NCBI RefSeq assembly: GCF_031851795.1
Contig: NZ_CP134696.1
Location: 5,766,001 to 5,830,000 of the forward strand
Origin: Pontibacter sp. G13
Lineage (GTDB): Bacteria > Bacteroidota > Bacteroidia > J057
DNA length: 64,000 nucleotides
Reading direction: 5' to 3'
The translations under genes and the position numbers were made by a program. The notes below the pieces were generated by a model. That model was not told the DNA's origin. It did no database searches and worked only from the letters and a program-made list of their open reading frames with translations. This document shows, piece by piece, positions 1 to 64,000 of the stretch. Numbering within the stretch: position 1 is the first letter of the stretch; each line of letters begins with the position of its first letter.

Positions 1-2
1 TG

Positions 3-638
3 ATGTTCTACCACGTGCCGATGTGGTTTGCGTTGCAGGTGCTGATGGCGATTTCGCTGTTTCACAGTATCCGGCTGCTGCGTCTGCTCGATCCTGACAA
101 CCCCAGCACGGCCAATCCCATGGAAGCCGATATCAAGGCGCGTGAAGCTGCCTATGCCGGGGTGATCTTTAATATCTTGGGACTGTTGACTGGGATCATC
201 TGGTCTCGTGTAACTTGGGGTGCAGCCATGCCCGCGACCAATTTCTCCGCCTGGTGGGGATGGGATCCCACGCAAGTAAGTGCGTTGATCGCCTTGCTTA
301 TTTACTTGGCGTACTTCCTGCTTCGCCGTTCCTTCACGGATGAGGAGCAGCGCGCCAAAGTATCTGCGGTGTACAACATCTTCGCTTTCGCGACCTTGAT
401 TCCGCTTTTCTTCATCATTCCCAAAGTGACCGAGGGGCTGCATCCTACAGCCGGAAAAGGGTCCTTCATTTTTGACAAAAGCCAAATCAGCAATGAGTTC
501 CGCATGATCCTGTATCCGGGGATGCTGGGATTCATCTTGTTGGGGCTCTGGCTCAACTCGGTGCGTACGCGGATTTCCCTCGTGAAAATGCGGTGGGACA
601 ATTGGCAGGCGGATCGCTCTTTCGAACAAACCCGATAA
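3..638 (+). CDS. ccmC: Cytochrome c biogenesis protein CcmC, 5' end outside window
   Basis: Membrane protein of the system I cytochrome c maturation pathway, which places haem on CcmE at the outer face of the inner membrane. The visible 211 residues hold about five hydrophobic segments and the tryptophan-rich WWD signature (FSAWWGWDPTQ, about residues 79-89). The sequence opens at FYHVPMWF, which in the family follows a first transmembrane helix. About 40-50 N-terminal residues are therefore missing upstream of the window, and the ATG at base 3 is an internal Met. It is the first visible gene of the ccm operon, 13 bases before the small ccmD-like gene. Confidence 0.93.
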   Translation: MFYHVPMWFALQVLMAISLFHSIRLLRLLDPDNPSTANPMEADIKAREAAYAGVIFNILGLLTGIIWSRVTWGAAMPATNFSAWWGWDPTQVSALIALLIYLAYFLLRRSFTDEEQRAKVSAVYNIFAFATLIPLFFIIPKVTEGLHPTAGKGSFIFDKSQISNEFRMILYPGMLGFILLGLWLNSVRTRISLVKMRWDNWQADRSFEQTR

Positions 639-651
639 TAAGACTTAGACG

Positions 652-846
652 ATGATATCTTCCATGACTTTGTTGCAGGCAATGGCCGATTCCACTGCGG
701 AGGGAGGCGTTTTGTTTGCCAGTGAAAAAATCTACACGGTATTGGCGGTCGTGTTGGTGGTATTCGGGGTGTTGATCTACACCTTGGTGAGCAACGACCG
801 TAAAGCGAGCCGTCTAGAGCAGGAAATGGACCAATTGGAGAAATAG
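652..846 (+). CDS. CcmD-like small membrane protein
   Basis: A 64-residue protein with one transmembrane helix (about residues 27-47) followed by a short charged tail ending ASRLEQEMDQLEK. CcmD proteins are tiny, poorly conserved single-helix proteins that help release haem-loaded CcmE from the CcmC complex. Position between ccmC and ccmE, size and topology support the call; sequence alone would not. A second in-frame ATG at 664 gives a 60-residue product and could be the real start. Confidence 0.7.
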   Translation: MISSMTLLQAMADSTAEGGVLFASEKIYTVLAVVLVVFGVLIYTLVSNDRKASRLEQEMDQLEK

Positions 847-965
847 AAGCTGTTAAGGCTTTTGGTTTCAACGGGCCATTTTCGGGAGGACAGACAGCTT
901 CAGGGAAATAGGCCAACGGGTGTATAGGATTCCCAACTTCGTTTCAACACATATTCGATCCTTTC

Positions 966-1355
966 ATGAAAATCAGCCATATCGTCATCCTCGTAGGTCT
1001 TGCGGTATTCGTCGTAATGCTGGGGGTGAATTTTTCCGAAAACAAGAGTACCTACACGGTATTTGCCGATGCCAAGTCCACGGGGGATGAGGTGCACATC
1101 GTCGGGCAATGGGTCCAGCGGGATCAGACCACCTACGATGCGAGCCGCGATCTCTTCACCTTCTTCTTGCAAGACACGGTGAATCAGGTGGAGCAAGTCC
1201 TCTATCACGATCCCAAGCCGATCAACTTCGAGCAGGCGGAAAAGGTCGTCGTCGTGGGAAGCTACAATGACGAATCCCAATTCGTGGCCGACCGGATTGT
1301 CATGAAATGTCCATCCAAATACGAACCAGACGATATCACGGCTGCGGAGCAGTAG
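966..1355 (+). CDS. ccmE: Cytochrome c maturation haem chaperone CcmE, CXXXY variant
   Basis: A 129-residue haem chaperone with an N-terminal membrane anchor (residues 5-22) and an OB-fold periplasmic domain. Classical CcmE binds haem covalently through a His in an HXXXY motif. Here the C-terminal motif reads CPSKY (Cys115, Tyr119), so Cys replaces the His, as in the CXXXY class described from archaea and Desulfovibrio-type bacteria. No His occupies that place; the only nearby His is in LYHDPKP, far upstream in the fold. It lies between the ccmD-like gene and ccmF in the same orientation and should be cotranscribed. Confidence 0.92.
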   Translation: MKISHIVILVGLAVFVVMLGVNFSENKSTYTVFADAKSTGDEVHIVGQWVQRDQTTYDASRDLFTFFLQDTVNQVEQVLYHDPKPINFEQAEKVVVVGSYNDESQFVADRIVMKCPSKYEPDDITAAEQ

Positions 1356-1403
1356 CCGACGGCGGGTGTCATCTTCAACGAGATCGATTAACAGACACAT
1401 TTC

Positions 1404-4400
1404 ATGGAGTTCTTATCGGGAGGAAAACTAGGTGAATTGTTCACCGCGCTGTCATTTGCCAGTGCCTTGGTGGCGATGTTCAGCTACTTCATCGCGGATC
1501 AACGCGAGGGGCTGGACCGCAAAAGCTGGGAGCGACTGGCAGACGGTTCTTTTTGGGTGCATGCATTGGGCGTAGTCGGCGTGATCGGCGTCTTGTTCTA
1601 CCTCATCTACACCCACAACTATGCTTATCACTACGTCTGGTCTCATTCATCCAATGAGCTGCCAGTCTACTATATGATATCGTGCTTCTGGGAAGGGCAG
1701 GAGGGGAGTTTCCTCCTCTGGGCTTTCTGGCATGCCGTGTTGGGATTGATTCTGATCTGGAAGCGCTCCGAATGGACCAATGCCGTTCAGGGGATTGTCA
1801 GTTCCGTACAGCTGATCTTGATGTCCATGCTCTTGGGCGCCTATGTGGGCGATTCTTGGGTGTATGGATTTTATTTGCTGGGCGTATTGGTTCCTGCGGG
1901 TTATTTGGCCTACCGCTATTTCACACAGCGGGACAACCTGGAATTTGACGGAAACTTCCACCTCGGAGGCTTGATGATGGGCTTGGCATTTATGGTGCTG
2001 ATGTTCCGTGGTCAATTGGGCTTCGGATTTGGCCTTATCCCTCAGGATTGGAGCCTTGACGGAATCTCCTTTGCGCTTTATGGCTGGTTGGCTGTAGCCA
2101 CTGCCGTGCTGTTCTTTGTCTACATCGTCAAAGCCGTTCGCAATGGCAACATCCCATTGGCGGATGTATTGGCAGGTACAGTCCTGCTAGTGATGGCGCT
2201 TGTAGGAGGTGGATTTGAACCTCTTCAGTGGAAATTGGGGAGCTCCCCATTCATTCCACTCAAGGCGATTTTCCCTGACGAACAGATCTATCTCACAAAC
2301 CCTGATTTTGTCCCATCCAATGGCAATGGCCTCAACCCGCTATTGCAGAACTACTGGATGGTCATTCACCCACCGACCTTGTTCTTGGGATTTGCGGCGA
2401 CGCTGATTCCATTTGCCTTTGTCATGGCAGGACTGATCCGTGGGAAATACACTGAATGGATTCGCCCGGCGCTTCCTTGGACCTCCTTCTCCGTGATGGT
2501 TTTGGGAGTTGGTATCATCATGGGAGGCTATTGGGCCTACGAAACGTTGAACTTCGGCGGATACTGGAACTGGGACCCCGTGGAGAATGCCTCGCTGGTA
2601 CCTTGGTTGATTGGCGTAGCTTCGCTGCATGCGATGCTGGTCTTCCGCAAAACCAAGTCCCACTTGAAGATGACGATGTTGCTGATCATCTTCACCTTTT
2701 TGCTGGTGCTGTATTCGACCTTCCTGAACCGCTCCGGAATCTTGGGCGAAACCTCCGTGCATACCTTCACCGATTTGGGACTTTCGGGTCAATTGATTGC
2801 CTTGATGGCGATCTACGGCGTGTTTGTCTTGGTGACCTTGGTTCTGCGTTGGAAAGCCATTCCCACCAAGCAGGACGAGAGTAAGGTCTGGTCGGCTGAG
2901 TTCATGCTGTTCATCGGAATCTTGATCTTTGTATTCTCCGGAATCGTGGTGACCATGGGTACTTCCCTTCCGGTCCTCAACAAGATTTTCGGAACCAATT
3001 GGGCGGCGCCACCGAATGTCCAGCTGTTCTATTACAAATGGATGGTATGGTTTGCGATCCTATTTGGCGCAGTTTCCGGTATCGGCCAATTCCTTTGGTG
3101 GAAGATCAAGCGCAAGGGAAGCATTGCCGACGCGATGTTCCGACCGTTTGCGACTGCGGCCATTTCTGGTGCTGCCATCTTGATCGCGCTGATGTATGCG
3201 GAGATGGATTTTGCCTACGACAAGACCTTCGCCGAACTGATCGATCCTCAGAATACTGGAAGCGGCTTCTTCGGCAAAATGATGGGCTACCTCCGATATG
3301 GGATCATTGGATTCGCGGATGAATTGCTGTTGTTCTCTAGCTTGTTTGGATTGCTGGCGAATTTCGATGTGTTGGTTTCCCTCTTGATCAAAAACAAGAG
3401 CCGCAGCAAAGTCATGGGCGGTACCATCGTCCACATGGGATTTGCGATGATGATGCTCGGGATGCTCTTCTCTTCCGGATACGATGAGGTCATCTCCAAG
3501 AATCTCAATCCAGAGGATTTGGCTCAATGGCCTGATCAGGAGAAAGTGGACAATGTCCCGCTCCCGAAATTCTACAACGCCCCGATCAAAGGATACAGCG
3601 TCTCCTACATCGGCGTACGCAAGCCCGAGGCTCCTATCGAGGATCTCCGAATCATCGAGGAGAACCCTATGCAGTTCAAAGCTGCCTTCGAAGATCAGTC
3701 TGGGGAAACGTGGGCGTTCGAACAGCCACGTGCACCGTACCTCAAGCCCGAAGATCAGCAGAATCTCCACAATCAATCTGTCGAGCAAGTCGCCGAAAGA
3801 ATGATGCAAGGAGAAGTGGACCTGGATCGCCTGCAGCGTTTGTTGGAGCAGGATTTGGCGGCCTTCGAGCCTCAAATGATCAACAACCGCACGCAGTACG
3901 GCCTCAAATTCACCCGCCAACAGGATACCGCTGATACCTTCACCTTGTGGCCTGAAGCGGAAATCAACGATGCAATGGGCAACCTGATTGCTCACCCATC
4001 CCGCAAGGTCTATTGGAACCGCGATATCTATGTGTACACATCCAGCTTGCCCAACAATGAGCAGTTGGAGCCTCAGTTTGTGAATATGTCTCTCCGCAAG
4101 GGAGATACGACTGAGATTGGGGGGAGCAAGGTGTGGTTGCGTAACGTCGTCAACTTGTCCGAAGAGGAGAAGATGAAGCAATACGATGTCGCGGCCGCAG
4201 CGATTTTGGAGATCGATTATCAGGGACAGCGGTTCTATGCTGAGCCAGTCTTCCTGATCGAAGGACGCAAGCCCGGGATGATCTCTGATGGTGTGGAGGC
4301 TGCCGGATTGGACTTTGCATTTGTAGGGGTCACTCCCGAGGATGACATGATCCATATTCAGGCGCGCTACGTGAATCCCAAAGCCGACTACGTGATCATC

Positions 4401-4511
4401 AAGGCCATCAGCAAGCCCTTCATCAACCTCCTTTGGTTGGGAACCTTCCTGCTGACATTTGGCTTTATCCTGACGATTGTCCGTCGTACACGTGAGAGCA
4501 TGGCCAGATAG
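1404..4511 (+). CDS. ccmF: Cytochrome c haem lyase subunit CcmF, long form
   Basis: Polytopic haem lyase component that attaches haem from CcmE to apocytochrome c. The WWD motif is present at about residues 385-397 (GGYWNWDPVENAS), with many transmembrane helices up to about residue 700. At 1035 residues it is much longer than the proteobacterial protein of about 650. The extra length is a large extracytoplasmic region (about residues 700-1005) before a final transmembrane helix near residues 1008-1028. No separate ccmG or ccmH follows. It is the last gene of the operon and is followed 30 bases later by a strong terminator. Confidence 0.94.
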   Translation: MEFLSGGKLGELFTALSFASALVAMFSYFIADQREGLDRKSWERLADGSFWVHALGVVGVIGVLFYLIYTHNYAYHYVWSHSSNELPVYYMISCFWEGQEGSFLLWAFWHAVLGLILIWKRSEWTNAVQGIVSSVQLILMSMLLGAYVGDSWVYGFYLLGVLVPAGYLAYRYFTQRDNLEFDGNFHLGGLMMGLAFMVLMFRGQLGFGFGLIPQDWSLDGISFALYGWLAVATAVLFFVYIVKAVRNGNIPLADVLAGTVLLVMALVGGGFEPLQWKLGSSPFIPLKAIFPDEQIYLTNPDFVPSNGNGLNPLLQNYWMVIHPPTLFLGFAATLIPFAFVMAGLIRGKYTEWIRPALPWTSFSVMVLGVGIIMGGYWAYETLNFGGYWNWDPVENASLVPWLIGVASLHAMLVFRKTKSHLKMTMLLIIFTFLLVLYSTFLNRSGILGETSVHTFTDLGLSGQLIALMAIYGVFVLVTLVLRWKAIPTKQDESKVWSAEFMLFIGILIFVFSGIVVTMGTSLPVLNKIFGTNWAAPPNVQLFYYKWMVWFAILFGAVSGIGQFLWWKIKRKGSIADAMFRPFATAAISGAAILIALMYAEMDFAYDKTFAELIDPQNTGSGFFGKMMGYLRYGIIGFADELLLFSSLFGLLANFDVLVSLLIKNKSRSKVMGGTIVHMGFAMMMLGMLFSSGYDEVISKNLNPEDLAQWPDQEKVDNVPLPKFYNAPIKGYSVSYIGVRKPEAPIEDLRIIEENPMQFKAAFEDQSGETWAFEQPRAPYLKPEDQQNLHNQSVEQVAERMMQGEVDLDRLQRLLEQDLAAFEPQMINNRTQYGLKFTRQQDTADTFTLWPEAEINDAMGNLIAHPSRKVYWNRDIYVYTSSLPNNEQLEPQFVNMSLRKGDTTEIGGSKVWLRNVVNLSEEEKMKQYDVAAAAILEIDYQGQRFYAEPVFLIEGRKPGMISDGVEAAGLDFAFVGVTPEDDMIHIQARYVNPKADYVIIKAISKPFINLLWLGTFLLTFGFILTIVRRTRESMAR

Positions 4512-4543
4512 TGCCACGCTTCTTTCTGAAACATACATTCATA

Positions 4544-4580
4544 GCAGGCCGTCTCGTTTTCGAGGCGGCCTGCTGCTTTT
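4544..4580 (+). terminator. Rho-independent terminator of the ccm operon
   Basis: A 13-bp stem (GCAGGCCGTCTCG pairing with CGAGGCGGCCTGC, one G-U pair) with a TTTT loop, followed by a short T run. It lies 32 bases after the ccmF stop codon. Confidence 0.88.
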
Positions 4581-4959
4581 GTATAGCGGAAATCATGGCC
4601 GGATTCATCGGGGATAGACGCTGATTCGTCCGAAAGATAGCGGGCATTTGGGCCTGCGGCAAACACAAAGGGGGATTGTGAGTTGACATTGACACGTTCA
4701 TGCATCCCCCGCAAATGGGGATAAATATTTTCTGGTCATTCATGGTTTCTTACGCCACCGATTCCTTGTAAGGTTTTGACCTTGCACGAAGCCTATTTGG
4801 CTGTGGTTGAATGGGTTAAAGTTTGAGGTTGGTGGTTCAATGGGTTGATATTCAGTTATTTGGGATAATTGGATTTCGCCTGTAGGAGCGACAGGTGTTT
4901 GTGAAATGACCTGAAATTGTTAAATTATTTTAACCGTTCACTCAAAAAACCCCTGAATT
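4581..4959. other. Intergenic region without a recognisable gene
   Basis: AT-leaning spacer between the ccm terminator and the next gene. The only structure I see is a short imperfect direct repeat (GGTTGAATGGGTTA near 4807 and GGTTCAATGGGTTGA near 4833) and an AT-rich stretch just upstream of the next start that probably holds its promoter. Antisense reading frames here have no recognisable protein character. Confidence 0.5.
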
Positions 4960-5244
4960 ATGACAATCACCTTCAATGAGCTTCGCCGCATCAAGAACAG
5001 CTTTCCCAATGGGACGATGCATGCCATCGCTGACGAAATGGGCGTTACGGTAGATACTGTACGCAATTATTTCGGCGGGGAACACTGGGTCAAGGGTCTG
5101 CCAGTAGGATATCATTGGCAACAGGGACCAGACGGTGGCATCGTGGTATTGGATGATACAGCGATCTTGGAAAAGGCGAAATCTATGATGGCTCGCCAAG
5201 CAACGGCCAGCAACTCTCAGGGGCCTTCCCAAGCCAACGCATGA
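4960..5244 (+). CDS. Small helix-turn-helix-like protein, Bacteroidota-type
   Basis: A 94-residue protein. Residues about 18-40 (MHAIADEMGVTVDTVRNYFGG) look like a helix-turn-helix, followed by a glycine-rich turn (GPDGGIVVLDD) and a short helix ILEKAKSMM. Similar short proteins are, to my knowledge, common in Bacteroidota and have no assigned function. It is a single-gene unit with its own terminator at 5363. DNA binding is inferred from the motif only. Confidence 0.72.
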   Translation: MTITFNELRRIKNSFPNGTMHAIADEMGVTVDTVRNYFGGEHWVKGLPVGYHWQQGPDGGIVVLDDTAILEKAKSMMARQATASNSQGPSQANA

Positions 5245-5362
5245 GTACCGCTTGAGCGCGATACTCCACCTCCCCCGGCATGCCGACGCCCATCGATCCG
5301 AATCTCATCTATGATCGGATTTCCAACCTCCGGCCATGCACATGCCGAACGCTAAAAAGAAC

Positions 5363-5388
5363 AACCCGCCTCGGCGGGTTTTTTTTGA
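5363..5388 (+). terminator. Rho-independent terminator
   Basis: AACCCGC, CTCG loop, GCGGGTT, then eight T. It closes the small HTH-like gene. The opposite strand also has an A/T-rich exit, so it may serve the convergent hydrolase gene as well. Confidence 0.85.
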
Positions 5389-5421
5389 TGGAGAGTGAGA
5401 AACGTGTGTGTCAATGTCGGA

Positions 5422-6384
5422 TTAGGCAGGGAGTTGAGCTAGCCAATTCAAGATGGCTCGGTTGGTCTCCTCGGGCTTTTCCTGCTGAATCCAATGCCCA
5501 CAATCCAGACTCATCTCCTCGACCTGTGGAACAAATTGCGAAAGTCCCGGAAACTTGGGAATCACATCTTGGTCGCCATAAATCATCAGTGCGGGCTGTT
5601 GAATGATCGGATCGGCATCCGCCAACAGGTGCCAATTGCGGTCCAGATTCCGGTACCAATTGATGCTGCCCGTGAACCCCGTAGCTTCAAAAGAGGCGAC
5701 AAATACGGCCAGTTCTTGCTCGCTCATCACAGGCTCTCCCAGCGGTTCTGGGGCTTGAGCGAGATGGATGAATGCCATCCCGGGTTGAGGAGCTTGCGGT
5801 GGAATTTGCTTGCGGAATAGATTGCGCAGAAACTGGGATGCATATTCGTCCAAGACAGCGTCAGCCACTCCCGGTTGTCGATTGAAATGAACGAAGTAGT
5901 AATCCGGCCCAAAGTACTCCTCCATCATTTCGATCCAAGGTTTGGGGCCCCGTGGCTGGTACGGCACCGAAAGGGCGATCATGGCCGATACCCGATTTGG
6001 ATGCAACATGGTCAACCACCAGACGACCATCGCGCCCCAATCATGGCCGACAAAGATCGCCTGTTCATATCCATAGCGATCGAGTAGCGCCGTCAAGTCT
6101 CCGGTCAGATGCTCGATATCGTAGTGCGTCACTTCGGCAGGTCGTGACGAGCGGCCGTATCCACGCTGGTTGGGAACGATCACATGGTAGCCCGCCTTGA
6201 CCAAGGCGGGAATTTGGTGGCGCCAAGTGAAGGCATGCTCGGGCCAACCATGACAGAGTACGATGGGATTGCCTTGGTTTTCTTGTCCGGCTTCGAATAC
6301 TTCCAGTTCCACGCCATTGACGGGGATCATGGTGGAGGAGGGGAATCCTGTTTCCTCAAATAAAGAGGTGGTTCTATTTGCCAT
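5422..6384 (-). CDS. Alpha/beta hydrolase, epoxide hydrolase type
   Basis: A 320-residue cytoplasmic alpha/beta hydrolase. Family marks are the oxyanion motif HGWP (residues 45-48), the nucleophile elbow GHDWGA with Asp115, and the C-terminal histidine motif CGHW (His297). An Asp nucleophile rather than Ser, together with HGWP, fits epoxide hydrolases or related haloalkane/fluoroacetate dehalogenases. The lid region (about 150-250) has Tyr residues but substrate cannot be told. It lies 75 bases downstream of a WYL regulator on the same strand, which suggests regulator-target linkage. Confidence 0.88.
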   Translation of the reverse strand: MANRTTSLFEETGFPSSTMIPVNGVELEVFEAGQENQGNPIVLCHGWPEHAFTWRHQIPALVKAGYHVIVPNQRGYGRSSRPAEVTHYDIEHLTGDLTALLDRYGYEQAIFVGHDWGAMVVWWLTMLHPNRVSAMIALSVPYQPRGPKPWIEMMEEYFGPDYYFVHFNRQPGVADAVLDEYASQFLRNLFRKQIPPQAPQPGMAFIHLAQAPEPLGEPVMSEQELAVFVASFEATGFTGSINWYRNLDRNWHLLADADPIIQQPALMIYGDQDVIPKFPGLSQFVPQVEEMSLDCGHWIQQEKPEETNRAILNWLAQLPA

Positions 6385-6459
6385 AATTCTGTGTTTTTGG
6401 GATTTATGACAAAGGTATGAGGGGGCTGCGACAACCCTATGTCAAGGGTTCTGAAAAGC

Positions 6460-7149
6460 CTACTGATATTTCTCAAAATATTCCTGCAAGGTCAGATTGT
6501 GCGGCTCAAACGTATCCGGCAAGACGACCATGTGCTGAATCCGATCCGGCCGGAAAAAACGAAATCCCTCCCGCAAGCGGCACCATGCGATCAGGTACCA
6601 GTTTTCTGCGCTGATGATGGCAAATGGCTCGATCAGCCGCTCTGTGGCGATGCCTTCCTTGTTGATGTACTGTATGCGAACGAGCTGATAATTGGTGAGC
6701 GCATTTTGCAGATCCGAGAGATTACTGCTCGTACGTTCCTGATGGATGGCCTCATCATATTGAGTTCTGTCTGCCAGGAGATTGGCCTTGTCTTGGGTGG
6801 AATATTGGAGGATGGATTTGATCTTCTCGATGGCTTCCGAGTAATCCTGCACAAAGGAAGCGTCCTTGTTTTTCAGGACCAGTTGCTCCGCCAGAATCAG
6901 GGCATTGGCCTGTCGCTCTGTAAACATGATGGGCGGAATCCGGTACCCTTCCATGAGATTGTATCCCTTGCCCTCCTCGGTCATGATCGGAACACCCGCC
7001 CTTTCCAGCGCCTTGATGTCGCGATAGATCGTCCGTGTGCTGACCCCAAATTTCTCTGCCAAACTGGCTGCTGTTATTCTCCGCTTGGTCTGCAACTGCG
7101 TGAGAATGGCCGTCAATCTCGAAATCCGCTTGATGTCATCTCCTTCCAT
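6460..7149 (-). CDS. YafY/DeoR-type HTH regulator with WYL domain
   Basis: A 229-residue regulator from the start chosen at 7149 (MEGDDIKRISRL), where the HTH alignment of this family begins; an upstream ATG at 7194 would add 15 unlikely residues. The N-terminal winged HTH (about 1-60) carries FGVSTRTIYRDIKAL, typical of YafY proteins. The WYL ligand-sensing domain follows (WYLIAWCRLREGFRFF, near residues 190-205). The hydrolase gene follows 75 bases downstream on the same strand and is the likely target. Confidence 0.9.
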   Translation of the reverse strand: MEGDDIKRISRLTAILTQLQTKRRITAASLAEKFGVSTRTIYRDIKALERAGVPIMTEEGKGYNLMEGYRIPPIMFTERQANALILAEQLVLKNKDASFVQDYSEAIEKIKSILQYSTQDKANLLADRTQYDEAIHQERTSSNLSDLQNALTNYQLVRIQYINKEGIATERLIEPFAIISAENWYLIAWCRLREGFRFFRPDRIQHMVVLPDTFEPHNLTLQEYFEKYQ

Positions 7150-7295
7150 GAGGGAATGGGTTAGGGGTTGTTTGATGGGAGAAGTTGGAGCCATTCATCC
7201 TGAACGATCCCACATGTCCAATATCTAGGGGCTCCATCGCTTCGTCTGAGCAGGAATCGAATCTTGAGATGGCATAAGCAGGTGACCATGTATCC

Positions 7296-8009
7296 TCACC
7301 CGTCCAATTCCATCGCGGGTACTACCTCCGTTTCCTCCTTGACCACATAGCGTATCCAGATGATCAGGAGGATGGGCACGACGATCGAACTAGCAGTAAA
7401 ATTCAGCAGCGAACTCCAGTCTGTCAACTCGCTCCCGCCTGTCCACTTCAAGATTATTTCTCCTAAAGGTCCCTTGGAAAAGATCGTGTTGTGGACGGCG
7501 TTCCATCCTAGATGCAATCCAATTGGGAGCATGATGGATCGGGTTTTGGAAAATGCATAGGCCCACGCAAAGCCCATCAATCCGGTTGCGATGAATACAA
7601 AGATCATCGGCAAGACATTGCCCAAGATGTCGAAAGAAAACCAATGGTAGATCCCAAAGGCAATGGCCGAAATCCAAATGGCTTTGGTTGAGCCAAGCTT
7701 CTGAATGAGGATATAGAGCAATGCTCCACGGAAAATCAGTTCTTCTGTCACCACCGATTTGAAGTCCCAGAATAAGGCCTCAAGAACAGTCGCACCGGAA
7801 ATGTGCTCATAGAACACCCAGTCGGCTCCCTTGAGGTAGGCCTCGAAACATTGAGCGAGGGCGCAGAGCGTGCCTGTGATCAGAAATCCGAATGCAAATT
7901 GCTTTGCGCGTCTAGGGATGGGAAGGAATCCGAGCGCGAGGATATGCTTCTTTTCAATAAGAAAGAGCAGTATCCATGAAATGGCCAAGCCTACCAGTAT
8001 TCCGATCAT
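7296..8009 (-). CDS. CPBP-family intramembrane metalloprotease
   Basis: A 237-residue membrane protein with about seven hydrophobic helices. The CPBP/Abi catalytic motifs are complete: EEXXXR at Glu89-Glu90-Arg94, a His at 122 in GIYHWFS, and HXXXN at His166/Asn170. The family includes CAAX prenyl proteases, bacteriocin self-immunity proteins and membrane-proteolysis regulators; nothing here decides among them. It appears to be monocistronic. Its upstream region (8041-8093) is duplicated at 11248-11300. Confidence 0.9.
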   Translation of the reverse strand: MIGILVGLAISWILLFLIEKKHILALGFLPIPRRAKQFAFGFLITGTLCALAQCFEAYLKGADWVFYEHISGATVLEALFWDFKSVVTEELIFRGALLYILIQKLGSTKAIWISAIAFGIYHWFSFDILGNVLPMIFVFIATGLMGFAWAYAFSKTRSIMLPIGLHLGWNAVHNTIFSKGPLGEIILKWTGGSELTDWSSLLNFTASSIVVPILLIIWIRYVVKEETEVVPAMELDG

Positions 8010-8040
8010 GAGCTCAGGGGGTTAGATGGTACCTCATTCA

Positions 8041-8093
8041 CAAGGCCGGAAATATAGCACATCTACATCAGAAATATTCAGGAAGCAAAATGA
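8041..8093. repeat. 53-bp direct repeat, copy 1 (promoter-proximal)
   Basis: About 47 of 53 positions match the segment at 11248-11300, in the same orientation. On the minus strand both contain GCTATATTTCC, which resembles the Bacteroidota -7 box. This copy starts 32 bases before the CPBP protease start codon. Confidence 0.75.
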
Positions 8094-8309
8094 AATGGGG
8101 AATTTCGGGTGGAATGACTCGTGCAAGTCGAGCCAAGCTTGGTAACCCTTGCCTGTGAGGTACCGCGCCTACAGCGCTAGTATCTAGGAAGAACCGTGGA
8201 AAATGGTACCCGCTTTTCCAGGCACCTCACATCATCCCCGACTGCAATGGCCTCAGCTCCAGCGATGGCGCCGATCGGGGATCTCCCGAGCGCAAGCATG
8301 ACTGCCACA

Positions 8310-8422
8310 CAAAAAACAATGCGTCATCCCGCAAAATTTCGACGGGCTGGCGTCTGTGGGCAGGGAAATTTATGCGGGATCTTACGCCTTGTGCATACTA
8401 GGATTTGAATTTTGCCAAGCAC
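8310..8422. repeat. Hairpin repeat family H, copy 1
   Basis: About 110 bp homologous to 16157-16268. The core at 8326-8380 is a 55-bp inverted repeat: ATCCCGCAAAATTTC pairs with GAAATTTATGCGGGAT with a one-base bulge. Both copies have the same 55-bp core length and share the downstream text TTTTGCCAAGC. Nothing else in the 8010-8515 gap looks like a gene. Confidence 0.75.
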
Positions 8423-8515
8423 GAGCATGAATGCTTTTTTCAGTAGAGGAGTCTCTTGTGGGTTCTTAAGCATGAGCCGGAGAAAATGCTCCATCAGGCC
8501 GCTGGCTAGCCCTTC

Positions 8516-9502
8516 CTATTCCTTCGAAGGCGCTTTCAGGTAGAGGAAGGAAGTCGTGGTCCAAGTTCCGTTTCCGATGACCTGATTGCCCCAATTCCAG
8601 TTTTTGCCTATCTCAATTTGGATGCTTTCGTGAAACCACAAGGAATCTGGGATGTGGTATTTGTAAAGGGCAATTTCAAGGTCGCCATTCGCAGCTAACT
8701 CCACTACCGGCCTACCAAAATAGGGAAAGGAGTATACATGGTGCTCGGGCTCACGATCCCACCAAGCAGAGCCGAAAAAATCATCCAAAGTTTTGATGTA
8801 CAAACTGGGTTCCTTTCCGGGAGTGCTCGCGTCTAAGTAGACGGTAACAGGTCTGGTGTACCAAGGCCAGTTTGGATGGATATTTCTTTGATAGAGGGAA
8901 AGGTGGGTTCCCAAATATCTTCCCTGACCAGTGAGCGCTGGTAGGAGCATGAAGGGCTCATCCGGTGGCAAGTCATTGATTTGTTGCCAATGCGTATGCA
9001 GGTACATGGCATCTTTATCTATCTCTTTGAATTCCAGATCGATCCCAAAGAACAGTTCAAAGGATTTGTCGAGGCGGTTTTCTATCTCCAGTTTGGCGGC
9101 ATGTCTGAATGGCATGGGGAGGGTCGTCGTAAACAGCAGTTGATTGTTGGTAGCTTGGAAAAAGTGATTGTCGATTGCTTGAAGCCTCAGCGATTGGCAG
9201 AAAAAATCACTCAAAGGCGCCGAGACAGCAGGGCGGTCGCTGTTTTCCCAGTAGAGGTGGATAAACACCTGATTGGCCAATTCCAGATTGTCCTTGTCCT
9301 CGAAAGGAAAAGTACTGAGCCATAGTTTTTGGATGATGGCAGGACCCTGAATGTCAGAGAAAATCACGCGAGATTGAGCGTCCACTTGAATGGATTCCCA
9401 AATGCCTTTGGATTGGGTATTCGGCTGATACTGATATATTTGACCCATAGCACAGAAGTGGAAAAATGTGATGATCGCGGAAGTTAGGGAAATATGTCGC
9501 AT
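8516..9502 (-). CDS. DUF2961 / GH172-like secreted protein
   Basis: A 328-residue protein with an N-terminal signal peptide (hydrophobic residues 6-18, then MGQIYQYQ). Motifs shared with DUF2961 proteins are GPAIIQKLWLS near residue 53, PLSDFFC near 100, GRYLGTHLSLY near 195 and DDFFGSAWW near 242. DUF2961 proteins (GH172) include glycoside hydrolases and an inverting fructotransferase. The usual GTGTEDYF signature is here KTLDDFFGS, so the normal Glu is Asp and the glycines are lost. Glycan binding or cleavage outside the cytoplasm is plausible, but activity should not be assumed. Confidence 0.75.
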   Translation of the reverse strand: MRHISLTSAIITFFHFCAMGQIYQYQPNTQSKGIWESIQVDAQSRVIFSDIQGPAIIQKLWLSTFPFEDKDNLELANQVFIHLYWENSDRPAVSAPLSDFFCQSLRLQAIDNHFFQATNNQLLFTTTLPMPFRHAAKLEIENRLDKSFELFFGIDLEFKEIDKDAMYLHTHWQQINDLPPDEPFMLLPALTGQGRYLGTHLSLYQRNIHPNWPWYTRPVTVYLDASTPGKEPSLYIKTLDDFFGSAWWDREPEHHVYSFPYFGRPVVELAANGDLEIALYKYHIPDSLWFHESIQIEIGKNWNWGNQVIGNGTWTTTSFLYLKAPSKE

Positions 9503-9566
9503 GCCGGAGTGAATCTATTGGAGCGGGTATAAGGATGTCATTTAATTTTGATCCTGCTCCTTGATA

Positions 9567-10391
9567 TTACATGCCCTCTGGTATTAAGCTTCCATACTCG
9601 GTCCATGACCCGTCATAAACCGAGGTGTCATTGCTTAAGACCATTTCTGCTGCTAACAGTAAAATACAAGCCGTGACCCCAGACCCGCAACTAAAGGCAA
9701 TAGGCCGCTCATCCACACCGGCATCCTCGAATATCCTTTTGAGCTCCTTGTGAGATTTGTACCTTCCATCTTTCAATACATGATTGTATGGAATATTGAT
9801 TGATTTGGGAATGTTGCCAGATCTCAGACCCGCTCTTGGTTCATGGATCATCCCCTTGAATCTTTGCTCATTTCTAGCGTCAACGACTATATACTGCTCC
9901 TGGGAGAGGTTTGATCGAATATCGTTGATGGATTTGACCCTGCCTGCTTGCAATCTTGCTCGAAAATTTCCGGGTTTATCCTTGGACCCAAAATGCTCCA
10001 CCGTATCAAATCCCTGGCGAATCCAGTTAGGCAAGCCTCCATTCAATACATGGACCTTTTTGTGCCCCATGGCTCTAAACATCCACCAGATTCTGGGACT
10101 CGTGTAAATCCCCAAATTATCATAGACAATTATCCTGCTGGAGTCATGGATTCCAAGCGACCTGCATTCCATTTGGAATTGCGCTTCACTGGGAAATGTA
10201 TTAGGAAATGGGCTTTCGGTGTCGCTGAAAGAATGTTTGAGATCAACATGCTGAGCTCCTTCAATCTTTTGATGTGTATATTCAGAAGTTATACCTGCTT
10301 GATTGTCAATGACACTTGCGTCTAGGATGATCAGGTTCGAGTTATTCAGATTGTCCTTGAGCCATTGAGGAGAAACCAGTGGTTCAATCAT
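9567..10391 (-). CDS. sseA: Thiosulfate/3-mercaptopyruvate sulfurtransferase
   Basis: A 274-residue tandem rhodanese. The N-terminal inactive domain (about 1-140) contains NLGIYTSPRIWWMFRAMGH and NGGLPNW. The C-terminal catalytic domain (about 155-274) ends with the active loop CGSGVTA, Cys235. CGSGVTA is the mercaptopyruvate-type loop, in contrast to CRKGVTA of thiosulfate-preferring enzymes. It transfers sulfane sulfur to thiol or cyanide acceptors and is cytoplasmic since no signal peptide is seen. It stands alone on the minus strand. Confidence 0.92.
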   Translation of the reverse strand: MIEPLVSPQWLKDNLNNSNLIILDASVIDNQAGITSEYTHQKIEGAQHVDLKHSFSDTESPFPNTFPSEAQFQMECRSLGIHDSSRIIVYDNLGIYTSPRIWWMFRAMGHKKVHVLNGGLPNWIRQGFDTVEHFGSKDKPGNFRARLQAGRVKSINDIRSNLSQEQYIVVDARNEQRFKGMIHEPRAGLRSGNIPKSINIPYNHVLKDGRYKSHKELKRIFEDAGVDERPIAFSCGSGVTACILLLAAEMVLSNDTSVYDGSWTEYGSLIPEGM

Positions 10392-10642
10392 AGATTCCTA
10401 TTTTGGGCGTACGGCAAATTACCTGATGCCAAACGTAATAGGATGATTCATTGATTCAAAATGATCTCAAGGCCGAAGAATGAGATTTATCCAAGCTTGG
10501 AGGAAATTAATAACCTCCAGAAGTCGGGCAGGATGGGATGTCAGCAGGAATGGTATGTTGGCTATTTCCTCCTGGGGAGTGCTGCTGATTTTATCTGATG
10601 GAGTGTAGGGGTGTCGTGGTTTATTCGTTGATCTTCAGTTCT

Positions 10643-11119
10643 TTATTGAGGGTTATGCATATCCTTTAAGTATGACTTCGGGTTTTCGCCCAATTCATTG
10701 GTTCTTATTCCAAATTGCCTGTCATCTAAAATGATCAAGTCGACATTCGCCACTCCCGGTGGACCGTAATTGGTTTCGGTGATGTACAAGTTATTGCTCA
10801 GTTTAAGATAGGCTTTTTTGTCATCGTCTATTTCGCTCCCGATGTAGCAGAAATAAATGTCCTCAATCAGTTGCCCCAGTATGTTTTCCTGCCACATTTT
10901 GTCGATCTCCTGCCCAGTGGCGAACTGATCCATGAGGTATTCCACGGACGTTTTTCCAAGATTGAATTCCACGTCATCCTCATACACCGGGAATCCAACC
11001 ACAAGGCCATTGGATAAAAGGAGATATGAATGGAACTGTTGCAATCCCCAATCATTCTCGGCTTGGTAATGGAACCGAATGTCCTCGATAGTCTGGCCTA
11101 TGAGTGATGTTTGAGCCAT
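10643..11119 (-). CDS. Hypothetical protein
   Basis: A 158-residue acidic soluble protein that I do not recognise. The start is chosen at 11119 (MAQTSLIGQTIEDIRFHYQ); an upstream extension to 11269 would run through a duplicated promoter-like repeat and has poor protein character. The sequence has two similar halves: GQTIEDIRFHYQ..SYLLLSNGLVV and GQLIEDIYFCYI..AYLKLSNNLYI, so it is probably an internal duplication of a small beta-rich domain. It is followed downstream by nothing obvious and preceded by the small gene at 11306-11656. Confidence 0.65.
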   Translation of the reverse strand: MAQTSLIGQTIEDIRFHYQAENDWGLQQFHSYLLLSNGLVVGFPVYEDDVEFNLGKTSVEYLMDQFATGQEIDKMWQENILGQLIEDIYFCYIGSEIDDDKKAYLKLSNNLYITETNYGPPGVANVDLIILDDRQFGIRTNELGENPKSYLKDMHNPQ

Positions 11120-11247
11120 GTTTTCGATGGTTGTTAAGCTGTTTGTTTCCTTTTCAAAATCCCTATCATTAGGGGGAAATAGTCTCCCAAGACCAAATTT
11201 AGGAGGTAGGTTCGAGCGTACGCGTTCCGTTTGACCTCTTGGTTGAT

Positions 11248-11300
11248 CAAGGCTGGAAATATAGCCCATCTACATCAGAAATATACAGGGAGTCAAATGG
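11248..11300. repeat. 53-bp direct repeat, copy 2
   Basis: Matches 8041-8093 at about 47 of 53 positions. It lies between two minus-strand genes and probably supplies a minus-strand promoter to the gene starting at 11119. Confidence 0.75.
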
Positions 11301-11305
11301 ACGCT

Positions 11306-11656
11306 TCAATGGATGGGGGCAGCGTTCTTCATTTCGATGAAATATTCCTCCAGACGATCAAAGAAAATGGTCAGGGCTATCGTCTCATCTTGGTTGGCCT
11401 CGTCCAGAAAATATGATTTCCAAAAGCTGGCTTTGCGTACATCATGAGTTTTCTCATACCAACCTAAAAAATCGGCAAACCTGTTCTCCTGAAGCGAGGT
11501 ATCAGGTCTGGCCATTTCGTACCCAACCTGAAAGCCAATGATGAAATTGGGAAGAAGCGATATTTCGGTCCCGCCCAGATATAAGCCTGGTCTTTTTCGC
11601 ACGGGTCCCAATAGAAATTCAATGATGCTATGATAGTCTTTGATCTGTTGTTGCAT
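11306..11656 (-). CDS. Small hypothetical protein with KRPGLYLGG motif
   Basis: A 116-residue soluble protein with no domain I can name. The N-terminal half reads IIEFLLGPVRKRPGLYLGG followed by a hydrophobic FIIGFQVGYEMA. Short proteins with a similar opening (RPGMYLGG, then LxxFIxGY) occur in bacteria, often beside other small orphans, and I have an impression that some belong to immunity-type gene sets. No toxin is visible next to it, so that link is weak. It is upstream of the 158-residue hypothetical on the same strand. Confidence 0.6.
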   Translation of the reverse strand: MQQQIKDYHSIIEFLLGPVRKRPGLYLGGTEISLLPNFIIGFQVGYEMARPDTSLQENRFADFLGWYEKTHDVRKASFWKSYFLDEANQDETIALTIFFDRLEEYFIEMKNAAPIH

Positions 11657-11726
11657 CGAAATAAATGATTATTCGGAGGTCTCCTTCCATTTCCCTTCGA
11701 GACTGCCTTTCCTCAGATATATCTCG

Positions 11727-12272
11727 CTACCACCGCGGAAATTTCCACCCATCCACCCGCACGCCTACAGGCTCGACTTTGGCCATGAGGTATTCGTCCA
11801 TCATCTCTTCGAATAGGCAGAAGGCATTGCGTCGGGTACCTTCAATCTGGTAACCCATTTTGCGCCAAAATTGCACACCAGTACGGTTTTGGGAGACGAC
11901 AGAGGTTTCGATTCGGGTGATGCCTTTTTGCTTGGCCCATTCTTCTGCTTCCCGGACGAGGGATTCGCCCACACCCTGACGCTGTAGACGATAGATGACG
12001 CAGGCAGAGAGGTATAGGCAATGGCCTGATTTTCGGGAAGGTTTGCCTTCGGCTTTGGCGCGACCAATCAATTGTCCGTCCAAGATGGCGAGGAAGATTT
12101 CGTCATATTCATCCGCACGGACCTGTTGGATTTTGGAGGTGTAGAACTCCACGGACGGGATACGCTCTCCCGGCTCGAATTTTCCGTATTGGGTTTCGCG
12201 CTCGATTTGTTCCATCAATCGCACATAATCCTGTGCGTCGGATTCCCGAATGGGGCGGATAATGAGATCCAT
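11727..12272 (-). CDS. GNAT-family N-acetyltransferase
   Basis: A 181-residue protein from the start at 12272 (MDLIIRPIRESDAQDYV), the usual opening of GNAT proteins; the longer frame to 12377 adds 35 residues without family character. The acetyl-CoA binding motif A is LYLSACVIYRLQRQGVGESLVREAEEWA (R/Q-x-x-G-x-G/A as QRQGVG), followed by RIETSVVSQNRTGVQFWRKMGYQIEGT, typical of RimI-like enzymes. Substrate unknown. Monocistronic, cytoplasmic. Confidence 0.85.
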   Translation of the reverse strand: MDLIIRPIRESDAQDYVRLMEQIERETQYGKFEPGERIPSVEFYTSKIQQVRADEYDEIFLAILDGQLIGRAKAEGKPSRKSGHCLYLSACVIYRLQRQGVGESLVREAEEWAKQKGITRIETSVVSQNRTGVQFWRKMGYQIEGTRRNAFCLFEEMMDEYLMAKVEPVGVRVDGWKFPRW

Positions 12273-12527
12273 AGTTGCGGATAAAAGGTCTATTTGTGGG
12301 ATATGTATGTTCCCCAAAATGGAATATAGCGCGACAGAGAAAGATCCTTTGCAGAATTTAGCAAAAACGTACCCCATTTGGAATGGATACCCCGCATAAT
12401 TTTAATAATTTGAGTGTGGAGCTAAGAACTGACACCGATGGGGGTTGTTTGGAGGATCATCTATGAACTTCCACGGTACGTTCGTTCTGAAACCAACCGC
12501 TATTCAACCTTAAACCCGCTACCCCCG

Positions 12528-13799
12528 ATGATGGTTGACCTGCACGATTACGTCGACCGCTATATCGACACATTTCCCTTCTCTGGCGCAATTTTCATGC
12601 AAAAAGGCCATTCCCTCCGAATGGAACGCACAGAAGGTCTCCTCGATCAAACAAAAGGAGGTCCCATTCAGCGCAATACCCTTTTTCCGATCGGTGGGGC
12701 TTCTCAGTCCTTTACCGCTGCCGCCATCTTGATTCTATTCGATCGAGCCATTCTCACCCCGCAAGATCCCATTGGCAAATGGATTCCCGAACTCCGTGCG
12801 CCACTGGCTCATCTGACCCTGCATGCCCTTCTGACCCACCAATCGGGCCTTCAGGACTATCCCGTGCATCTGGATGCTTCGGATTTTTCCCGTCCACTGA
12901 GTCGGACAGCTTGGATGGAATTGGTGGGAATGGATCGTCCGATCGAGATGAATGACGTGATTCGGCCGAGTGCCTTGGGATATTGGCTGCTGGGCTGGGT
13001 GATAGAGCGAGCTTCTGGCCAATCTTTTGGACGGTTTTTGGAGGAGGAGATTTTGCTTCCCTTGGGCATGTATCAGACCTGTCTGGACCATCCGTCGCCT
13101 TCGCATCCACGCAGAGTCCGCGAGTATGAGGTCAATGGCTGGGAGTTGGAGCCTACGCCTACGTTGGACGGCAGGAATTTTTATCCCCAGGCTGGTATCT
13201 TGACCTCGCTTGGGGATCTTCGAATATGGACCGAAGCATGGAGTTCGGATCGGCTGTTTGGCTCCGCCTTGCGCAGATGTTGGCAAGGAGATTTGGTGCC
13301 GGGAGGAATGGGAAGTTCCTTTCAGGCCGCCGGATATGGTTGGACGATGGATCAACGATATCAGACAGCGCTCCATACCCACGTCGCGCACCCTTGGATG
13401 GGCAATTGCCGCATCATTCGTATGCCCGAGCAGGATTGTGTGGTGGGCGTGATGAGCAATTTTGCCTTTCAGGATGTAGACAAATTGGCGGATCACCTCG
13501 TCCGGATTAGCTTGGGCCTCCGTGTGCCGACGCCTCGCAAACCCATTCCTGCATCAGATCCTGCGGTTGCAGATGAATGGCTCGGTACCTATCGCCTCGG
13601 TTCAAGCGAACTTACCCTAGATCGGCATGGGAAAACCTTCCTGCTCCGGAAAGGCAGGATTACCCAAGAGCTGATTCTTACCGAGGATCGCCAGTTTCAT
13701 CATGCATGGGTCGATCGCCAGTACCAGATCCTCCGAAATCCCATGGGAGAACTGTTGCTTTGCGGCCATACCTTGCAACGTCAATTGGAAATTACCTAG
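12528..13799 (+). CDS. Beta-lactamase-fold (class C/PBP4*-like) protein lacking catalytic residues
   Basis: A 423-residue member of the serine beta-lactamase/esterase superfamily, starting at 12528 (MMVDLHDYVDRYIDTFPFSG) where the family alignment begins; an ATG at 12438 is possible. The framework is clear: LFPIGGASQSFTAAAIL, LTLHALLTHQSGLQDY, LGYWLLGWVIERASGQSFGRFLEEEILLPLGM. The catalytic SXXK tetrad is replaced by GASQ (residues 57-60), the YSN motif by PSA, and the C-terminal HTGG-type motif by HTHVAHPW. All three active-site motifs are gone, so it is likely a pseudoenzyme. No signal peptide is obvious. The next gene starts four bases after its stop codon. Confidence 0.82.
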   Translation: MMVDLHDYVDRYIDTFPFSGAIFMQKGHSLRMERTEGLLDQTKGGPIQRNTLFPIGGASQSFTAAAILILFDRAILTPQDPIGKWIPELRAPLAHLTLHALLTHQSGLQDYPVHLDASDFSRPLSRTAWMELVGMDRPIEMNDVIRPSALGYWLLGWVIERASGQSFGRFLEEEILLPLGMYQTCLDHPSPSHPRRVREYEVNGWELEPTPTLDGRNFYPQAGILTSLGDLRIWTEAWSSDRLFGSALRRCWQGDLVPGGMGSSFQAAGYGWTMDQRYQTALHTHVAHPWMGNCRIIRMPEQDCVVGVMSNFAFQDVDKLADHLVRISLGLRVPTPRKPIPASDPAVADEWLGTYRLGSSELTLDRHGKTFLLRKGRITQELILTEDRQFHHAWVDRQYQILRNPMGELLLCGHTLQRQLEIT

Positions 13800-13802
13800 C
13801 TT

Positions 13803-14207
13803 ATGTACGCACATATTTTGGGCCTGCTGCTGGTCCTGACCTTGGGATGGCATCAGGCTACGGCCCAGACCAATCGCGGGAGCCAGACCCCTGCGCGCTT
13901 CACCAACGTCGATGAGGCATTTGATCCGCTCAAGTATCCCGCCAAGGCCATCGTGAAAGGCATCGAAGGCACCGTGAAGGCCGAAGTCTCCATCAGTGAG
14001 GCAGGGGAGTATTTGACCCACAATATCGTTTCCACGCCTGACGAGATCCTTTCTCTGCAAGTGGAAAAATGCCTACCTTCCTTGACCTGCGAGCCCGCGA
14101 TGGAGGGAGATACGGCTGTGGAATCCGTCAAAGTCCTCGAAGTCCATTTCAGGATCATCAAGAAGTTTCCCGCCAAAACAGAGGTGACCTTTACCTTTGA
14201 AGGTTGA
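13803..14207 (+). CDS. Secreted TonB C-terminal-domain-like protein
   Basis: A 134-residue protein with a signal peptide (residues 1-21, ending ATAQ). The mature part matches the TonB C-terminal pattern: YPAKAIVKGIEGTVKAEVSISEAGEYLTHNIVSTPDE, then a hydrophobic-x core and FRI near the end. Bacteroidota have many short periplasmic proteins of this kind that are not TonB itself because no transmembrane anchor or proline-rich stretch is present. It begins four bases after the pseudo-beta-lactamase gene and is probably cotranscribed with it. Confidence 0.72.
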   Translation: MYAHILGLLLVLTLGWHQATAQTNRGSQTPARFTNVDEAFDPLKYPAKAIVKGIEGTVKAEVSISEAGEYLTHNIVSTPDEILSLQVEKCLPSLTCEPAMEGDTAVESVKVLEVHFRIIKKFPAKTEVTFTFEG

Positions 14208-14284
14208 TGGGCATTTCGATTAGGGAAATGGTTCCCCCTTTATCACCTTGTGGGCACGAGAATTAAACCGTAGTTTCGTCGGTC

Positions 14285-15067
14285 ATGAAGTTGTATCAAC
14301 ATCTTACTTATCAAGTGGAGGATCGGGTTGGGTACATCACCCTGAACCGTCCCGACAAGCGCAATGCCCTGAATGACGTCTTGATGGTGGAGTTGCGAGA
14401 TGCCTTTATGCAGGCAGAGCAATCCGCCGAAGTGAAGGTCATCGTTCTCAAGGGCAATGGCCCTGCATTCTGTGCAGGAGCAGACTTGGACTATCTTCGC
14501 AAGCTTCAGGGCTATACCATGGAGCAGAATATGGCCGACTCCTCTGCGCTTGCCAGTGTGTTTTTGACGATTTACCGATCCACCAAAGTGGTGATCGCCC
14601 AGATAGAAGGACACGCCATCGCTGGCGGATGTGGATTGGCCACGGTCTGCGATTTCGCTTTCTCCGTGCCTGATGCCAAGTTCGGATATACCGAAGTTCG
14701 GATTGGATTCGTGCCTGCGGTTGTGATGACCTTCCTACTCCGGAAAGTCGGTGAAACCCGAGGCAAGGAATTGATGCTTTCAGGAAGTTTGATCGACGCG
14801 CAGACAGCAGTGGATTACGACCTGATCAACCGCGTGATTCCTGCGGATGAGATGGAGGGATATGTGAAAGAATTTGCGCAGAAGCTCTGCCAGAAGAATT
14901 CTTCCGCGTCCATGCAGCTCACCAAGAAGATGATCGCCGATATCCAAGACTTCCCATTGGAGAATGCGATCAAGTTTGCCGCCAAGATGAACGCCCACGC
15001 CCGTACTACGCCCGATTGCCAACGCGGTATACAGGCATTTCTCGACAAGGAAAAAATCCAATGGTAG
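14285..15067 (+). CDS. Enoyl-CoA hydratase/isomerase family, methylglutaconyl-CoA hydratase-like
   Basis: A 260-residue crotonase-fold enzyme. The oxyanion-hole segments are AFCAGADL (61-68) and IAGGCGLA (112-119). The acid/base residue is Glu137 in FGYTEVRIGFVPA. The first Glu found in classical crotonases is replaced by Gly, and SEVR/TEVR-xGFVPA is typical of methylglutaconyl-CoA hydratases, so a role in leucine degradation is the best guess. Other acyl-CoA substrates remain possible. The stop codon overlaps the ATG of the next gene (ATGGTAG), indicating translational coupling with two small membrane proteins. Confidence 0.88.
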   Translation: MKLYQHLTYQVEDRVGYITLNRPDKRNALNDVLMVELRDAFMQAEQSAEVKVIVLKGNGPAFCAGADLDYLRKLQGYTMEQNMADSSALASVFLTIYRSTKVVIAQIEGHAIAGGCGLATVCDFAFSVPDAKFGYTEVRIGFVPAVVMTFLLRKVGETRGKELMLSGSLIDAQTAVDYDLINRVIPADEMEGYVKEFAQKLCQKNSSASMQLTKKMIADIQDFPLENAIKFAAKMNAHARTTPDCQRGIQAFLDKEKIQW

Positions 15068-15399
15068 TACTCATCATCCGGATGCTTACCCTAGGGCTTC
15101 TGGCTGTGATGCTTTTGCTACTACGAAAACTCGCACAAAAGAAAGGCCTCGCCCCCAATCGGTGGGGCCTCTACGTGCTGCTCGGCTGGTCATCCGTCTG
15201 GACGATCGAACAGGCATGGCAGCACCAAAGATGGGGCATTGACCAGCTGATGCCCAACTGGGATGAACTCATCCGCGTCTCCGTCGCATTGGGAATTTGC
15301 GTATGTTTGTACCTCGGAATTGTGGCCATCATCTGGCGCAAACCCAACGCAGATCCCTATTCCGCCAAAATCGAAGATCTGGGGAAACCCACCGAATAG
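15061..15399 (+). CDS. Small membrane protein, hypothetical
   Basis: A 112-residue protein with three hydrophobic segments (about 2-19, 32-46, 73-96). The start at 15061 is chosen because its ATG overlaps the stop of the hydratase gene; the longer upstream frame lies wholly inside that gene. No family recognised. It is followed eight bases later by another small membrane protein. Confidence 0.7.
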   Translation: MVVLIIRMLTLGLLAVMLLLLRKLAQKKGLAPNRWGLYVLLGWSSVWTIEQAWQHQRWGIDQLMPNWDELIRVSVALGICVCLYLGIVAIIWRKPNADPYSAKIEDLGKPTE

Positions 15400-15406
15400 C
15401 TATCCC

Positions 15407-15742
15407 ATGCTGGAATTGATCCTCTTCATCGGCACGAGCTTCCACATCCACAAGCTCGCCAAATCCAGAGACCTTAAACCCACGAGCTGGGTCCTCCGCA
15501 ACATCCTCGCATGTTTTTCCACCTACATGCTGGGGCTGATGATCGTCCTGTACCAATATCCTGAAATGGCCGAAGTCGCTCAAGGGTCCAGCCTCGAAAA
15601 TCTAGCCGAAAAATCTCAGGAGATGGCGCAGATCGTCCCCTTTTGGGTGTCGTTCCTGCCGATGGTATTGGCTTTTGGTGGATTCCTCCTCATCAAATCT
15701 TCCCTCGAACGAATTCCCGTAGACGAATCAGCTGAGATCTAA
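15407..15742 (+). CDS. Small membrane protein, hypothetical
   Basis: A 111-residue protein starting at 15407 (MLELILFIGTSFHIHKLAKSR), with three hydrophobic segments (about 1-12, 28-47, 74-95). N-terminal half resembles the preceding 112-residue protein in layout: a short helix, a KLAxxxxLxPxxW stretch (KLAKSRDLKPTSW here, KLAQKKGLAPNRW there), then a second helix. The two are probably tandem paralogs. Function unknown. Last gene of the hydratase operon; an intergenic repeat starts four bases after its stop. Confidence 0.68.
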   Translation: MLELILFIGTSFHIHKLAKSRDLKPTSWVLRNILACFSTYMLGLMIVLYQYPEMAEVAQGSSLENLAEKSQEMAQIVPFWVSFLPMVLAFGGFLLIKSSLERIPVDESAEI

Positions 15743-15745
15743 AGA

Positions 15746-15931
15746 TTTGGGCGTGCCCCCGCGGGCTTGGCAAATGGGCTGTTCCCTGAGATGATCGCGC
15801 GGGGTCTGGCCCTTTCGTGCTCGCTGCGCTCGGTCTCGGATCTGGGGGCGAGATATCGCCACCCCCAGACCCGAGACTCCGCCTAACGGCTGCCACTACA
15901 GGCCCATCACGCCGCCGCAAGCCATCCGCAC
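15746..15931 (+). repeat. Dispersed repeat family R, copy A (subfamily 2)
   Basis: Starts TTTGGGCGTGCCCC four bases after a stop codon and ends GCCATCCGCAC. Shared with copy C (27015-27181, inverted): GGTCTGGCCCTT, GCTCGCTG-CGCTCGGTC and AGGCCCATCACGCCGCCGC. The core at 15833-15877 is a near-perfect hairpin: GTCTCGG-A-TCTGGGGG pairs with CCCCCAGA-C-CCGAGAC. Confidence 0.82.
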
Positions 15932-16156
15932 TTTTGCTTGATCTTTTGCCCGGATCCTGCGTCCGGAAATGTTCATTTGGCCCCACCAAACTCACATTTC
16001 CCCTATGTCATGCCGGACAAGCGCTCCTGCCCATGAAACGTAGAGGAGAAATCCCCAAGCCTGCAAGCCTATTCGAGAGCCTCATGCGCTGATCCGGTAT
16101 CTCCCGCCTCGTGAATGCCGGGGCTCGTCTTTTGCCAAGCGCGAAGCCTCATCCCA

Positions 16157-16268
16157 CGCAAAAAAATGCCTCATCCCGCAAAATTTCGGAGGGATGGGAT
16201 CTGTGGGTGGGGAAATTTATGCGGGATCTCACGCTTCGTGCATGCCGGGGCTGGTTTTTTGCCAAGCG
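16157..16268. repeat. Hairpin repeat family H, copy 2
   Basis: Homologous to 8310-8422. The 55-bp inverted-repeat core is at 16173-16227 (ATCCCGCAAAATTTC with GAAATTTATGCGGGAT). The downstream text TTTTTTGCCAAGC is also shared. Confidence 0.75.
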
Positions 16269-16360
16269 TGGAAAATCGTGCCAAGCCCACTCCACATGCC
16301 CCCTCGGCGATTTCCTTGGATGCCATGCGGGCAGGAGCCGGATTACCCACGGGCTGGCAC

Positions 16361-16514
16361 ACTTCCGGAAATCCGGCTCAGCCAAAGGGGTGGTGGGCCA
16401 ATCCACTTCCGGAAATCCGGCTCAGCTAAAGGGGTGGTGGGCCAGTCCACTTCCGGAAATCCGGCTCAGCCAAAGGGGTGGTGGCCCAATCCACTTGCCG
16501 AAATCCGGCTCAGC
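16361..16514. repeat. 44-bp tandem repeat, about 3.5 units
   Basis: Unit starts at 16361, 16405, 16449 and 16493, an exact 44-bp period. Each unit opens with ACTTCCGGAAATCCGGCTCA, which contains the palindrome TTCCGGAA. Units differ at only one to three positions; the last unit is truncated. There is no spacer/repeat alternation. Confidence 0.92.
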
Positions 16515-16625
16515 AGATCCCGGATAGGGCCCCTGCACGCCGGCCTTGGCGTAAGCCCTTCCGGGATGAGGCGTTGGGTGAGCGGAATGAATGCCCCGCC
16601 CAAGCGCGAGCATGAAGCCTGAAAT

Positions 16626-16848
16626 GTGCGGATGGCCTGCGGCGGCGATCGGGATGGGAAGGGCGAGCGTCAGCGAGGTCCGAGGCCGCTGGCTATTTCT
16701 GGATAGGAAAGTTTGGTTCGGACTCAACCATCTGTCAAGCGGTCATCTCCCGAGGACGGGAGCGCCAGCGGACCCCTGGAACAGCCCAGCCCGGCGACTC
16801 ACCTGCCCGAGAGCGGAATATCTACCCAGCACGCCGGGATCGCCCAAA
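16626..16848 (-). repeat. Dispersed repeat family R, copy B (subfamily 1, expanded core)
   Basis: Read on the minus strand it begins TTTGGGCGATCCCGGCGTGC and ends GCCATCCGCAC. Its arms match copies E and F: GGGCTGTTCCAGGGGTCCGC, TGGCGCTCCCGTCCT, GGACCTCGCTGACGCTCGCC, CTTCCCATCCC. The centre carries about 50 extra bases relative to E and F. Confidence 0.85.
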
Positions 16849-16938
16849 ACTGCCACTATCATCCCCATCCAACACACAGTCTTACATTTCCAAAAAATAG
16901 GTTGCCAACGTAGGGGAATCCCCTTGTGGGGTCCCCGG

Positions 16939-16966
16939 TACCCAGCACGCCGGGATCGCCCTAAAA
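16939..16966 (-). repeat. Solo end fragment of repeat family R
   Basis: A second copy of the outer end (ACCCAGCACGCCGGGATCGCCC), 115 bp beyond the same end of copy B, abutting the terminator of the TolC-like gene. Apart from these repeats I see no gene in 15743-17037. Confidence 0.8.
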
Positions 16967-17014
16967 GCAATCATCCCATCTCAAGCGCTTCCAACGCGTG
17001 AAATGGGATGATTG
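16963..17014 (-). terminator. Terminator of the exporter operon
   Basis: A perfect 12-bp stem, CAATCATCCCAT with ATGGGATGATTG, around a 23-base loop. On the minus strand it is followed by GCTTTT. It lies 24 bases after the stop codon of the TolC-like gene. Confidence 0.8.
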
Positions 17015-17037
17015 AGTTTCTGGGGAACAAAGCTGCG

Positions 17038-18513
17038 CTATTGCTCCGCATTCATGTCCACGACCAACGGGCGGTCCTCCTCAAAATCGTAGAGGGTATT
17101 CATCCGGAGGGTAATCCACGCGGACCACCAGCTGCGAAGCGTGGCCAGATATTGTTGCTGGGCTTGGTCCTGTTCATTCTGGGCGATGAACAAATCCTGA
17201 ATGGAGACCTTGCCGATGAGATAGCGATTCTTGGTGATGTCGTAGCGCTTCTGGGCGATGGTGTCAGATTTGGCCGCGATTTCCAATTGTTTGACGAGGC
17301 GCTCAAGATCCATCACTTGGTAGTAAACTTCGTTCAGGAAATTCTGCTCGTCCAATTCATTGGAAGTGAAATTGGCCTGCTGTCTTGCCAGTGCTGCCTG
17401 AACCTGCTTCTTGCCGGCTCCCCATTGGGTGATCGGAATATTGAGTCCAATCGAGAAGGTCTCCCGATCCACAGGATTGAGATATGCCTGCTCGAAGGTC
17501 GTTCCAGTTTGGTTCAGACCAAATGATGCTTGCAGATCCGCCGAAGGGCGCGCATCAGATTGAGCAGATGCCACTGCCCGTTCATTTTGGAGTTCATTCA
17601 ACCTTTGGGCCTGGATCAATCGGGCATATTGTCGGGCGCGACTCACCGCCAAATCCGATGAAGGGATTTTGGCAGGCAAGATCTCGGGAATTTCCAGAAA
17701 GGCTGGATTGAGGTTTTGATTCCCCAAAGCGGTTCCCAACGCCGCCATTGACCGGTTGTAATCTGCCTGTGCTTGCTCCACGGAAACCTGGGCTCGCATG
17801 GTGCTCAGCTCACTTTGCAGCAGTTCATTCTCCGCAATTTTTCCCACGGAAAATCTCCCCCGAGAAATAGTCAGGATGGTATCGTTGTTGGCGAAGTTTT
17901 GCTGCGCGCGTTTGAGATTGATCTGTGCTTCCAGTAGGTCAAAAAATAGCCGTGAAGTACTCAGGGCATTCCGTTCCAATTCCCACACGTAATCCGTCTG
18001 CGAAAGGTCATATCGCGCCTTGGCCTGTCGCTGGTCCCATTTGAAATTGTTGATCTGAAACAGCGGCTGAGTCAGGAAGATGTTGACGGGATTGGAGAGA
18101 TAGGTAGATGTATTGGGACTATCTTCCCCAAACGTATTGATCAGTTGTAGGCCAGAAAACACCTGAATTCGGCCACCTGTAGCCGGAATGGCCTGTGAAA
18201 GTCTCAATCCCACATTGGAGAATGATTGGTTCTGGGAGCGGAAGGAGAGGCTACCGTCATCCTGGATGATATCCGTCAACGTCCGCGAAAATCCGGGAAT
18301 ATTCGCATTGAGGGAGATCTGAGGAAGAATCGCTGCACGAGTCGCCTGATATTCCAATTCAGAGGCTTCGGCAATACTGGCCGACACGAGGGATGCGGGT
18401 GCTTCCTTGCGAGCGATTTGGAGGCAGGTTTCCAGCGTCAATCCGTTGGTCTGGCCGATCACGGAGCCCAACCCTGCCAAAGGTATGAGGATGCTTAGGA
18501 TGGTCGATTTCAT
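17038..18513 (-). CDS. TolC-family outer membrane efflux protein
   Basis: A 491-residue outer membrane factor with a signal peptide (MKSTILSILIPLAGLGSVIGQ). It has the duplicated OEP layout: long amphipathic coiled-coil helices rich in Ala/Gln (about 170-290 and 380-470), LTLETCLQIARKEAP at the mature N-terminus and a C-terminal VSIQDLFIAQNEQDQAQQQYLATLRSWW. It forms the periplasm-spanning and outer membrane duct for export. It is third in the order adaptor, permease, TolC-like on the minus strand, 21 bases after the permease gene. Confidence 0.92.
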   Translation of the reverse strand: MKSTILSILIPLAGLGSVIGQTNGLTLETCLQIARKEAPASLVSASIAEASELEYQATRAAILPQISLNANIPGFSRTLTDIIQDDGSLSFRSQNQSFSNVGLRLSQAIPATGGRIQVFSGLQLINTFGEDSPNTSTYLSNPVNIFLTQPLFQINNFKWDQRQAKARYDLSQTDYVWELERNALSTSRLFFDLLEAQINLKRAQQNFANNDTILTISRGRFSVGKIAENELLQSELSTMRAQVSVEQAQADYNRSMAALGTALGNQNLNPAFLEIPEILPAKIPSSDLAVSRARQYARLIQAQRLNELQNERAVASAQSDARPSADLQASFGLNQTGTTFEQAYLNPVDRETFSIGLNIPITQWGAGKKQVQAALARQQANFTSNELDEQNFLNEVYYQVMDLERLVKQLEIAAKSDTIAQKRYDITKNRYLIGKVSIQDLFIAQNEQDQAQQQYLATLRSWWSAWITLRMNTLYDFEEDRPLVVDMNAEQ

Positions 18514-18534
18514 AGGGGTTGCTAGGTTGTGTGA

Positions 18535-19881
18535 TCAATTGGATCTGAGGCTGACAACAGGGTCTTGTTTGGCTGCTTTGGTGGCCGGATACATGCCGAA
18601 GATCAGTCCCACCAGTACTGCAAAAGTGAAAGAGAGCAGGATGGACATGGGCGTAATGATCGTTTCGATATCCGCAAAGGACTCGATGGCCAGACTGAAT
18701 CCAACCCCGATCAGGATGCCGACGATCCCACCCGACAGGGAGAGCACCACGGCCTCGGACATAAACTGTAGGATGATGTCGGACTTGGTGGCACCGATGG
18801 CAAGTCTCAGCCCGATTTCACGCAGACGTTCCATGACAGAGGCCAGCATGATGTTCATGATCCCGATACCGCCCACCAGCAAGGAGATGGAGGCAATGGC
18901 GGAGAGGACAAACTTGAACATATCGGTGGTTTGCTGCTTCTGCTTGAGCAATAGCTCGGGGATGATGATCTCGAAGTCCACCACTTCATTGTGGCGTCTG
19001 GCGAGCATCCGATTGACGATCTCGGCCAACACACGGATATATTCGGTACTGGATACCCGGACCACCAGTCTGTCGATTTGATGATAATTGGGAGGCGGAG
19101 CTCCCTCGGCTTCGTCATCGTCTCGTTGGGCGCGGCGGATCATCGTCTGTGTGACCAACTGGCGATTGACATACCGCATCAAAACGGTCTGGCAAGGCGT
19201 GTAGACATCCATGTCGTAGTTTCGGATGCCCAGCTGATCTCGGGATTCGCTTGAGATATTCCGAGGGCCCATGATTCCCACGACTGTGAGCCAGTGCTTG
19301 CCTACCTTGAGTTGTTTGCCCAAAGCTTCCTCAGTGGGAAAAAACCTCGATTTGATGCCGTATCCGATGATGCAGACTTGTTTGCCCAGTTCCATCTGAT
19401 CTGGCTGGAAATGGGAACCTTCTTGCACTGAAAGCCCTGGATCATGGAAATATGCATCTGAAACGCCGATGAGCTTGACACTCCGCTTGCGGCCTTTTCG
19501 AAGGGCCGAAGTTTCCAGGATGATTTCGGGGCTGACCTCCTCGACAAATGGGAGTTGGGCGATGGCCTCGACATCGGCGATGGACAATCCCGGGGTGAAT
19601 CGGTTGGCCAACAGTTCTTCCCCTTCTGCCACCTCGGCTTCTAGTTCCGATTCCTCTTGTTCGATGATAGGCTCAATGATGATATTATTGGCACCCAGAA
19701 TGGTCATCTGGGCGAGAATCTCTTGCTGGGCACCTCGACCGATAGCGAGCATGGCAATGACCGATCCCACTCCGAAGATGATTCCGAGTGAGGTCAGCAG
19801 GGACCGAACCTTGTTCTGCGTCAGGGCATCTAAGGCAATCCCAAGGTTGTAGATGAGTTTTTGATACCAGGAAATGTGCAT
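18535..19881 (-). CDS. MacB-like ABC transporter permease (FtsX family), no ATPase domain
   Basis: A 448-residue permease with one N-terminal transmembrane helix (about 27-47, SLLTSLGIIFGVGSVIAMLAIG), a large MacB-type periplasmic domain (about 50-310) and three C-terminal helices. FtsX motifs are present: MNIMLASVMERLREIGLRLAIGA and GMYPATKAAKQDPVVSLR. Proteobacterial MacB carries an ATPase domain in front; here it is absent, so a separate ATP-binding subunit is required. None is encoded next to it. It uses mechanical force through the adaptor rather than moving substrate across the inner membrane. Gene follows the adaptor by 37 bases. Confidence 0.92.
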   Translation of the reverse strand: MHISWYQKLIYNLGIALDALTQNKVRSLLTSLGIIFGVGSVIAMLAIGRGAQQEILAQMTILGANNIIIEPIIEQEESELEAEVAEGEELLANRFTPGLSIADVEAIAQLPFVEEVSPEIILETSALRKGRKRSVKLIGVSDAYFHDPGLSVQEGSHFQPDQMELGKQVCIIGYGIKSRFFPTEEALGKQLKVGKHWLTVVGIMGPRNISSESRDQLGIRNYDMDVYTPCQTVLMRYVNRQLVTQTMIRRAQRDDDEAEGAPPPNYHQIDRLVVRVSSTEYIRVLAEIVNRMLARRHNEVVDFEIIIPELLLKQKQQTTDMFKFVLSAIASISLLVGGIGIMNIMLASVMERLREIGLRLAIGATKSDIILQFMSEAVVLSLSGGIVGILIGVGFSLAIESFADIETIITPMSILLSFTFAVLVGLIFGMYPATKAAKQDPVVSLRSN

Positions 19882-19918
19882 GGTAGTGGGCTTGACGAAT
19901 GAAACAAATGCTCGGCTA

Positions 19919-21190
19919 CTATTCGTCGGAAGCCTGAACCATGGGGCTTGCGGACTGAGGCTTCAGGTATTCGAAAGCCAGTCTGGAGGTATCCGCAGGC
20001 ATGGACAGGTAGATTTTGCTATCCATATCCAGACCGGCCAAGATCTCTGCATCATTGTCGTTGATCAATCCCGTTTCAACTTCTTGCTTGATGATGCTCG
20101 CTCCTTGCTGCACGAATACAAAGCTGGTACTGTCGTGCGCATGTAGACACTCCAACGGTACATACAGGGCACTTTCTCGGTCTGCCACGAGGATCTCATT
20201 GGCTGTGGTCATGGATGGGCGAAGGGTGGAATCTACATCTAGTACAGTGATGATCACCTGAAAAACTTTGGAGTCCGAATTGGGGCGTTGTTCCCCCATA
20301 TTGGCAACCTCCTTGATGATGCCTTTGATGGATTTGTCAGGCATGGCATCCAAGGTGATGGCAACTTCCAATTCGGGTTGGATCTTGCGGATGTCGATCT
20401 CATTGACATAGGTGATGGACTCCATATTGGTCAAATCCGGCAACATGGCCACGGTCGGGTTCCACACCTGAAAGGTAGATCCAGTCTGACGCTTTCGACC
20501 ATTCCATTCCCGATAGTAGGTCAACATGCCTGCCTCAGGAGCGAGAATGGTAAACTCCTGCATCAGTTCCATGAGTTCCTTGACTTTCCTGCGTTCCTTG
20601 TTCACATCAGCCGATGCTTCTTGAACCTTGGCCGCGGATTGTGCGATGCGTTTTTCGTAATTTGAGATAGCTTGATCGAGCGTCCGTTGGGCTTTTTGGA
20701 GGGCCAGTTGAAGCTTGTTTTGCGTGGCAGGTGCTTCGAATTTTGATTGCTCGATCTCGTATTGCTGCTCCTGTAGGGAATATTTGAGGTTTACGATATT
20801 GTCCCTTGCTTCGGAGAGTGTCAAGGCGGTATCCAGCTGGACTTGGGTCAGTTGGGAGAGGGCCTTGTCCAACGCGATATTACTTTCCTGAAGCTTGGAG
20901 TTTACATCGCTTTGATCCAGTTGTGCGATGAAATCTCCGGGCTCCACGACGGTTCCTTCCGGAATGATCCGTTGGATTTTCATTTGGTAGATGTCGGCAC
21001 TTTGGGCGCCTCTAGGACCGAGGATCCGGGTGGATCGTTTGGCCTGTAATTCGCCTGTGGTGGTTACCATCACCCGAAAGGGTCCTTGTTTGGGTTGGAC
21101 CAGAATGTCCTTGGAGGAGGAGCCAGAATCTGAGCAGCCAGCTATGGCAAGTCCCGAAAGCAGCGTGAGGAAGAGGGGAAATCTATTCAT
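19919..21190 (-). CDS. MacA/HlyD-type periplasmic adaptor lipoprotein
   Basis: A 423-residue adaptor starting at 21190 (MNRFPLFLTLLSGLAIAGC). The lipobox LAIAGC gives a lipoprotein anchored at Cys18; longer upstream starts would spoil the signal peptide. Domains: lipoyl/barrel-sandwich halves (VEPGDFIAQLDQSDV near 90 and the ILAPEAGMLTYY segment), a long alpha-hairpin (about 105-225), a beta-barrel and a membrane-proximal domain. It bridges the permease and TolC-like channel. First gene of the three-gene exporter operon; divergent from the radical SAM gene. Confidence 0.9.
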   Translation of the reverse strand: MNRFPLFLTLLSGLAIAGCSDSGSSSKDILVQPKQGPFRVMVTTTGELQAKRSTRILGPRGAQSADIYQMKIQRIIPEGTVVEPGDFIAQLDQSDVNSKLQESNIALDKALSQLTQVQLDTALTLSEARDNIVNLKYSLQEQQYEIEQSKFEAPATQNKLQLALQKAQRTLDQAISNYEKRIAQSAAKVQEASADVNKERRKVKELMELMQEFTILAPEAGMLTYYREWNGRKRQTGSTFQVWNPTVAMLPDLTNMESITYVNEIDIRKIQPELEVAITLDAMPDKSIKGIIKEVANMGEQRPNSDSKVFQVIITVLDVDSTLRPSMTTANEILVADRESALYVPLECLHAHDSTSFVFVQQGASIIKQEVETGLINDNDAEILAGLDMDSKIYLSMPADTSRLAFEYLKPQSASPMVQASDE

Positions 21191-21545
21191 GGTATGATAT
21201 TTCATCAATAAGTTTTCCGCCATTTGGATATCCCTACCAAATAGCGCAGAAAGATTCGCCAAAAATCAAAAATACGGTACCCAGAAAATGCTATATCAGG
21301 AAAAAAATGATCCTGTAATAAATTGCCAACTTAAACTGGAAGTTAAGACTAATTCATGAAATATATGGTTGCATGCATTGTGAATTATCCCTAATCGTGT
21401 TTGGTTTTGGTAAATTATTGTAAACCGGAGGGGTTACACTCACAGTCCCTCAGAGCCTAATGCATGGCTTCCAATTGGTTACAGTTCCGCCAAAAGTCCA
21501 CACAAGATTCCCCTCATGTAGCCGCCCCCCTATCTGCCATTTGCC
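21191..21545. other. Divergent promoter region
   Basis: Space between the exporter operon (minus) and the radical SAM gene (plus). It contains a small inverted repeat AACTT-N7-AAGTT near 21330. No open frame with protein character. Confidence 0.45.
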
Positions 21546-21553
21546 TATCTTTG
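21546..21553 (+). promoter_or_regulatory. -7 box (TATCTTTG) of the radical SAM gene
   Basis: Exact match to the Bacteroidota consensus TAnnTTTG, 17 bases before the ATG at 21571. The same octamer precedes eno and the Fur-family gene. No convincing -33 element is seen. Confidence 0.6.
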
Positions 21554-21570
21554 CAGGGATTAGGTATCGA

Positions 21571-23766
21571 ATGAAAGACTTGTTGCTCATCACGCCTCCG
21601 TTCACGCAGCTCAATACGCCTTATCCGGCTACTGCGTACCTCAAGGGTTTCTTGAATACCCGTGGGATTTCCGCCAGTCAGATGGATTTGGGGATTGAGA
21701 CGATTTTGGCGCTTTTTTCTCCGGAGACGCTGGCCTCGGTATTTGAAATTGCCGAAGAGGACGGCAGGATCGATACGCCCAATAGCCAGCGAATTTTTGC
21801 CTTGCGAGATCGCTATGTTCGGACCATCGAGCCGGTGATCCAGTTTCTCCAAGGCCACAATCCTGCATTGGCCCGCCAAATCTGCTCGGATGCCTTTTTG
21901 CCCAGAGCAAGTCGATTTGATCAATTGGCAGATCTAGAATGGACGTTTGGGACCATGGGGATGCAAGATCGCGCCAAGCATTTGGCGACACTGTACCTGG
22001 AGGACCTTTCGGATTTCATCGTCGAATGTCTGGATGAGCATTTTGGCTTCAGCCGATATGCGGAAAGGCTCGGGCGGAGCGCCAATTCCTTCGATGAACT
22101 GTACCAGCATCTTCAAGCGCCATTCACCCTCGTTGACGAGATCTACCTTCAGCTTCTCACCGAGATGATCGAGGAGACCCAACCTCGACTCGTGTGTTTT
22201 TCGGTGCCATTTCCCGGCAATCTGTACAGTGCATTCCGATGTGCGCAATTGATCCAAGCGGAGTATCCGGAGATTGCCGTGGCGATGGGAGGTGGTTTTG
22301 CCAATACGGAACTGCGTTCGGTATCCGACCCAAGGGTCTTCGAGTTTTTCGATTTTATCACCCTGGATGATGGCGAGCGCCCGATTGAATTGCTTCACCA
22401 AGCAGTGTGCTTGCCGGAACAGGCTGAGGCCCCCACTTTCAAGCGGACGTTTCTGCTCGTGGATGGAGCGGTAGTCTATCGCAATGACGCCTCCCAGCCC
22501 GATTACAAACAGGAAGAAATTGGCACCCCCGATTATTCGGATTTGCCGCTGGATGACTACATCTCGGTGATCGAGGTTGCCAACCCCATGCATAGCCTTT
22601 GGAGTGATGGGCGATGGCTTAAACTGACGATGGCGCACGGCTGCTACTGGGGGAAATGCACCTTCTGCGATATTTCGCTCGATTACATCCGATTGTATGA
22701 ACCCATCGCCGCCAAAACGCTGGTGGATCGGATGGAGCAGATGATGGAAGCCACTGGAGAAACCGGATTCCATTTTGTAGACGAGGCGGCACCTCCTGCC
22801 TTGATGAAAGCCGTAGCCTTGGAAATTCTCCGTCGAAAGCTCGTCGTGACATGGTGGACCAATATCCGCTTTGAAAAGAATTTTACCTGGGAGTTGTGCC
22901 AATTGCTGGCCGAATCAGGCTGTATCGCCGTCTCAGGCGGATTGGAGGTCGCATCGGACAGATTGTTGGCCCTGATCGACAAGGGCGTCACAGTCGAACA
23001 AGTGGCCCGTGTCACCCGCAATTTTACGGAATCTGGCATCATGGTCCATTCCTATCTCATGTATGGATATCCGACCCAAACCGTCCAAGAGACCGTGGAT
23101 AGCCTCGAAATGGTCCGGCAGATGTTCGAGCTGGGGATTATCCAATCGGGGTTTTGGCACCAGTTTGCCTTGACTGCGCATAGTCCGGTCGGCCTGAATC
23201 CAGATGCCTATGGCGTATTGCCCAATTACCAGCCGATCACGTTTGCCAACAACGATGTGGACTTCGTGGATTCTACGGGCATTGATCACGGCCAATTTAG
23301 CTTCGGTCTGAAGAAGTCGCTCTACAATTACATGAATGGAATCGGGTTTGACTTTCCGCTTGGCGAGTGGTTTGATTTTCCGATTCCTGGGACTCAGATT
23401 GCCCCAGATGTGATTGCCCGAAGTTTGGAGGAAATCCCCTTTGTGACGCCCAAATCCACTTCTCGGATGGTTTGGTTGGGTACGCAGCCCTTGGTAGAGA
23501 CCTATGCGACGACCCCTTCGCGCAATGCTCCGCAATTCATGGAGCTGACCTTCCACACCAAGCGGGAGGCTTTTCAGATTACGGTCGATGCCGAATTGGG
23601 CGATTGGTTGACGGACATGCTGGAGCTGATGTCTCCGCAGGCCGATCGTTCCATGACCTTTGGAAAGTTCCGCAAAGCCTTTGAGGAGGAATTCGAGGAT
23701 TTCGCGCATTTCTGGCATTCTCCGGAAATCGAGCAACTCCGAGCGAATGGGTTGCTAGTGCTGTAG
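21571..23766 (+). CDS. B12-binding-type radical SAM protein
   Basis: A 731-residue protein starting at 21571 (MKDLLLITPPFTQLNTPYPATAYLKGFL), the normal opening of the cobalamin-binding domain; a longer frame from 21460 is unlikely. The N-terminal B12-type Rossmann domain has LVCFSVPFPGN and VAMGGGFANTE (about 215-245). The radical SAM cluster motif is HGCYWGKCTFC with Cys358, Cys363 and Cys366, spacing CX4CX2C rather than the usual CX3CX2C. TWWTNIRFE and GGLEVASDRLLALIDKGV fit the radical SAM barrel. The last 150 residues are of unknown function. Substrate unknown; single-gene unit. Confidence 0.85.
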   Translation: MKDLLLITPPFTQLNTPYPATAYLKGFLNTRGISASQMDLGIETILALFSPETLASVFEIAEEDGRIDTPNSQRIFALRDRYVRTIEPVIQFLQGHNPALARQICSDAFLPRASRFDQLADLEWTFGTMGMQDRAKHLATLYLEDLSDFIVECLDEHFGFSRYAERLGRSANSFDELYQHLQAPFTLVDEIYLQLLTEMIEETQPRLVCFSVPFPGNLYSAFRCAQLIQAEYPEIAVAMGGGFANTELRSVSDPRVFEFFDFITLDDGERPIELLHQAVCLPEQAEAPTFKRTFLLVDGAVVYRNDASQPDYKQEEIGTPDYSDLPLDDYISVIEVANPMHSLWSDGRWLKLTMAHGCYWGKCTFCDISLDYIRLYEPIAAKTLVDRMEQMMEATGETGFHFVDEAAPPALMKAVALEILRRKLVVTWWTNIRFEKNFTWELCQLLAESGCIAVSGGLEVASDRLLALIDKGVTVEQVARVTRNFTESGIMVHSYLMYGYPTQTVQETVDSLEMVRQMFELGIIQSGFWHQFALTAHSPVGLNPDAYGVLPNYQPITFANNDVDFVDSTGIDHGQFSFGLKKSLYNYMNGIGFDFPLGEWFDFPIPGTQIAPDVIARSLEEIPFVTPKSTSRMVWLGTQPLVETYATTPSRNAPQFMELTFHTKREAFQITVDAELGDWLTDMLELMSPQADRSMTFGKFRKAFEEEFEDFAHFWHSPEIEQLRANGLLVL

Positions 23767-23883
23767 AGGCTGCTCATCGAACACGCTCCCTATTGTCAAC
23801 TTGAGGGCGTAGAACATGAGCTTTTCTGCATGGTTACTTTGTGGCCTCGATGTCCATGGGTTGGGCTAATCTTCGATTTATAT

Positions 23884-23958
23884 TTCCATATGCACGAATT
23901 GACTTCTCGCTAGACGGGTGGTTACAGAATTTGATCTGTAAACTTATAAGTTGATTTT
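23884..23958 (+). promoter_or_regulatory. Operator/promoter block of module 1
   Basis: A conserved block of about 75 bp, repeated before each of the three modules. It holds TTACAGA-N6-TCTGTAA (23922-23941) and, overlapping by one base, the perfect palindrome AACTTATAAGTT (23941-23952). The GTG start of the toxin-like gene is six bases further on. Two adjacent palindromes over the probable -7 region suggest autorepression by the HTH partner. Confidence 0.78.
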
Positions 23959-24507
23959 GTGGAGATTCGTCGTATATTGTCTAATAGCCATCGATTATAT
24001 GCTGTCAAGTATGCTGGGTATGCATCAGACATTCTGAGTACTGTGATATCGAATTGGTTGGATTTGGCCTATCTAAAAGAATTTTTCGACTCGAATTTTC
24101 ATCAGGTTCCAAGCGGTCTGGATTTGCAGCGGTTTACCACTCAGGTATTGCAAGAACAAGCAGAATTGGTAGATTTTCTTTTCCGGCAGTCGGAAGTCGA
24201 TGACTCGCAATTAGATCGGTTCTTTGTTCCGTTGAATAATCAAGAATTCATCCTAAAGCCCATTGCGCTTCGGAAGGGAAAGGCAAGGAAGCGGAAAAGT
24301 CTCCTAAGAATTTATGCAGTGAGAATTGACGTTAATTGCTTCGTGATAACGGGAGGCGCAATCAAAGTTACTCAGGCCATGCAGGAGGCCTCACACACTC
24401 GGAAAGAATTGGCAAGACTTAGGCTCGTCGCTGACTATCTGAAGGATCACGGGGCTTATGACCTAGATTTGTTTCTCTCATTTTTAGAATTGGATGAAGA
24501 TGACTAA
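23959..24507 (+). CDS. Toxin-like protein of tandem TA module 1
   Basis: A 182-residue protein starting with GTG at 23959, a start fixed by the identical GTG context in all three modules. The C-terminal third is the conserved core: SLLRIYAVRIDVNCFVITGGAIKVT, MQEASHT-KELARL, then YLKDHGAYD. The pattern of strands followed by GGAIK and a helix recalls the RelE/HigB fold, but this is inference. I recall similar proteins upstream of XRE-type regulators in Bacteroidota, without an assigned function. The N-terminal 100 residues are variable among the three copies. Its end overlaps the antitoxin-like gene by 14 bases. Confidence 0.72.
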   Translation: MEIRRILSNSHRLYAVKYAGYASDILSTVISNWLDLAYLKEFFDSNFHQVPSGLDLQRFTTQVLQEQAELVDFLFRQSEVDDSQLDRFFVPLNNQEFILKPIALRKGKARKRKSLLRIYAVRIDVNCFVITGGAIKVTQAMQEASHTRKELARLRLVADYLKDHGAYDLDLFLSFLELDEDD

Positions 24508-24847
24508 CAAAGAAAAATTTCTCTCATTGGTCTCGGACACCCCATCTGATGTGATGGACAAAGTGAAATGGATGATCGCCAATCGTCCCTGGCTCAAACG
24601 GTCGGCGGGTATCGCCATCCATGTCATCCAAGTGTTGGACAAACGCGGCTGGACGCAAAAGGAATTTGCCGAGCGGATGGGCGTCTCCCCACAGCAAGTC
24701 AGCAAGTGGCTCAAGGGACAGGAGAATTTCCGGCTGGAGACGATCTCCAAGATGGAGGCGGTGCTGGAGGTGGAACTGATCGAAATCAAGTCCTTCAAAT
24801 CTGGGGAGTCTTCTACGTCGGAGCCAGAAGCCAACTCTGTGGATTGA
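24494..24847 (+). CDS. XRE-type HTH antitoxin-like protein, module 1
   Basis: A 117-residue protein (an ATG at 24500 is also possible). The N-terminal half, MTNKEKFLSLVSDTPSDV..WMIANRPWLKRSAGIAIHVIQVL, is helical and varies between modules. The HTH (about 52-90) is GWTQKEFAERMGVSPQQVSKWLKGQ, followed by NFRLETISKMEAVLEVELI. From RGWTQ onward it is almost identical to the other two copies. HigA-like antitoxins have this order and repress their own promoters. The gene overlaps the upstream toxin-like gene, which favours coupled synthesis. Confidence 0.8.
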   Translation: MKMTNKEKFLSLVSDTPSDVMDKVKWMIANRPWLKRSAGIAIHVIQVLDKRGWTQKEFAERMGVSPQQVSKWLKGQENFRLETISKMEAVLEVELIEIKSFKSGESSTSEPEANSVD

Positions 24848-25000
24848 TCTGCAGAATATTCGCTTGTCTGTGGTTACTCTCCGCATGATTTGTCCCTCAA
24901 CTTTCCTATTGTTCTGAATACTTTCCACATGCACGAATTGACTTCTCGCTGGACGGGTGGTTACAGAATTTTATCTGTAAACTTATAAGTTGATTTTGTG
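24644..25000 (+). repeat. Long direct repeat, copy 1 (antitoxin HTH to next promoter)
   Basis: 357 bp that realign without gaps at 25743-26099 (offset 1099). By eye fewer than ten positions differ. It spans the HTH-coding part, the stop codon, the spacer and the operator block up to the GTG of the following toxin-like gene. A shorter related block at 26813-26985 covers only the HTH-coding part. Confidence 0.88.
24925..24997 (+). promoter_or_regulatory. Operator/promoter block of module 2
   Basis: Same block as before module 1. TTACAGA-N6-TCTGTAA lies at 24961-24980 and AACTTATAAGTT at 24980-24991, followed by GTG at 24998. Confidence 0.78.
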
Positions 25001-25540
25001 GAGATAATTCCTATATTCGAGCATAGGTTGTATGCAGTCCAATGGGATGGAAATGAGCTGGATGCCTTGCGAACCCTTTTGAATCAATGGGCTGATCCAC
25101 TGTATCTTTCCCGGTTTTATCAAGAACATTCCCGCGACATGCCTCGGCAATGGAACCTTGTAGAATTTGTTGATCAGGTTGCGAGAGAACACGACGAGAT
25201 AGAAATGTTGCTCACCGGTGCTTCTGAGCTGGAAACACTGGGTTTGGAAACCTTCTTTGTTCCGTTGTTTAACGAAGAATACCAAATCAAACCCAGGGCC
25301 TTAAGGAAAGGGCGCACCGGTTTCAGAAGGAGTATTCTGAGGGTTTATGCCATTAGAATTGATACGGACTGCTATCTGATAAGTGGAGGGGCGATCAAAT
25401 TAACAAGAACGATGCAGGAGGCTCCTCACACGCTATTGGAGCTGAGAAAACTTTATCGTTTAGCAGATTACCTTAAAGATCAAGGTGTGGATACACAATA
25501 CGATTTTGCAAGCTTTTTGAGCTTCAAGAGCCTTGAATAG
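24998..25540 (+). CDS. Toxin-like protein of tandem TA module 2
   Basis: A 180-residue GTG-started paralog of the proteins at 23959 and 26097. The conserved core is SILRVYAIRIDTDCYLISGGAIKLT and MQEAPHTLLELRKL, with YLKDQGVDTQYDF after it. The N-terminal half (MEIIPIFEHRLYAVQWDGNELDALRTLLNQW) keeps only scattered identities with the others. Unlike modules 1 and 3, 52 bases separate its stop from the antitoxin-like start. Confidence 0.72.
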   Translation: MEIIPIFEHRLYAVQWDGNELDALRTLLNQWADPLYLSRFYQEHSRDMPRQWNLVEFVDQVAREHDEIEMLLTGASELETLGLETFFVPLFNEEYQIKPRALRKGRTGFRRSILRVYAIRIDTDCYLISGGAIKLTRTMQEAPHTLLELRKLYRLADYLKDQGVDTQYDFASFLSFKSLE

Positions 25541-25592
25541 AAGATGATTTGATGTCGATGGCAAAAAATTGGGCCCACAAATTCCAAGTGAA

Positions 25593-25946
25593 ATGGCAAA
25601 AACGAATAAAGAGAGATTTCTCGAACTTGTTTCAGATACTCCTTCAAATGTGATGGAGGACATCAAATGGCGCCGTGAAAACCGGCCTTGGCTCAAACGA
25701 TCAAGGGGTATCGCCATCCATGTGATTCAAGTGTTGGGCAATCGCGGCTGGACGCAAAAGGAATTTGCCGAGCGGATGGGCGTCTCCCCGCAGCAAGTCA
25801 GCAAGTGGCTCAAGGGACAGGAGAATTTCCGGCTGGAGACGATCTCCAAGATGGAGGCTGTACTGGAGGTGGAACTGATCGAAGTCAAGTCTTTCAAATC
25901 TGGGGAGTCTTCTACGTCGGAGCCAGAAGCCAACTCTGTGGATTGA
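25593..25946 (+). CDS. XRE-type HTH antitoxin-like protein, module 2
   Basis: A 117-residue protein starting at 25593 (MAKTNKERFLELVSDTPSNV), chosen by alignment with the partners; an in-frame start at 25569 would add eight residues. N-terminal half differs from module 1 at about a third of positions (DIKWRRENRPWLKRSRGIAIHV). The HTH and tail from RGWTQ to the end differ by a single residue (Ile to Val in VELIEVK). Expected to bind the same operators as the other two. Confidence 0.8.
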   Translation: MAKTNKERFLELVSDTPSNVMEDIKWRRENRPWLKRSRGIAIHVIQVLGNRGWTQKEFAERMGVSPQQVSKWLKGQENFRLETISKMEAVLEVELIEVKSFKSGESSTSEPEANSVD

Positions 25947-26099
25947 TCTGCAGAATATTCGCTTGGCTGTGGTTACTCTCCGCATGATTTGTCCCTCAAC
26001 TTTCCTATTGTTCTGAATACTTTCCACATGCACGAATTGACTTCTCGCTGGACGGGTGGTTACAGAATTTTATCTGTAAACTTATAAGTTGATTTTGTG
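25743..26099 (+). repeat. Long direct repeat, copy 2
   Basis: Gap-free partner of 24644-25000. The near identity over coding and non-coding parts points to recent tandem duplication or gene conversion. Confidence 0.88.
26024..26096 (+). promoter_or_regulatory. Operator/promoter block of module 3
   Basis: TTACAGA-N6-TCTGTAA at 26060-26079 and AACTTATAAGTT at 26079-26090, with GTG at 26097. Spacing is identical to modules 1 and 2. Confidence 0.78.
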
Positions 26100-26657
26100 G
26101 AAATTCGTCGTATATTTCCTTTAGGAAGGTCTACCTCTGAAGGAAAAAATCAACTCAATGCAGTCCTTTATCCAGGAGATGAGACGGATTCATTTGAAAA
26201 GACATTCCGAACTTGGCATGACGAGCAACATCTCATGGCCTTTTTTGAAGCTAATCAATGGGATATGCCCAGTCATTGGGATTTCAACTTTTTTACAAAC
26301 AAGGTGGAAATGGAACGGGAGTCTTTTCTCGACTTGTTGTTGAATCGTGCCGTGAGCGAAAGGCTGCCATTAGATCTTCTCTTCAAACCCCTCAGGAATG
26401 AAGAGTATGTAGAGCGGGAGCTATCTCTCAATAAAGCAAGGCCTGAAATCAGACGCTCGATCTTAAGATTATATGCTTTGAGAATAGATATGAACTGTTT
26501 TTTAATTACCGGAGGAGCGATCAAGGTAACGGCGAGGATGCAGGAGGCCCAGCATACTAACCTAGAATTGATCAGACTCAATCAAGCTCGAGATTATTTG
26601 GCGGAGCAAGGGATTACGGATGTCTATTTATTTCAAGCGTCTTTCAACTTTAGATGA
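26097..26657 (+). CDS. Toxin-like protein of tandem TA module 3
   Basis: A 186-residue GTG-started paralog. It begins MEIRRIFPLGRST, close to module 1 (MEIRRILSNSH), then diverges. The conserved core is SILRLYALRIDMNCFLITGGAIKVT and MQEAQHTNLELIRL. The stop codon is one base before the ATG of its partner. No transmembrane segment or signal peptide, so cytoplasmic. Toxicity is inferred from gene order and partner type only. Confidence 0.72.
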   Translation: MEIRRIFPLGRSTSEGKNQLNAVLYPGDETDSFEKTFRTWHDEQHLMAFFEANQWDMPSHWDFNFFTNKVEMERESFLDLLLNRAVSERLPLDLLFKPLRNEEYVERELSLNKARPEIRRSILRLYALRIDMNCFLITGGAIKVTARMQEAQHTNLELIRLNQARDYLAEQGITDVYLFQASFNFR

Positions 26658-26658
26658 T

Positions 26659-27006
26659 ATGACTAACAAGGAGAAATTTGAAGCACTCATTTCCGATACC
26701 CCCTCCAATGCACTGGAAATGCATCAATGGATCAAAGATAATCGGCATTGGCTGAGGCGTTCTAGGGCCATTGTAAGAATTGTTTTGGTAGGCCTGAAGA
26801 ATCGCGGCTGGACGCAAAAGGAATTTGCCGAGCGGATGGGCGTCTCCCCGCAGCAGGTCAGCAAGTGGCTCAAGGGGCAGGAGAATTTCCGGCTGGAGAC
26901 GATCTCCAAGATGGAGGCGGTGCTCGAGGTGGAACTGATCGAAATCAAGTCTTTCAAATCTGGGGAGTCTTCTACGTCGGAGGCAGAAGTTAACCCCCAA
27001 GAATAG
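26659..27006 (+). CDS. XRE-type HTH antitoxin-like protein, module 3
   Basis: A 115-residue protein starting at 26659 (MTNKEKFEALISDTPSNALEMHQW). The N-terminal half is the most divergent of the three (IKDNRHWLRRSRAIVRIVLVGLKN). From RGWTQKEFAERMG through IEIKSFKSGESSTSE it is again identical. The last residues (AEVNPQE) differ and mark the end of the duplicated block. Copy C of repeat family R begins eight bases after its stop codon. Confidence 0.8.
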   Translation: MTNKEKFEALISDTPSNALEMHQWIKDNRHWLRRSRAIVRIVLVGLKNRGWTQKEFAERMGVSPQQVSKWLKGQENFRLETISKMEAVLEVELIEIKSFKSGESSTSEAEVNPQE

Positions 27007-27014
27007 TGCTCCCT

Positions 27015-27181
27015 GTGCGGATGGCCAGCGGCGGCGTGATGGGCCTGGAAGGTGAGGCGCAGCCGAAGTCCCGGAGCCTGAGCGGAGGGACCGAGCGATC
27101 AGCGAGCCTGTAAGGGCCAGACCCAGCGACCCCTATACCCAAGGGATCTACCCAACGTCCAAGCACGCTGGGGCACGCCCA
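27015..27181 (-). repeat. Dispersed repeat family R, copy C (subfamily 2)
   Basis: On the minus strand: TGGGCGTGCCCCAGCGTGCT at one end and CACGCCGCCGCTGGCCATCC near the other, with GGGTCTGGCCCTTAC inside. It fills most of the convergent gap between the third antitoxin-like gene and eno, starting eight bases after the former's stop codon. Confidence 0.82.
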
Positions 27182-27227
27182 GATCCTGCGTATCTTTCAA
27201 GCGTTTACCTTCATTTTTACCCAAACA

Positions 27228-27260
27228 TAAAGGGCTGAACTCCATATCGGAGCCAGCCCA
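27228..27260 (-). terminator. Terminator of eno
   Basis: On the minus strand GGGCTGGCTCC, loop GATAT, GGAGTTCAGCCC with a small bulge, then TTTATGTTT. It lies 37 bases after the eno stop codon. Confidence 0.75.
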
Positions 27261-27296
27261 TTTCTTTATGATTCGTACGGTTTGATTCGCAACCGA

Positions 27297-28628
<1,332 letters not shown>

Positions 28629-28728
28629 TTATTCCCGACCTATAGCAGTTTGTCAGAATAGGCGGTCATAAGTTTACAATTTTATAACTGAGCCGTCAGA
28701 TTTGCTGATTGTTTCGCAGAACACGAAT

Positions 28729-29520
28729 ATGAACCCACTAAATATTGCGGCTTTCCAACTGGATCTGGCTTGGCAGGCCCCTGAAGCCAATCGTACTCAG
28801 ATTGAATCCCAGTTTTCACGCCTAGCTCCAGACACCGATTTGGTGTTTCTCCCAGAGATGTTTACCACCGGATTTTCGATGACACCCGCTCCATTGGCAG
28901 AAACGATGGATGGGCCTTCTGTCGCTTGGATGGTCCAAATGGCCCAACAGCATGAGATTGTGCTTGGGGGAAGCCTGATCATCCAATCGGAATCAGGATT
29001 CGTCAATCGTTTTGTGATTGTCGATGGAAAAGGAGTCTTGGGACATTATGACAAGCGTCATCTCTTCCGAATGGCAGGAGAAGACGAGTCCTATCAGGCT
29101 GGGGACGAAATATTCACCTTTACCCACAAAGGTTGGCGGATATGTCCACTGGTGTGCTATGATCTTCGATTTCCGGTTTGGGCGCGGAATAGACGGGTAG
29201 GGGAGGAGATGACGTATGATCTGTTGGTATATGTCGCCAACTGGCCGAGTCCTCGCGTCTCCCATTGGGATACTTTGCTCATGGCTCGGGCCATCGAGAA
29301 TCAATCCTACGTGCTCGGTGTGAATCGAGTAGGCTTAGACGGGAACGATGTGCCCTACAATGGACATTCGGCGTTGTACGATCCCAAGGGCAACCGAATT
29401 TCCTATGCGGCAGAGCAGCCTGCCATTCTTTCTGCTACTTTGGACGATGTCTCGATGAAAGCATATCGCCGAAAATTCCCAGTTTGGAAAGACTCGGATT
29501 TTTTCTCCTTGCATCCGTAA
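28729..29520 (+). CDS. Nitrilase-superfamily amidase, YafV/omega-amidase type
   Basis: A 263-residue carbon-nitrogen hydrolase starting at the ATG at 28729 (MNPLNIAAFQLDLAW). The catalytic triad is complete: Glu43 in FLPEMF, Lys109 in HYDKRHLF, and Cys143 in PLVCYDLRFPVWAR. YDLRFP and NRVGLDGNDVPYNGHS are typical of omega-amidases that hydrolyse alpha-ketoglutaramate or ketosuccinamate in methionine-salvage side reactions. Divergent from eno, single gene, ends in a terminator. Confidence 0.92.
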   Translation: MNPLNIAAFQLDLAWQAPEANRTQIESQFSRLAPDTDLVFLPEMFTTGFSMTPAPLAETMDGPSVAWMVQMAQQHEIVLGGSLIIQSESGFVNRFVIVDGKGVLGHYDKRHLFRMAGEDESYQAGDEIFTFTHKGWRICPLVCYDLRFPVWARNRRVGEEMTYDLLVYVANWPSPRVSHWDTLLMARAIENQSYVLGVNRVGLDGNDVPYNGHSALYDPKGNRISYAAEQPAILSATLDDVSMKAYRRKFPVWKDSDFFSLHP

Positions 29521-29553
29521 CAAAACCTGACATCTATTCGCACTGATTTCCTG

Positions 29554-29592
29554 CAATCCCCGGCCTTTTTTGGAGGCTGGGGATTGTGTTTT
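29554..29592 (+). terminator. Rho-independent terminator
   Basis: CAATCCCCGGCC pairs with GGCTGGGGATTG (one G-U pair) around a T-rich loop, followed by TGTTTTT. It closes the amidase gene. Confidence 0.85.
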
Positions 29593-29851
29593 TGGATTCC
29601 GTAGTAAATGCTTGCTGCCTTTGAATGGCTGTGAATCTGTTGAATAGAACTCATGGGGGATGTTTTTGTGAAAAATGATCCATTTGACAAAAAGTCGTCA
29701 CGCATAACTTTTTGAAAATGGCTGTGTTGTTTAATTACGAATGATGGGTCGATTGGAGCGGTTCATGCAAAATGTCTTGAAAACTCCACGGGCATTATTT
29801 AACTTTTTTATGAAATATCAATAAGTATTATTTTCCAAAGATTGAGATACC
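29593..29851. other. AT-rich intergenic region
   Basis: Spacer between the terminator and the next gene. No open frame of protein character, repeat or RNA signature seen; it probably contains the promoter of the gene at 29852. Confidence 0.45.
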
Positions 29852-30265
29852 ATGCATGAACAATTTCGGGTTGTCGCTGAGTACGAAGAGAAAACACTCG
29901 CAGAATCCCACGCCAAGTTGCTGAAACGGCACAACATCTCTTCCGAAGTGGAGGAGCTGGACATTTTTGATGCCGATGAGGAGAAGGGTTGGAAAGATGG
30001 GGACGTCCTACTCAAGGTCAATCCCGATCAATTCAATCAAGCGTTTTCGCTGCTTCAAAAAATGGACGATCGACGGGCTGAGTCTGTGGCAGGAATTGGA
30101 GACGTGTACATGTTGGTGGGAGCCATAATGGCGATGGTCGGCATGCTCACTTCTATGGGGAATTTTTCGGGGGCAAGTGCTGACTTGATCCTATTTCCCT
30201 ACACACTTGCCGCACTCGGCGGATGTATTTTCCTGAAAGGTATGATCTATGGGCGGGATGAGTAG
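29852..30265 (+). CDS. DUF2007-like domain protein with two membrane helices
   Basis: A 137-residue protein. The N-terminal 75 residues (VVAEYEEKTLAESHAKLLKRHNISSEVEE..GDVLLKVNPDQFNQAFSLLQ) fit the small alpha/beta DUF2007 pattern, a family sometimes called putative signal-transducing. Two hydrophobic helices follow (about 87-104 and 113-130). Function unknown. Single gene, with a terminator directly downstream. Confidence 0.72.
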   Translation: MHEQFRVVAEYEEKTLAESHAKLLKRHNISSEVEELDIFDADEEKGWKDGDVLLKVNPDQFNQAFSLLQKMDDRRAESVAGIGDVYMLVGAIMAMVGMLTSMGNFSGASADLILFPYTLAALGGCIFLKGMIYGRDE

Positions 30266-30303
30266 GGAAGCCCCCAAATCTCCTCGCTCAACCGAAATTT
30301 TCC

Positions 30304-30331
30304 AATAAGCCGCCCAGTGCGGCTTATTTCG
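30304..30331 (+). terminator. Rho-independent terminator
   Basis: A perfect 10-bp stem AATAAGCCGC with GCGGCTTATT around CCAGT, then TTC. Located 38 bases after the stop codon. Confidence 0.78.
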
Positions 30332-30472
30332 TCACCACTCACGTCTACTCCCCGAATTGGTACGTTCACTCAGGCAATTGGCACAGTCGAGCAACTCGAA
30401 GTGATTCAGCGGGTCATACAGCCAGTGGAAGCTTCCGAGCAACCACCCATCAAGTAGCCAATTCGGAACGTT

Positions 30473-30961
30473 ATGAACAAGTACTTATACCTCCTGATCG
30501 CGATGCTCGCATTTGGCACGACGAGCGCTTCTGCCCAAAATTATATCGCCGCTATCGGACTTCGGACTGGGTTTGGAATTGGGGTGACAGGGAAGCTATT
30601 TATCGATGAATCCACAGCTTTAGAGGCGATGGCCGAAGTGAGGAACCGTGGATTTGGGCTGACAGGCATGTACGAAATCCACCACGACATTTTGGGGATT
30701 GACGGCATGCAGGGATTTTATGGAGGGGGCGCACATTTGGGATTCACTCAGGGAACGGAATCCAGCAACACCTCCTTCAATGAGCAAACGGCCTTCATTT
30801 TGGGGGTAGATGGCATTGCAGGGATCGAGTATACCATCCCTTCTATTCCTATCAATTTGTCCCTTGATTTCAAGCCTTCCTTCAACTTTTTAGGGACCAA
30901 GGCGGTACCATTCTTCATACCGGGAGGAGCAGTCTCGTTCCGGTACATCATCAGTCAATAA
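30473..30961 (+). CDS. Small outer-membrane-beta-barrel-like secreted protein
   Basis: A 162-residue protein with a clear signal peptide (MNKYLYLLIAMLAFGTTSASAQ). The mature part is Gly/aromatic-rich with alternating hydrophobic strands (AAIGLRTGFGIGVTGKLFI, FYGGGAHLGFT, FNFLGTKAVPFFIPGGAVSFRY) and ends in an aromatic strand. This fits the OmpA/OprF-type eight-strand barrel proteins common in Bacteroidota. No ligand or role can be named. Confidence 0.72.
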   Translation: MNKYLYLLIAMLAFGTTSASAQNYIAAIGLRTGFGIGVTGKLFIDESTALEAMAEVRNRGFGLTGMYEIHHDILGIDGMQGFYGGGAHLGFTQGTESSNTSFNEQTAFILGVDGIAGIEYTIPSIPINLSLDFKPSFNFLGTKAVPFFIPGGAVSFRYIISQ

Positions 30962-31034
30962 TCGTCATTCAAACCATAGTGGCCGGCTTTCGAAAGAAGG
31001 TCGGTCTTTTTTTGTTTGGGGAGGGGGGCTTGAA

Positions 31035-31265
31035 TCAGCTGACCTGTGGCTCCCTTACAGGATCTTCTGGCATCAATACAATCCCCGGAGGCAAGTCCAA
31101 AGGGGCATCCCAATCGAAGTCTATACCTCCGCCACCAGAACCTGGGGCATCGTCAGAGTCATTGGATGCATTGGGTTTGGGACTTGAGAGGAATCTCCAA
31201 AGGAAATACAAGCCTGCCAAAAGCAAGAGGGGTTCAACCGTAAGTAGAATGACAGCCCAATTCAT
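31035..31265 (-). CDS. Small single-helix membrane protein
   Basis: A 76-residue protein starting at 31265 (MNWAVILLTVEPLLLLAGLYFLWRF). One transmembrane helix (about 4-24), then a Gly/Asp-rich linker (DDAPGSGGGGIDFDWD) and a Pro-rich acidic tail. A longer frame to 31430 lacks protein character. Unknown function. Confidence 0.6.
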   Translation of the reverse strand: MNWAVILLTVEPLLLLAGLYFLWRFLSSPKPNASNDSDDAPGSGGGGIDFDWDAPLDLPPGIVLMPEDPVREPQVS

Positions 31266-31511
31266 ATGGGTGAGTTGGTTTAGGGTACGAGTATGAGGGT
31301 AGCTCTGTAGAAGTCTATATAAATTAAATGATATCAGGGAATTGGTCAAGGTGGCGACGATATGTTTATTTGATGCTGATAAATCCGAAGAAGTAAGATT
31401 ATGGAATTTCCGGTTCCGATTGATCCCCAAAGCGCAAGGCGGAAGAACCGCGGAATTTTTGTATCATAGGCCTGAGAGACCTCTAGCCATAGATTGTATT
31501 AGGGACGATAC

Positions 31512-32450
31512 ATGTTTCAAGACCATTACGAGATTCTCGGGATATCCCGAAACGCCACCTCAAGCGAAATCAAGGAAGCTTATCGGGAATTGGCCAAGCG
31601 CCTTCATCCTGACCAGAATGATAATCCGGATTCGCATGAGCGATTTTTGGCCATCAGCAAATCCTACCAAATCCTGAATGACTCGACTCGTAAGGCTAAA
31701 TACGATTTGGCTTACGATCGTCATCACGGTGAAGGTGGCTCCAAAACGCAAGGTTCTCAGGCAGCTTTGGAAATTACCCGAAGCAAGCGAGCTAGCCGGT
31801 ATCGTCGAACCATGTATTCGCAGCGAGTCAAATATCGTGGGCATAGCGGTAACTTCAGTCCCGAGTTTGCCAAGGAGTCTCAGGCCAGAAGGGCAGCTTC
31901 GAGGGCTCAAGCCGAAATCCATGAACGGTATGCCCGTCAAGCCTATGAACAAGTCTCTCGTTCCCAATACGCTTTCATTAACCTTGCCAAGGTCCTACAG
32001 GTGTTTTCGGGGCTTCTACTGCTGTTCACTATCGGTCTATGGCTCGATCAGGCACTTGCGGTCAAGGTGGATGCAGAGGTGGTCATCTCGAATGATGAAA
32101 TCCCCCGGTCTGTCCATTCATTGAGTGTGAATCGAATTGCGACAGCTACCACCCAATTGGAACTCCGAAGAGATATGGCCGAGCGATTGTTCATTGGATC
32201 GGAAGTCCATTTGGAGAAGACGCTGTTTTCGCGCGTCCCTACAGGGCTGTATTTTCACAATGGCTATCGAGAGCTTTATTCGCCGGTTGCTGGAGGACGT
32301 TATGGCCCGGGGTTTCGGTGGATATACTTGGTCATGATCGGCTGTTTGGCGGTATTGCTGTTTCGCAAAAACCCAGAATTTAATGCCTATTTGGGGGTCA
32401 TTGTTGGCGTTTTATCCACCATTTTGCTCAGTTTGATCCTTACCCAGTAA
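31512..32450 (+). CDS. Membrane-anchored J-domain protein, paralog 1
   Basis: A 312-residue protein. The N-terminal J-domain (residues 5-68) has the HPD motif at His32-Asp34 and FLAISKSYQILNDSTRKAKYD. A basic linker follows, then a transmembrane helix (about 159-178), a luminal/periplasmic segment of about 85 residues and two close C-terminal helices (about 264-310). The J-domain would face the cytoplasm and recruit DnaK to the membrane. No zinc-finger or substrate-binding DnaJ domains. The next gene has the same architecture. Confidence 0.85.
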   Translation: MFQDHYEILGISRNATSSEIKEAYRELAKRLHPDQNDNPDSHERFLAISKSYQILNDSTRKAKYDLAYDRHHGEGGSKTQGSQAALEITRSKRASRYRRTMYSQRVKYRGHSGNFSPEFAKESQARRAASRAQAEIHERYARQAYEQVSRSQYAFINLAKVLQVFSGLLLLFTIGLWLDQALAVKVDAEVVISNDEIPRSVHSLSVNRIATATTQLELRRDMAERLFIGSEVHLEKTLFSRVPTGLYFHNGYRELYSPVAGGRYGPGFRWIYLVMIGCLAVLLFRKNPEFNAYLGVIVGVLSTILLSLILTQ

Positions 32451-32482
32451 TCATTCGGTGCGGAATTTGTACGATTTTCCTG

Positions 32483-32490
32483 TACATTTG
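32483..32490 (+). promoter_or_regulatory. -7 box (TACATTTG) before J-domain paralog 2
   Basis: Exact TAnnTTTG match 62 bases before the start codon. A TTTG at 32466-32469 lies only 13 bases upstream, closer than the usual 19-21. If used, the second J-domain gene has its own promoter. Confidence 0.4.
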
Positions 32491-32552
32491 GAAAGTTCAA
32501 ACCGAGTGGGGCAGGCTTCCCAGATGAAGATCGCCGAATAGGGGCGTAGGGT

Positions 32553-33419
32553 ATGGTCAAAGATTATTACCAAATACTGGAAATCGACGCAAATGCTTCT
32601 GATGCCGACATCAAATCAGCATATCGGAAGCTCGCCATGGAATTTCATCCGGACAGCAATGACTCTCCGGGTGCCCATCAGCGTTTCCTCGAAATTAACG
32701 AGGCATACCAGATTTTAGGTGATCCCCAGAAAAAGGGCCTGTACGATATCAAGCTGAGACGAATTCAGCGTGGAGAATTTGTCATGGAGGGACCACCTCC
32801 TCCTCCCCCCACCCCAGAAGGTAGAACTACCCCTCCTCCGGAGTATTACGAAAAGAAAGCCAGAGAAGCACAGGCTCGATATCACGAGTTTGCCCGGTTC
32901 AATTTGTTTTCCAGAACAATGTCGGTCATTGCCCTGATATTCGGGCTATTGATCGTGTCGGATTATCTCCGTCAGGGAGATTCTCCCGTAGCCGAGATCG
33001 AGTCCATCAGAATCTTGGCAAAAGATGGGCAGACTCCTGAATGTTTGATCCGGACCTCTCAATATGATTTGCGATTGGGCAAAGACGTGTGCCAATTCGT
33101 CGGGAAGGGGGACTATATCTCCATGACCAGGACGCCTTTGTTCGGGATTGAGCTGAAGCTTTCCATTTGGAAACCCTCCTTTTCCGATCCCACGCTCTTG
33201 ACCAAGCGCTATTTGGAGACTCTTTTGGCCTCGGAGCCTTCGGAAGTGGTCGAGCCTTCCGCCAATGTGTTCAATCGATACTGGATTTTCCTGATCATGT
33301 TGTTTGGGGTCAGTATCGCTGGGTTGGTGATCCGAAATCAGCCTGAATTGGTGTTTAAGCTAGGTCTGCTCAACATCGTTTCCATCCTCTTTAATTTTCT
33401 GGTGGTCGTGGTCATTTAG
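32553..33419 (+). CDS. Membrane-anchored J-domain protein, paralog 2
   Basis: A 288-residue protein with a J-domain at residues 4-68 (HPD at 32-34, [21 protein letters not shown]). A proline-rich linker ([19 protein letters not shown], about 86-104) replaces the basic linker of paralog 1. A transmembrane helix (about 125-141), an extracytoplasmic segment and two C-terminal helices follow. [11 protein letters not shown] and [14 protein letters not shown] match TLFSRVPTGLY and FRKNPEFNAYLGVI in paralog 1. The stop codon overlaps that of the convergent SAM hydrolase gene by four bases. Confidence 0.85.
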
Positions 33420-34165
33420 GTCCATGACACCTCATTTCCTACAGAAATTCCCAGTTGGTTGGCTGCATCGCCGTTTCTTACGGCGATCTCCAGAAGGCCG
33501 TGGCTTCCCCATAGTGCCAATGGTTGCCCTGCTGCCACAGATGCATAGGTTGTGTGAAAAGGAATGGTCTGTTTGCCAATCTGAATGAATGTTGGCGGCT
33601 GGGTAGATTGCTTGAGCTGTGTGATGGCATTTCCAAAATGATCGATGTACACAACTTTGGCTCGGTTCCCCGATTCTATCCACGGATCTTGGGGGAGCTG
33701 GTAATTGATGAGCGGGCCGACTTGGGTCAAAGGAAATCCGCGGGCGATATGGGCGGCGGCTGGTGAAAAGATGTCCCTACCATGAAAAGTATGACTGATG
33801 TCCGAACGCATCAACTTGGGGTTTTCAAGCTTGAAGAGTTGCCGCACGGAAGTTTCTGCCATGACCCAGTCTAGCAGGCCATTGTTGGGCGCAATAAATA
33901 CATGATCTTGGGTCTGCAACACCCAGATTTCCCGATCAGACCCCACGCCGGGATCGACGACCGAAACGAAGATGCTTCCCGAGGGAAAGTATTTGTAGCT
34001 ATTCCAAAGGACAAACGCGGCTGCGGAAACCTGTTGAGGAGGGATGTCATGGGAAAGGTCGATGATGGGAGTGTCAGGGGAAATGGCATGGATCACACCT
34101 TTCATTGTGCCGACATAGCCATCCTGAAGGCCAAAATCCGTCAAAAATACGATCGGGGGAGTCAT
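33416..34165 (-). CDS. S-adenosyl-L-methionine hydrolase (adenosine-forming), DUF62 family
   Basis: A 249-residue member of the SAM hydroxide adenosyltransferase/fluorinase family, which splits SAM with water into adenosine and methionine. Signatures are [20 protein letters not shown] (Asp10), [35 protein letters not shown] and [12 protein letters not shown]. No insertion loop as in fluorinases is visible. Cytoplasmic, single gene, divergent from groES by 204 bases and overlapping the convergent J-domain gene by four bases. Confidence 0.93.
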
Positions 34166-34262
34166 AGCGAATGCAATTGGAGTCGAAACGGCCGAAATCT
34201 TACCTCATGCCGCTGTCATATTGTCCGTCAAATATGCCATTTTGCGCTAAAATTGTGAAGCC

Positions 34263-34278
34263 CTGACAAAAGTGTCAG
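34263..34278 (+). promoter_or_regulatory. Perfect inverted repeat upstream of groES
   Basis: CTGACA-AAAG-TGTCAG, 92 bases before the groES start. It is not a CIRCE element (no TTAGCACTC). It could be an operator or activator site for the chaperonin operon. Confidence 0.6.
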
Positions 34279-34289
34279 CCGGATTGGCG

Positions 34290-34306
34290 TTGGCACATTT
34301 TTCGAC
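34290..34306 (+). promoter_or_regulatory. Sigma-54-like -24/-12 element upstream of groES
   Basis: TTGGCAC followed by ATTTTTCGA resembles TGGCAC-N5-TTGC, with GG-N10-GA in place of GG-N10-GC. It lies 12 bases after the inverted repeat and about 65 bases before the groES ATG. Confidence 0.4.
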
Positions 34307-34369
34307 AAGGGCGATGCAGATGCTGAAAATGGCATCGTTTCAAACTGAAAACAAAATCGCGATATAACT

Positions 34370-34645
34370 ATGTCACTGAACATCAAACCCCTAGCGGATC
34401 GTGTTTTGATCGAGCCTGCAGCGGCTGAAGAGACCACTGCTTCTGGTATCATCATTCCTGACACTGCCAAAGAAAAACCTCAACGTGGAACTGTAGTAGC
34501 TGTTGGACCTGGCAAAAAGGACGAGCCTACTCAGCTTTCCGTTGGTGACACGGTATTGTATGGAAAATATTCCGGTACTGAGCTCAGCGTAGAAGGTAAA
34601 GATTACCTGATGATGAGAGAGTCCGATATTTTGGCGATCGTATAA
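34370..34645 (+). CDS. groES: Co-chaperonin GroES
   Basis: A 91-residue 10-kDa co-chaperonin that caps the GroEL cage. It has the N-terminal [13 protein letters not shown], the mobile loop [21 protein letters not shown], and [25 protein letters not shown] at the end. Length and motifs are normal. groEL follows after 93 bases and the two should be cotranscribed. Confidence 0.98.
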
Positions 34646-34735
34646 GGTTTCTGTTCGCTGGAATCCACTTTTTCGGGGGTAGCCCCGACGATTTTTTCTC
34701 TTTACTTACAAACAAAATCTCCAAGATTTTTATAA

Positions 34736-36394
<1,659 letters not shown>

Positions 36395-36417
36395 TCCCTT
36401 TGGGAAACCCATAAACA

Positions 36418-36449
36418 AGGCTGCCCGTACATCGGGCGGCCTTTCTTGT
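36418..36449 (+). terminator. Terminator of groES-groEL
   Basis: AAGGCTGCCCG, loop TACAT, CGGGCGGCCTT (one G-U pair), then TCTTGTTT. Confidence 0.85.
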
Positions 36450-36536
36450 TTCGGATCGTTCCAAGATGGTAGGGAGATTGTCCAAAAGGGCGGGTTTTGC
36501 TATATTATATAATTGCTAACCTATAATTATCTCTTT

Positions 36537-36677
36537 ATGGACACTACTACGATTATTATCACCCTGATCCTGCTTGTAGCAGCATTCGGATTTGGAATTT
36601 GGGGGATCAGAAAAACCCTCGCAGAAGACCCGAAGAAAGGAAAGGCCAAGAAACGCAGGGCCGCACGGAGAAGATGA
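36537..36677 (+). CDS. 46-residue single-helix membrane protein
   Basis: ATG at 36537 opens MDTTTIIITLILLVAAFGFG, a transmembrane helix (residues 5-24), followed by IRKTLAEDPKKGKAKKRR and a very basic C-terminus ending AARRR. Stop at 36675-36677. It lies between groEL and the Fur-family gene. The helix-then-basic-tail layout is typical of real small membrane proteins, but no family is recognised. Confidence 0.55.
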   Translation: MDTTTIIITLILLVAAFGFGIWGIRKTLAEDPKKGKAKKRRAARRR

Positions 36678-36723
36678 CGCGAAATGCACCGTGTAAAGCG
36701 GGGCATTGTTGCTCGATTATTTA

Positions 36724-36731
36724 TATCTTTG
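36724..36731 (+). promoter_or_regulatory. -7 box (TATCTTTG) of the Fur-family gene
   Basis: Exact TAnnTTTG match 25 bases before the ATG at 36757. A TTG at 36705-36707 lies 16 bases upstream as a weak -33 candidate. Confidence 0.55.
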
Positions 36732-36756
36732 TGGGCTTTTTAACAAATCCGTTGAT

Positions 36757-37248
36757 ATGCCTGATGTCCCACCAATTAAGCAACAGGAACGGGTAGATGA
36801 GGTCAAATCCATCTTCTCGGCGTACTTGGATAAAAAAGGCCAGCGTAAAACTCCTGAACGCTTTGCCATTTTGGAGGAAATCTACAATCGATCCGACCAC
36901 TTCGATGTTGAATCGTTGTATATCCACATGAAAAACAAGAACTACCGGGTAAGCCGTGCCACGGTCTACAATACCCTAGACTTGTTGGTAGAGTGCGACT
37001 TGGTGAAGCGGCATCAATTTGGTTCTTCACAGGCGCTGTACGAAAAATCCTATGGATACAAACAACATGACCACCTCATTTGTACCAAATGCGGAAAGGT
37101 GATGGAATTTTGTGATCCGAGGCTAGGGGAAATCGAGAAGACCATCGGCGAAATCATGAATTTTCAGGTCGCTCATCATTCGCTGACTATTTATGGAGTC
37201 TGCCAAGATGAAAATTGCCAAGGAGTTGAGTCATCCAAGGAGACCTGA
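36757..37248 (+). CDS. Fur-family metal/peroxide regulator
   Basis: A 163-residue regulator starting at 36757 ([20 protein letters not shown]). The winged HTH (about 15-85) has [14 protein letters not shown] and [21 protein letters not shown], the Fur recognition helix. The dimerisation domain has [15 protein letters not shown] (CXXC) and a second pair CQDENCQ for structural zinc. [10 protein letters not shown] is as in Fur/PerR. Whether it senses iron, peroxide or zinc cannot be told. Followed 64 bases later by a STAS gene. Confidence 0.93.
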
Positions 37249-37312
37249 TATTGGGCGGTCCCAGGACCGTCATTAAATCGCAAAACCACCACCCTAAATC
37301 GTTTGTTTGTCC

Positions 37313-37654
37313 ATGGAATTTACATTTTCCCACGCGGGGAACGTCGGTGTTTACAAGCTCAAAGGAAACTTGATCGGTGAAAAGGACGGGATTCCGATTG
37401 CCGAGGCATTTGCTGACGAATTGGAAAATGGAACCCGGAAGTTTGTCATCGACCTCTCGGAGCTCCAGCATATCAACAGTACCGGATTGGGGGTATTGAT
37501 TACCCTGCATACCAAAACAAGAAAACAAGAAGGAGGGGAAATGGCGCTTGCAGGACCTTCTGCTTATATTCAGAACCTGCTGAAAATCACAAAGCTCAAC
37601 ACCATTTTCTCCATCTTCGAAACGACCGACGAAGCCCTCTCCGCCATTGCTTAG
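37313..37654 (+). CDS. STAS-domain anti-sigma factor antagonist-like protein
   Basis: A 113-residue SpoIIAA-type STAS protein starting at the ATG at 37313 (MEFTFSHAGNVGVYKLKGNLIG). The phospho-acceptor loop is LQHINSTGLGVLITLHTK, with Ser in the normal place of the regulatory serine. Such proteins bind anti-sigma kinases in a partner-switch. No kinase or sigma partner is encoded beside it. purA follows 42 bases downstream. Confidence 0.9.
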   Translation: MEFTFSHAGNVGVYKLKGNLIGEKDGIPIAEAFADELENGTRKFVIDLSELQHINSTGLGVLITLHTKTRKQEGGEMALAGPSAYIQNLLKITKLNTIFSIFETTDEALSAIA

Positions 37655-38974
<1,320 letters not shown>

Positions 38975-38997
38975 TGCTTGTGTACAATGATCATAAT

Positions 38998-39036
38998 CAG
39001 CCCCATTCGTTTTCGGATGGGGCTGCTTGTTTTTTG
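38998..39036 (+). terminator. Terminator of purA
   Basis: CAGCCCCATTCG, TTTT, CGGATGGGGCTG (one G-U pair), then CTTGTTTTTT. 23 bases after the purA stop. Confidence 0.88.
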
Positions 39037-39068
39037 GGAGGAGTCGAGAGCTCGGAGATCAAGAGAGG

Positions 39069-39950
39069 CTACCCCAACAATTCCTTAAGCGAGTCAAAAA
39101 AGCCTTTCTGCTTCTTGTGGGCAATCAGGAAGTAATCCCGCTGAGGATAGTCATGTGATTGCCAGATGAGCTGTAAGCTTCCCTTATCAAGAAATTCCCT
39201 CGCATTTTCCAGCAGCGTAACGCATACTCCGTGGGTTTGCTCCAATTCCTGAAGCATGAAGTATTCATTGGGGATCACATAGTTTGTGAACACCTTGGGC
39301 CTTCGCTTTTTGAAGCAGTGAAGCCAAAATAATTTGATGAAGGGATTGGTAGACATGTGCGAAAACCATGTCTGATGCTCCAACCAGCGCTGCGCCTTGA
39401 GTAGGTCTCCATTGCGGAGGTGTTGGTCCAATTGGCTGGTATCAATCTCAGGATGTCCCACGATCACCAAAGGAGAGCTCAAGATCTTGTGCGAAAGGAT
39501 ATCGAAAGTTTTTACCTCTTGATGAATGATTGCAGCGTCGATTTCCTGATGGTCTACCAAGCGAATGAGATCCTCATTTCTTTCTTCAAATTGAATGCTC
39601 AAATGCCGAAAGCTCGTGAGTTTACCCGCAAGGAAACGCCGGTAAAGATGCTCGCTGATTCCCAATACATAGAGCTGCTCTTCTTTCTCCACTCTCCGGC
39701 TGTACATCGATTCGACCTCCTCCAAGGTGTCTAGAGATTCAATGATGAGGTTGTTCAGGAACTTGGCGTTCTCGGTGGCTTCCACCCCTTTAGATTTCCG
39801 GATGAATAGTTTGTGCCCTACGTACGCCTCAAGCATCTTCATTTGATTGCTTACAGCGGGCTGCGTAATGAATAACTCCTCTGCGGCTTTGGAGTAATTG
39901 CGGTGCTTGTACACGGCCTTGAAGGTCCTGTACCATTCGAGATTGACCAT
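39069..39950 (-). CDS. LysR-family transcriptional regulator
   Basis: A 293-residue LysR regulator. N-terminal HTH (about 1-60) reads LEWYRTFKAVYKHRNYSKAAEELFITQPAVSNQMKMLEAYVGHKLFIRKSKG. The substrate-binding domain follows (about 90-290). It is divergent from a short-chain dehydrogenase gene 98 bases away and probably controls it; a perfect inverted repeat lies between them. Confidence 0.92.
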   Translation of the reverse strand: MVNLEWYRTFKAVYKHRNYSKAAEELFITQPAVSNQMKMLEAYVGHKLFIRKSKGVEATENAKFLNNLIIESLDTLEEVESMYSRRVEKEEQLYVLGISEHLYRRFLAGKLTSFRHLSIQFEERNEDLIRLVDHQEIDAAIIHQEVKTFDILSHKILSSPLVIVGHPEIDTSQLDQHLRNGDLLKAQRWLEHQTWFSHMSTNPFIKLFWLHCFKKRRPKVFTNYVIPNEYFMLQELEQTHGVCVTLLENAREFLDKGSLQLIWQSHDYPQRDYFLIAHKKQKGFFDSLKELLG

Positions 39951-39979
39951 AGATATAAAAATAATTATATCACTCGGAA

Positions 39980-39997
39980 AAATGAACTATTTCATTT
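39980..39997. promoter_or_regulatory. Inverted repeat in the LysR/SDR divergent region
   Basis: AAATGAA-CTAT-TTCATTT, perfect 7-bp arms. A TTTG and a TAATCTTG at 39995-40021 (15 bases apart) may form the SDR promoter, so the repeat overlaps its -33 end. Good candidate LysR site. Confidence 0.6.
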
Positions 39998-40048
39998 GAT
40001 ATCACCGATTCCCTAATCTTGCAGCATACAATTAATAACGAAGTCAAC

Positions 40049-40774
40049 ATGAACAGAATAGCATTAGTAACAGGAGCAAACAAAGGATTGGGGCTTGAGA
40101 CGGCTCGTCAATTGGCAGCGGAAGGCGCAAAGGTTTTGATGGCGTCCAGAAGTGCAGAAAGGGGACAGGCAGCTGTCCAGACCTTGAAAGGTGAAGGTTT
40201 AGACGTGGAGTTTGTGCAGCTGGAGGTCACCAATGATGCTCAGGTGGATGCACTTGTTCAGCATATCGACTCGACCTATGGAAAGCTTGATGTGCTTGTC
40301 AACAATGCAGGCATCATGCATAGTGGAGAACCGGGCGGAGTGAATTCTGCCGGTGTGGTAACTGCTGAAGTGTTGAGAGAGACGTTTGATGTGAATTTCT
40401 TCGGATTGGTTCACATTACCCAAAAGTTGTTGCCACTCCTCGAAAAGAGTGAAGCCGGAAAGATCATCAACGTATCCAGCATCTTGGGTTCCAGCACGGT
40501 GCAGAGTGATGAAAGCTCTCCTTGGAGTGGTATCAAGCCGTTTGCCTACAACGCTTCCAAAGCCGCGGTGAATTCCTTTACCGTGCATCTGGCTGCTGCT
40601 TTGAAAGACACCAACATCAAGGTGAACTCCGCGCATCCGGGCTGGGTGAAAACCGATCTAGGGGGTCAAAATGCCCCACTGGAGGCTCCAGAAGGCGCAA
40701 AGACTTCTGTTGAATTGGCCTCTGCGGACTTTACGGGCAAGTTTGTCCATCACGGAGAAGAGATCGCCTGGTAA
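40049..40774 (+). CDS. Short-chain dehydrogenase/reductase
   Basis: A 241-residue classical SDR starting at the ATG at 40049 (MNRIALVTGANKGLGLETARQL). The cofactor motif is TGANKGLG (TGxxxGxG) and an NNAG motif follows (LVNNAGIMHSGE). Catalytic Ser is in NVSSILGSS and the YxxxK pair is FAYNASKAAVNSF. It resembles plant/bacterial carbonyl-reductase-like SDRs. NADP preference is likely from the Ser-Arg after strand 2 (ASRSAERG). Regulated by the divergent LysR gene is an inference. Confidence 0.9.
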   Translation: MNRIALVTGANKGLGLETARQLAAEGAKVLMASRSAERGQAAVQTLKGEGLDVEFVQLEVTNDAQVDALVQHIDSTYGKLDVLVNNAGIMHSGEPGGVNSAGVVTAEVLRETFDVNFFGLVHITQKLLPLLEKSEAGKIINVSSILGSSTVQSDESSPWSGIKPFAYNASKAAVNSFTVHLAAALKDTNIKVNSAHPGWVKTDLGGQNAPLEAPEGAKTSVELASADFTGKFVHHGEEIAW

Positions 40775-40823
40775 CAAGCAGACAACCTATCGGTGGAGTA
40801 ATCACAAATCTCCATGCCCAAAG

Positions 40824-40859
40824 CGCCTGTCTTCGAAGTAGTCGAGGACAGGCGTTTTT
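40824..40859 (+). terminator. Terminator of the SDR gene
   Basis: CGCCTGTCTTCG, loop AAGTAGT, CGAGGACAGGCG (one G-U pair), then TTTTT. Confidence 0.86.
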
Positions 40860-40988
40860 GGGGGGAAATGGCAGGGGACGGATCACTGGTCGCGGGTTAC
40901 GTTTCTACTTTTTTGAAAAAAAGAAGGAGGATCGTGCATCATTTGGGAAAGCCTACGTCTTCGGGGGTGAATACCATAAAATAACACG

Positions 40989-42404
40989 ATGTATCCACAC
41001 AATCTGCCAGTAGCAATCATCGGAGCGGGTCCTGTAGGAATGGCCGCTGCCGCCCATTTGGTGAAGCGAGGAATGGAATTTATCCTGTTGGAGGCGGGGC
41101 GCTCTGTCGGTGCCAATATCCGTTCTTGGGGGCATGTACGGGTATTTTCTCCTTGGGAATACAACCTGGATCAGGCATCACGAGAGCTTTTGGAGCAAAC
41201 TTCTTGGAGAACTCCGAAGCTCGATGACTTGCCCACTGGGGACGAAATCGTAGCCCAATATTTGACTCCACTCGCCATGCATCCAAGTATCGAACCGCAC
41301 CTTCACCTGAATACGCGAGTGCTTTCTATAGGTCGGTTGGGGATGGACAAGGTCAAAACCCACGGCCGCGAGAAAGTCCCTTTCCAATTGCGGGTCGAAT
41401 CGGAGGGGAAAATTTCACAACTGAAAGCTGGGGCGATGATTGACGCTACCGGAACTTGGGCACAGGCCAATCCTATCGGTGCTGGAGGTATCCCGGCCAT
41501 CGGGGAGGAATCGTTGAAATCCTCCATTTTTTATGGGATCCCAGATGTATCGGGCAAGGATTCAAGCCGATATGCAGGCAAAAAGGTGCTAGTTGTGGGA
41601 GGAGGACATTCGGCCATTCAAGCACTCCTCAGCTTGGCGGAATTGCAAGCATCGGCACCTGAGACGCAAATTGTCTGGATACTGCGAAAGCGCAATCTCG
41701 AAACGATTTACGGCGGAAAGGAACAAGATGCATTGAAGGGTAGAGGGGAATTGGGCATTCGGATGGAAGCATTAGTCAATAGCGGCCGTCTGCAAATCTT
41801 CACGCCCTTTCACATCGAGGCATTGCGCCAGTCGAATGAAGGCATTGAGGTGTCTGGAAACTGGAATGGCCATGCACATGCAATCAAAGGCATTGAGGAA
41901 ATCATCGCCAACACAGGATCTCGTCCAGATCTGGATATGCTGAGAGAAGTCCGGGTGAATGTAGATGCGCATTTGGAATCTGTGCATGCGCTTGCTGACC
42001 TGATCGACCCGAATCTCCATAGCTGTGGGACTGTGCGACCACACGGAGAAGCCGAGCTGAGACATGCTGAACCCAACTTGTATATTGTGGGAGCGAAAAG
42101 TTATGGGCGTGCGCCTACCTTTCTGATGGCTACCGGATACGAACAGGTCCGGTCGGTGGTGGCACATTTGGCGGGTGATTTTAAGGCGGCCAAGCAGGTT
42201 CGATTGTCCTTGCCAGAAACGGGGGTATGCAGTTCCAATTTGGGTTTTTCCAAGATATCAGCTTCTTGCTGTGGACCTAGCACAGACTCGGAGCCGGCAT
42301 GTGATTCGGAGCCTGAATATCAGGAAATCACGACTGTGAGTTGTTGTGCGCCTACTCCAGTAGCTCAAACGAAGCCAAAACTCACGGATGGCTGCTGTGG
42401 TTGA
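40989..42404 (+). CDS. FAD-dependent pyridine-nucleotide oxidoreductase with Cys-pair tail
   Basis: A 471-residue flavoprotein. FAD-binding GXGXXG is in VAIIGAGPVGMAAAAHL (residues 6-22) and the NAD(P)-binding motif in VLVVGGGHSAIQALL (about 200-214). The fold resembles TrxB/FMO-like oxidoreductases, and TGYEQVRSVVAHLAG closes the FAD domain near residue 395. The C-terminal 45 residues are a low-complexity tail with Cys pairs at 427-428, 452-453 and 469-470 and a single Cys438. Vicinal Cys pairs bind thiophilic metals or metalloids. A SigZ-like sigma factor gene with its own C-terminal CC follows downstream, and the two are likely linked functionally. Confidence 0.85.
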   Translation: MYPHNLPVAIIGAGPVGMAAAAHLVKRGMEFILLEAGRSVGANIRSWGHVRVFSPWEYNLDQASRELLEQTSWRTPKLDDLPTGDEIVAQYLTPLAMHPSIEPHLHLNTRVLSIGRLGMDKVKTHGREKVPFQLRVESEGKISQLKAGAMIDATGTWAQANPIGAGGIPAIGEESLKSSIFYGIPDVSGKDSSRYAGKKVLVVGGGHSAIQALLSLAELQASAPETQIVWILRKRNLETIYGGKEQDALKGRGELGIRMEALVNSGRLQIFTPFHIEALRQSNEGIEVSGNWNGHAHAIKGIEEIIANTGSRPDLDMLREVRVNVDAHLESVHALADLIDPNLHSCGTVRPHGEAELRHAEPNLYIVGAKSYGRAPTFLMATGYEQVRSVVAHLAGDFKAAKQVRLSLPETGVCSSNLGFSKISASCCGPSTDSEPACDSEPEYQEITTVSCCAPTPVAQTKPKLTDGCCG

Positions 42405-42457
42405 TCAAATAAGGCCATTGGTGTCACAAGATGCTTGTCAATCTCATCATGCCTCGA

Positions 42458-42488
42458 AAGGCCTCCTTGCTGGGAGGCTTTTGGGGGT
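42458..42488 (+). terminator. Terminator between flavoprotein and SigZ-like genes
   Basis: AAGGCCTCC, loop TTGCTG, GGAGGCTTT with a G-U pair, then TGGGGG. The T run is short, so it may be leaky. Confidence 0.6.
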
Positions 42489-42506
42489 TCATTGAAAAAT
42501 CATATC

Positions 42507-43049
42507 ATGTCTGCATCCATCGAATCCCTGTACCTCACGTTGTACCAATTTGTCCGCAAGCGGGTCCGCAATGATGCCGATGCTCAGGATCTCACGCAGG
42601 AGGTATTTCTCAAGCTTTCGAAGAGCGACCTAGGCAAAGTGGAAGACACCCGTCAGTGGGTATTTGCCATTGCGCGGAACACGATCACGGATTATTACAG
42701 GAAGCGCCAAATTTCCACCGAGGAGCTCGTGGACGAATCCTTGAGGGACTCGTCGGCAGAATCATCCGACGCCGTCCGTGAATTGGGTGGATGCATCAAG
42801 CAATTCATCCAGCTATTGCCTGAGTCGGATCGTCAGCTGTTGATTTGGGCGGATTTGGAGCAAGTGCCGCAGAAGGAAATCGCCGAGCGCCTCGGGATCA
42901 ATTATGTGACTTTGAGATCCCAAATCCAGCGGGCCCGAAAAAAACTCAAGGATCTATTCACTTCCTGCTGCGAGATCACGCAAGGAGGACGTGGGAGCAT
43001 CATGGATTATCAGGCTCGTCCATTGGATCGTGGAGAGAAGTTCTGCTAA
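42507..43049 (+). CDS. SigZ-like ECF RNA polymerase sigma factor
   Basis: A 180-residue sigma-70-family factor starting at 42507 (MSASIESLYLTLYQFVRKRV). Region 2 has DAQDLTQEVFLKL and WVFAIARNTITDYYRKR; region 4 has LPESDRQLLIWADLEQVPQKEIAERLGINYVTLRSQIQRARKKLKDLF. The C-terminal extension carries Cys154-Cys155 and a final Cys180, plus the SMIDYQ-like stretch IMDYQ, as in the SigZ group. No anti-sigma gene is adjacent. The Cys pair may serve directly as sensor. Repeat copy D begins five bases after the stop. Confidence 0.88.
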   Translation: MSASIESLYLTLYQFVRKRVRNDADAQDLTQEVFLKLSKSDLGKVEDTRQWVFAIARNTITDYYRKRQISTEELVDESLRDSSAESSDAVRELGGCIKQFIQLLPESDRQLLIWADLEQVPQKEIAERLGINYVTLRSQIQRARKKLKDLFTSCCEITQGGRGSIMDYQARPLDRGEKFC

Positions 43050-43054
43050 TCTGT

Positions 43055-43296
43055 GTGCGGATGGCAGGTGTGGCGTAAGGGATAGGAATGGCGCGCCCCA
43101 AGGCGCGGTCTGAAGCTTGAGGAGATGTGTTGGGTCTTGAAAGACAGTGCTTTATTAGTGGAGGGTGCCTGTTTGATGGGTAATTTTATTCCTCCTCAAG
43201 CGGAAGACGGAGCATCGCGAACCCATGAATAGCCCGGCCCCGCGACGATGATGCTATGCAAGATCCGCCTAGCCAAGCACGCGGGGATACGCCCCA
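43055..43296 (-). repeat. Dispersed repeat family R, copy D (diverged, expanded core)
   Basis: On the minus strand it starts TGGGGCGTATCCCCGCGTGC and ends ACACCTGCCATCCGCAC, with GGGCCGGGCTATTCATGGGT and ATCCCTTACGCC inside. The centre is a 67-bp loop (43125-43191) flanked by the inverted arms GCTTGAGGAG and CTCCTCAAGC. It occupies the convergent gap between the sigma factor and the lytic transglycosylase. Confidence 0.78.
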
Positions 43297-43310
43297 ATTC
43301 TCCCAGAAAT

Positions 43311-44531
43311 CTAAGGCTTCTGTGGCACCAGATACCGATAAAACGTCCGCATCACTGCTTCGGAATTCTCTGGTTCATAGGCTTCCAATTCACGATAGGC
43401 CGCGAGGTCAAATGCCTGCTCCAAGGCTTCCCACCATGCCGTATGATATGCTCCGAGAGAGAGCTGTGAATTCGAGTGATCGCGATTGAATTGCTCCTCG
43501 ACCTGTGTCAGAAACTCCCGGCTGTACAATTGAGTCATGAATTCCTGTAGGCGTTTGTAGTAATTCTGGTAATTGGTTCTCCCTGCATATCGGGCGATGG
43601 CGGATCTGAGGGGACCTCCGTAGCTCGGATTGGCGCCCTTGGACATGTAGTGCGCGAGCATCCGACCGGCGGCATCGATATTTAGGAGGATGTGAAAGCG
43701 ATCGTCCATCTCCATGAGCAGATATGGGTCCTCGGAGAGGGATTCAGTCAATTTGCGGAGCTTGGCACCGTGGTCAAAATCTCGGAGTTGTTCATTGTCA
43801 TCCAATATCTCAAGGCCAAAAGCGGAGGCAGTGCTGGGCTGCATGTGGATCATACCTGCCCCTCCGTCGTCACTGGCATTGGTGAGGAATGGAATGCCGT
43901 TGGATTCTTGGACGAGCATGGCCATGAGCATGCCGGGTGGCAAATTGTAGCGATCCTCGACGGCATCCGTGATAGGCTTGAACCGAAGTGCCCGAACAAT
44001 TCTACCGTGGTTGCGCTCAAAATCGAACCCCAATACCCCTGATTTACCTGTCTTTCCGATCAAATCGATCTCCCGACTCGGTAGGTCGATCTCTTCGGTT
44101 TGCCAATCTGTCAGGTCTGTCGTTTCGTAATTCTTCTGGGCCGTGCGTGTCCGTTTGGGACGGGTGCTGTTGTATTGAAGCGTGTCGGCAAATCCGGTCA
44201 GGTATCCTCGTGGCAGCACCTCATCTGGATCTACCCCTTTGAGATAGGCGCCAAAGGCCCAGCCATCATGGCGATTGGATTGAAGGCGGTACCAATAATC
44301 GGTAATGAAGGAGTCTCTGGAGATGTAGAGCCGTTCTGGGTGGAGGGAGCGATCTACGACTTTGGACTTGCGATCACCCCGCTGGACCGCACCGACGACT
44401 TCGGAAGCGGTGGAAGGATATTCCCGCAAATTGAGGGTAGGAACGTTGGATTTCTTGTCGAGTTTGGCTTTGATGCCGCAACCTGCGCAGAGGATAAGCA
44501 AGAGGCAGAACAGTTGTGTATGGGTTTTCAT
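43311..44531 (-). CDS. SLT-type lytic transglycosylase lipoprotein
   Basis: A 406-residue lipoprotein (signal peptide to LILCAGC, Cys18). An SH3-like region (about 30-95: TLNLREYPSTASEVVGAVQRGD..WYRLQSNRHDGWAFGAYL) is followed by a long linker. The lytic transglycosylase domain (about 195-330) has the catalytic Glu in MAMLVQESNGIPFLTNASDDGGAGMIHMQPSTASAFGL and ARYAGRTNYQNYYKR. It should cleave peptidoglycan glycan strands from the membrane surface. Monocistronic. Confidence 0.87.
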   Translation of the reverse strand: MKTHTQLFCLLLILCAGCGIKAKLDKKSNVPTLNLREYPSTASEVVGAVQRGDRKSKVVDRSLHPERLYISRDSFITDYWYRLQSNRHDGWAFGAYLKGVDPDEVLPRGYLTGFADTLQYNSTRPKRTRTAQKNYETTDLTDWQTEEIDLPSREIDLIGKTGKSGVLGFDFERNHGRIVRALRFKPITDAVEDRYNLPPGMLMAMLVQESNGIPFLTNASDDGGAGMIHMQPSTASAFGLEILDDNEQLRDFDHGAKLRKLTESLSEDPYLLMEMDDRFHILLNIDAAGRMLAHYMSKGANPSYGGPLRSAIARYAGRTNYQNYYKRLQEFMTQLYSREFLTQVEEQFNRDHSNSQLSLGAYHTAWWEALEQAFDLAAYRELEAYEPENSEAVMRTFYRYLVPQKP

Positions 44532-44568
44532 GAGGGATTTGGCGTACTTTCGATTGACTTCGAATCTA

Positions 44569-44576
44569 CAAACTTA
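44569..44576 (-). promoter_or_regulatory. -7 box (TAAGTTTG) of the lytic transglycosylase gene
   Basis: Exact TAnnTTTG match on the minus strand, 37 bases before the start codon. It lies in the 59-bp gap to the divergent hydrolase gene. Confidence 0.5.
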
Positions 44577-44590
44577 CATTGAGAAAGGCC

Positions 44591-45496
44591 ATGTCCAGCT
44601 GGATGCATGATTTGATGAAACAGACGCTCAAGACCTTTCGAGGGTTGGTGAGCTATGAGCCTACGCAAATTCCGCTGCTCCGGAGGTTTTTGGATGTCAG
44701 CAGTCTCGCTTTGGTGATGCCTCCGGGTGCTCGATGCGAGGAAATGCAACTGGGTAGCTTGCCGGGATTGTGGATTCATCCTCCTGAGGAGCGACACCGA
44801 GCGGTGATCTATTTCCTGCACGGCGGGGGATTCACGGTTGGGTCGATCGCCACCCACAAATGCCTGTCCGCTAAAATAGGAACCGAGTTGGGCGTTCGCG
44901 TGTTTATGCTGGAGTACCGTAAATCGCCTGAATTTCCTTTTCCCATCGGTCTAAAGGATGTGATGCAAGGATGGGAGTATGTCTGCGCTCAAAGTGAGGA
45001 AGGGAATTTGCCTATCGTAGTGGGGGATTCTGCTGGGGCGGGATTGGCGATGTCGATGATGATCGAATTGAGAGACGCCAGCCGAGAGATGCCTCAGCTG
45101 GCGTGGTTGATGTCTCCTTGGGTGGATCTGACCTTTTCGGGAGAATCTGCATCGCTTTTTCGGGAAGATGATCCCATTGTCCGACCCGCGGATTTGGATG
45201 CTTGGATACGACTCTATGCAGGCGACCGAAGTCTCAATGACCCGCTGATTTCGCCTTTGTTTGGCGACTTGACAGGCTTGCCGCCTATGCTCATTCAGGC
45301 CAGCGACCGAGAAGTACTCAGGGACGATGCCTACCGATTGGCGGACCGTCTGACAGAAACGGGGGTACCTGCCCAGCTACACATCTGGGAGGAGGCGCTC
45401 CATGTCTGGCAAATGCAATGGCATCTCTTACCGGAAGCGCAGGCAGCCATCAACGCTGGGAAGGCCTTTGTCCGGGGCCGTCTGTGGAAACAGTGA
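44591..45496 (+). CDS. Alpha/beta hydrolase fold-3 (HSL family) esterase
   Basis: A 301-residue esterase/lipase starting at the ATG at 44591 (MSSWMHDLMKQTLKTF). The HSL-family oxyanion motif HGGGF lies near residue 80 and the nucleophile motif GDSAGAG near residue 147. Acid and base residues fit PMLIQASDREVLRDD and the final EALHVWQMQWHLLPEA. Cytoplasmic, substrate unknown, probably short acyl esters. Its 3' end overlaps the convergent gene at 45450-46085 by 47 bases. Confidence 0.88.
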   Translation: MSSWMHDLMKQTLKTFRGLVSYEPTQIPLLRRFLDVSSLALVMPPGARCEEMQLGSLPGLWIHPPEERHRAVIYFLHGGGFTVGSIATHKCLSAKIGTELGVRVFMLEYRKSPEFPFPIGLKDVMQGWEYVCAQSEEGNLPIVVGDSAGAGLAMSMMIELRDASREMPQLAWLMSPWVDLTFSGESASLFREDDPIVRPADLDAWIRLYAGDRSLNDPLISPLFGDLTGLPPMLIQASDREVLRDDAYRLADRLTETGVPAQLHIWEEALHVWQMQWHLLPEAQAAINAGKAFVRGRLWKQ

Positions 45497-46085
45497 TGAC
45501 ATCTTCCAACGTGAGCGTCAATTCTCCCTGAGATTCTCCGACGATCAAATGTGCTTCTGAAATTCCTTCCAGATCAATGGCCGCCCATGGAACCAGGCTT
45601 TGATTTTTGTCGATGGGTTGACCCGTATGGGCTTTCGGCAGAATCCCGAATTCCCAAATCCCCGTCAATTCCAGCTCCAATGAAGTCCCGGGAGCTAGGT
45701 CTCCGAGATCGGCCACCGGGCGATCTCCCCGAAACAGTTGAGGCATTGCTCCTCCTTGCGGGTTTTGAAGAGATAGGTAGGGCTGATCTGGGACATCCTT
45801 GGCGAAGATGGTAGGTGCGGTATCCTCAGGGGTCCGGATCTGATAGGTGTGGGCGGGTTCCAATGCTCTGCGCATAGAGGACATGCCCTGATGGTTTCTT
45901 ACATCCAATTGCCAAACGGGGTGAATGCTCAAGCTGAGGGATTCGCCCGATTGGGGATGATGGATGACGTGCCAAGCCAGCGGTGGAATATCGAGATCAT
46001 GTACCTCAAAAGATTGGATAATCACGAGTTGCGCCTCTGCTGCTAGGGCCGTCTGAATGGAAAGGTGAAGTGTTTGATTTGGCAT
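45450..46085 (-). CDS. Hypothetical protein
   Basis: A 211-residue soluble protein from the start at 46085 (MPNQTLHLSIQTALAAEAQLVIIQ). I do not recognise the family. Features are a C-terminal half with PGTSLELELTGIWEFGILP and LEGISEAHLIVGESQGELTLTLEDV, which look like beta-strands. No signal peptide or helix anchor. It overlaps the convergent esterase gene by 47 bases, which is unusually long and slightly lowers confidence in its last residues. Confidence 0.6.
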   Translation of the reverse strand: MPNQTLHLSIQTALAAEAQLVIIQSFEVHDLDIPPLAWHVIHHPQSGESLSLSIHPVWQLDVRNHQGMSSMRRALEPAHTYQIRTPEDTAPTIFAKDVPDQPYLSLQNPQGGAMPQLFRGDRPVADLGDLAPGTSLELELTGIWEFGILPKAHTGQPIDKNQSLVPWAAIDLEGISEAHLIVGESQGELTLTLEDVITVSTDGPGQRPSQR

Positions 46086-46169
46086 AAGGAAAAGTAGTTG
46101 ATACGAGCTCGTCGCCCTCCTTAAACTAACCGAGAGAATAGGAGGTTTCAAACGCGCATTTTTCCTCAT

Positions 46170-46583
46170 TCATGACAGCTCCCAAACCTCGTGGTGGACA
46201 AGATAGCGGTAGAGCCAACTGTATTCTACTTCGAGGTGGTGAGTGTCTCTGAGCCAGGCCTGTAGCTCCAGAAGAGTGCCCTCGGGATGGGTCTCCTTCC
46301 AGACTTGAATCCTGTCTAGATAGGGAGCCACTTTGGAACCTTTATTTTTGGGATAATGGAGGGAGAGGAGTCCTTCGAAGCCGCCTTCCAGAAATTGCTT
46401 CATCCAATTGGTGATCGTTTTTTCACTGACTCCGATCATCTTGGCAATCTGATGGACGGGGTATCCATAGTGCCGCAATGACAAAGCCAACAGACGACGA
46501 GAAAGCTTTTTGCTTTGCGTCTCCTGCATCAAGTCCGCCAATTGGTAGGTCTGGTCCGTTGTCAGCCGAATCCGATAGCTCAT
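46170..46583 (-). CDS. Orphan IS630-type N-terminal HTH protein (transposase fragment)
   Basis: A 137-residue protein matching the N-terminal DNA-binding part of IS630/Tc1-like transposases. It has two helical HTH units: RRLLALSLRHYGYPVHQIAKMIGVSEKTITNWMKQFLEGGFEGL and the winged part LLELQAWLRDTHHLEVEYSWLYRYLVHHEVW. The DDE catalytic domain that normally follows is absent; a stop codon comes at once. It could be a decayed insertion sequence or a domesticated repressor. No terminal inverted repeats are obvious around it. Confidence 0.72.
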   Translation of the reverse strand: MSYRIRLTTDQTYQLADLMQETQSKKLSRRLLALSLRHYGYPVHQIAKMIGVSEKTITNWMKQFLEGGFEGLLSLHYPKNKGSKVAPYLDRIQVWKETHPEGTLLELQAWLRDTHHLEVEYSWLYRYLVHHEVWELS

Positions 46584-46687
46584 AGTGGGAAGCTGGTTGA
46601 GTTGCTGGAACTAGGCGATTTCAGCCCAAAACGAAAACAGTCAACAGCTTCTTCAAGATAGCAGGAGAACCCTATGCCTGCAACCTG

Positions 46688-47572
46688 CTATTTCATCCGA
46701 GTGGATCGGATGATATTGCGTTTGGGTCTATTCATCCGATTGGAGATCCATCCGAGTTCCTGTACAAACCGCTTTCGATGATCTTTGGGACAGACGAGAT
46801 AGCCAAAGAAAGGGTTGGGATTGGGAACATGGATTTGCAGCGGGTGGCCATTGAGGTAGGAGAGGGAGTATCCCAATTCTTCGAGGATAACCTTACCCGG
46901 TGCCCAGTCCCAGACTGGAATATTGCGATTGAGTCCGATGAGGACATCTACGCTTCCACGGGCAAACTCAATGGCTTTGGCACCGACATTTCCAGTGGAG
47001 ATGATTCGGTCAGCTTCTACATTGAGGCGCTGATACAGTTGGTGATACGTGGGAAAAGCGTGATTTCGGTGATGGGCATAGTTCAGCATTTCCCAAGGCT
47101 TGCCAGATCGTGATTCAAGGGGCATGACTTGGTTGCCGCGTTTGATCCAACAGCCTGCACCACGCTTGGCGAAAACCATCAGATCCTCAAGAGGATCGTA
47201 CACCAATCCCATGACCAGTACATCCCGCAATTCATAGACTGCACATTGGAACACAAATCCCTTACGCCCTTTGACAAAGGAATTGGTCCCATCCAATTCG
47301 TCTACGATGAATCCCTGAGCGCCCTTGGGGCCCCGACATTCCCACGTTTCCTCGGAGATGAGGTCGTGATTGGGAAAGTGAGTTTGAACCTGTTCCTGGA
47401 CCATACGGCTGATCTCCAGATCCACCTCCGTCACCACGGTACGGTCCTGCTTTCTATATATCTGCACAGATCTCCCCCAGTGGGAACGCATGATCCTTCC
47501 CGCCTGCAAGGCCAACGACTGTATGAATGTAAGTTTGTCCCGCATCAATCCATCTGGTTCTATCGCATTCAT
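46688..47572 (-). CDS. Inositol monophosphatase/CysQ-family phosphatase
   Basis: A 294-residue Mg-dependent sugar/nucleotide phosphatase (MRDKLTF at residue 10 is an alternative start). Metal-binding residues are in SEETWE (Glu74-Glu75), DELDGTNSF (Asp91, Asp94) and WDWAPGKVI (Asp222). The usual PIDGT is ELDGT here. Substrate may be inositol phosphate, 3'-phosphoadenosine phosphate or another sugar phosphate. Single gene on the minus strand. Confidence 0.88.
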   Translation of the reverse strand: MNAIEPDGLMRDKLTFIQSLALQAGRIMRSHWGRSVQIYRKQDRTVVTEVDLEISRMVQEQVQTHFPNHDLISEETWECRGPKGAQGFIVDELDGTNSFVKGRKGFVFQCAVYELRDVLVMGLVYDPLEDLMVFAKRGAGCWIKRGNQVMPLESRSGKPWEMLNYAHHRNHAFPTYHQLYQRLNVEADRIISTGNVGAKAIEFARGSVDVLIGLNRNIPVWDWAPGKVILEELGYSLSYLNGHPLQIHVPNPNPFFGYLVCPKDHRKRFVQELGWISNRMNRPKRNIIRSTRMK

Positions 47573-47722
47573 TCAATTTACGGATTTATGTATTCCATTC
47601 CAGCAAAATGCGCAGAAGTCGCACTAAATCGGGTTGGCGATTCGAGATTCCCGTTTGATCGGTTTTTTTTCTTCCTTGAGCCTCAGGACAATCGAACCTA
47701 TCAGTGGTAGAATTGCCTAGAG

Positions 47723-47752
47723 AAAAAAAATTCCCCTCTGCAAGAGAGGGGA
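47723..47752 (-). terminator. Terminator of the secreted protein gene
   Basis: On the minus strand CCCCTCT, TTGCA loop, AGAGGGG, then AATTTTTTTT. Confidence 0.85.
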
Positions 47753-47791
47753 CCAAACACAAACAAAAACACAACCCAAATTAACCTATCA

Positions 47792-48535
47792 CTACTGTTT
47801 CTTGAGATGAACTCGTGTCTGGTGGACCTGATGGGCCTCGCGTTCAAGCTGGAGGAAGTACACACCCCCTTCCAGATCATCAAGCATGTCCTGAGTCGCT
47901 TCTTGGGCTGACCCCTGCCAATGGATCTCTCCATCGGAAGACATGATGCGTAGTGCACCTGCTCGTCCTAATTTTCGGAGCGCATCGGCATCCTGTAGGA
48001 GGAACGATTGGTGCGTATTCCAAGCCCTGTCCCCGGTGGTAACCGTGCGGATGGGCGATATATGCTGAGTTCCGTCTCTGTCTACTTGCCTGATCCGATA
48101 ACTGACCTGCCGATCGGCTGGGAGCATATCTTGCCACGCGTATCTGCTGGGCCCTGTTTGGTGGCCAGCTGCTCGTTCCAGATGCACTTGAAGGAAGTCG
48201 CCTTTCGCATCTCTTCGCTCCACTGCAAAGTATCGAGTGTCGTACTCCATGGCCGTTTCCCAGTGCAACTCTACCCCTCGTTGGGTTCCGACTGCCTCAA
48301 AAAGATGGAGTGCGCTCCCAAACCTGGATTCGTGATCGAGATCCCAGAGACCTTGGTCCAGCTCTGCTTCTCCTCTAGCAGCCTTGGCCATGACGATTCT
48401 CAATTGATCATGAGACATGCGCCAAGCAGATTGAGGTTTCGCGATCTTAGGCGGCTCCATCGCTTGTTGGCCAAATGCGGAGCTGCTGATAGTCAGGGCT
48501 GCTACCGCGTACCAGAGCCATTGAAATTTATTCAT
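47792..48535 (-). CDS. Secreted protein with sorting-tail-like C-terminus
   Basis: A 247-residue protein starting at 48535 (MNKFQWLWYAVAALTISSSAFG), a good signal peptide. A beta-rich region about 80-165 (ALHLFEAVGTQRGVELHWETAMEYDTRYFAVERR..VSYRIRQVDRDGTQHIS) is the FN3-like unit often seen before type IX secretion tails. The last 80 residues (MSSDGEIHWQGS..GGVYFLQLEREAHQVHQTRVHLKKQ) resemble the type IX secretion sorting domain, but the LPxGxY signature is weak. Its partner systems are not in the window. Confidence 0.68.
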   Translation of the reverse strand: MNKFQWLWYAVAALTISSSAFGQQAMEPPKIAKPQSAWRMSHDQLRIVMAKAARGEAELDQGLWDLDHESRFGSALHLFEAVGTQRGVELHWETAMEYDTRYFAVERRDAKGDFLQVHLERAAGHQTGPSRYAWQDMLPADRQVSYRIRQVDRDGTQHISPIRTVTTGDRAWNTHQSFLLQDADALRKLGRAGALRIMSSDGEIHWQGSAQEATQDMLDDLEGGVYFLQLEREAHQVHQTRVHLKKQ

Positions 48536-48736
48536 GATCTCATAGTTTCTGGTTGGGCGATCGAACACATGCAAGGTGATTTATTTTTGACTTATTGTAA
48601 AGTCTAATAATTAAAATATCAAACTTCCGTATTTTGATTTTGTTCAAACTACGTATAAGGGGAATTCTGGAAAAAAAAGGAAGCCGGATTTGGCGGTGGA
48701 GATTCTAAAGGAGAGATTCGGGGAAATGAAGTATCT

Positions 48737-49351
48737 ATGGCCGAATTTGTCTTGTCCGAAGCGGAATTCAACGTGTTGTCAGATCGGGATTTTATGCCGA
48801 TCAAGCAGGAAGTCTGTCGGAAATTGGAAGGATTGCTTGCAGAATTAAGGGGGAGATTGAAGGGGACACTGCTTGAAAATGAGGGAGTTTGGCCGGAGAG
48901 TTGGCTGAATGGCGTCGGGAAAATTTCCAAGGGGGAAAACTACCAGAGCTACGCTTGGCGGGTGCTGGATTTTCCTGCGACGTTCGATCAGCAGGATTGG
49001 TTCACCTTCCGGACCGTGGTACTCTGGGGACATCCGATCGGCTTCCACCTGATTTTGTCCGGAATCTGGAAAGATCGTTTGGGGCAACACCTACTTCATC
49101 ATCGGGGCGCGCTTGAATTGGACTGGTATCTCTCCGATCAAACATCTCCTTGGCTCTGGGAGTATCCGCATCCCGATTTGATCCCGCTCATGGAAGCCTC
49201 TCAAGACCAGTGTCAAGATATGTTGGCACGACACGCTTTCCTCAAACTATCCCACTTTCAGCCCCTCAAGCGATATGCCCAGCTACCGAAGGACGGCAAC
49301 CGGGCATGGATGGATCTTGAGCAGATTTTGAAGGCTGGTCTAGCGCTTTAG
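48737..49351 (+). CDS. Hypothetical protein
   Basis: A 204-residue soluble protein, unfamiliar to me. It has a helical N-terminal half (SDRDFMPIKQEVCRKLEGLLAELRGRLKG), a central YQSYAWRVLDFPATFDQQDWFTFRTVVLWG and a Trp-rich stretch. The whole reads like an intact protein without repeats. It overlaps the convergent gene at 49340-49888 by 12 bases. Function unknown. Confidence 0.62.
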   Translation: MAEFVLSEAEFNVLSDRDFMPIKQEVCRKLEGLLAELRGRLKGTLLENEGVWPESWLNGVGKISKGENYQSYAWRVLDFPATFDQQDWFTFRTVVLWGHPIGFHLILSGIWKDRLGQHLLHHRGALELDWYLSDQTSPWLWEYPHPDLIPLMEASQDQCQDMLARHAFLKLSHFQPLKRYAQLPKDGNRAWMDLEQILKAGLAL

Positions 49352-49888
49352 GCGATGGACCTGAACGCCCTGTTGCTCCCAATTGTGCATGACCTTGTCA
49401 AATCGAACTTGCTGGAAGTCCGCATCAATATATGGCGTGAATTCCACCTCTTCTCCTTGGTAGCGGAATTTGAGGGTATTGGCAGATTGATCTTTGGTGA
49501 ATGCGTGGTTGGAAGTTCCGGCATCAGTGGTGCTGATCACCCAATGTTGGGGAGCTGTCACTTCTTGAATGTCCAGGAGTGAAATTTCCTCCAGGGTAGT
49601 ACCGCCCTTATCTGTGACCAAAAGACCATTTGGTCCCAATTGGAGCTTCTGGTTTTGGAAGGATTTCTTGAGCACCTTCTGAGATTTGAGGTTCCAAATG
49701 GTGGCCACCAGTCCGATCAATCCAAGCCCCACCAAAACTGCGGTTCCGAAATTCCCCCACTCTCCAATGAGCCTCCCGAAATACAACAGGCCATACATGG
49801 AAATAAAGGAGGCAATAGCCGCATACTTGACATTCTGGTTCCACTCAGCGTAGCGCTTGGGTTGATGGATGAGTTTGGCTTTGAACAT
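49340..49888 (-). CDS. Two-helix membrane protein, paralog 1 of 3
   Basis: A 182-residue protein with two hydrophobic helices (about 23-40 and 46-65) followed by a cytoplasmic beta-rich domain: LQLGPNGLLVTDKGGTTLEEISLLDIQEVT, a Trp-containing segment and a C-terminal helix NWEQQGVQVHR. The LxLxxxGL and ISLxxIxxV pattern recalls bacterial PH-like domains. The two genes upstream encode proteins of the same design. A perfect 8-bp-arm palindrome lies 15 bases before its start. Confidence 0.7.
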   Translation of the reverse strand: MFKAKLIHQPKRYAEWNQNVKYAAIASFISMYGLLYFGRLIGEWGNFGTAVLVGLGLIGLVATIWNLKSQKVLKKSFQNQKLQLGPNGLLVTDKGGTTLEEISLLDIQEVTAPQHWVISTTDAGTSNHAFTKDQSANTLKFRYQGEEVEFTPYIDADFQQVRFDKVMHNWEQQGVQVHRLKR

Positions 49889-49902
49889 GGCGATTGAATT
49901 TT

Positions 49903-49919
49903 CTTAACGTTACGTTAAG
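49903..49919. promoter_or_regulatory. Palindrome upstream of paralog 1
   Basis: CTTAACGT-T-ACGTTAAG, perfect arms. Its place 14 bases before the start codon suggests a translational or transcriptional control site. Confidence 0.5.
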
Positions 49920-50016
49920 GATTTCACCCAGTTTTTCGGGTTGGAAGGTTCGCTATTCGTCAAAAGACTTGGAGCCCTCTAGACCTGCGATTGACGATGC
50001 TGGAGACGCAGGTTGC

Positions 50017-50580
50017 CTAGGAGGTTTTCTCTATTTCTATTCCTGCTGCTTCCCATTCCTTCATCAGCTTGAGGAATTGCTGCTCGGCGTAGTGAGAGTC
50101 CCAATAAAACTGGAATGTCTCCGATTCGTCCCCATGGCGGATAGAAAGTCGGTTAGGCTCTGGATGTTTTTGCCTGTGAAGACCAAAGCTGAATCCCTTG
50201 TTGTGAGTACCCCAAATGGGGTCATGGGTATTTTTATAGGACACCTCCCGGATCTCGTCCAAGGAAATATTCAGCATTTCGACGTACCCGTCCTTGGAAT
50301 TCAAGACCATCTGCTCTGGACTCAACACTAACCTTGACCCAGATTTCCTCCATGATTCAAGGCCAATGAAATTGAAACTCCATCCCATGATCCCTATCCA
50401 TATGAAAATCATGATTAGGGCCCATGAATTTTTTGACATGGGGATATAGCCAAGCCTTTGGAGTTCGAAGCCACCCGCAAGACCGAAAAAGACCACAGTG
50501 TCAGTTACAGACACGATGAAGGATCTTTTTTTGATTGTTTTTCTTCTGTGAGCGTCGATGAGGGGAATCACGATAGTCAT
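50017..50580 (-). CDS. Two-helix membrane protein, paralog 2 of 3
   Basis: A 187-residue protein of the same layout as its neighbours: two hydrophobic helices (about 24-41 and 53-72), then LVLSPEQMVLNSKDGYVEMLNISLDEIREVSYKN and a C-terminal helix LMKEWEAAGIEIE. The C-terminal WEAAGIEIE corresponds to WEQQGVQVH in paralog 1. Function unknown. The gap to paralog 1 is 128 bases. Confidence 0.68.
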   Translation of the reverse strand: MTIVIPLIDAHRRKTIKKRSFIVSVTDTVVFFGLAGGFELQRLGYIPMSKNSWALIMIFIWIGIMGWSFNFIGLESWRKSGSRLVLSPEQMVLNSKDGYVEMLNISLDEIREVSYKNTHDPIWGTHNKGFSFGLHRQKHPEPNRLSIRHGDESETFQFYWDSHYAEQQFLKLMKEWEAAGIEIEKTS

Positions 50581-50731
50581 AGGTTGAAGTATGGATTGGG
50601 AGGACTGTTAACAGGAGGTACAAAGAAACAGTATCCGCTTGGATTTCATGAATGGATACATTCGGATTCCACCAATAGGCGATCTTCTTTTGGAGAATGG
50701 CCTAATCCGCGGAATATCCATGCACAGAGGA

Positions 50732-51406
50732 TCATTCATTTGAGTTCGTCAGAAAGGGTGTGGATCGATCGGTAGTTGGGAGGCTGACAGGTGATGCATG
50801 GGGCCGGCGAGACAATTCCGCCCATTGGTTCCGAAACTCACGAGGAACCAGAACACGGGCACCTGAGTGATTATATGTCCAAAGCATTTCCAAGACACTG
50901 AGGTCATTGGGGCTTTTCCAGTACCAGCAAAATGTGTGACGATCTTGATCGGTCTGGACGATCAGGGTAGCGGGTTCCTCTTCAAATCGATACCCCCTGA
51001 GCCTGCCATATTGCCACATGAGGCCCGGATAGTCGGTTTGTGTGCTATATCTACAAACTCGGATGTGGTCAACAGGAATGTCCAGGATCGTTTCTTGAAG
51101 TTCTTCGTCAAACAATCGAATTCCCTCTTTCGAGAGATAAAGCATTTGACCTCCTTGCAAACACTTTTTTTTGAGCGGGAGGAATCGAAAGAGGTTCCAA
51201 CACGCCAATATGTGCCAAGCCAAAAATATCACCAGAATCAAGCCGAGGTCCAACATCGCTTGCCCCCATTCAAAACGAGGCAAAACAATCACGATGACCA
51301 TTACGACTAGACCTAATCCGAGAAGCCGGAAGATTCCTTGATGGATGAGGGATCGGATTTTGAGTAGGGCAGGTTTGGAGCAGAGGGAGAGGGAAAGGTG
51401 ATCCAT
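50732..51406 (-). CDS. Two-helix membrane protein, paralog 3 of 3
   Basis: A 224-residue protein starting at 51406 (MDHLSLSLCSKPALLKIRSL). Two helices (about 28-45 and 54-73), then LYLSKEGIRLFDEELQETILDIPVDHIRVCRYS, matching the paralogs. It has an extra C-terminal tail rich in Ser/Pro/Arg. The three genes are tandem on one strand and diverging, indicating old duplications. Confidence 0.67.
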   Translation of the reverse strand: MDHLSLSLCSKPALLKIRSLIHQGIFRLLGLGLVVMVIVIVLPRFEWGQAMLDLGLILVIFLAWHILACWNLFRFLPLKKKCLQGGQMLYLSKEGIRLFDEELQETILDIPVDHIRVCRYSTQTDYPGLMWQYGRLRGYRFEEEPATLIVQTDQDRHTFCWYWKSPNDLSVLEMLWTYNHSGARVLVPREFRNQWAELSRRPHASPVSLPTTDRSTPFLTNSNE

Positions 51407-51554
51407 GTAGGCTAATTTCTGCGAAAGAATGAACAAAACTACCCAGGTTGGCACTTTGTCCCTAACGGTGTTTTGGGTACTTTATAAGTAAGGTTCCGGA
51501 CCATTCTGCCAGTCAAAGACGGCTTCTTCCCGCTAATTTCTTAAAAAGAATCAA

Positions 51555-51842
51555 ATGGACTGGAGCAAAGTATTGGTAGTCAGTCATTCACAATCGGAGT
51601 TGGACGAATTGTCCAAAGCCTTGCAATCCAAGGGCTACCAAGTGTCCACCGCGCGAGATCTCTCCGAATCGATCCGCAATTTCACCATGCAAAAGCCTGA
51701 TGCTGTCGTCATCGGGTCTACCATGGACCTTTCCACCCGCAGCCACATAAAGGACCGTATCCAATCGGATGCACCCAATATCCCCGTGATCGACGGTGAT
51801 CCGAGGACCTTGGAGTTACAGCTTCGGCAGCACCTGAAATAA
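51555..51842 (+). CDS. Degenerate receiver-domain-like protein
   Basis: A 95-residue single-domain protein with the alternating beta/alpha pattern of response-regulator receivers (VLVVSHSQSELDELSKALQSKGYQVSTARD..PDAVVIGSTMD..IPVIDGD). The acidic pair is replaced by Ser10-His11 and the phosphoacceptor Asp by Gly54. It is shorter than a full receiver (about 120). It therefore cannot be phosphorylated in the usual way and is probably a pseudo-receiver. A small ferredoxin-like gene follows after 21 bases. Confidence 0.62.
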   Translation: MDWSKVLVVSHSQSELDELSKALQSKGYQVSTARDLSESIRNFTMQKPDAVVIGSTMDLSTRSHIKDRIQSDAPNIPVIDGDPRTLELQLRQHLK

Positions 51843-51863
51843 TTTCCACTCAATACCAACTGT

Positions 51864-52100
51864 ATGTCTTCCCAACCCTCAAAACAACCGATCAAGGAGT
51901 ACTCCACAGACGAGGTGACCGTGATTTGGAATGCCAACAAATGCATTCATTCCGGCAATTGCGTCAAGGGGCTCTCAAGCGTGTTCAATCCCGATGCCAA
52001 GCCTTGGGTGAATGTCCAAGGGGCTTCTGCACAGGAGATCCGCAACCAGATCGATCAATGCCCATCGGGCGCCTTGTCCTATCGAGTATCTAGCAAATAG
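51864..52100 (+). CDS. YjdI-like mono-cluster [4Fe-4S] protein
   Basis: A 78-residue protein of the divergent Fer4_19/YjdI type. The pattern is NANKCIHSGNCVKGLSSVFNP, PW and a final QIDQCPSGALSYRV, with cysteines in CX5C and CP. It should bind one iron-sulfur cluster. Such proteins are often encoded with CDGSH-type or acetyltransferase genes, not seen here. Downstream of the pseudo-receiver and closed by a hairpin. Confidence 0.88.
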   Translation: MSSQPSKQPIKEYSTDEVTVIWNANKCIHSGNCVKGLSSVFNPDAKPWVNVQGASAQEIRNQIDQCPSGALSYRVSSK

Positions 52101-52127
52101 GCTCAAAAGTACCGACTAGAAACGTTT

Positions 52128-52170
52128 AGACCGGAGGTTCGGCGATAGCTGGAACTCCGGTCTTGCTTGA
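52128..52170 (+). terminator. Probable terminator
   Basis: AGACCGGAG pairs perfectly with CTCCGGTCT around an 18-base loop, then TGCTTG. T-run is weak. Confidence 0.55.
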
Positions 52171-52190
52171 AAAAATGGGGGTTTGAGGTC

Positions 52191-52643
52191 TCAACGACTA
52201 GCCACGGCTTGGCCGGATGGGTCGGAAACCAACAATTGAATTTGCCGCTCATGGTCGCGGCCCAGTTGGAGCAGTTCTTCTTTCCAGCTGGATTGTTGTT
52301 CTGCTGAGAAGTCTCCAGAAACGCGGATTTGGCCTTTCTTCCCGTATGGAAGCAGTCTCGCCAATACGTCTGCGACCTTGTTGAAATCAGCTTGAGGGAA
52401 GGCTTTCATGTCGATTTCGGCCACGTACATGCCCATCTCTTGTAGGCTGTCGCGGAATTCTTCGGCAGAATGTCCCTTGATAAGCTGATCGCAGGTCATG
52501 GAGGTCAGTCTCAGCTGGATGCCCGTCACAGTCTGTGGGAATACCCGTTGCTTGGTGGGAAGAAGTTCCCGTCTAATTTCAGAAATAAGGGATTCGACTG
52601 TACAGATTTGGGCAGTAATGGTGTAGGTAAGTTCAGCTGTCAT
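52191..52643 (-). CDS. Hypothetical protein
   Basis: A 150-residue soluble protein that I do not recognise. It begins MTAELTYTITAQICTVESLISEIRRELLPTKQ and has an alpha/beta look with FRDSLQEMGMYVAEIDMKAF and LLQLGRDHERQIQLLVSD. No membrane segments or metal motifs. Its neighbours give no clue. Confidence 0.55.
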   Translation of the reverse strand: MTAELTYTITAQICTVESLISEIRRELLPTKQRVFPQTVTGIQLRLTSMTCDQLIKGHSAEEFRDSLQEMGMYVAEIDMKAFPQADFNKVADVLARLLPYGKKGQIRVSGDFSAEQQSSWKEELLQLGRDHERQIQLLVSDPSGQAVASR

Positions 52644-52917
52644 ATCCTGCTACTTCATTTCATTTTGGACGCTGATGATTGGTTTTTCTTCTGGTTGAAA
52701 ACGCCCGTTGTTGCACCTCATTCGAACCATTTTTGAAGCATAAAAACACTATGCCTGGCAATGATGATGACTTGAGATCCTAGGGCCGGCCGTTGTCACA
52801 TCCAAACAAAAAACCTTAAACAGCTTCTGTAAGATAATAATTCTCGGGAATACATAAACTGCAAGTTTGCGAATAGTTGGTACACGATACCATTTGGTTG
52901 TCGGATGCTGCCAAACA
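52644..52917. other. Intergenic region without a gene
   Basis: Spacer between two minus-strand genes. It includes the promoter of the hypothetical gene. No repeats or RNA features seen. Confidence 0.4.
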
Positions 52918-52959
52918 TAAAAGGGACGGAATTACGTACCAAGGCACATAATTCCGTCC
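52918..52959 (-). terminator. Terminator of the EboD-like gene
   Basis: A perfect 11-bp stem, GGACGGAATTA with TAATTCCGTCC, followed on the minus strand by CTTTTATGTTT. 18 bases after the stop codon. Confidence 0.85.
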
Positions 52960-52976
52960 TAATCATGTTAGGTATT

Positions 52977-54155
52977 TCACCCGTATTTCGCTTCGTGTGG
53001 TTGAGCCTGCCAAGCCATCAAATAGCGGATAGAGGCCCGAAGGATGGACAAGTCGATGTCCTCGACGTAGCGGTTTTGTCCGATGGTGGTGGGGAGTTGC
53101 AGCGCCAATTTTCCCCCGATTTCCTGACGATATTCTTCTAAACCCTTGGCAATGGATTCTTCGTGGTCGGGAAGGCTCATGTAGGACGAAAGCTCCGGTA
53201 CGTACAGATCGTACCCCAAATCCCGGAACATGCTCAGTGCCTTGATGCAGCATGATTCCGAGATCACATCCGCATGCATGGAATAGGCAATGTCCAATGC
53301 CACGCCCACGATCAGCGCCTTGGCATAGGAGAGTTGGAAGTCGGTGAGTTCGAGCAGCTTTTGCGTCGCCCAAATCCCGAATCCATGTACCTGCCGATTG
53401 TGCCTTTCAAATGGATCTCGAGCCCGAAGGAGATCGATTTGAAGTTGATTGACACGGTAAATCAGCTCCTCTGCTGCCTTGGACGAGCGGTTGACAATTC
53501 CTTCCAGATTGTCCTCGATGAAATCGTAGATCCGGTGGTCGTAGGCAATCCCCATCCTGAGTGCCCCGATCAAGCCTTCTCGCCAAGTCTCGTCGTCGAT
53601 ACTTTCCAACAGGCTCATGTCCAGTAAGATAGCTTTCGGGGGAGCGTAAACGCTCTGGAAATCAGGTCGCTTGCTGTGAATGGCGTTTTTGATCGCTCCC
53701 GAGGTCTCGAACATGGACAACAGGGTAGAGGGGGTTTTCAAGACCGGAATCCCCCCGTGGGTGGTGCCTGCGACATAGCCCACGGTATCCAGAAAGGCCC
53801 CGCCTCCAATTGCCCATATCAGGGCGTGGCGATCCAGTTGGTTGTGTTGGATTCCCGCTCTCAAATCTTGCCATGCCGCGGGATTGGCCTTGAATTCTTG
53901 GCCTCCGGGAAGCCATACAGGAGCTTCGCTGAGTTGCCATGATTTGCCAGCATACTTCATGACCAGCTCGATCCGCTTGGTCAATTCACTGGCCATACTG
54001 CGTAGTCCAGAATCGATGACCACCCATACACGAGTGGCAGGCGCTTTTTTGGGGAATAAGTCAGAGAGAAAGGGAGTGGAAGGACTGATCGGTGCCTTGG
54101 TCAGGTACACATCATATTCGAGGGATACCTGGATGTTTTGCGTAAGTGTGCGCAT
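52977..54155 (-). CDS. EboD-like dehydroquinate-synthase-fold protein lacking metal ligands
   Basis: A 392-residue member of the sugar-phosphate-cyclase superfamily. NAD-binding part is WAIGGGAFLDTVGYVAGTTHGGIPVLKTPSTLL (about 114-146), then FETSGAIKNAI and VYAPPKAILLD. Sequence FG-x-W-x-T-x-K-L near 259-267 followed by LTDFQLSYAKALIVGVALDIAYS matches the EboD group of DHQS-like proteins. The metal-binding positions have changed: Glu is Gly197, the first His is Ile261, the second is Gln265 and the third is Tyr277. The 4- and 16-residue spacing of the His sites is kept. It is probably a pseudoenzyme or uses another chemistry. No other ebo genes adjoin. Confidence 0.82.
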   Translation of the reverse strand: MRTLTQNIQVSLEYDVYLTKAPISPSTPFLSDLFPKKAPATRVWVVIDSGLRSMASELTKRIELVMKYAGKSWQLSEAPVWLPGGQEFKANPAAWQDLRAGIQHNQLDRHALIWAIGGGAFLDTVGYVAGTTHGGIPVLKTPSTLLSMFETSGAIKNAIHSKRPDFQSVYAPPKAILLDMSLLESIDDETWREGLIGALRMGIAYDHRIYDFIEDNLEGIVNRSSKAAEELIYRVNQLQIDLLRARDPFERHNRQVHGFGIWATQKLLELTDFQLSYAKALIVGVALDIAYSMHADVISESCCIKALSMFRDLGYDLYVPELSSYMSLPDHEESIAKGLEEYRQEIGGKLALQLPTTIGQNRYVEDIDLSILRASIRYLMAWQAQPHEAKYG

Positions 54156-54495
54156 CTAAAATTTGCCTGAGTCTTGGGCGGCAGGGCTCTGGGGAGTCAG
54201 GACTAGCCCAGTGAACTGCCGAGGTTAATGTCCAGCGAATGAGCAGGTAGTGGAGATTCTAGGCGATCTGTGAGGTATATGTCAGTGGAGCGGATACTCC
54301 ATCTGTTAGGTAGTTTTTGTTGTGGTTTATTTTGAAAGGTGTAAGGTAAGGGATTTTACCAATAATTCAACCAATCTCCGGATGATTGATTACATCCGCT
54401 GCGTGTTCGGTATTTGTGGTTTGCGATGGGGTTGCCATTCCTGCCGCTTTTCCGGATCTTGCCGACCTGTTTTTCCCAGAATTTGGCCACGCTTC
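54156..54495. other. Divergent intergenic region
   Basis: Promoters for the EboD-like gene (minus) and the glycosyltransferase (plus). An open frame runs into the latter from 54322 but its first 58 codons are Cys/Arg-rich and lack protein character. No structured elements noted. Confidence 0.4.
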
Positions 54496-55380
54496 ATGCT
54501 CAGTATTTGCATCCCCGTATATCATTTCCATGCTCAGGCGCTGGTCTCTGCGCTGAGCGCTCAACTGGAACAGCTTGATATCCCCGGGGAAATCCTCCTG
54601 TTCGACGATGCTTCCACCGAGTTTGTGCAGGAAAACTTGGCCCTGAATTCACTTCCCCATGTGACTGTTCGACACCTCGACACAAACGTAGGAAGGGCCC
54701 AGATTCGCAATCTCTTGGGAAATACCGCACAATACGACTGGCTGGTCTTTATCGACGGCGATGCGCTCGTCCAAGACGACCAATTTCTCCAGCGATACCT
54801 CGATCATGCTCCAGGTCATCCTGTGATGGTGGGCGGAACGGCCTATCAGGAGGAAGCGCCTCGACCGGACTGGAATCTCCGCTGGTGGTATGGCCGGAAC
54901 CGCGAGCAAGTGCCAGCCGCACTTCGCAATCAGCACCCCAATCGTTCCTTCACGACCTTCAATTTCCTGATCCATCGATCCATTTTCCAGCGATTCCCCT
55001 TTGAATCATCCATTCAAGGCTACGGGCACGAAGATACGCTCATGGGCCTCAAATTGGCGCAGGCAGGTATCCCCGTGTTTCATCTCGACAATGCCCTGAT
55101 CCACGACGGATTGGAACCCACTGACCGATTTCTCGACAAGACCCGTGTGGGTGTCCGGAACCTCATGCGCCTCTACCGAGAGACCGAATGGTCCGATGCC
55201 CTCGGTGAGGATGTCAAGCTCCTCCGTTACTTCCGCAAGCTAGAGCGCCTTCGCCTGCAAGGGGTGGGACGCGTGGTTTTCCGCCTATTCCGCAATCCCC
55301 TTGAGCGCACCCTCCACCGTCAGAATCCCAACCTCCTTTGGATGGATCTCTACAAACTGGGCCTTTGCTGTGAATCCTAG
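54496..55380 (+). CDS. GT2-family glycosyltransferase
   Basis: A 294-residue cytoplasmic glycosyltransferase starting at 54496 (MLSICIPVYHFHAQALVSALSAQL), the canonical GT2 opening. Nucleotide-sugar contacts are EILLFDDAST and NVGRAQIRNLLG; the DXD motif is FIDGDAL near residue 90. GYGHEDTLMGLKLAQAGIPVFHLDNALIHDG is the acceptor-side ED motif. Product unknown; no polysaccharide cluster around it. Followed by repeat copy E. Confidence 0.9.
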   Translation: MLSICIPVYHFHAQALVSALSAQLEQLDIPGEILLFDDASTEFVQENLALNSLPHVTVRHLDTNVGRAQIRNLLGNTAQYDWLVFIDGDALVQDDQFLQRYLDHAPGHPVMVGGTAYQEEAPRPDWNLRWWYGRNREQVPAALRNQHPNRSFTTFNFLIHRSIFQRFPFESSIQGYGHEDTLMGLKLAQAGIPVFHLDNALIHDGLEPTDRFLDKTRVGVRNLMRLYRETEWSDALGEDVKLLRYFRKLERLRLQGVGRVVFRLFRNPLERTLHRQNPNLLWMDLYKLGLCCES

Positions 55381-55400
55381 AGATGGTTTAGAAAGGCAAT

Positions 55401-55563
55401 TTGGGCGTATCTCGGCGTGCTGAAAATACGTTCCCGCTGGGCCTCAGAGTCGCCGAGCCGGGCTGTTCCAGGGGTCCGCTGGCGCTCCCGTCCTCCGCTG
55501 AAGGCTCCGGACCTCGCTGGCGCTCGCCCTTCCCATCCCTTACGCCGCACCTACCAGCCGCAC
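55401..55563 (+). repeat. Dispersed repeat family R, copy E (subfamily 1)
   Basis: TTGGGCGTATCTCGGCGTGC to CAGCCGCAC. Core GGTCCGCTGGCGCTCC, CGTCCTCCGCTGAAGGCTCC, GGACCTCGCTGGCGCTCGCC, CTTCCCATCCCTTACGCCGC. The 91 bp from GGGCTGTTCCAGG to TTACGCCGCAC differ from copy F at only two positions. It starts 20 bases after the glycosyltransferase stop. Confidence 0.88.
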
Positions 55564-55648
55564 CCGAGGGGGGATTCTGGATAACCTTTCACAGTTGATG
55601 GAATTCCTATGTATTTTGTCTGCCTGATCACCACTTGACGACCATCGG

Positions 55649-56227
55649 ATGCAGCGACTCAAGGAATTCATCGACTCCATTTCCCCGATTTCCGAAACTA
55701 CTTGGCTGGAAGTCGCCCCGCTTTTTGCCCCTGAAAAATTGGAACCGCAGGAATTTTTCGTGGAATCAGGAAGGTATGCCCAGAAAATGGCCTTTCTGGA
55801 ATCGGGTTGTGTGCGTGCTTTTTTCACCAACAGCCAAGGCAAGGAGTACAACAAGCAGTTTTTCGTGGGGCCGAGTATGATTGGCGCCTACACGTCGCTC
55901 CTGACCCAGACGCCCAATCGCATTCCCCAGCAGGCACTTACCCATTGCAAGCTCTGGGTGGCCCATTATGCCGAATTGGAACGTTTGTACGCCCAATTTC
56001 ACGATCTGGAAACCTTGGGCAGAAAAGTGGCAGAGCACTACTTCCTGGAAAAGGAGCGCAAAGAATTGGAAATGGCCCTCATGGATGCCACCGAGCGATA
56101 TCTCCTGTTTCGTCAGACATTCCCCACGCTTGAGCAATTGGTTCCCCAGTACCAAATTGCCTCTTATCTGGGCATCTCATCTACCCAGCTCAGTCGCCTC
56201 AGGGCCAAGCTCAAAAATTCCTCCTGA
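55649..56227 (+). CDS. Crp/Fnr-family regulator
   Basis: A 192-residue protein with an N-terminal cyclic-nucleotide-binding-like domain (about 20-115: EFFVESGRYAQKMAFLESGCVRAFF) and a C-terminal HTH (about 145-190: RYLLFRQTFPTLEQLVPQYQIASYLGISSTQLSRLRAKL). The cAMP-contact Arg/Ser signature is missing, as in most Bacteroidota members, so its ligand is unknown. The SMP-30-like gene starts 79 bases downstream on the same strand. Confidence 0.88.
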   Translation: MQRLKEFIDSISPISETTWLEVAPLFAPEKLEPQEFFVESGRYAQKMAFLESGCVRAFFTNSQGKEYNKQFFVGPSMIGAYTSLLTQTPNRIPQQALTHCKLWVAHYAELERLYAQFHDLETLGRKVAEHYFLEKERKELEMALMDATERYLLFRQTFPTLEQLVPQYQIASYLGISSTQLSRLRAKLKNSS

Positions 56228-56305
56228 CCATTCCGATATTTACCTATGTAAATGCGATTGGGGGAAAATCCCTCCAGCTTTGCCATTCATCCAAAAACAT
56301 CGACA

Positions 56306-57427
56306 ATGGCAAACCAAACCATCATCCCATTCGCTTTTCTCCTCGCCCTAGGTATCTGCTCGTCCTGTTGGCAGGGATGCGCACTTGAACCGCTCGCTTG
56401 GCAACCTCCCGTAAAACCCAATCTCCAAGCAGATTTTCCCGAAAACGATCGCCTACTGACCGCCCGTCAAATCGACTTGCAGGGATGGTATGGACCCGAA
56501 GACATCGTGTTTGATCGAGCAGGAAATATGTACTGCGGTGTCCATATTGGCGCTGATGATTTCAGCGATGGGAAAATCCTCCAAATCTCCCCGGATGGAA
56601 ACGTGGAGGTTTTCTTCGATGCGGGAGGCTGGGTATCAGGATTGCATGTCGACCGCACGGGGCACCTCATCGCCTTGAGCCACAAACAGGGATTGATTCG
56701 GATTTCTCCCCAACAAGAGGTGACCGTTTTGGCGGAAACCGATGAATTTGGCCGCCGGTTCTTGATCCCCAATGGCTTGGATGTAGCCTCAGATGGATGC
56801 ATCTATTTTTCCAATACCTCCCACGATGCCCCGTATGACGTGAAGTACGGCCGCAAATTGATCATGGAGCTACAACCCAATGGCGGCCTTTATCAATACA
56901 ATCCCTCTACCGGAAGGGTCACTACCTTGATCGATGGGACTTACTTTGGCAATGGCGTCGTGCTTTCCGAAGCGGAGGACTATCTCCTGATGACCGAAAC
57001 CACCAAGTACCGCATCATTCGATATTGGCTGAAAGGGGAGAAGCGTGGGACTTCCGAGGTATTTATGGATAATTTGCCGGGCTTCCCAAATGGGATCTCA
57101 CGGGCCTCGGATGGACATTTCTGGCTGGGGTTTTCAACCCGAAGAAATGATGCCCTAGACAAGATTCACCCCAAGAAGGGCCTCAAAAAATTTGTGTACG
57201 GACTCCCCGAATTCATGCAGCCCAAGCAAGAACCATATGGCTTGATCTTGAAAATTTCCCCACAAGGAGAGATCCGAGAGCTACTGTCAGATCCGACAGG
57301 GACCGTGATTCCAGAGGCTGGCGCCGTCAAGGAGCACGAAGGGACCTTGTACATTGGGGGCGATATTGTGCCCTATGTCGCGGCCTTTGTGTTGGGGAGG
57401 GGAGAGGAACAACAAGCCCAACCTTGA
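56306..57427 (+). CDS. SMP-30/strictosidine-synthase-like lipoprotein
   Basis: A 373-residue six-bladed beta-propeller starting at 56306 (MANQTIIPFAFLLALGICSS). A hydrophobic signal ends in a run of Cys (CSSCWQGC), compatible with a lipoprotein. Propeller motifs: GPEDIVFDRAGNMYCGVH, PNGLDVASDGCIYFSNTSH, NGVVLSEAEDYLLMTETTKYRIIRYWL, GFPNGISRASDGHFWLGF. Nearest described relatives are gluconolactonases and plant strictosidine-synthase-like (APMAP) proteins, so a lactonase or esterase role is likely. Downstream of the Crp-family gene. Confidence 0.87.
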   Translation: MANQTIIPFAFLLALGICSSCWQGCALEPLAWQPPVKPNLQADFPENDRLLTARQIDLQGWYGPEDIVFDRAGNMYCGVHIGADDFSDGKILQISPDGNVEVFFDAGGWVSGLHVDRTGHLIALSHKQGLIRISPQQEVTVLAETDEFGRRFLIPNGLDVASDGCIYFSNTSHDAPYDVKYGRKLIMELQPNGGLYQYNPSTGRVTTLIDGTYFGNGVVLSEAEDYLLMTETTKYRIIRYWLKGEKRGTSEVFMDNLPGFPNGISRASDGHFWLGFSTRRNDALDKIHPKKGLKKFVYGLPEFMQPKQEPYGLILKISPQGEIRELLSDPTGTVIPEAGAVKEHEGTLYIGGDIVPYVAAFVLGRGEEQQAQP

Positions 57428-57638
57428 GATTGGAGAGGGCGGGGTTTAGGAACAAGAGCCCGTTTTGTCCTGCTTCCTACTTTTCGCCTGATTGATCCCT
57501 ATTTTTTCCAAAATCCCTCAATTCGAACCCATACCAGATTGACAGGAAATATTGATATCGTGGTCTTTTTTATGGAAATAGTGATGAAGGGCTTCGAGGT
57601 ATTGACCGAGCTTTGAAGTTGGCAAAAACAACCATCTT

Positions 57639-58553
57639 ATGGACCAGATCATTCATATCGACTCCGTCTCCCAATTATTCGAAGCGGCCAATCTCGGCAA
57701 ACCGCTCCATCCTCTGATCGGCATTGTGGATGTCACTCAGCTGGATCATTCGGCAGCAGAGCACTACAAAGGCGTGAAAATCGCTTCTGGGCTTTACTCC
57801 ATATTCCTGAAGGACGGGGATTGTGGGATGCGGTATGGTAGAAACAAATACGATTTTCAAGAGGGCGTCCTCCAATTTATCGGTCCCAATCAAATCGTTT
57901 CCGCCACCGAAACCCAAGCGCCCAGTACCTATGGATTCATGCTGGTGTTTCATCCAGACTTGATCCGCAATTTTGAATTGGGCCGCCGAATCCACCATTA
58001 CAACTTCTTCAATTACAACGTCCACGAGGCGCTTCACCTTTCTCAGAAAGAGGAAGATACGCTACAGGAAGTCGTAAAGAATATCCGGGGAGAGTTGGAC
58101 AACAATATCGACAAGCATAGTACTGAACTCATTGTCACCAACCTCCAACTCCTCCTCAATTATTCCAAACGGTACTATGAACGGCAGTTCATCACTCGTG
58201 CCAATTCGCATTCAGATATCATGAGTCAGGTGGAAGAGCAGATCAAGACCTATTTCCAAGAAAATCTCCAGCTCGAAATGGGCATTCCCACGCCTGCATA
58301 CATTGCCGACAAGGTTAACTTCTCCACCAATTACCTCAGCGATTTGCTGAAAAAGGAAATGGGGAAAAGTACCAAGGATCTGATCGACGATTATACCATC
58401 GAACTCGCCAAAACCGAATTGGTCGATCACAGCCAGACTGTGAATGAGGTCGCCTACAAATTGGGATTCAATTACCCGCATTATTTCAGCCGGATGTTCA
58501 AAAAGAAAACCGGCGAATCTCCCAAGACCTATCGCTCCCACTTTCAGGGATAA
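57639..58553 (+). CDS. AraC-family transcriptional regulator
   Basis: A 304-residue regulator. The C-terminal AraC DNA-binding domain (about 205-304) has two HTHs: PTPAYIADKVNFSTNYLSDLLKKEMGKST and QTVNEVAYKLGFNYPHYFSRMFKKKTGESPKTYR. The N-terminal sensor domain (about 1-190) is typical of Bacteroidota AraC proteins without a known ligand. An SDR gene follows 158 bases downstream on the same strand and is the probable target. Confidence 0.92.
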   Translation: MDQIIHIDSVSQLFEAANLGKPLHPLIGIVDVTQLDHSAAEHYKGVKIASGLYSIFLKDGDCGMRYGRNKYDFQEGVLQFIGPNQIVSATETQAPSTYGFMLVFHPDLIRNFELGRRIHHYNFFNYNVHEALHLSQKEEDTLQEVVKNIRGELDNNIDKHSTELIVTNLQLLLNYSKRYYERQFITRANSHSDIMSQVEEQIKTYFQENLQLEMGIPTPAYIADKVNFSTNYLSDLLKKEMGKSTKDLIDDYTIELAKTELVDHSQTVNEVAYKLGFNYPHYFSRMFKKKTGESPKTYRSHFQG

Positions 58554-58711
58554 CCCCCTCGCAAACAACCAGGTTGGATCTTGATGCTTCAGAAAAGAGA
58601 AGAGCCAAAACCGTTCATAAGATTGTGTTTAGCCTTCTGAATATCGTGTGATTATGAGGCTGAGATTTACTCGTTCTTTGTATCGTATTCATAGGATTAA
58701 CCCTTAAGATT

Positions 58712-59674
58712 ATGAGCCACAAACATGTCATCTGGTGCGATGAAAAAGACCTCGCCAAAGATCTCTCAGGAAAAACATATATCGTAACTGGTGCCAATTC
58801 TGGTGTAGGCCTTGAAACCACCAGACAACTGATCAAGCAAGGGGCACACGTAGTCATGGCGTGTCGGAGAGTTGAGGCAGGAGAGGAAGCCGCAGAATCC
58901 TTCTCGGGATTGAGCGGAAGCCATGAAGTCATGAAGTGTGACCTGGCAGATCTGCAATCTGTAAAAAGCTTTGTCGATACTTTCCTCGGGAGCCATAGCC
59001 GATTGGACGGGCTGATGTGCAATGCCGGCATGGTGAATATGGAAAACAAGCCTTCCTTCACCAAAGACGGATTCGAGATCACCATGGCGGCGAGTTTCTT
59101 CGGCCATTTCCTCATGGTGGAACTGTTGCTGGAGGTCCTCAAGAATTCCGCCCCTTCCAGAATCGGCATTCTTTCTTCCGTCGTTCATGCCGGAAGCCCC
59201 AAGAGTCGCCCGTACGTACATCTCGACGATCTGAATTACCAAAACCGCCCATATAACAACTTTGATGCGTACGGTGAAGCCAAAGTCGCCAACGTCCAAT
59301 ACGCCCTTGAATTGGCACACAGGCTACAAGGAACAGGCGTGACCACAGCATCGATTCACCCGGGCTGGGCACGTTCCAATTTCGGCAAAGGGGGCAATAT
59401 GCTCATGCAGGCCGTGATGACGTTGGCGCGCCCTATTACGCACTCGATTTCCAATAGCAACTGGGAATCTGCCCAGACTTCGCTACATGTGTTGCTGGCG
59501 GATGATGTCCCCCAGTATTCAGGAGAGTATTTCAGCCAGCACAGTGTCCTCTACCGGGACAAGGAATGCCGCGAAGGAGGCTGGCCCATGAAATCTCCCA
59601 ATCCGCATGCCCAAAACCTCGAAGAATCCCTTCAGCTTGTGGAGAAAGCTCGCAAGTTGGTTGGTCTCGCTTAA
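58712..59674 (+). CDS. Short-chain dehydrogenase, protochlorophyllide-reductase-like
   Basis: A 320-residue long SDR. The cofactor site is YIVTGANSGVGLETTRQL (residues about 24-41), then MCNAGMV, SSVVHAGSP and the YxxxK pair in DAYGEAKVANVQYALEL. C-terminal region GEYFSQHSVLYRDKE..GGWPMKSPNPHAQ resembles light-dependent protochlorophyllide reductases and their non-photosynthetic homologs. In a presumably non-phototrophic host it is more likely a retinol/ketone reductase type. Follows the AraC gene; closed by a strong terminator. Confidence 0.88.
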   Translation: MSHKHVIWCDEKDLAKDLSGKTYIVTGANSGVGLETTRQLIKQGAHVVMACRRVEAGEEAAESFSGLSGSHEVMKCDLADLQSVKSFVDTFLGSHSRLDGLMCNAGMVNMENKPSFTKDGFEITMAASFFGHFLMVELLLEVLKNSAPSRIGILSSVVHAGSPKSRPYVHLDDLNYQNRPYNNFDAYGEAKVANVQYALELAHRLQGTGVTTASIHPGWARSNFGKGGNMLMQAVMTLARPITHSISNSNWESAQTSLHVLLADDVPQYSGEYFSQHSVLYRDKECREGGWPMKSPNPHAQNLEESLQLVEKARKLVGLA

Positions 59675-59733
59675 TCGTTCTATCTGTTGTGTTCCCTAGC
59701 TTTTCCATTAGATATGACTAGGACCCCATTTTA

Positions 59734-59769
59734 GCCCTAAACACGATGTGGTGTTTAGGGCGATTTTTT
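59734..59769 (+). terminator. Terminator of the SDR gene
   Basis: A perfect 11-bp stem GCCCTAAACAC with GTGTTTAGGGC around GATGTG, then GATTTTTT. Confidence 0.92.
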
Positions 59770-59803
59770 GGGCCTTCCTGAGACTGAATGATTTGAAGAC
59801 CAT

Positions 59804-59968
59804 TTGGGCGTATCCCGGCGTGCTGGTCATGAAATTTGTCTCTTGGCATCTATGCCGCCGGGCCGGGCTGTTGCAGGGGTCCGCTGGCGCTCCCGTCCTG
59901 CGCTGAAGGCTCCGGACCTCGCTGGCGCTCGCCCTTCCCATCCCTTACGCCGCACTTGCCAGCCGCAC
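59804..59968 (+). repeat. Dispersed repeat family R, copy F (subfamily 1)
   Basis: TTGGGCGTATCCCGGCGTGC to CAGCCGCAC. The right 90 bp is almost identical to copy E. The left third (ATTTGTCTCTTGGCATCTATG) differs. It lies after the terminator of the SDR gene, 130 bases beyond the stop codon; the rest of the 59675-60200 gap shows nothing further. Confidence 0.88.
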
Positions 59969-60200
59969 ATCTTAGGCAAGTGGGAAGGGACTATCCCCTC
60001 CCAAAGAAATCTGCTCCTTTTCACAACCTCGCGGGTTCCTTGTTCATCTATAACGCGATTTTGAATTTTTCCAGTTCCCGATCATCCACATCACTCCTAT
60101 ATATTTTCCATGCCTTTGCCAGTTCAGGCCATCCACAGGCATCGACTTAGGGTGTTGGTTGACGGATCAATATTTTCGAATTTTGACAAAACCTATTTTC

Positions 60201-60968
60201 ATGAGAAACCACTTACCCAACCCTTTTACCTTGAAAAATACGTTCCTATTTCTCGTCCTTTCGACCTTGTTGATTTCCTGTAGCGTCGATACCGAACAGC
60301 ATGAAAACCCCAAGGATGCAGCCAAGACCTTTGTCGAGCAATACCTGAAAGGAGACTATGAGGCTGTGTATGAGAATGCTTCGGTCGAAATGAAGTCCTT
60401 TGTGTCCCAGGAGCTGTTTCTGACGGCTTCCAAGTTGCAGGACAAGATTTACGGCAAAATGACCCAAGCTGAATTGGAGGCAGAACTGGCCGGGAAATAC
60501 AATATTTCTCCTACCTATATTTTCCGATACAAAACCACCAATGAAGCTGGTCGGGAATTCATCATGATGAGTGAGTTCCTGAATGGACACCTCCTGAAAA
60601 ATACAGTGGAAGAGCCTGATTGGAGACCCGAATCCGCATTCACCCAAGAATTGGTGGCACCCATTGCCAAATTGATTGACGAGTCCAAATACGAGGAGAT
60701 CTATACGCTGCTCGGCGAGAAGTATCCCCTTCCGCAAGTGGAGGATGCATTCGAGCAGATCAAGGAAATGCGCGGAGATGCCCAGCATCAGTACTGCACA
60801 ACGTGGACAGAAAATGACCAAAAGGGCGGCTTGCTCCTGGAGGTTTCCTATGGATATGCTGGCAAAGGCTATATGAGGTATCAATTCGAAGTGGGGGAAT
60901 CTGAATTTCCATTTGCGGGCGCATTCTTCAACCCAGATTCAACGGTGACGTTCCCAGCGGCTGAATAG
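60201..60968 (+). CDS. Lipoprotein, DUF3887/DUF4019-like
   Basis: A 255-residue lipoprotein from the ATG at 60201 (MRNHLPNPFTLKNTFLFLVLS), with lipobox LLISC. Two similar domains: AAKTFVEQYLKGDYEAVYENASVEMKSFVS (about 35-70) and IAKLIDESKYEEIYTLLGEKYPL (about 155-180). This is the NTF2-like or DUF3887-type pattern (a helix ending in YEEIY..). Function unknown. Ends in a terminator. Confidence 0.62.
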   Translation: MRNHLPNPFTLKNTFLFLVLSTLLISCSVDTEQHENPKDAAKTFVEQYLKGDYEAVYENASVEMKSFVSQELFLTASKLQDKIYGKMTQAELEAELAGKYNISPTYIFRYKTTNEAGREFIMMSEFLNGHLLKNTVEEPDWRPESAFTQELVAPIAKLIDESKYEEIYTLLGEKYPLPQVEDAFEQIKEMRGDAQHQYCTTWTENDQKGGLLLEVSYGYAGKGYMRYQFEVGESEFPFAGAFFNPDSTVTFPAAE

Positions 60969-60992
60969 CCATAATTCGCCCTAGACACATTC

Positions 60993-61044
60993 CGAGACGA
61001 GGAAACTTGCCGATTCGGGCAGGGCCTCGTCTCGATTTTTTTTT
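60993..61044 (+). terminator. Terminator of the lipoprotein gene
   Basis: CGAGACGAGG pairs perfectly with CCTCGTCTCG; the loop contains a small second hairpin (TGCC/GGCA-type), followed by nine T. Confidence 0.9.
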
Positions 61045-61098
61045 GATAACCTGCAAAAAGGAATAACTCTCTCACGCATCTATCAAATGGGCCCTCAA

Positions 61099-61130
61099 TT
61101 GAGAAATTCCCTGAATTGGTACTAGGTTTG
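61099..61130 (+). promoter_or_regulatory. Promoter TTG-N21-TAGGTTTG
   Basis: TTG at 61099-61101 and an exact TAnnTTTG box at 61123-61130, spacing 21, 28 bases before the ATG at 61159. It is the best-formed Bacteroidota-type promoter in the window. Confidence 0.6.
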
Positions 61131-61158
61131 CGGATTCACGGCTTTGAATATTGATCCC

Positions 61159-61545
61159 ATGGCTAGAGAATTCGATTCCTTTATCATCATCCCTGCGCTG
61201 GCAGAAGGGCCCGTCCACCATTATTCCCATTATCTGGATGCACCCGTGGAACAAACGCCTGAGATGTCCCTCCTGTACATCAATGGAATTTCCTCGGTAT
61301 ACATGCATGATGCCTCTGCTTGGGAGGAAAAGACCGTGGAGTACCTTGAGAAGGCTCCCGCAATCCTTCGGACGAACATTCAGGCGGCGCTTACGGAATT
61401 GAATCCGGACTGGGTGCTGAATCAAAACGCGTTTATCTACTACGTAGACATCCTATCAGAACAAGTTGCGGACTATCATCTGGTGGAACTGGCGTTTATG
61501 GTGAATGGCGAGAAAGTCAAAATCACCAACTTCCGAGTGGCCTAA
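61159..61545 (+). CDS. Hypothetical protein
   Basis: A 128-residue cytoplasmic protein starting at the ATG at 61159 (MAREFDSFIIIPALAEGPVHHYSH). I recognise no domain. It has an ordered look: FIIIPALAEGPVHHYSHYLDAPVEQTPEMSLLYINGISSVYMHD, then an acidic helix and FMVNGEKVKITNFRVA. Preceded by a good promoter box, which supports it being real. Confidence 0.6.
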   Translation: MAREFDSFIIIPALAEGPVHHYSHYLDAPVEQTPEMSLLYINGISSVYMHDASAWEEKTVEYLEKAPAILRTNIQAALTELNPDWVLNQNAFIYYVDILSEQVADYHLVELAFMVNGEKVKITNFRVA

Positions 61546-61669
61546 AGTGAAGCTTATCGGAGATTTAACAGCGATAGGCGAGGTTTGGACCTGAATTTGT
61601 AGAAGCGAGAATTGATGGTATGCGCAACTCCGATTGTGACATGCTCCCAAACCTCAAACTACTTCCTTC

Positions 61670-62617
61670 ATGCCTCAATACCTTTGTATTGTCCTCACCC
61701 TCCTTTGCTTTTTTTCTCATACTCAGGCCCAAAGATATACCGGATTTGTAGGCCAGCTTGGTCAGGTCTACTACACAGCCGTTTCAGATGGTGAATCGAA
61801 ATATCAGCATCAGGCGATTGCATATCTGTGCAGTGAATTCATCCGAGTCAATCACCCCGCATACAAAGGCCATGTGTTTCTGGAATTTCAGTATGATTCG
61901 CTGGAACGATGCGGCTTGTCCTACGATCAGTTTAGGGCGGGAAAAGCTGAAACGGAGTTCGTCAGAGGCCGGGGCGTCAGAATCGTCTTCTCCTATCGAC
62001 AAAATCGTGCAGAGCGGATCTTGAAGTTGCTGGATTATGGCTTGATCCATTTAAACGAGCTCAAAGCAGCCCGTAAGAAATACTACCTCCTTGAACCACC
62101 AGATCGACTTGTCGAGCTTTCCGTGGATTCCTTGACGCTCAATGGCGTAATGGGAAACGCATTGGATACGCACATTTCCACGATCATGAGTCTCAAGGTT
62201 TTCAGAAATCAAGGGATTCCGGAGCGGGACATTCACAGGGAGTATTACTTCCAGAATGACTTGTACACCTTTGTGGACTTCCTGCACGGAGATTCTGCCT
62301 TTTTCGAATCCCCACAGGTCTACCAAATCATTTCGGAGCATCACATGGGTTCTCTGATTTTCGATACGGACTCCACGCTTTATTTCTACAGTCGGGAACA
62401 TCGGCAACTGAGCCAACAGGTCAAATTGCATCATCAAGGCCCGATTTCGCATTTTACGCATACTTCCTCCGATCCGCTCAAGCGCCGGATTTACTTCGAA
62501 TGCACCACAGCTGAAGGAACGCGCAACAAGTACATTTTCCTGACGGATCGCATGATACTTATCGAGCATGTCGAGCAGTTCGAAGATGACTTTATCCGAG
62601 CCATGCTAAATGAATAG
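61670..62617 (+). CDS. Secreted hypothetical protein
   Basis: A 315-residue protein with a signal peptide (MPQYLCIVLTLLCFFSHTQA). The mature part starts QRYTGFVGQLGQVYYTAVSDG and is mixed alpha/beta, with CSEFIRVNHPAYKGHVFLEFQYDSLERCG. No family recognised. It ends before a strong terminator at 62707, so it is a single gene. Confidence 0.65.
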   Translation: MPQYLCIVLTLLCFFSHTQAQRYTGFVGQLGQVYYTAVSDGESKYQHQAIAYLCSEFIRVNHPAYKGHVFLEFQYDSLERCGLSYDQFRAGKAETEFVRGRGVRIVFSYRQNRAERILKLLDYGLIHLNELKAARKKYYLLEPPDRLVELSVDSLTLNGVMGNALDTHISTIMSLKVFRNQGIPERDIHREYYFQNDLYTFVDFLHGDSAFFESPQVYQIISEHHMGSLIFDTDSTLYFYSREHRQLSQQVKLHHQGPISHFTHTSSDPLKRRIYFECTTAEGTRNKYIFLTDRMILIEHVEQFEDDFIRAMLNE

Positions 62618-62706
62618 ACAAGATCGTCTGGGCTATCGAATAGACGATGCTTTCTGACAGCCTGGTGGTGAACCAGAGATTGACCCTAAATTGTTTCTGT
62701 AAATTC

Positions 62707-62750
62707 AACGCTGAGTGGCCTGATTACAAGGGGGTACTCAGCGTTTTTGG
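62707..62750 (+). terminator. Rho-independent terminator
   Basis: AACGCTGAGT pairs perfectly with ACTCAGCGTT across a 19-base loop, then TTTGG. The rest of 62618-62923 shows no gene. Confidence 0.78.
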
Positions 62751-62923
62751 ATATAGGTCTACATCGTTTGAACCTCTTTGGGTCCATTTTTTGAAAATCC
62801 CGCTTTTCCATAATTCCCCTTTTTCATGATTTTTGTTTTTCGCAAAAATGTCAATTGATTGCGAAGCTTATCTGATGAGCAGGTAAATTGCCCCCTGCTT
62901 ACGACCTCATTTTACCTACGTAC

Positions 62924-63556
62924 ATGGAACGGAACATCATCGTCTTTGGAGCAACCGGAAATACCGGAGTAGAAATCTGTAAGGAGCTAGATCGCTTGGG
63001 AATCCCCCATTCGGCTTTTGTGAGAACGGGCTCCGAAGCCAAAATTCCTACCTCTTCTACCGAGATCATCAAGGGCGATGCCATGAATCCCCAGGAGGTC
63101 GCAAACGCGTTTTCTGGAAAGGCATTTACCGATGTGATCATTGCTTTGGGAAGCCGCGACTTCAAAAGTGGGGAAATTCGTTCTACGGGTACGCAACATA
63201 TTGTTTCTGCCATTACCCAAAGCGGCCAGTCAAGCAAGCTTCATATTGTCAGTGCCAATGGGGTGGGCAATAGCTGGAGCGGCCTAAAATGGCATGAGAA
63301 ACTGATCGTCAAGTTTCTGATTTCCAGCTCGATGAAAGACCATGAAATGCAAGAGGAGATCGCGCAATCTCATGCTGGTGGATATCACATCGTTCGGCCC
63401 GTAGGACTCAAGGACCAATCAGGAACCGGCAACGTCATCGCGCACGCGGATGGCAAAATGCCCAACAGTACCATAGCCAGAGAGGATGTAGCCAAATATC
63501 TGATATCCAGCATGCTGGAAGGCGTCTCTGGGGAGCATTCCATTTGTAACGCATAG
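62924..63556 (+). CDS. NAD(P)-binding atypical SDR (NmrA/flavin-reductase-like)
   Basis: A 210-residue protein starting at 62924 (MERNIIVFGATGNTGVEICKEL). The cofactor motif is GATGNTG (GxxGxxG), followed by a VRTGSEAK segment where the NADP phosphate is usually bound. DAMNPQEVANAF and DVIIALGSRDFKSGE fit atypical SDR proteins like NAD(P)H-binding YwnB/biliverdin-reductase-like family. Substrate unknown. It overlaps nothing and is followed two bases later by a membrane protein gene, so the pair is an operon. Confidence 0.85.
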   Translation: MERNIIVFGATGNTGVEICKELDRLGIPHSAFVRTGSEAKIPTSSTEIIKGDAMNPQEVANAFSGKAFTDVIIALGSRDFKSGEIRSTGTQHIVSAITQSGQSSKLHIVSANGVGNSWSGLKWHEKLIVKFLISSSMKDHEMQEEIAQSHAGGYHIVRPVGLKDQSGTGNVIAHADGKMPNSTIAREDVAKYLISSMLEGVSGEHSICNA

Positions 63557-63558
63557 GG

Positions 63559-63996
63559 ATGGATATACTTGCTACAGTACTGATTTTGTTCGCAGTCCTC
63601 GAATCCCTGAATATTCTCATCCTGTATTTCTGGCCTGGCACGACCAAAGGAAATGGGGTAGGGGTTTTTGACGCATTTGAGCAATCTAAGGCCTATCCTG
63701 ATATCCATGCATTGATCCGCTATTTGATCAACTGGATCGCTGGATCTAAACTCATTTTTGTGGCATTGCTCATCGTGATTGCGGTGCAAGGAGATCGGCA
63801 GACCCAGCTATTGAGTTTAGGAGCTTTGATGATCTCTATCGGAACCTTCTACTGGAGATTGTATCCCCTGATCAGATCGATGGATCGCCGAGGCCAGATT
63901 TCGCCCAGCGGATACTCCAAGACACTGGGACTCATGATTGCCGGTATGTTGTGCGTGATGTGCATGGCATTGGCTGTCTATCTATTGAGCGCCTAA
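63559..63996 (+). CDS. Hypothetical four-helix membrane protein
   Basis: A 145-residue protein with about four hydrophobic segments (3-22, 64-79, 83-103, 123-142). No family recognised. It starts two bases after the NAD(P)-binding gene and ends four bases before the window edge, so the operon may continue. Confidence 0.68.
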   Translation: MDILATVLILFAVLESLNILILYFWPGTTKGNGVGVFDAFEQSKAYPDIHALIRYLINWIAGSKLIFVALLIVIAVQGDRQTQLLSLGALMISIGTFYWRLYPLIRSMDRRGQISPSGYSKTLGLMIAGMLCVMCMALAVYLLSA

Positions 63997-64000
63997 CAGG

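Follow-up and report, generated by a model that had tools for sequence, protein, structure and literature searches.

EboD proteins are the clade of sugar phosphate cyclases encoded by the ebo cluster and were proposed to form a cyclitol from sedoheptulose 7-phosphate (PMC5133447). Separate or duplicated copies of eboD are already known and are not new in themselves. One Nostoc carries eboD without the other ebo genes and N. punctiforme has a second eboD; no mention of lost active sites in such copies was found there (PMC5133447). In Nostoc, deletion of eboA, B, C, E or F left the scytonemin monomer in the cytoplasm, eboD not being among the genes deleted (PMC6282210). A precedent for a dead paralogue that controls its partner is prozyme (PMC5201418). 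In the top-ranked open-licence PMC literature, we found no pseudoenzyme described for EboD or for sugar phosphate cyclases.

Here we analysed a 64,000-nucleotide stretch of Pontibacter sp. G13 (contig NZ_CP134696.1, positions 5,766,001 to 5,830,000), called the window below. It contains altered copies of eboD and eboE, which we call pseudo-eboD and mini-eboE (Table 1). On balance, sequence comparison and structure prediction favour the reading that these copies became a pair of non-catalytic proteins, one a folded pseudoenzyme and the other a half-length EboE without a conserved loop. Computation underpins this reading on four counts: the genes are homologous to eboD and eboE, conserved catalytic residues have been lost, the sequence is coding-like, and the genome has an ebo-type operon at another site.

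Table 1. Features of the pseudo-eboD/mini-eboE locus, in window coordinates
Feature	Position	Strand	Remarks
Pseudo-EboD, 392 aa	52977..54155	minus	predicted sugar phosphate cyclase fold; metal ligands and many conserved catalytic residues gone
Codons 117-119, conserved GGG of the dinucleotide site	53799..53807	minus	kept; alignment with EboD
Codon 197, Gly for metal-ligand Glu	53565..53567	minus	alignment with EboD
Codon 261, Ile for first metal-ligand His	53373..53375	minus	alignment with EboD
Codon 265, Gln for proton-accepting His (His275, A. nidulans DHQS)	53361..53363	minus	alignment with EboD; PMC7144000
Codon 277, Tyr for next metal-ligand His	53325..53327	minus	alignment with EboD
Mini-EboE, 150 aa	52191..52643	minus	resembles the EboE N-terminal half, without loop 93-114 and with an altered EPEP motif
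Hairpin, 16 pairs and T-rich tail, terminator-like	52924..52959	minus	just 3′ of pseudo-eboD; 1 site found, shuffles average 3.4
Promoter-like site, 10/12 to sigma-70 consensus	54256..54285	minus	upstream of pseudo-eboD; weak, 2 sites in region, shuffles average 3.1

Descent and genomic setting of pseudo-EboD

The interval 52977-54155 had been annotated as an EboD-like cyclase homologue. This was confirmed, with the gene lying on the minus strand. Its frame begins with ATG at 54155 and runs to 52977 over 392 codons without a stop; frame 1 of the plus strand contains stops. Pfam detected PF01761 (DHQ_synthase, 58.2 bits) and PF24621 (DHQS_C, 34.4 bits), both above cut-off, and no additional domain. 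These domains, together with the fold of a model that was built with EboD rows, place pseudo-EboD in the sugar phosphate cyclase superfamily. The top NCBIfam model was NF004852 (PRK06203). Since the 274.8 bits obtained on this best model did not reach the curated cut-off of 333, the score points to EboD descent yet leaves the protein outside the curated family. The host's own EboD gave 569.3 bits on the same model.

Pseudo-EboD is homologous to EboD over almost the full length, at 26-34% identity. It retains N157, W262, D288 and Y291, residues by which EboD differs from the dehydroquinate synthase (DHQS) rows; this residue list came from an alignment version still containing a truncated copy of the query, which was excluded from the 38-EboD set used below. 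In a tree, pseudo-EboD grouped with EboD against 8 DHQS with an SH-aLRT of 100. It sits at the unresolved base of EboD, on a terminal branch of 8.6 changes per column as compared to a median of 0.54, too long to fix its position inside EboD. Pseudo-EboD is of EboD rather than DHQS descent. By score, the host EboD ranks 81st of 118 against pseudo-EboD (query counted; 30% identity), the best-scoring EboD, with 34% identity, belonging to other families of the phylum. Likewise, the host's best EboE row ranks 13th of 107 against mini-EboE. Because both copies score higher against genes of other genomes than against those of the host, recent local duplication is unsupported; pseudo-EboD may have arisen by an old duplication or by transfer.

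No orthologue of pseudo-EboD was found in 59 relatives (12 from the same family), nor in overlapping sets of 21 further genomes of the order, 394 further genomes of the class, 394 of the phylum and 128 genomes of another order of the phylum. In 222 genomes from another family of the class, none appeared among the matches listed either. Outside the host, the best matches had 26-35% identity, none of those listed coming near the score expected of an orthologue. At E 1e-25, none of the 12 same-family genomes other than the host gave a match. Seventy-eight plasmid records matched, with at most 31.7% identity among the 15 matches listed. Scans of genome contigs (26 pattern stretches) and of viral contigs (3 stretches), which detect close relatives only, yielded no relative. 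EboD-type matches in general were near-universal in one family within the class, where 202 of 222 genomes matched at 1e-15, and patchy in the sample of the whole class, where 20 of 395 genomes (one of them the host) matched at 1e-25, the two surveys differing in threshold.

The initial annotation had described the gene as standing alone, away from any ebo genes. This does not hold. Downstream on that strand, the next ORF after a gap of 333 bases is mini-eboE (52643→52191); the genome also carries an ebo-type operon, at a distance of 3.3 Mb. Mini-EboE matched NF035939 with an E-value of 1.2e-7 and 30.8 bits, over positions 12-84 of the 379 of the profile; the cut-off of 250 was not reached and the second half of a full-length EboE is absent. 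A profile of 108 EboE gave a clear match at residues 16-89 and a weak one at 89-108. Using MAFFT, mini-EboE could be aligned to EboE from position 1 to about 190, the likeness beyond residues 16-89 resting on MAFFT. In this N-half alignment, 57 well-filled columns have no residue in mini-EboE, hydrophobic character is kept at 37 of 48 columns (background 41%) and near-invariant charged or amide residues at 1 of 11. AlphaFold2 arranged five strands, with helices between them, into a half barrel at pLDDT 85.9, a fold partly imposed by the 32 canonical EboE rows supplied. A Foldseek search with this model returned nothing at E 0.001, the best match (0.01) being a xylose isomerase-type barrel. Within the class, 2 of 395 genomes matched mini-EboE. 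In the host, the matches are the query and the host EboE (E 1.8e-4); in the second genome, the match lies in a 405-aa frame directly after that genome's EboD.

In the host operon, EboA passed the domain model (171.1 bits, cut-off 50) and stayed below the family model (244.6 bits, cut-off 320), while EboC (398.8 bits), EboD (569.3 bits) and EboE (501.1 bits) were above their NCBIfam cut-offs. A TatD-type hydrolase (44.2 bits, below cut-off) and a 456-aa protein without NCBIfam match at 1e-10 were named EboB and EboF by position. Searching the host genome with the EboE family gave two places, the full gene and mini-eboE, the latter with 27.9 bits. AroB of the host is separate and normal (TIGR01357, 337.2 bits, cut-off 305). 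In order and strand, the altered pair is arranged as eboD and eboE are in the operon, with the 333-base spacer and its hairpin in place of the short operon junction. This hairpin may separate pseudo-eboD and mini-eboE into two transcription units, and it argues against a single operon. No match to eboA, B, C or F was found among the 1,560 frames of at least 25 residues in the window (best E 0.25). Family members are usually encoded in an ebo operon; the sole ebo-like neighbour of pseudo-eboD is the half-length eboE.

As for other genes of the window, the ferredoxin-like (Fer4_19) gene downstream of pseudo-eboD has relatives in 6 of the 12 other family genomes, and the glycosyltransferase upstream has none there at E 1e-20. 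Facing the mini-EboE gene, the plus strand at 51555-52100 carries this Fer4_19 gene (85.8 bits), whose product is a divergent mono-cluster 4Fe-4S protein, and a receiver-like ORF of 95 aa (24.2 bits, below cut-off). Three consecutive small ORFs of 182, 187 and 240 aa (49340-51454, minus) look like distant paralogues. Comparing them by phmmer gave single-target E-values of 2.5e-10, 1.9e-7 and 0.0066; Pfam gave nothing for two and chance-level matches for the third. A helix-turn-helix ORF with transposase-type matches (46170-46583, minus) is perhaps an insertion-sequence fragment. The protein encoded at 55649-56227 (plus) is cyclic-nucleotide-binding, and its best NCBIfam match, to the shell of family 2B encapsulins (23.5 bits against a cut-off of 400), most likely arises through the shared cNMP domain. 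The product of 56252-57427 (plus) resembles strictosidine synthase and matches the ScyD/ScyE family weakly (37.3 bits, cut-off 80). ScyE of Nostoc completes scytonemin in the periplasm after ebo-dependent export (PMC6282210); the nearness of this gene to the ebo-derived pair may or may not be due to chance.

Active site and predicted fold

Gly197, Ile261, Gln265 and Tyr277 had been proposed to occupy the Glu and three His positions of the DHQS active site. A MAFFT alignment of 38 EboD with 29 lower-scoring homologues, in which rows below 120 bits were taken as DHQS without being named singly, placed the four residues at these Glu/His/His/His columns, with the 4- and 16-residue spacing kept. 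By spacing, position 265 corresponds to His275 of A. nidulans DHQS, which takes the proton; the activity of M. tuberculosis DHQS is abolished by EDTA (PMC7144000). Spacing likewise equates positions 265 and 277 with H268 and H280 of C. albicans Aro1; Aro1 changed at both is inactive, and the same source counts all three His of Aro1, including the match of 265, as Zn ligands (PMC9074039).

None of 151 EboD rows (145 distinct sequences) shares the losses: all have E, H, H, H at positions 197, 261, 265 and 277. These rows comprise a set of 117 (38 + 79) and a further batch of 34. The 79 were the best 80 of 575, one identical row being dropped, and were partly found by the pattern RPLDFGHW, which contains one ligand; the remaining 72 were picked by score to the query and not by any ligand. 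The batch of 34 consisted of best-scoring loci, at most 30 per search, one search having matched 202 genomes. In the genome surveys, ligand positions were read in the fetched loci, namely the 38 EboD, which came from the surveys of relatives, class and phylum, and then these 34, which came from those of the other order and the other family.

At positions 197, 261, 265, 277, 200, 150, 156, 164 and 258, EboD has E, H, H, H, K, D, K, K and D (117/117 and 34/34), and pseudo-EboD has G, I, Q, Y, R, E, K, P and G. Because nine active-site positions, the four ligands included, are identical in every row of both sets, the ligand loss is not attributed to chance. R134, E268 and E279 are likewise invariant in the 117, and further changes at conserved positions of pseudo-EboD are R134G, K164P, D258G, E268L and E279K. 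We take the Lys of position 164 to be the NAD-side Lys; other columns were assigned to substrate, phosphate or NAD following what we assume to be their roles in DHQS. Overall, pseudo-EboD retains 40 of the 85 columns invariant in the 38 EboD and 32 of the 68 invariant in the 117. When each of the 38 was left out in turn, 85 columns were kept of the 85 to 89 invariant among the rest.

No in-register replacement was found that would indicate displaced ligands. The nearest candidates are E193, four residues or one helical turn ahead of 197 in a column that is Ser or Ala in EboD, and H257, four residues before 261 and eight before 265 in a column that is Leu. H252 stands nine residues before 261, and no His occurs within 16 residues of 277. 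Since H277, a required position, is without a substitute, a canonical metal site rebuilt with E193 and H257 seems unlikely. A sequencing artefact or frameshift was ruled out, as the frame is open throughout and the adjoining EboE copy is altered too.

The initial annotation had left a choice between a pseudoenzyme and a metal-free reaction. Sequence comparison supports the former: the Glu, His, His, His set of metal ligands and catalytic His that marks the EboD family is missing, and R134, K164, N165 and D258 are all changed. These changes, together with Q265, come on top of the metal ligands and disfavour a metal-free reaction; metal-free cyclisation by pseudo-EboD is unlikely. The NAD site had been regarded as intact, which stands in part. 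GGG, D123, K89, T144 and K156 are kept, but E86Q, D150E, K164P and N165D are changed, the roles of these individual residues presumably being those of DHQS.

The cyclase fold of pseudo-EboD looks to be kept, judging from conservation and from modelling. Hydrophobic residues remain at 106 of the 117 columns that are hydrophobic in at least 90% of EboD (91%; background 46%). In the leave-one-out controls, each EboD kept at least 93% of the hydrophobic columns and at least 97% of the charged or amide ones; with 91% against a lowest value of 93%, the core of pseudo-EboD is somewhat worse than that of any EboD. Invariant Gly and Pro are kept at 14 of 18 positions. Invariant charged or amide residues are identical at 11 of 34, and 24 of these 34 positions are still D, E, K, R, N, Q or H. 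The residues retained include D48, K89, R109, G117-G119, D123, T144, K156, N157, D179, D247, E250 and W262. This pattern may be read as selection on the fold with the chemistry released. AlphaFold2 gave a cyclase fold (pLDDT 88.7, pTM 0.89) which, as for mini-EboE, is partly imposed by the canonical rows supplied, here 36 EboD. The weakest ten-residue block, 251-260 (61), lies in the old substrate loop and includes H257. Using Foldseek and VIA-align, the best solved matches of the model were ValA (4p53, TM 0.84, Z 43.2 over 355 residues) and DDGS (5tpr, TM 0.83, Z 43.5 over 368). The model also resembles iron-type alcohol dehydrogenases, with Z about 24-26.

Coding constraint and candidate roles

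The synonymous codon fit of pseudo-eboD was 0.750, inside the range of 18 host genes (0.715-0.791). Random synonymous sets averaged 0.632, and none of 500 reached the observed value. Mini-eboE, with 0.741, is also within the host-gene range and was reached by 0 of 500 random versions. The in-frame codon score of pseudo-eboD (0.242) is inside the range of the same number of host genes (0.197-0.334), and that of mini-eboE, 0.172 per codon, is below all 18. Simulated neutral substitution of the host eboD to 34% identity, without indels, introduced 12.1 stops on average and left the frame open in none of 200 runs. Therefore, the frame was maintained through most of the divergence. Prolonged neutral drift is ruled out by this simulation, which would not detect selection that ended recently. 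As no orthologue was found, the argument for selection rests on one genome. From the sequence, the likeliest status of pseudo-EboD is that of a selected pseudoenzyme.

These results bear on whether the pair is a decaying second ebo locus, with two pseudogenes of which the 150-aa ORF would be a remnant of eboE. Such decay would fit an eboE of about half length with an internal deletion, the lack of eboA, B, C and F matches in the window, the spacer with hairpin in place of a short operon junction, the lack of an orthologue among the genomes searched and the in-frame codon score of mini-EboE under all host genes. We hold it to be quite improbable, given the stops that neutral drift would have introduced even without indels, the host-like synonymous codon fit of both ORFs and the mostly kept hydrophobic columns, although these points speak less to a very recent loss of selection. 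It is no more credible that pseudo-EboD is an altered catalyst, an NAD-dependent enzyme on the EboD fold (for example a sugar or cyclitol dehydrogenase or epimerase) that would be metal-free or use a shifted metal site. The proton-relay His is Gln and the NAD-side Lys is Pro164, H277 has no replacement, and H257 falls in the least confident part of the model. The likeness to iron-type alcohol dehydrogenases (Z about 24-26) does favour a catalyst, as do the kept GGG, D123, K89, T144 and K156, the kept H133, D247, E250 and W262, the new polar R200, Y277 and K279 at old active-site columns and the positions of E193 and H257 four residues ahead of two lost ligands. However, iron-type dehydrogenases likewise depend on a metal.

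The dinucleotide motif kept while the chemistry was lost, and a hairpin suggesting a transcription unit of its own, would also suit a ligand sensor, independent of the ebo operon, that signals the presence of NAD(H) or a sugar phosphate by binding it without turning it over. Such a sensor is unlikely, with no further Pfam domain in pseudo-EboD, an adjoining EboE half that points to the ebo system and an NAD site that is partly eroded. Against the non-catalytic pair itself stand this erosion and the conservative nature of many changes, and E193 and H257 could in principle be part of a shifted site.

In the preferred reading of a non-catalytic pair, both altered copies would work as binding proteins. 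Their most likely mode would be regulation or scaffolding of the working EboD and EboE, possibly through mixed dimers of paralogues or through competition for NAD or a sugar phosphate. As DHQS enzymes are dimeric (PMC9074039), a mixed dimer with the working EboD would be the simplest route. The dead EboD with its half EboE could in this way tune or localise an Ebo-dependent process. The Arg of position 134 presumably reaches into the active site of the partner subunit, as in DHQS. Since pseudo-EboD has Gly134 in place of this family Arg (117/117 EboD), the mixed dimer would be half defective, and damping would be likelier than boosting. Overall, pseudo-EboD is likely to serve the Ebo system without catalysis, as a partner or a regulator. 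More tentatively, and with some doubt, eboD and eboE may have been copied together and both stripped of catalysis to give a dedicated regulatory or carrier module, made of a full-length dead cyclase and a half TIM barrel, that controls the working Ebo enzymes or docks onto them.

Comparison with known systems

Pseudo-EboD shares with EboD the near-full-length homology and the four EboD-type residues N157, W262, D288 and Y291. EboD, however, keeps its metal ligands and scores above cut-off, whereas pseudo-EboD does neither and has a long branch. The fold is common to AroB, ValA and DDGS (TM 0.84 with ValA, 0.83 with DDGS); unlike AroB and the other sugar phosphate cyclases, pseudo-EboD has neither the metal ligands nor the catalytic His. 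Mini-EboE resembles EboE, the TIM-barrel metabolite traffic protein of NF035939, in its matching residues 16-89 and in the alignable region of EboE up to about position 190, but differs by the missing second half and loop 93-114. Prozyme, a dead paralogue of trypanosome AdoMetDC, is likewise kept beside a working enzyme. In contrast to the partner role proposed for pseudo-EboD, where G134 argues against activation through a shared site, it is a proven heterodimer activator (PMC5201418). EboD is very uniform, with nine active-site positions invariant in 151 aligned rows, and the ebo cluster is widespread and poorly understood. A folded and apparently selected EboD without ligands, beside a halved EboE, suggests that EboD and EboE may have a role in binding or assembly besides their chemistry.
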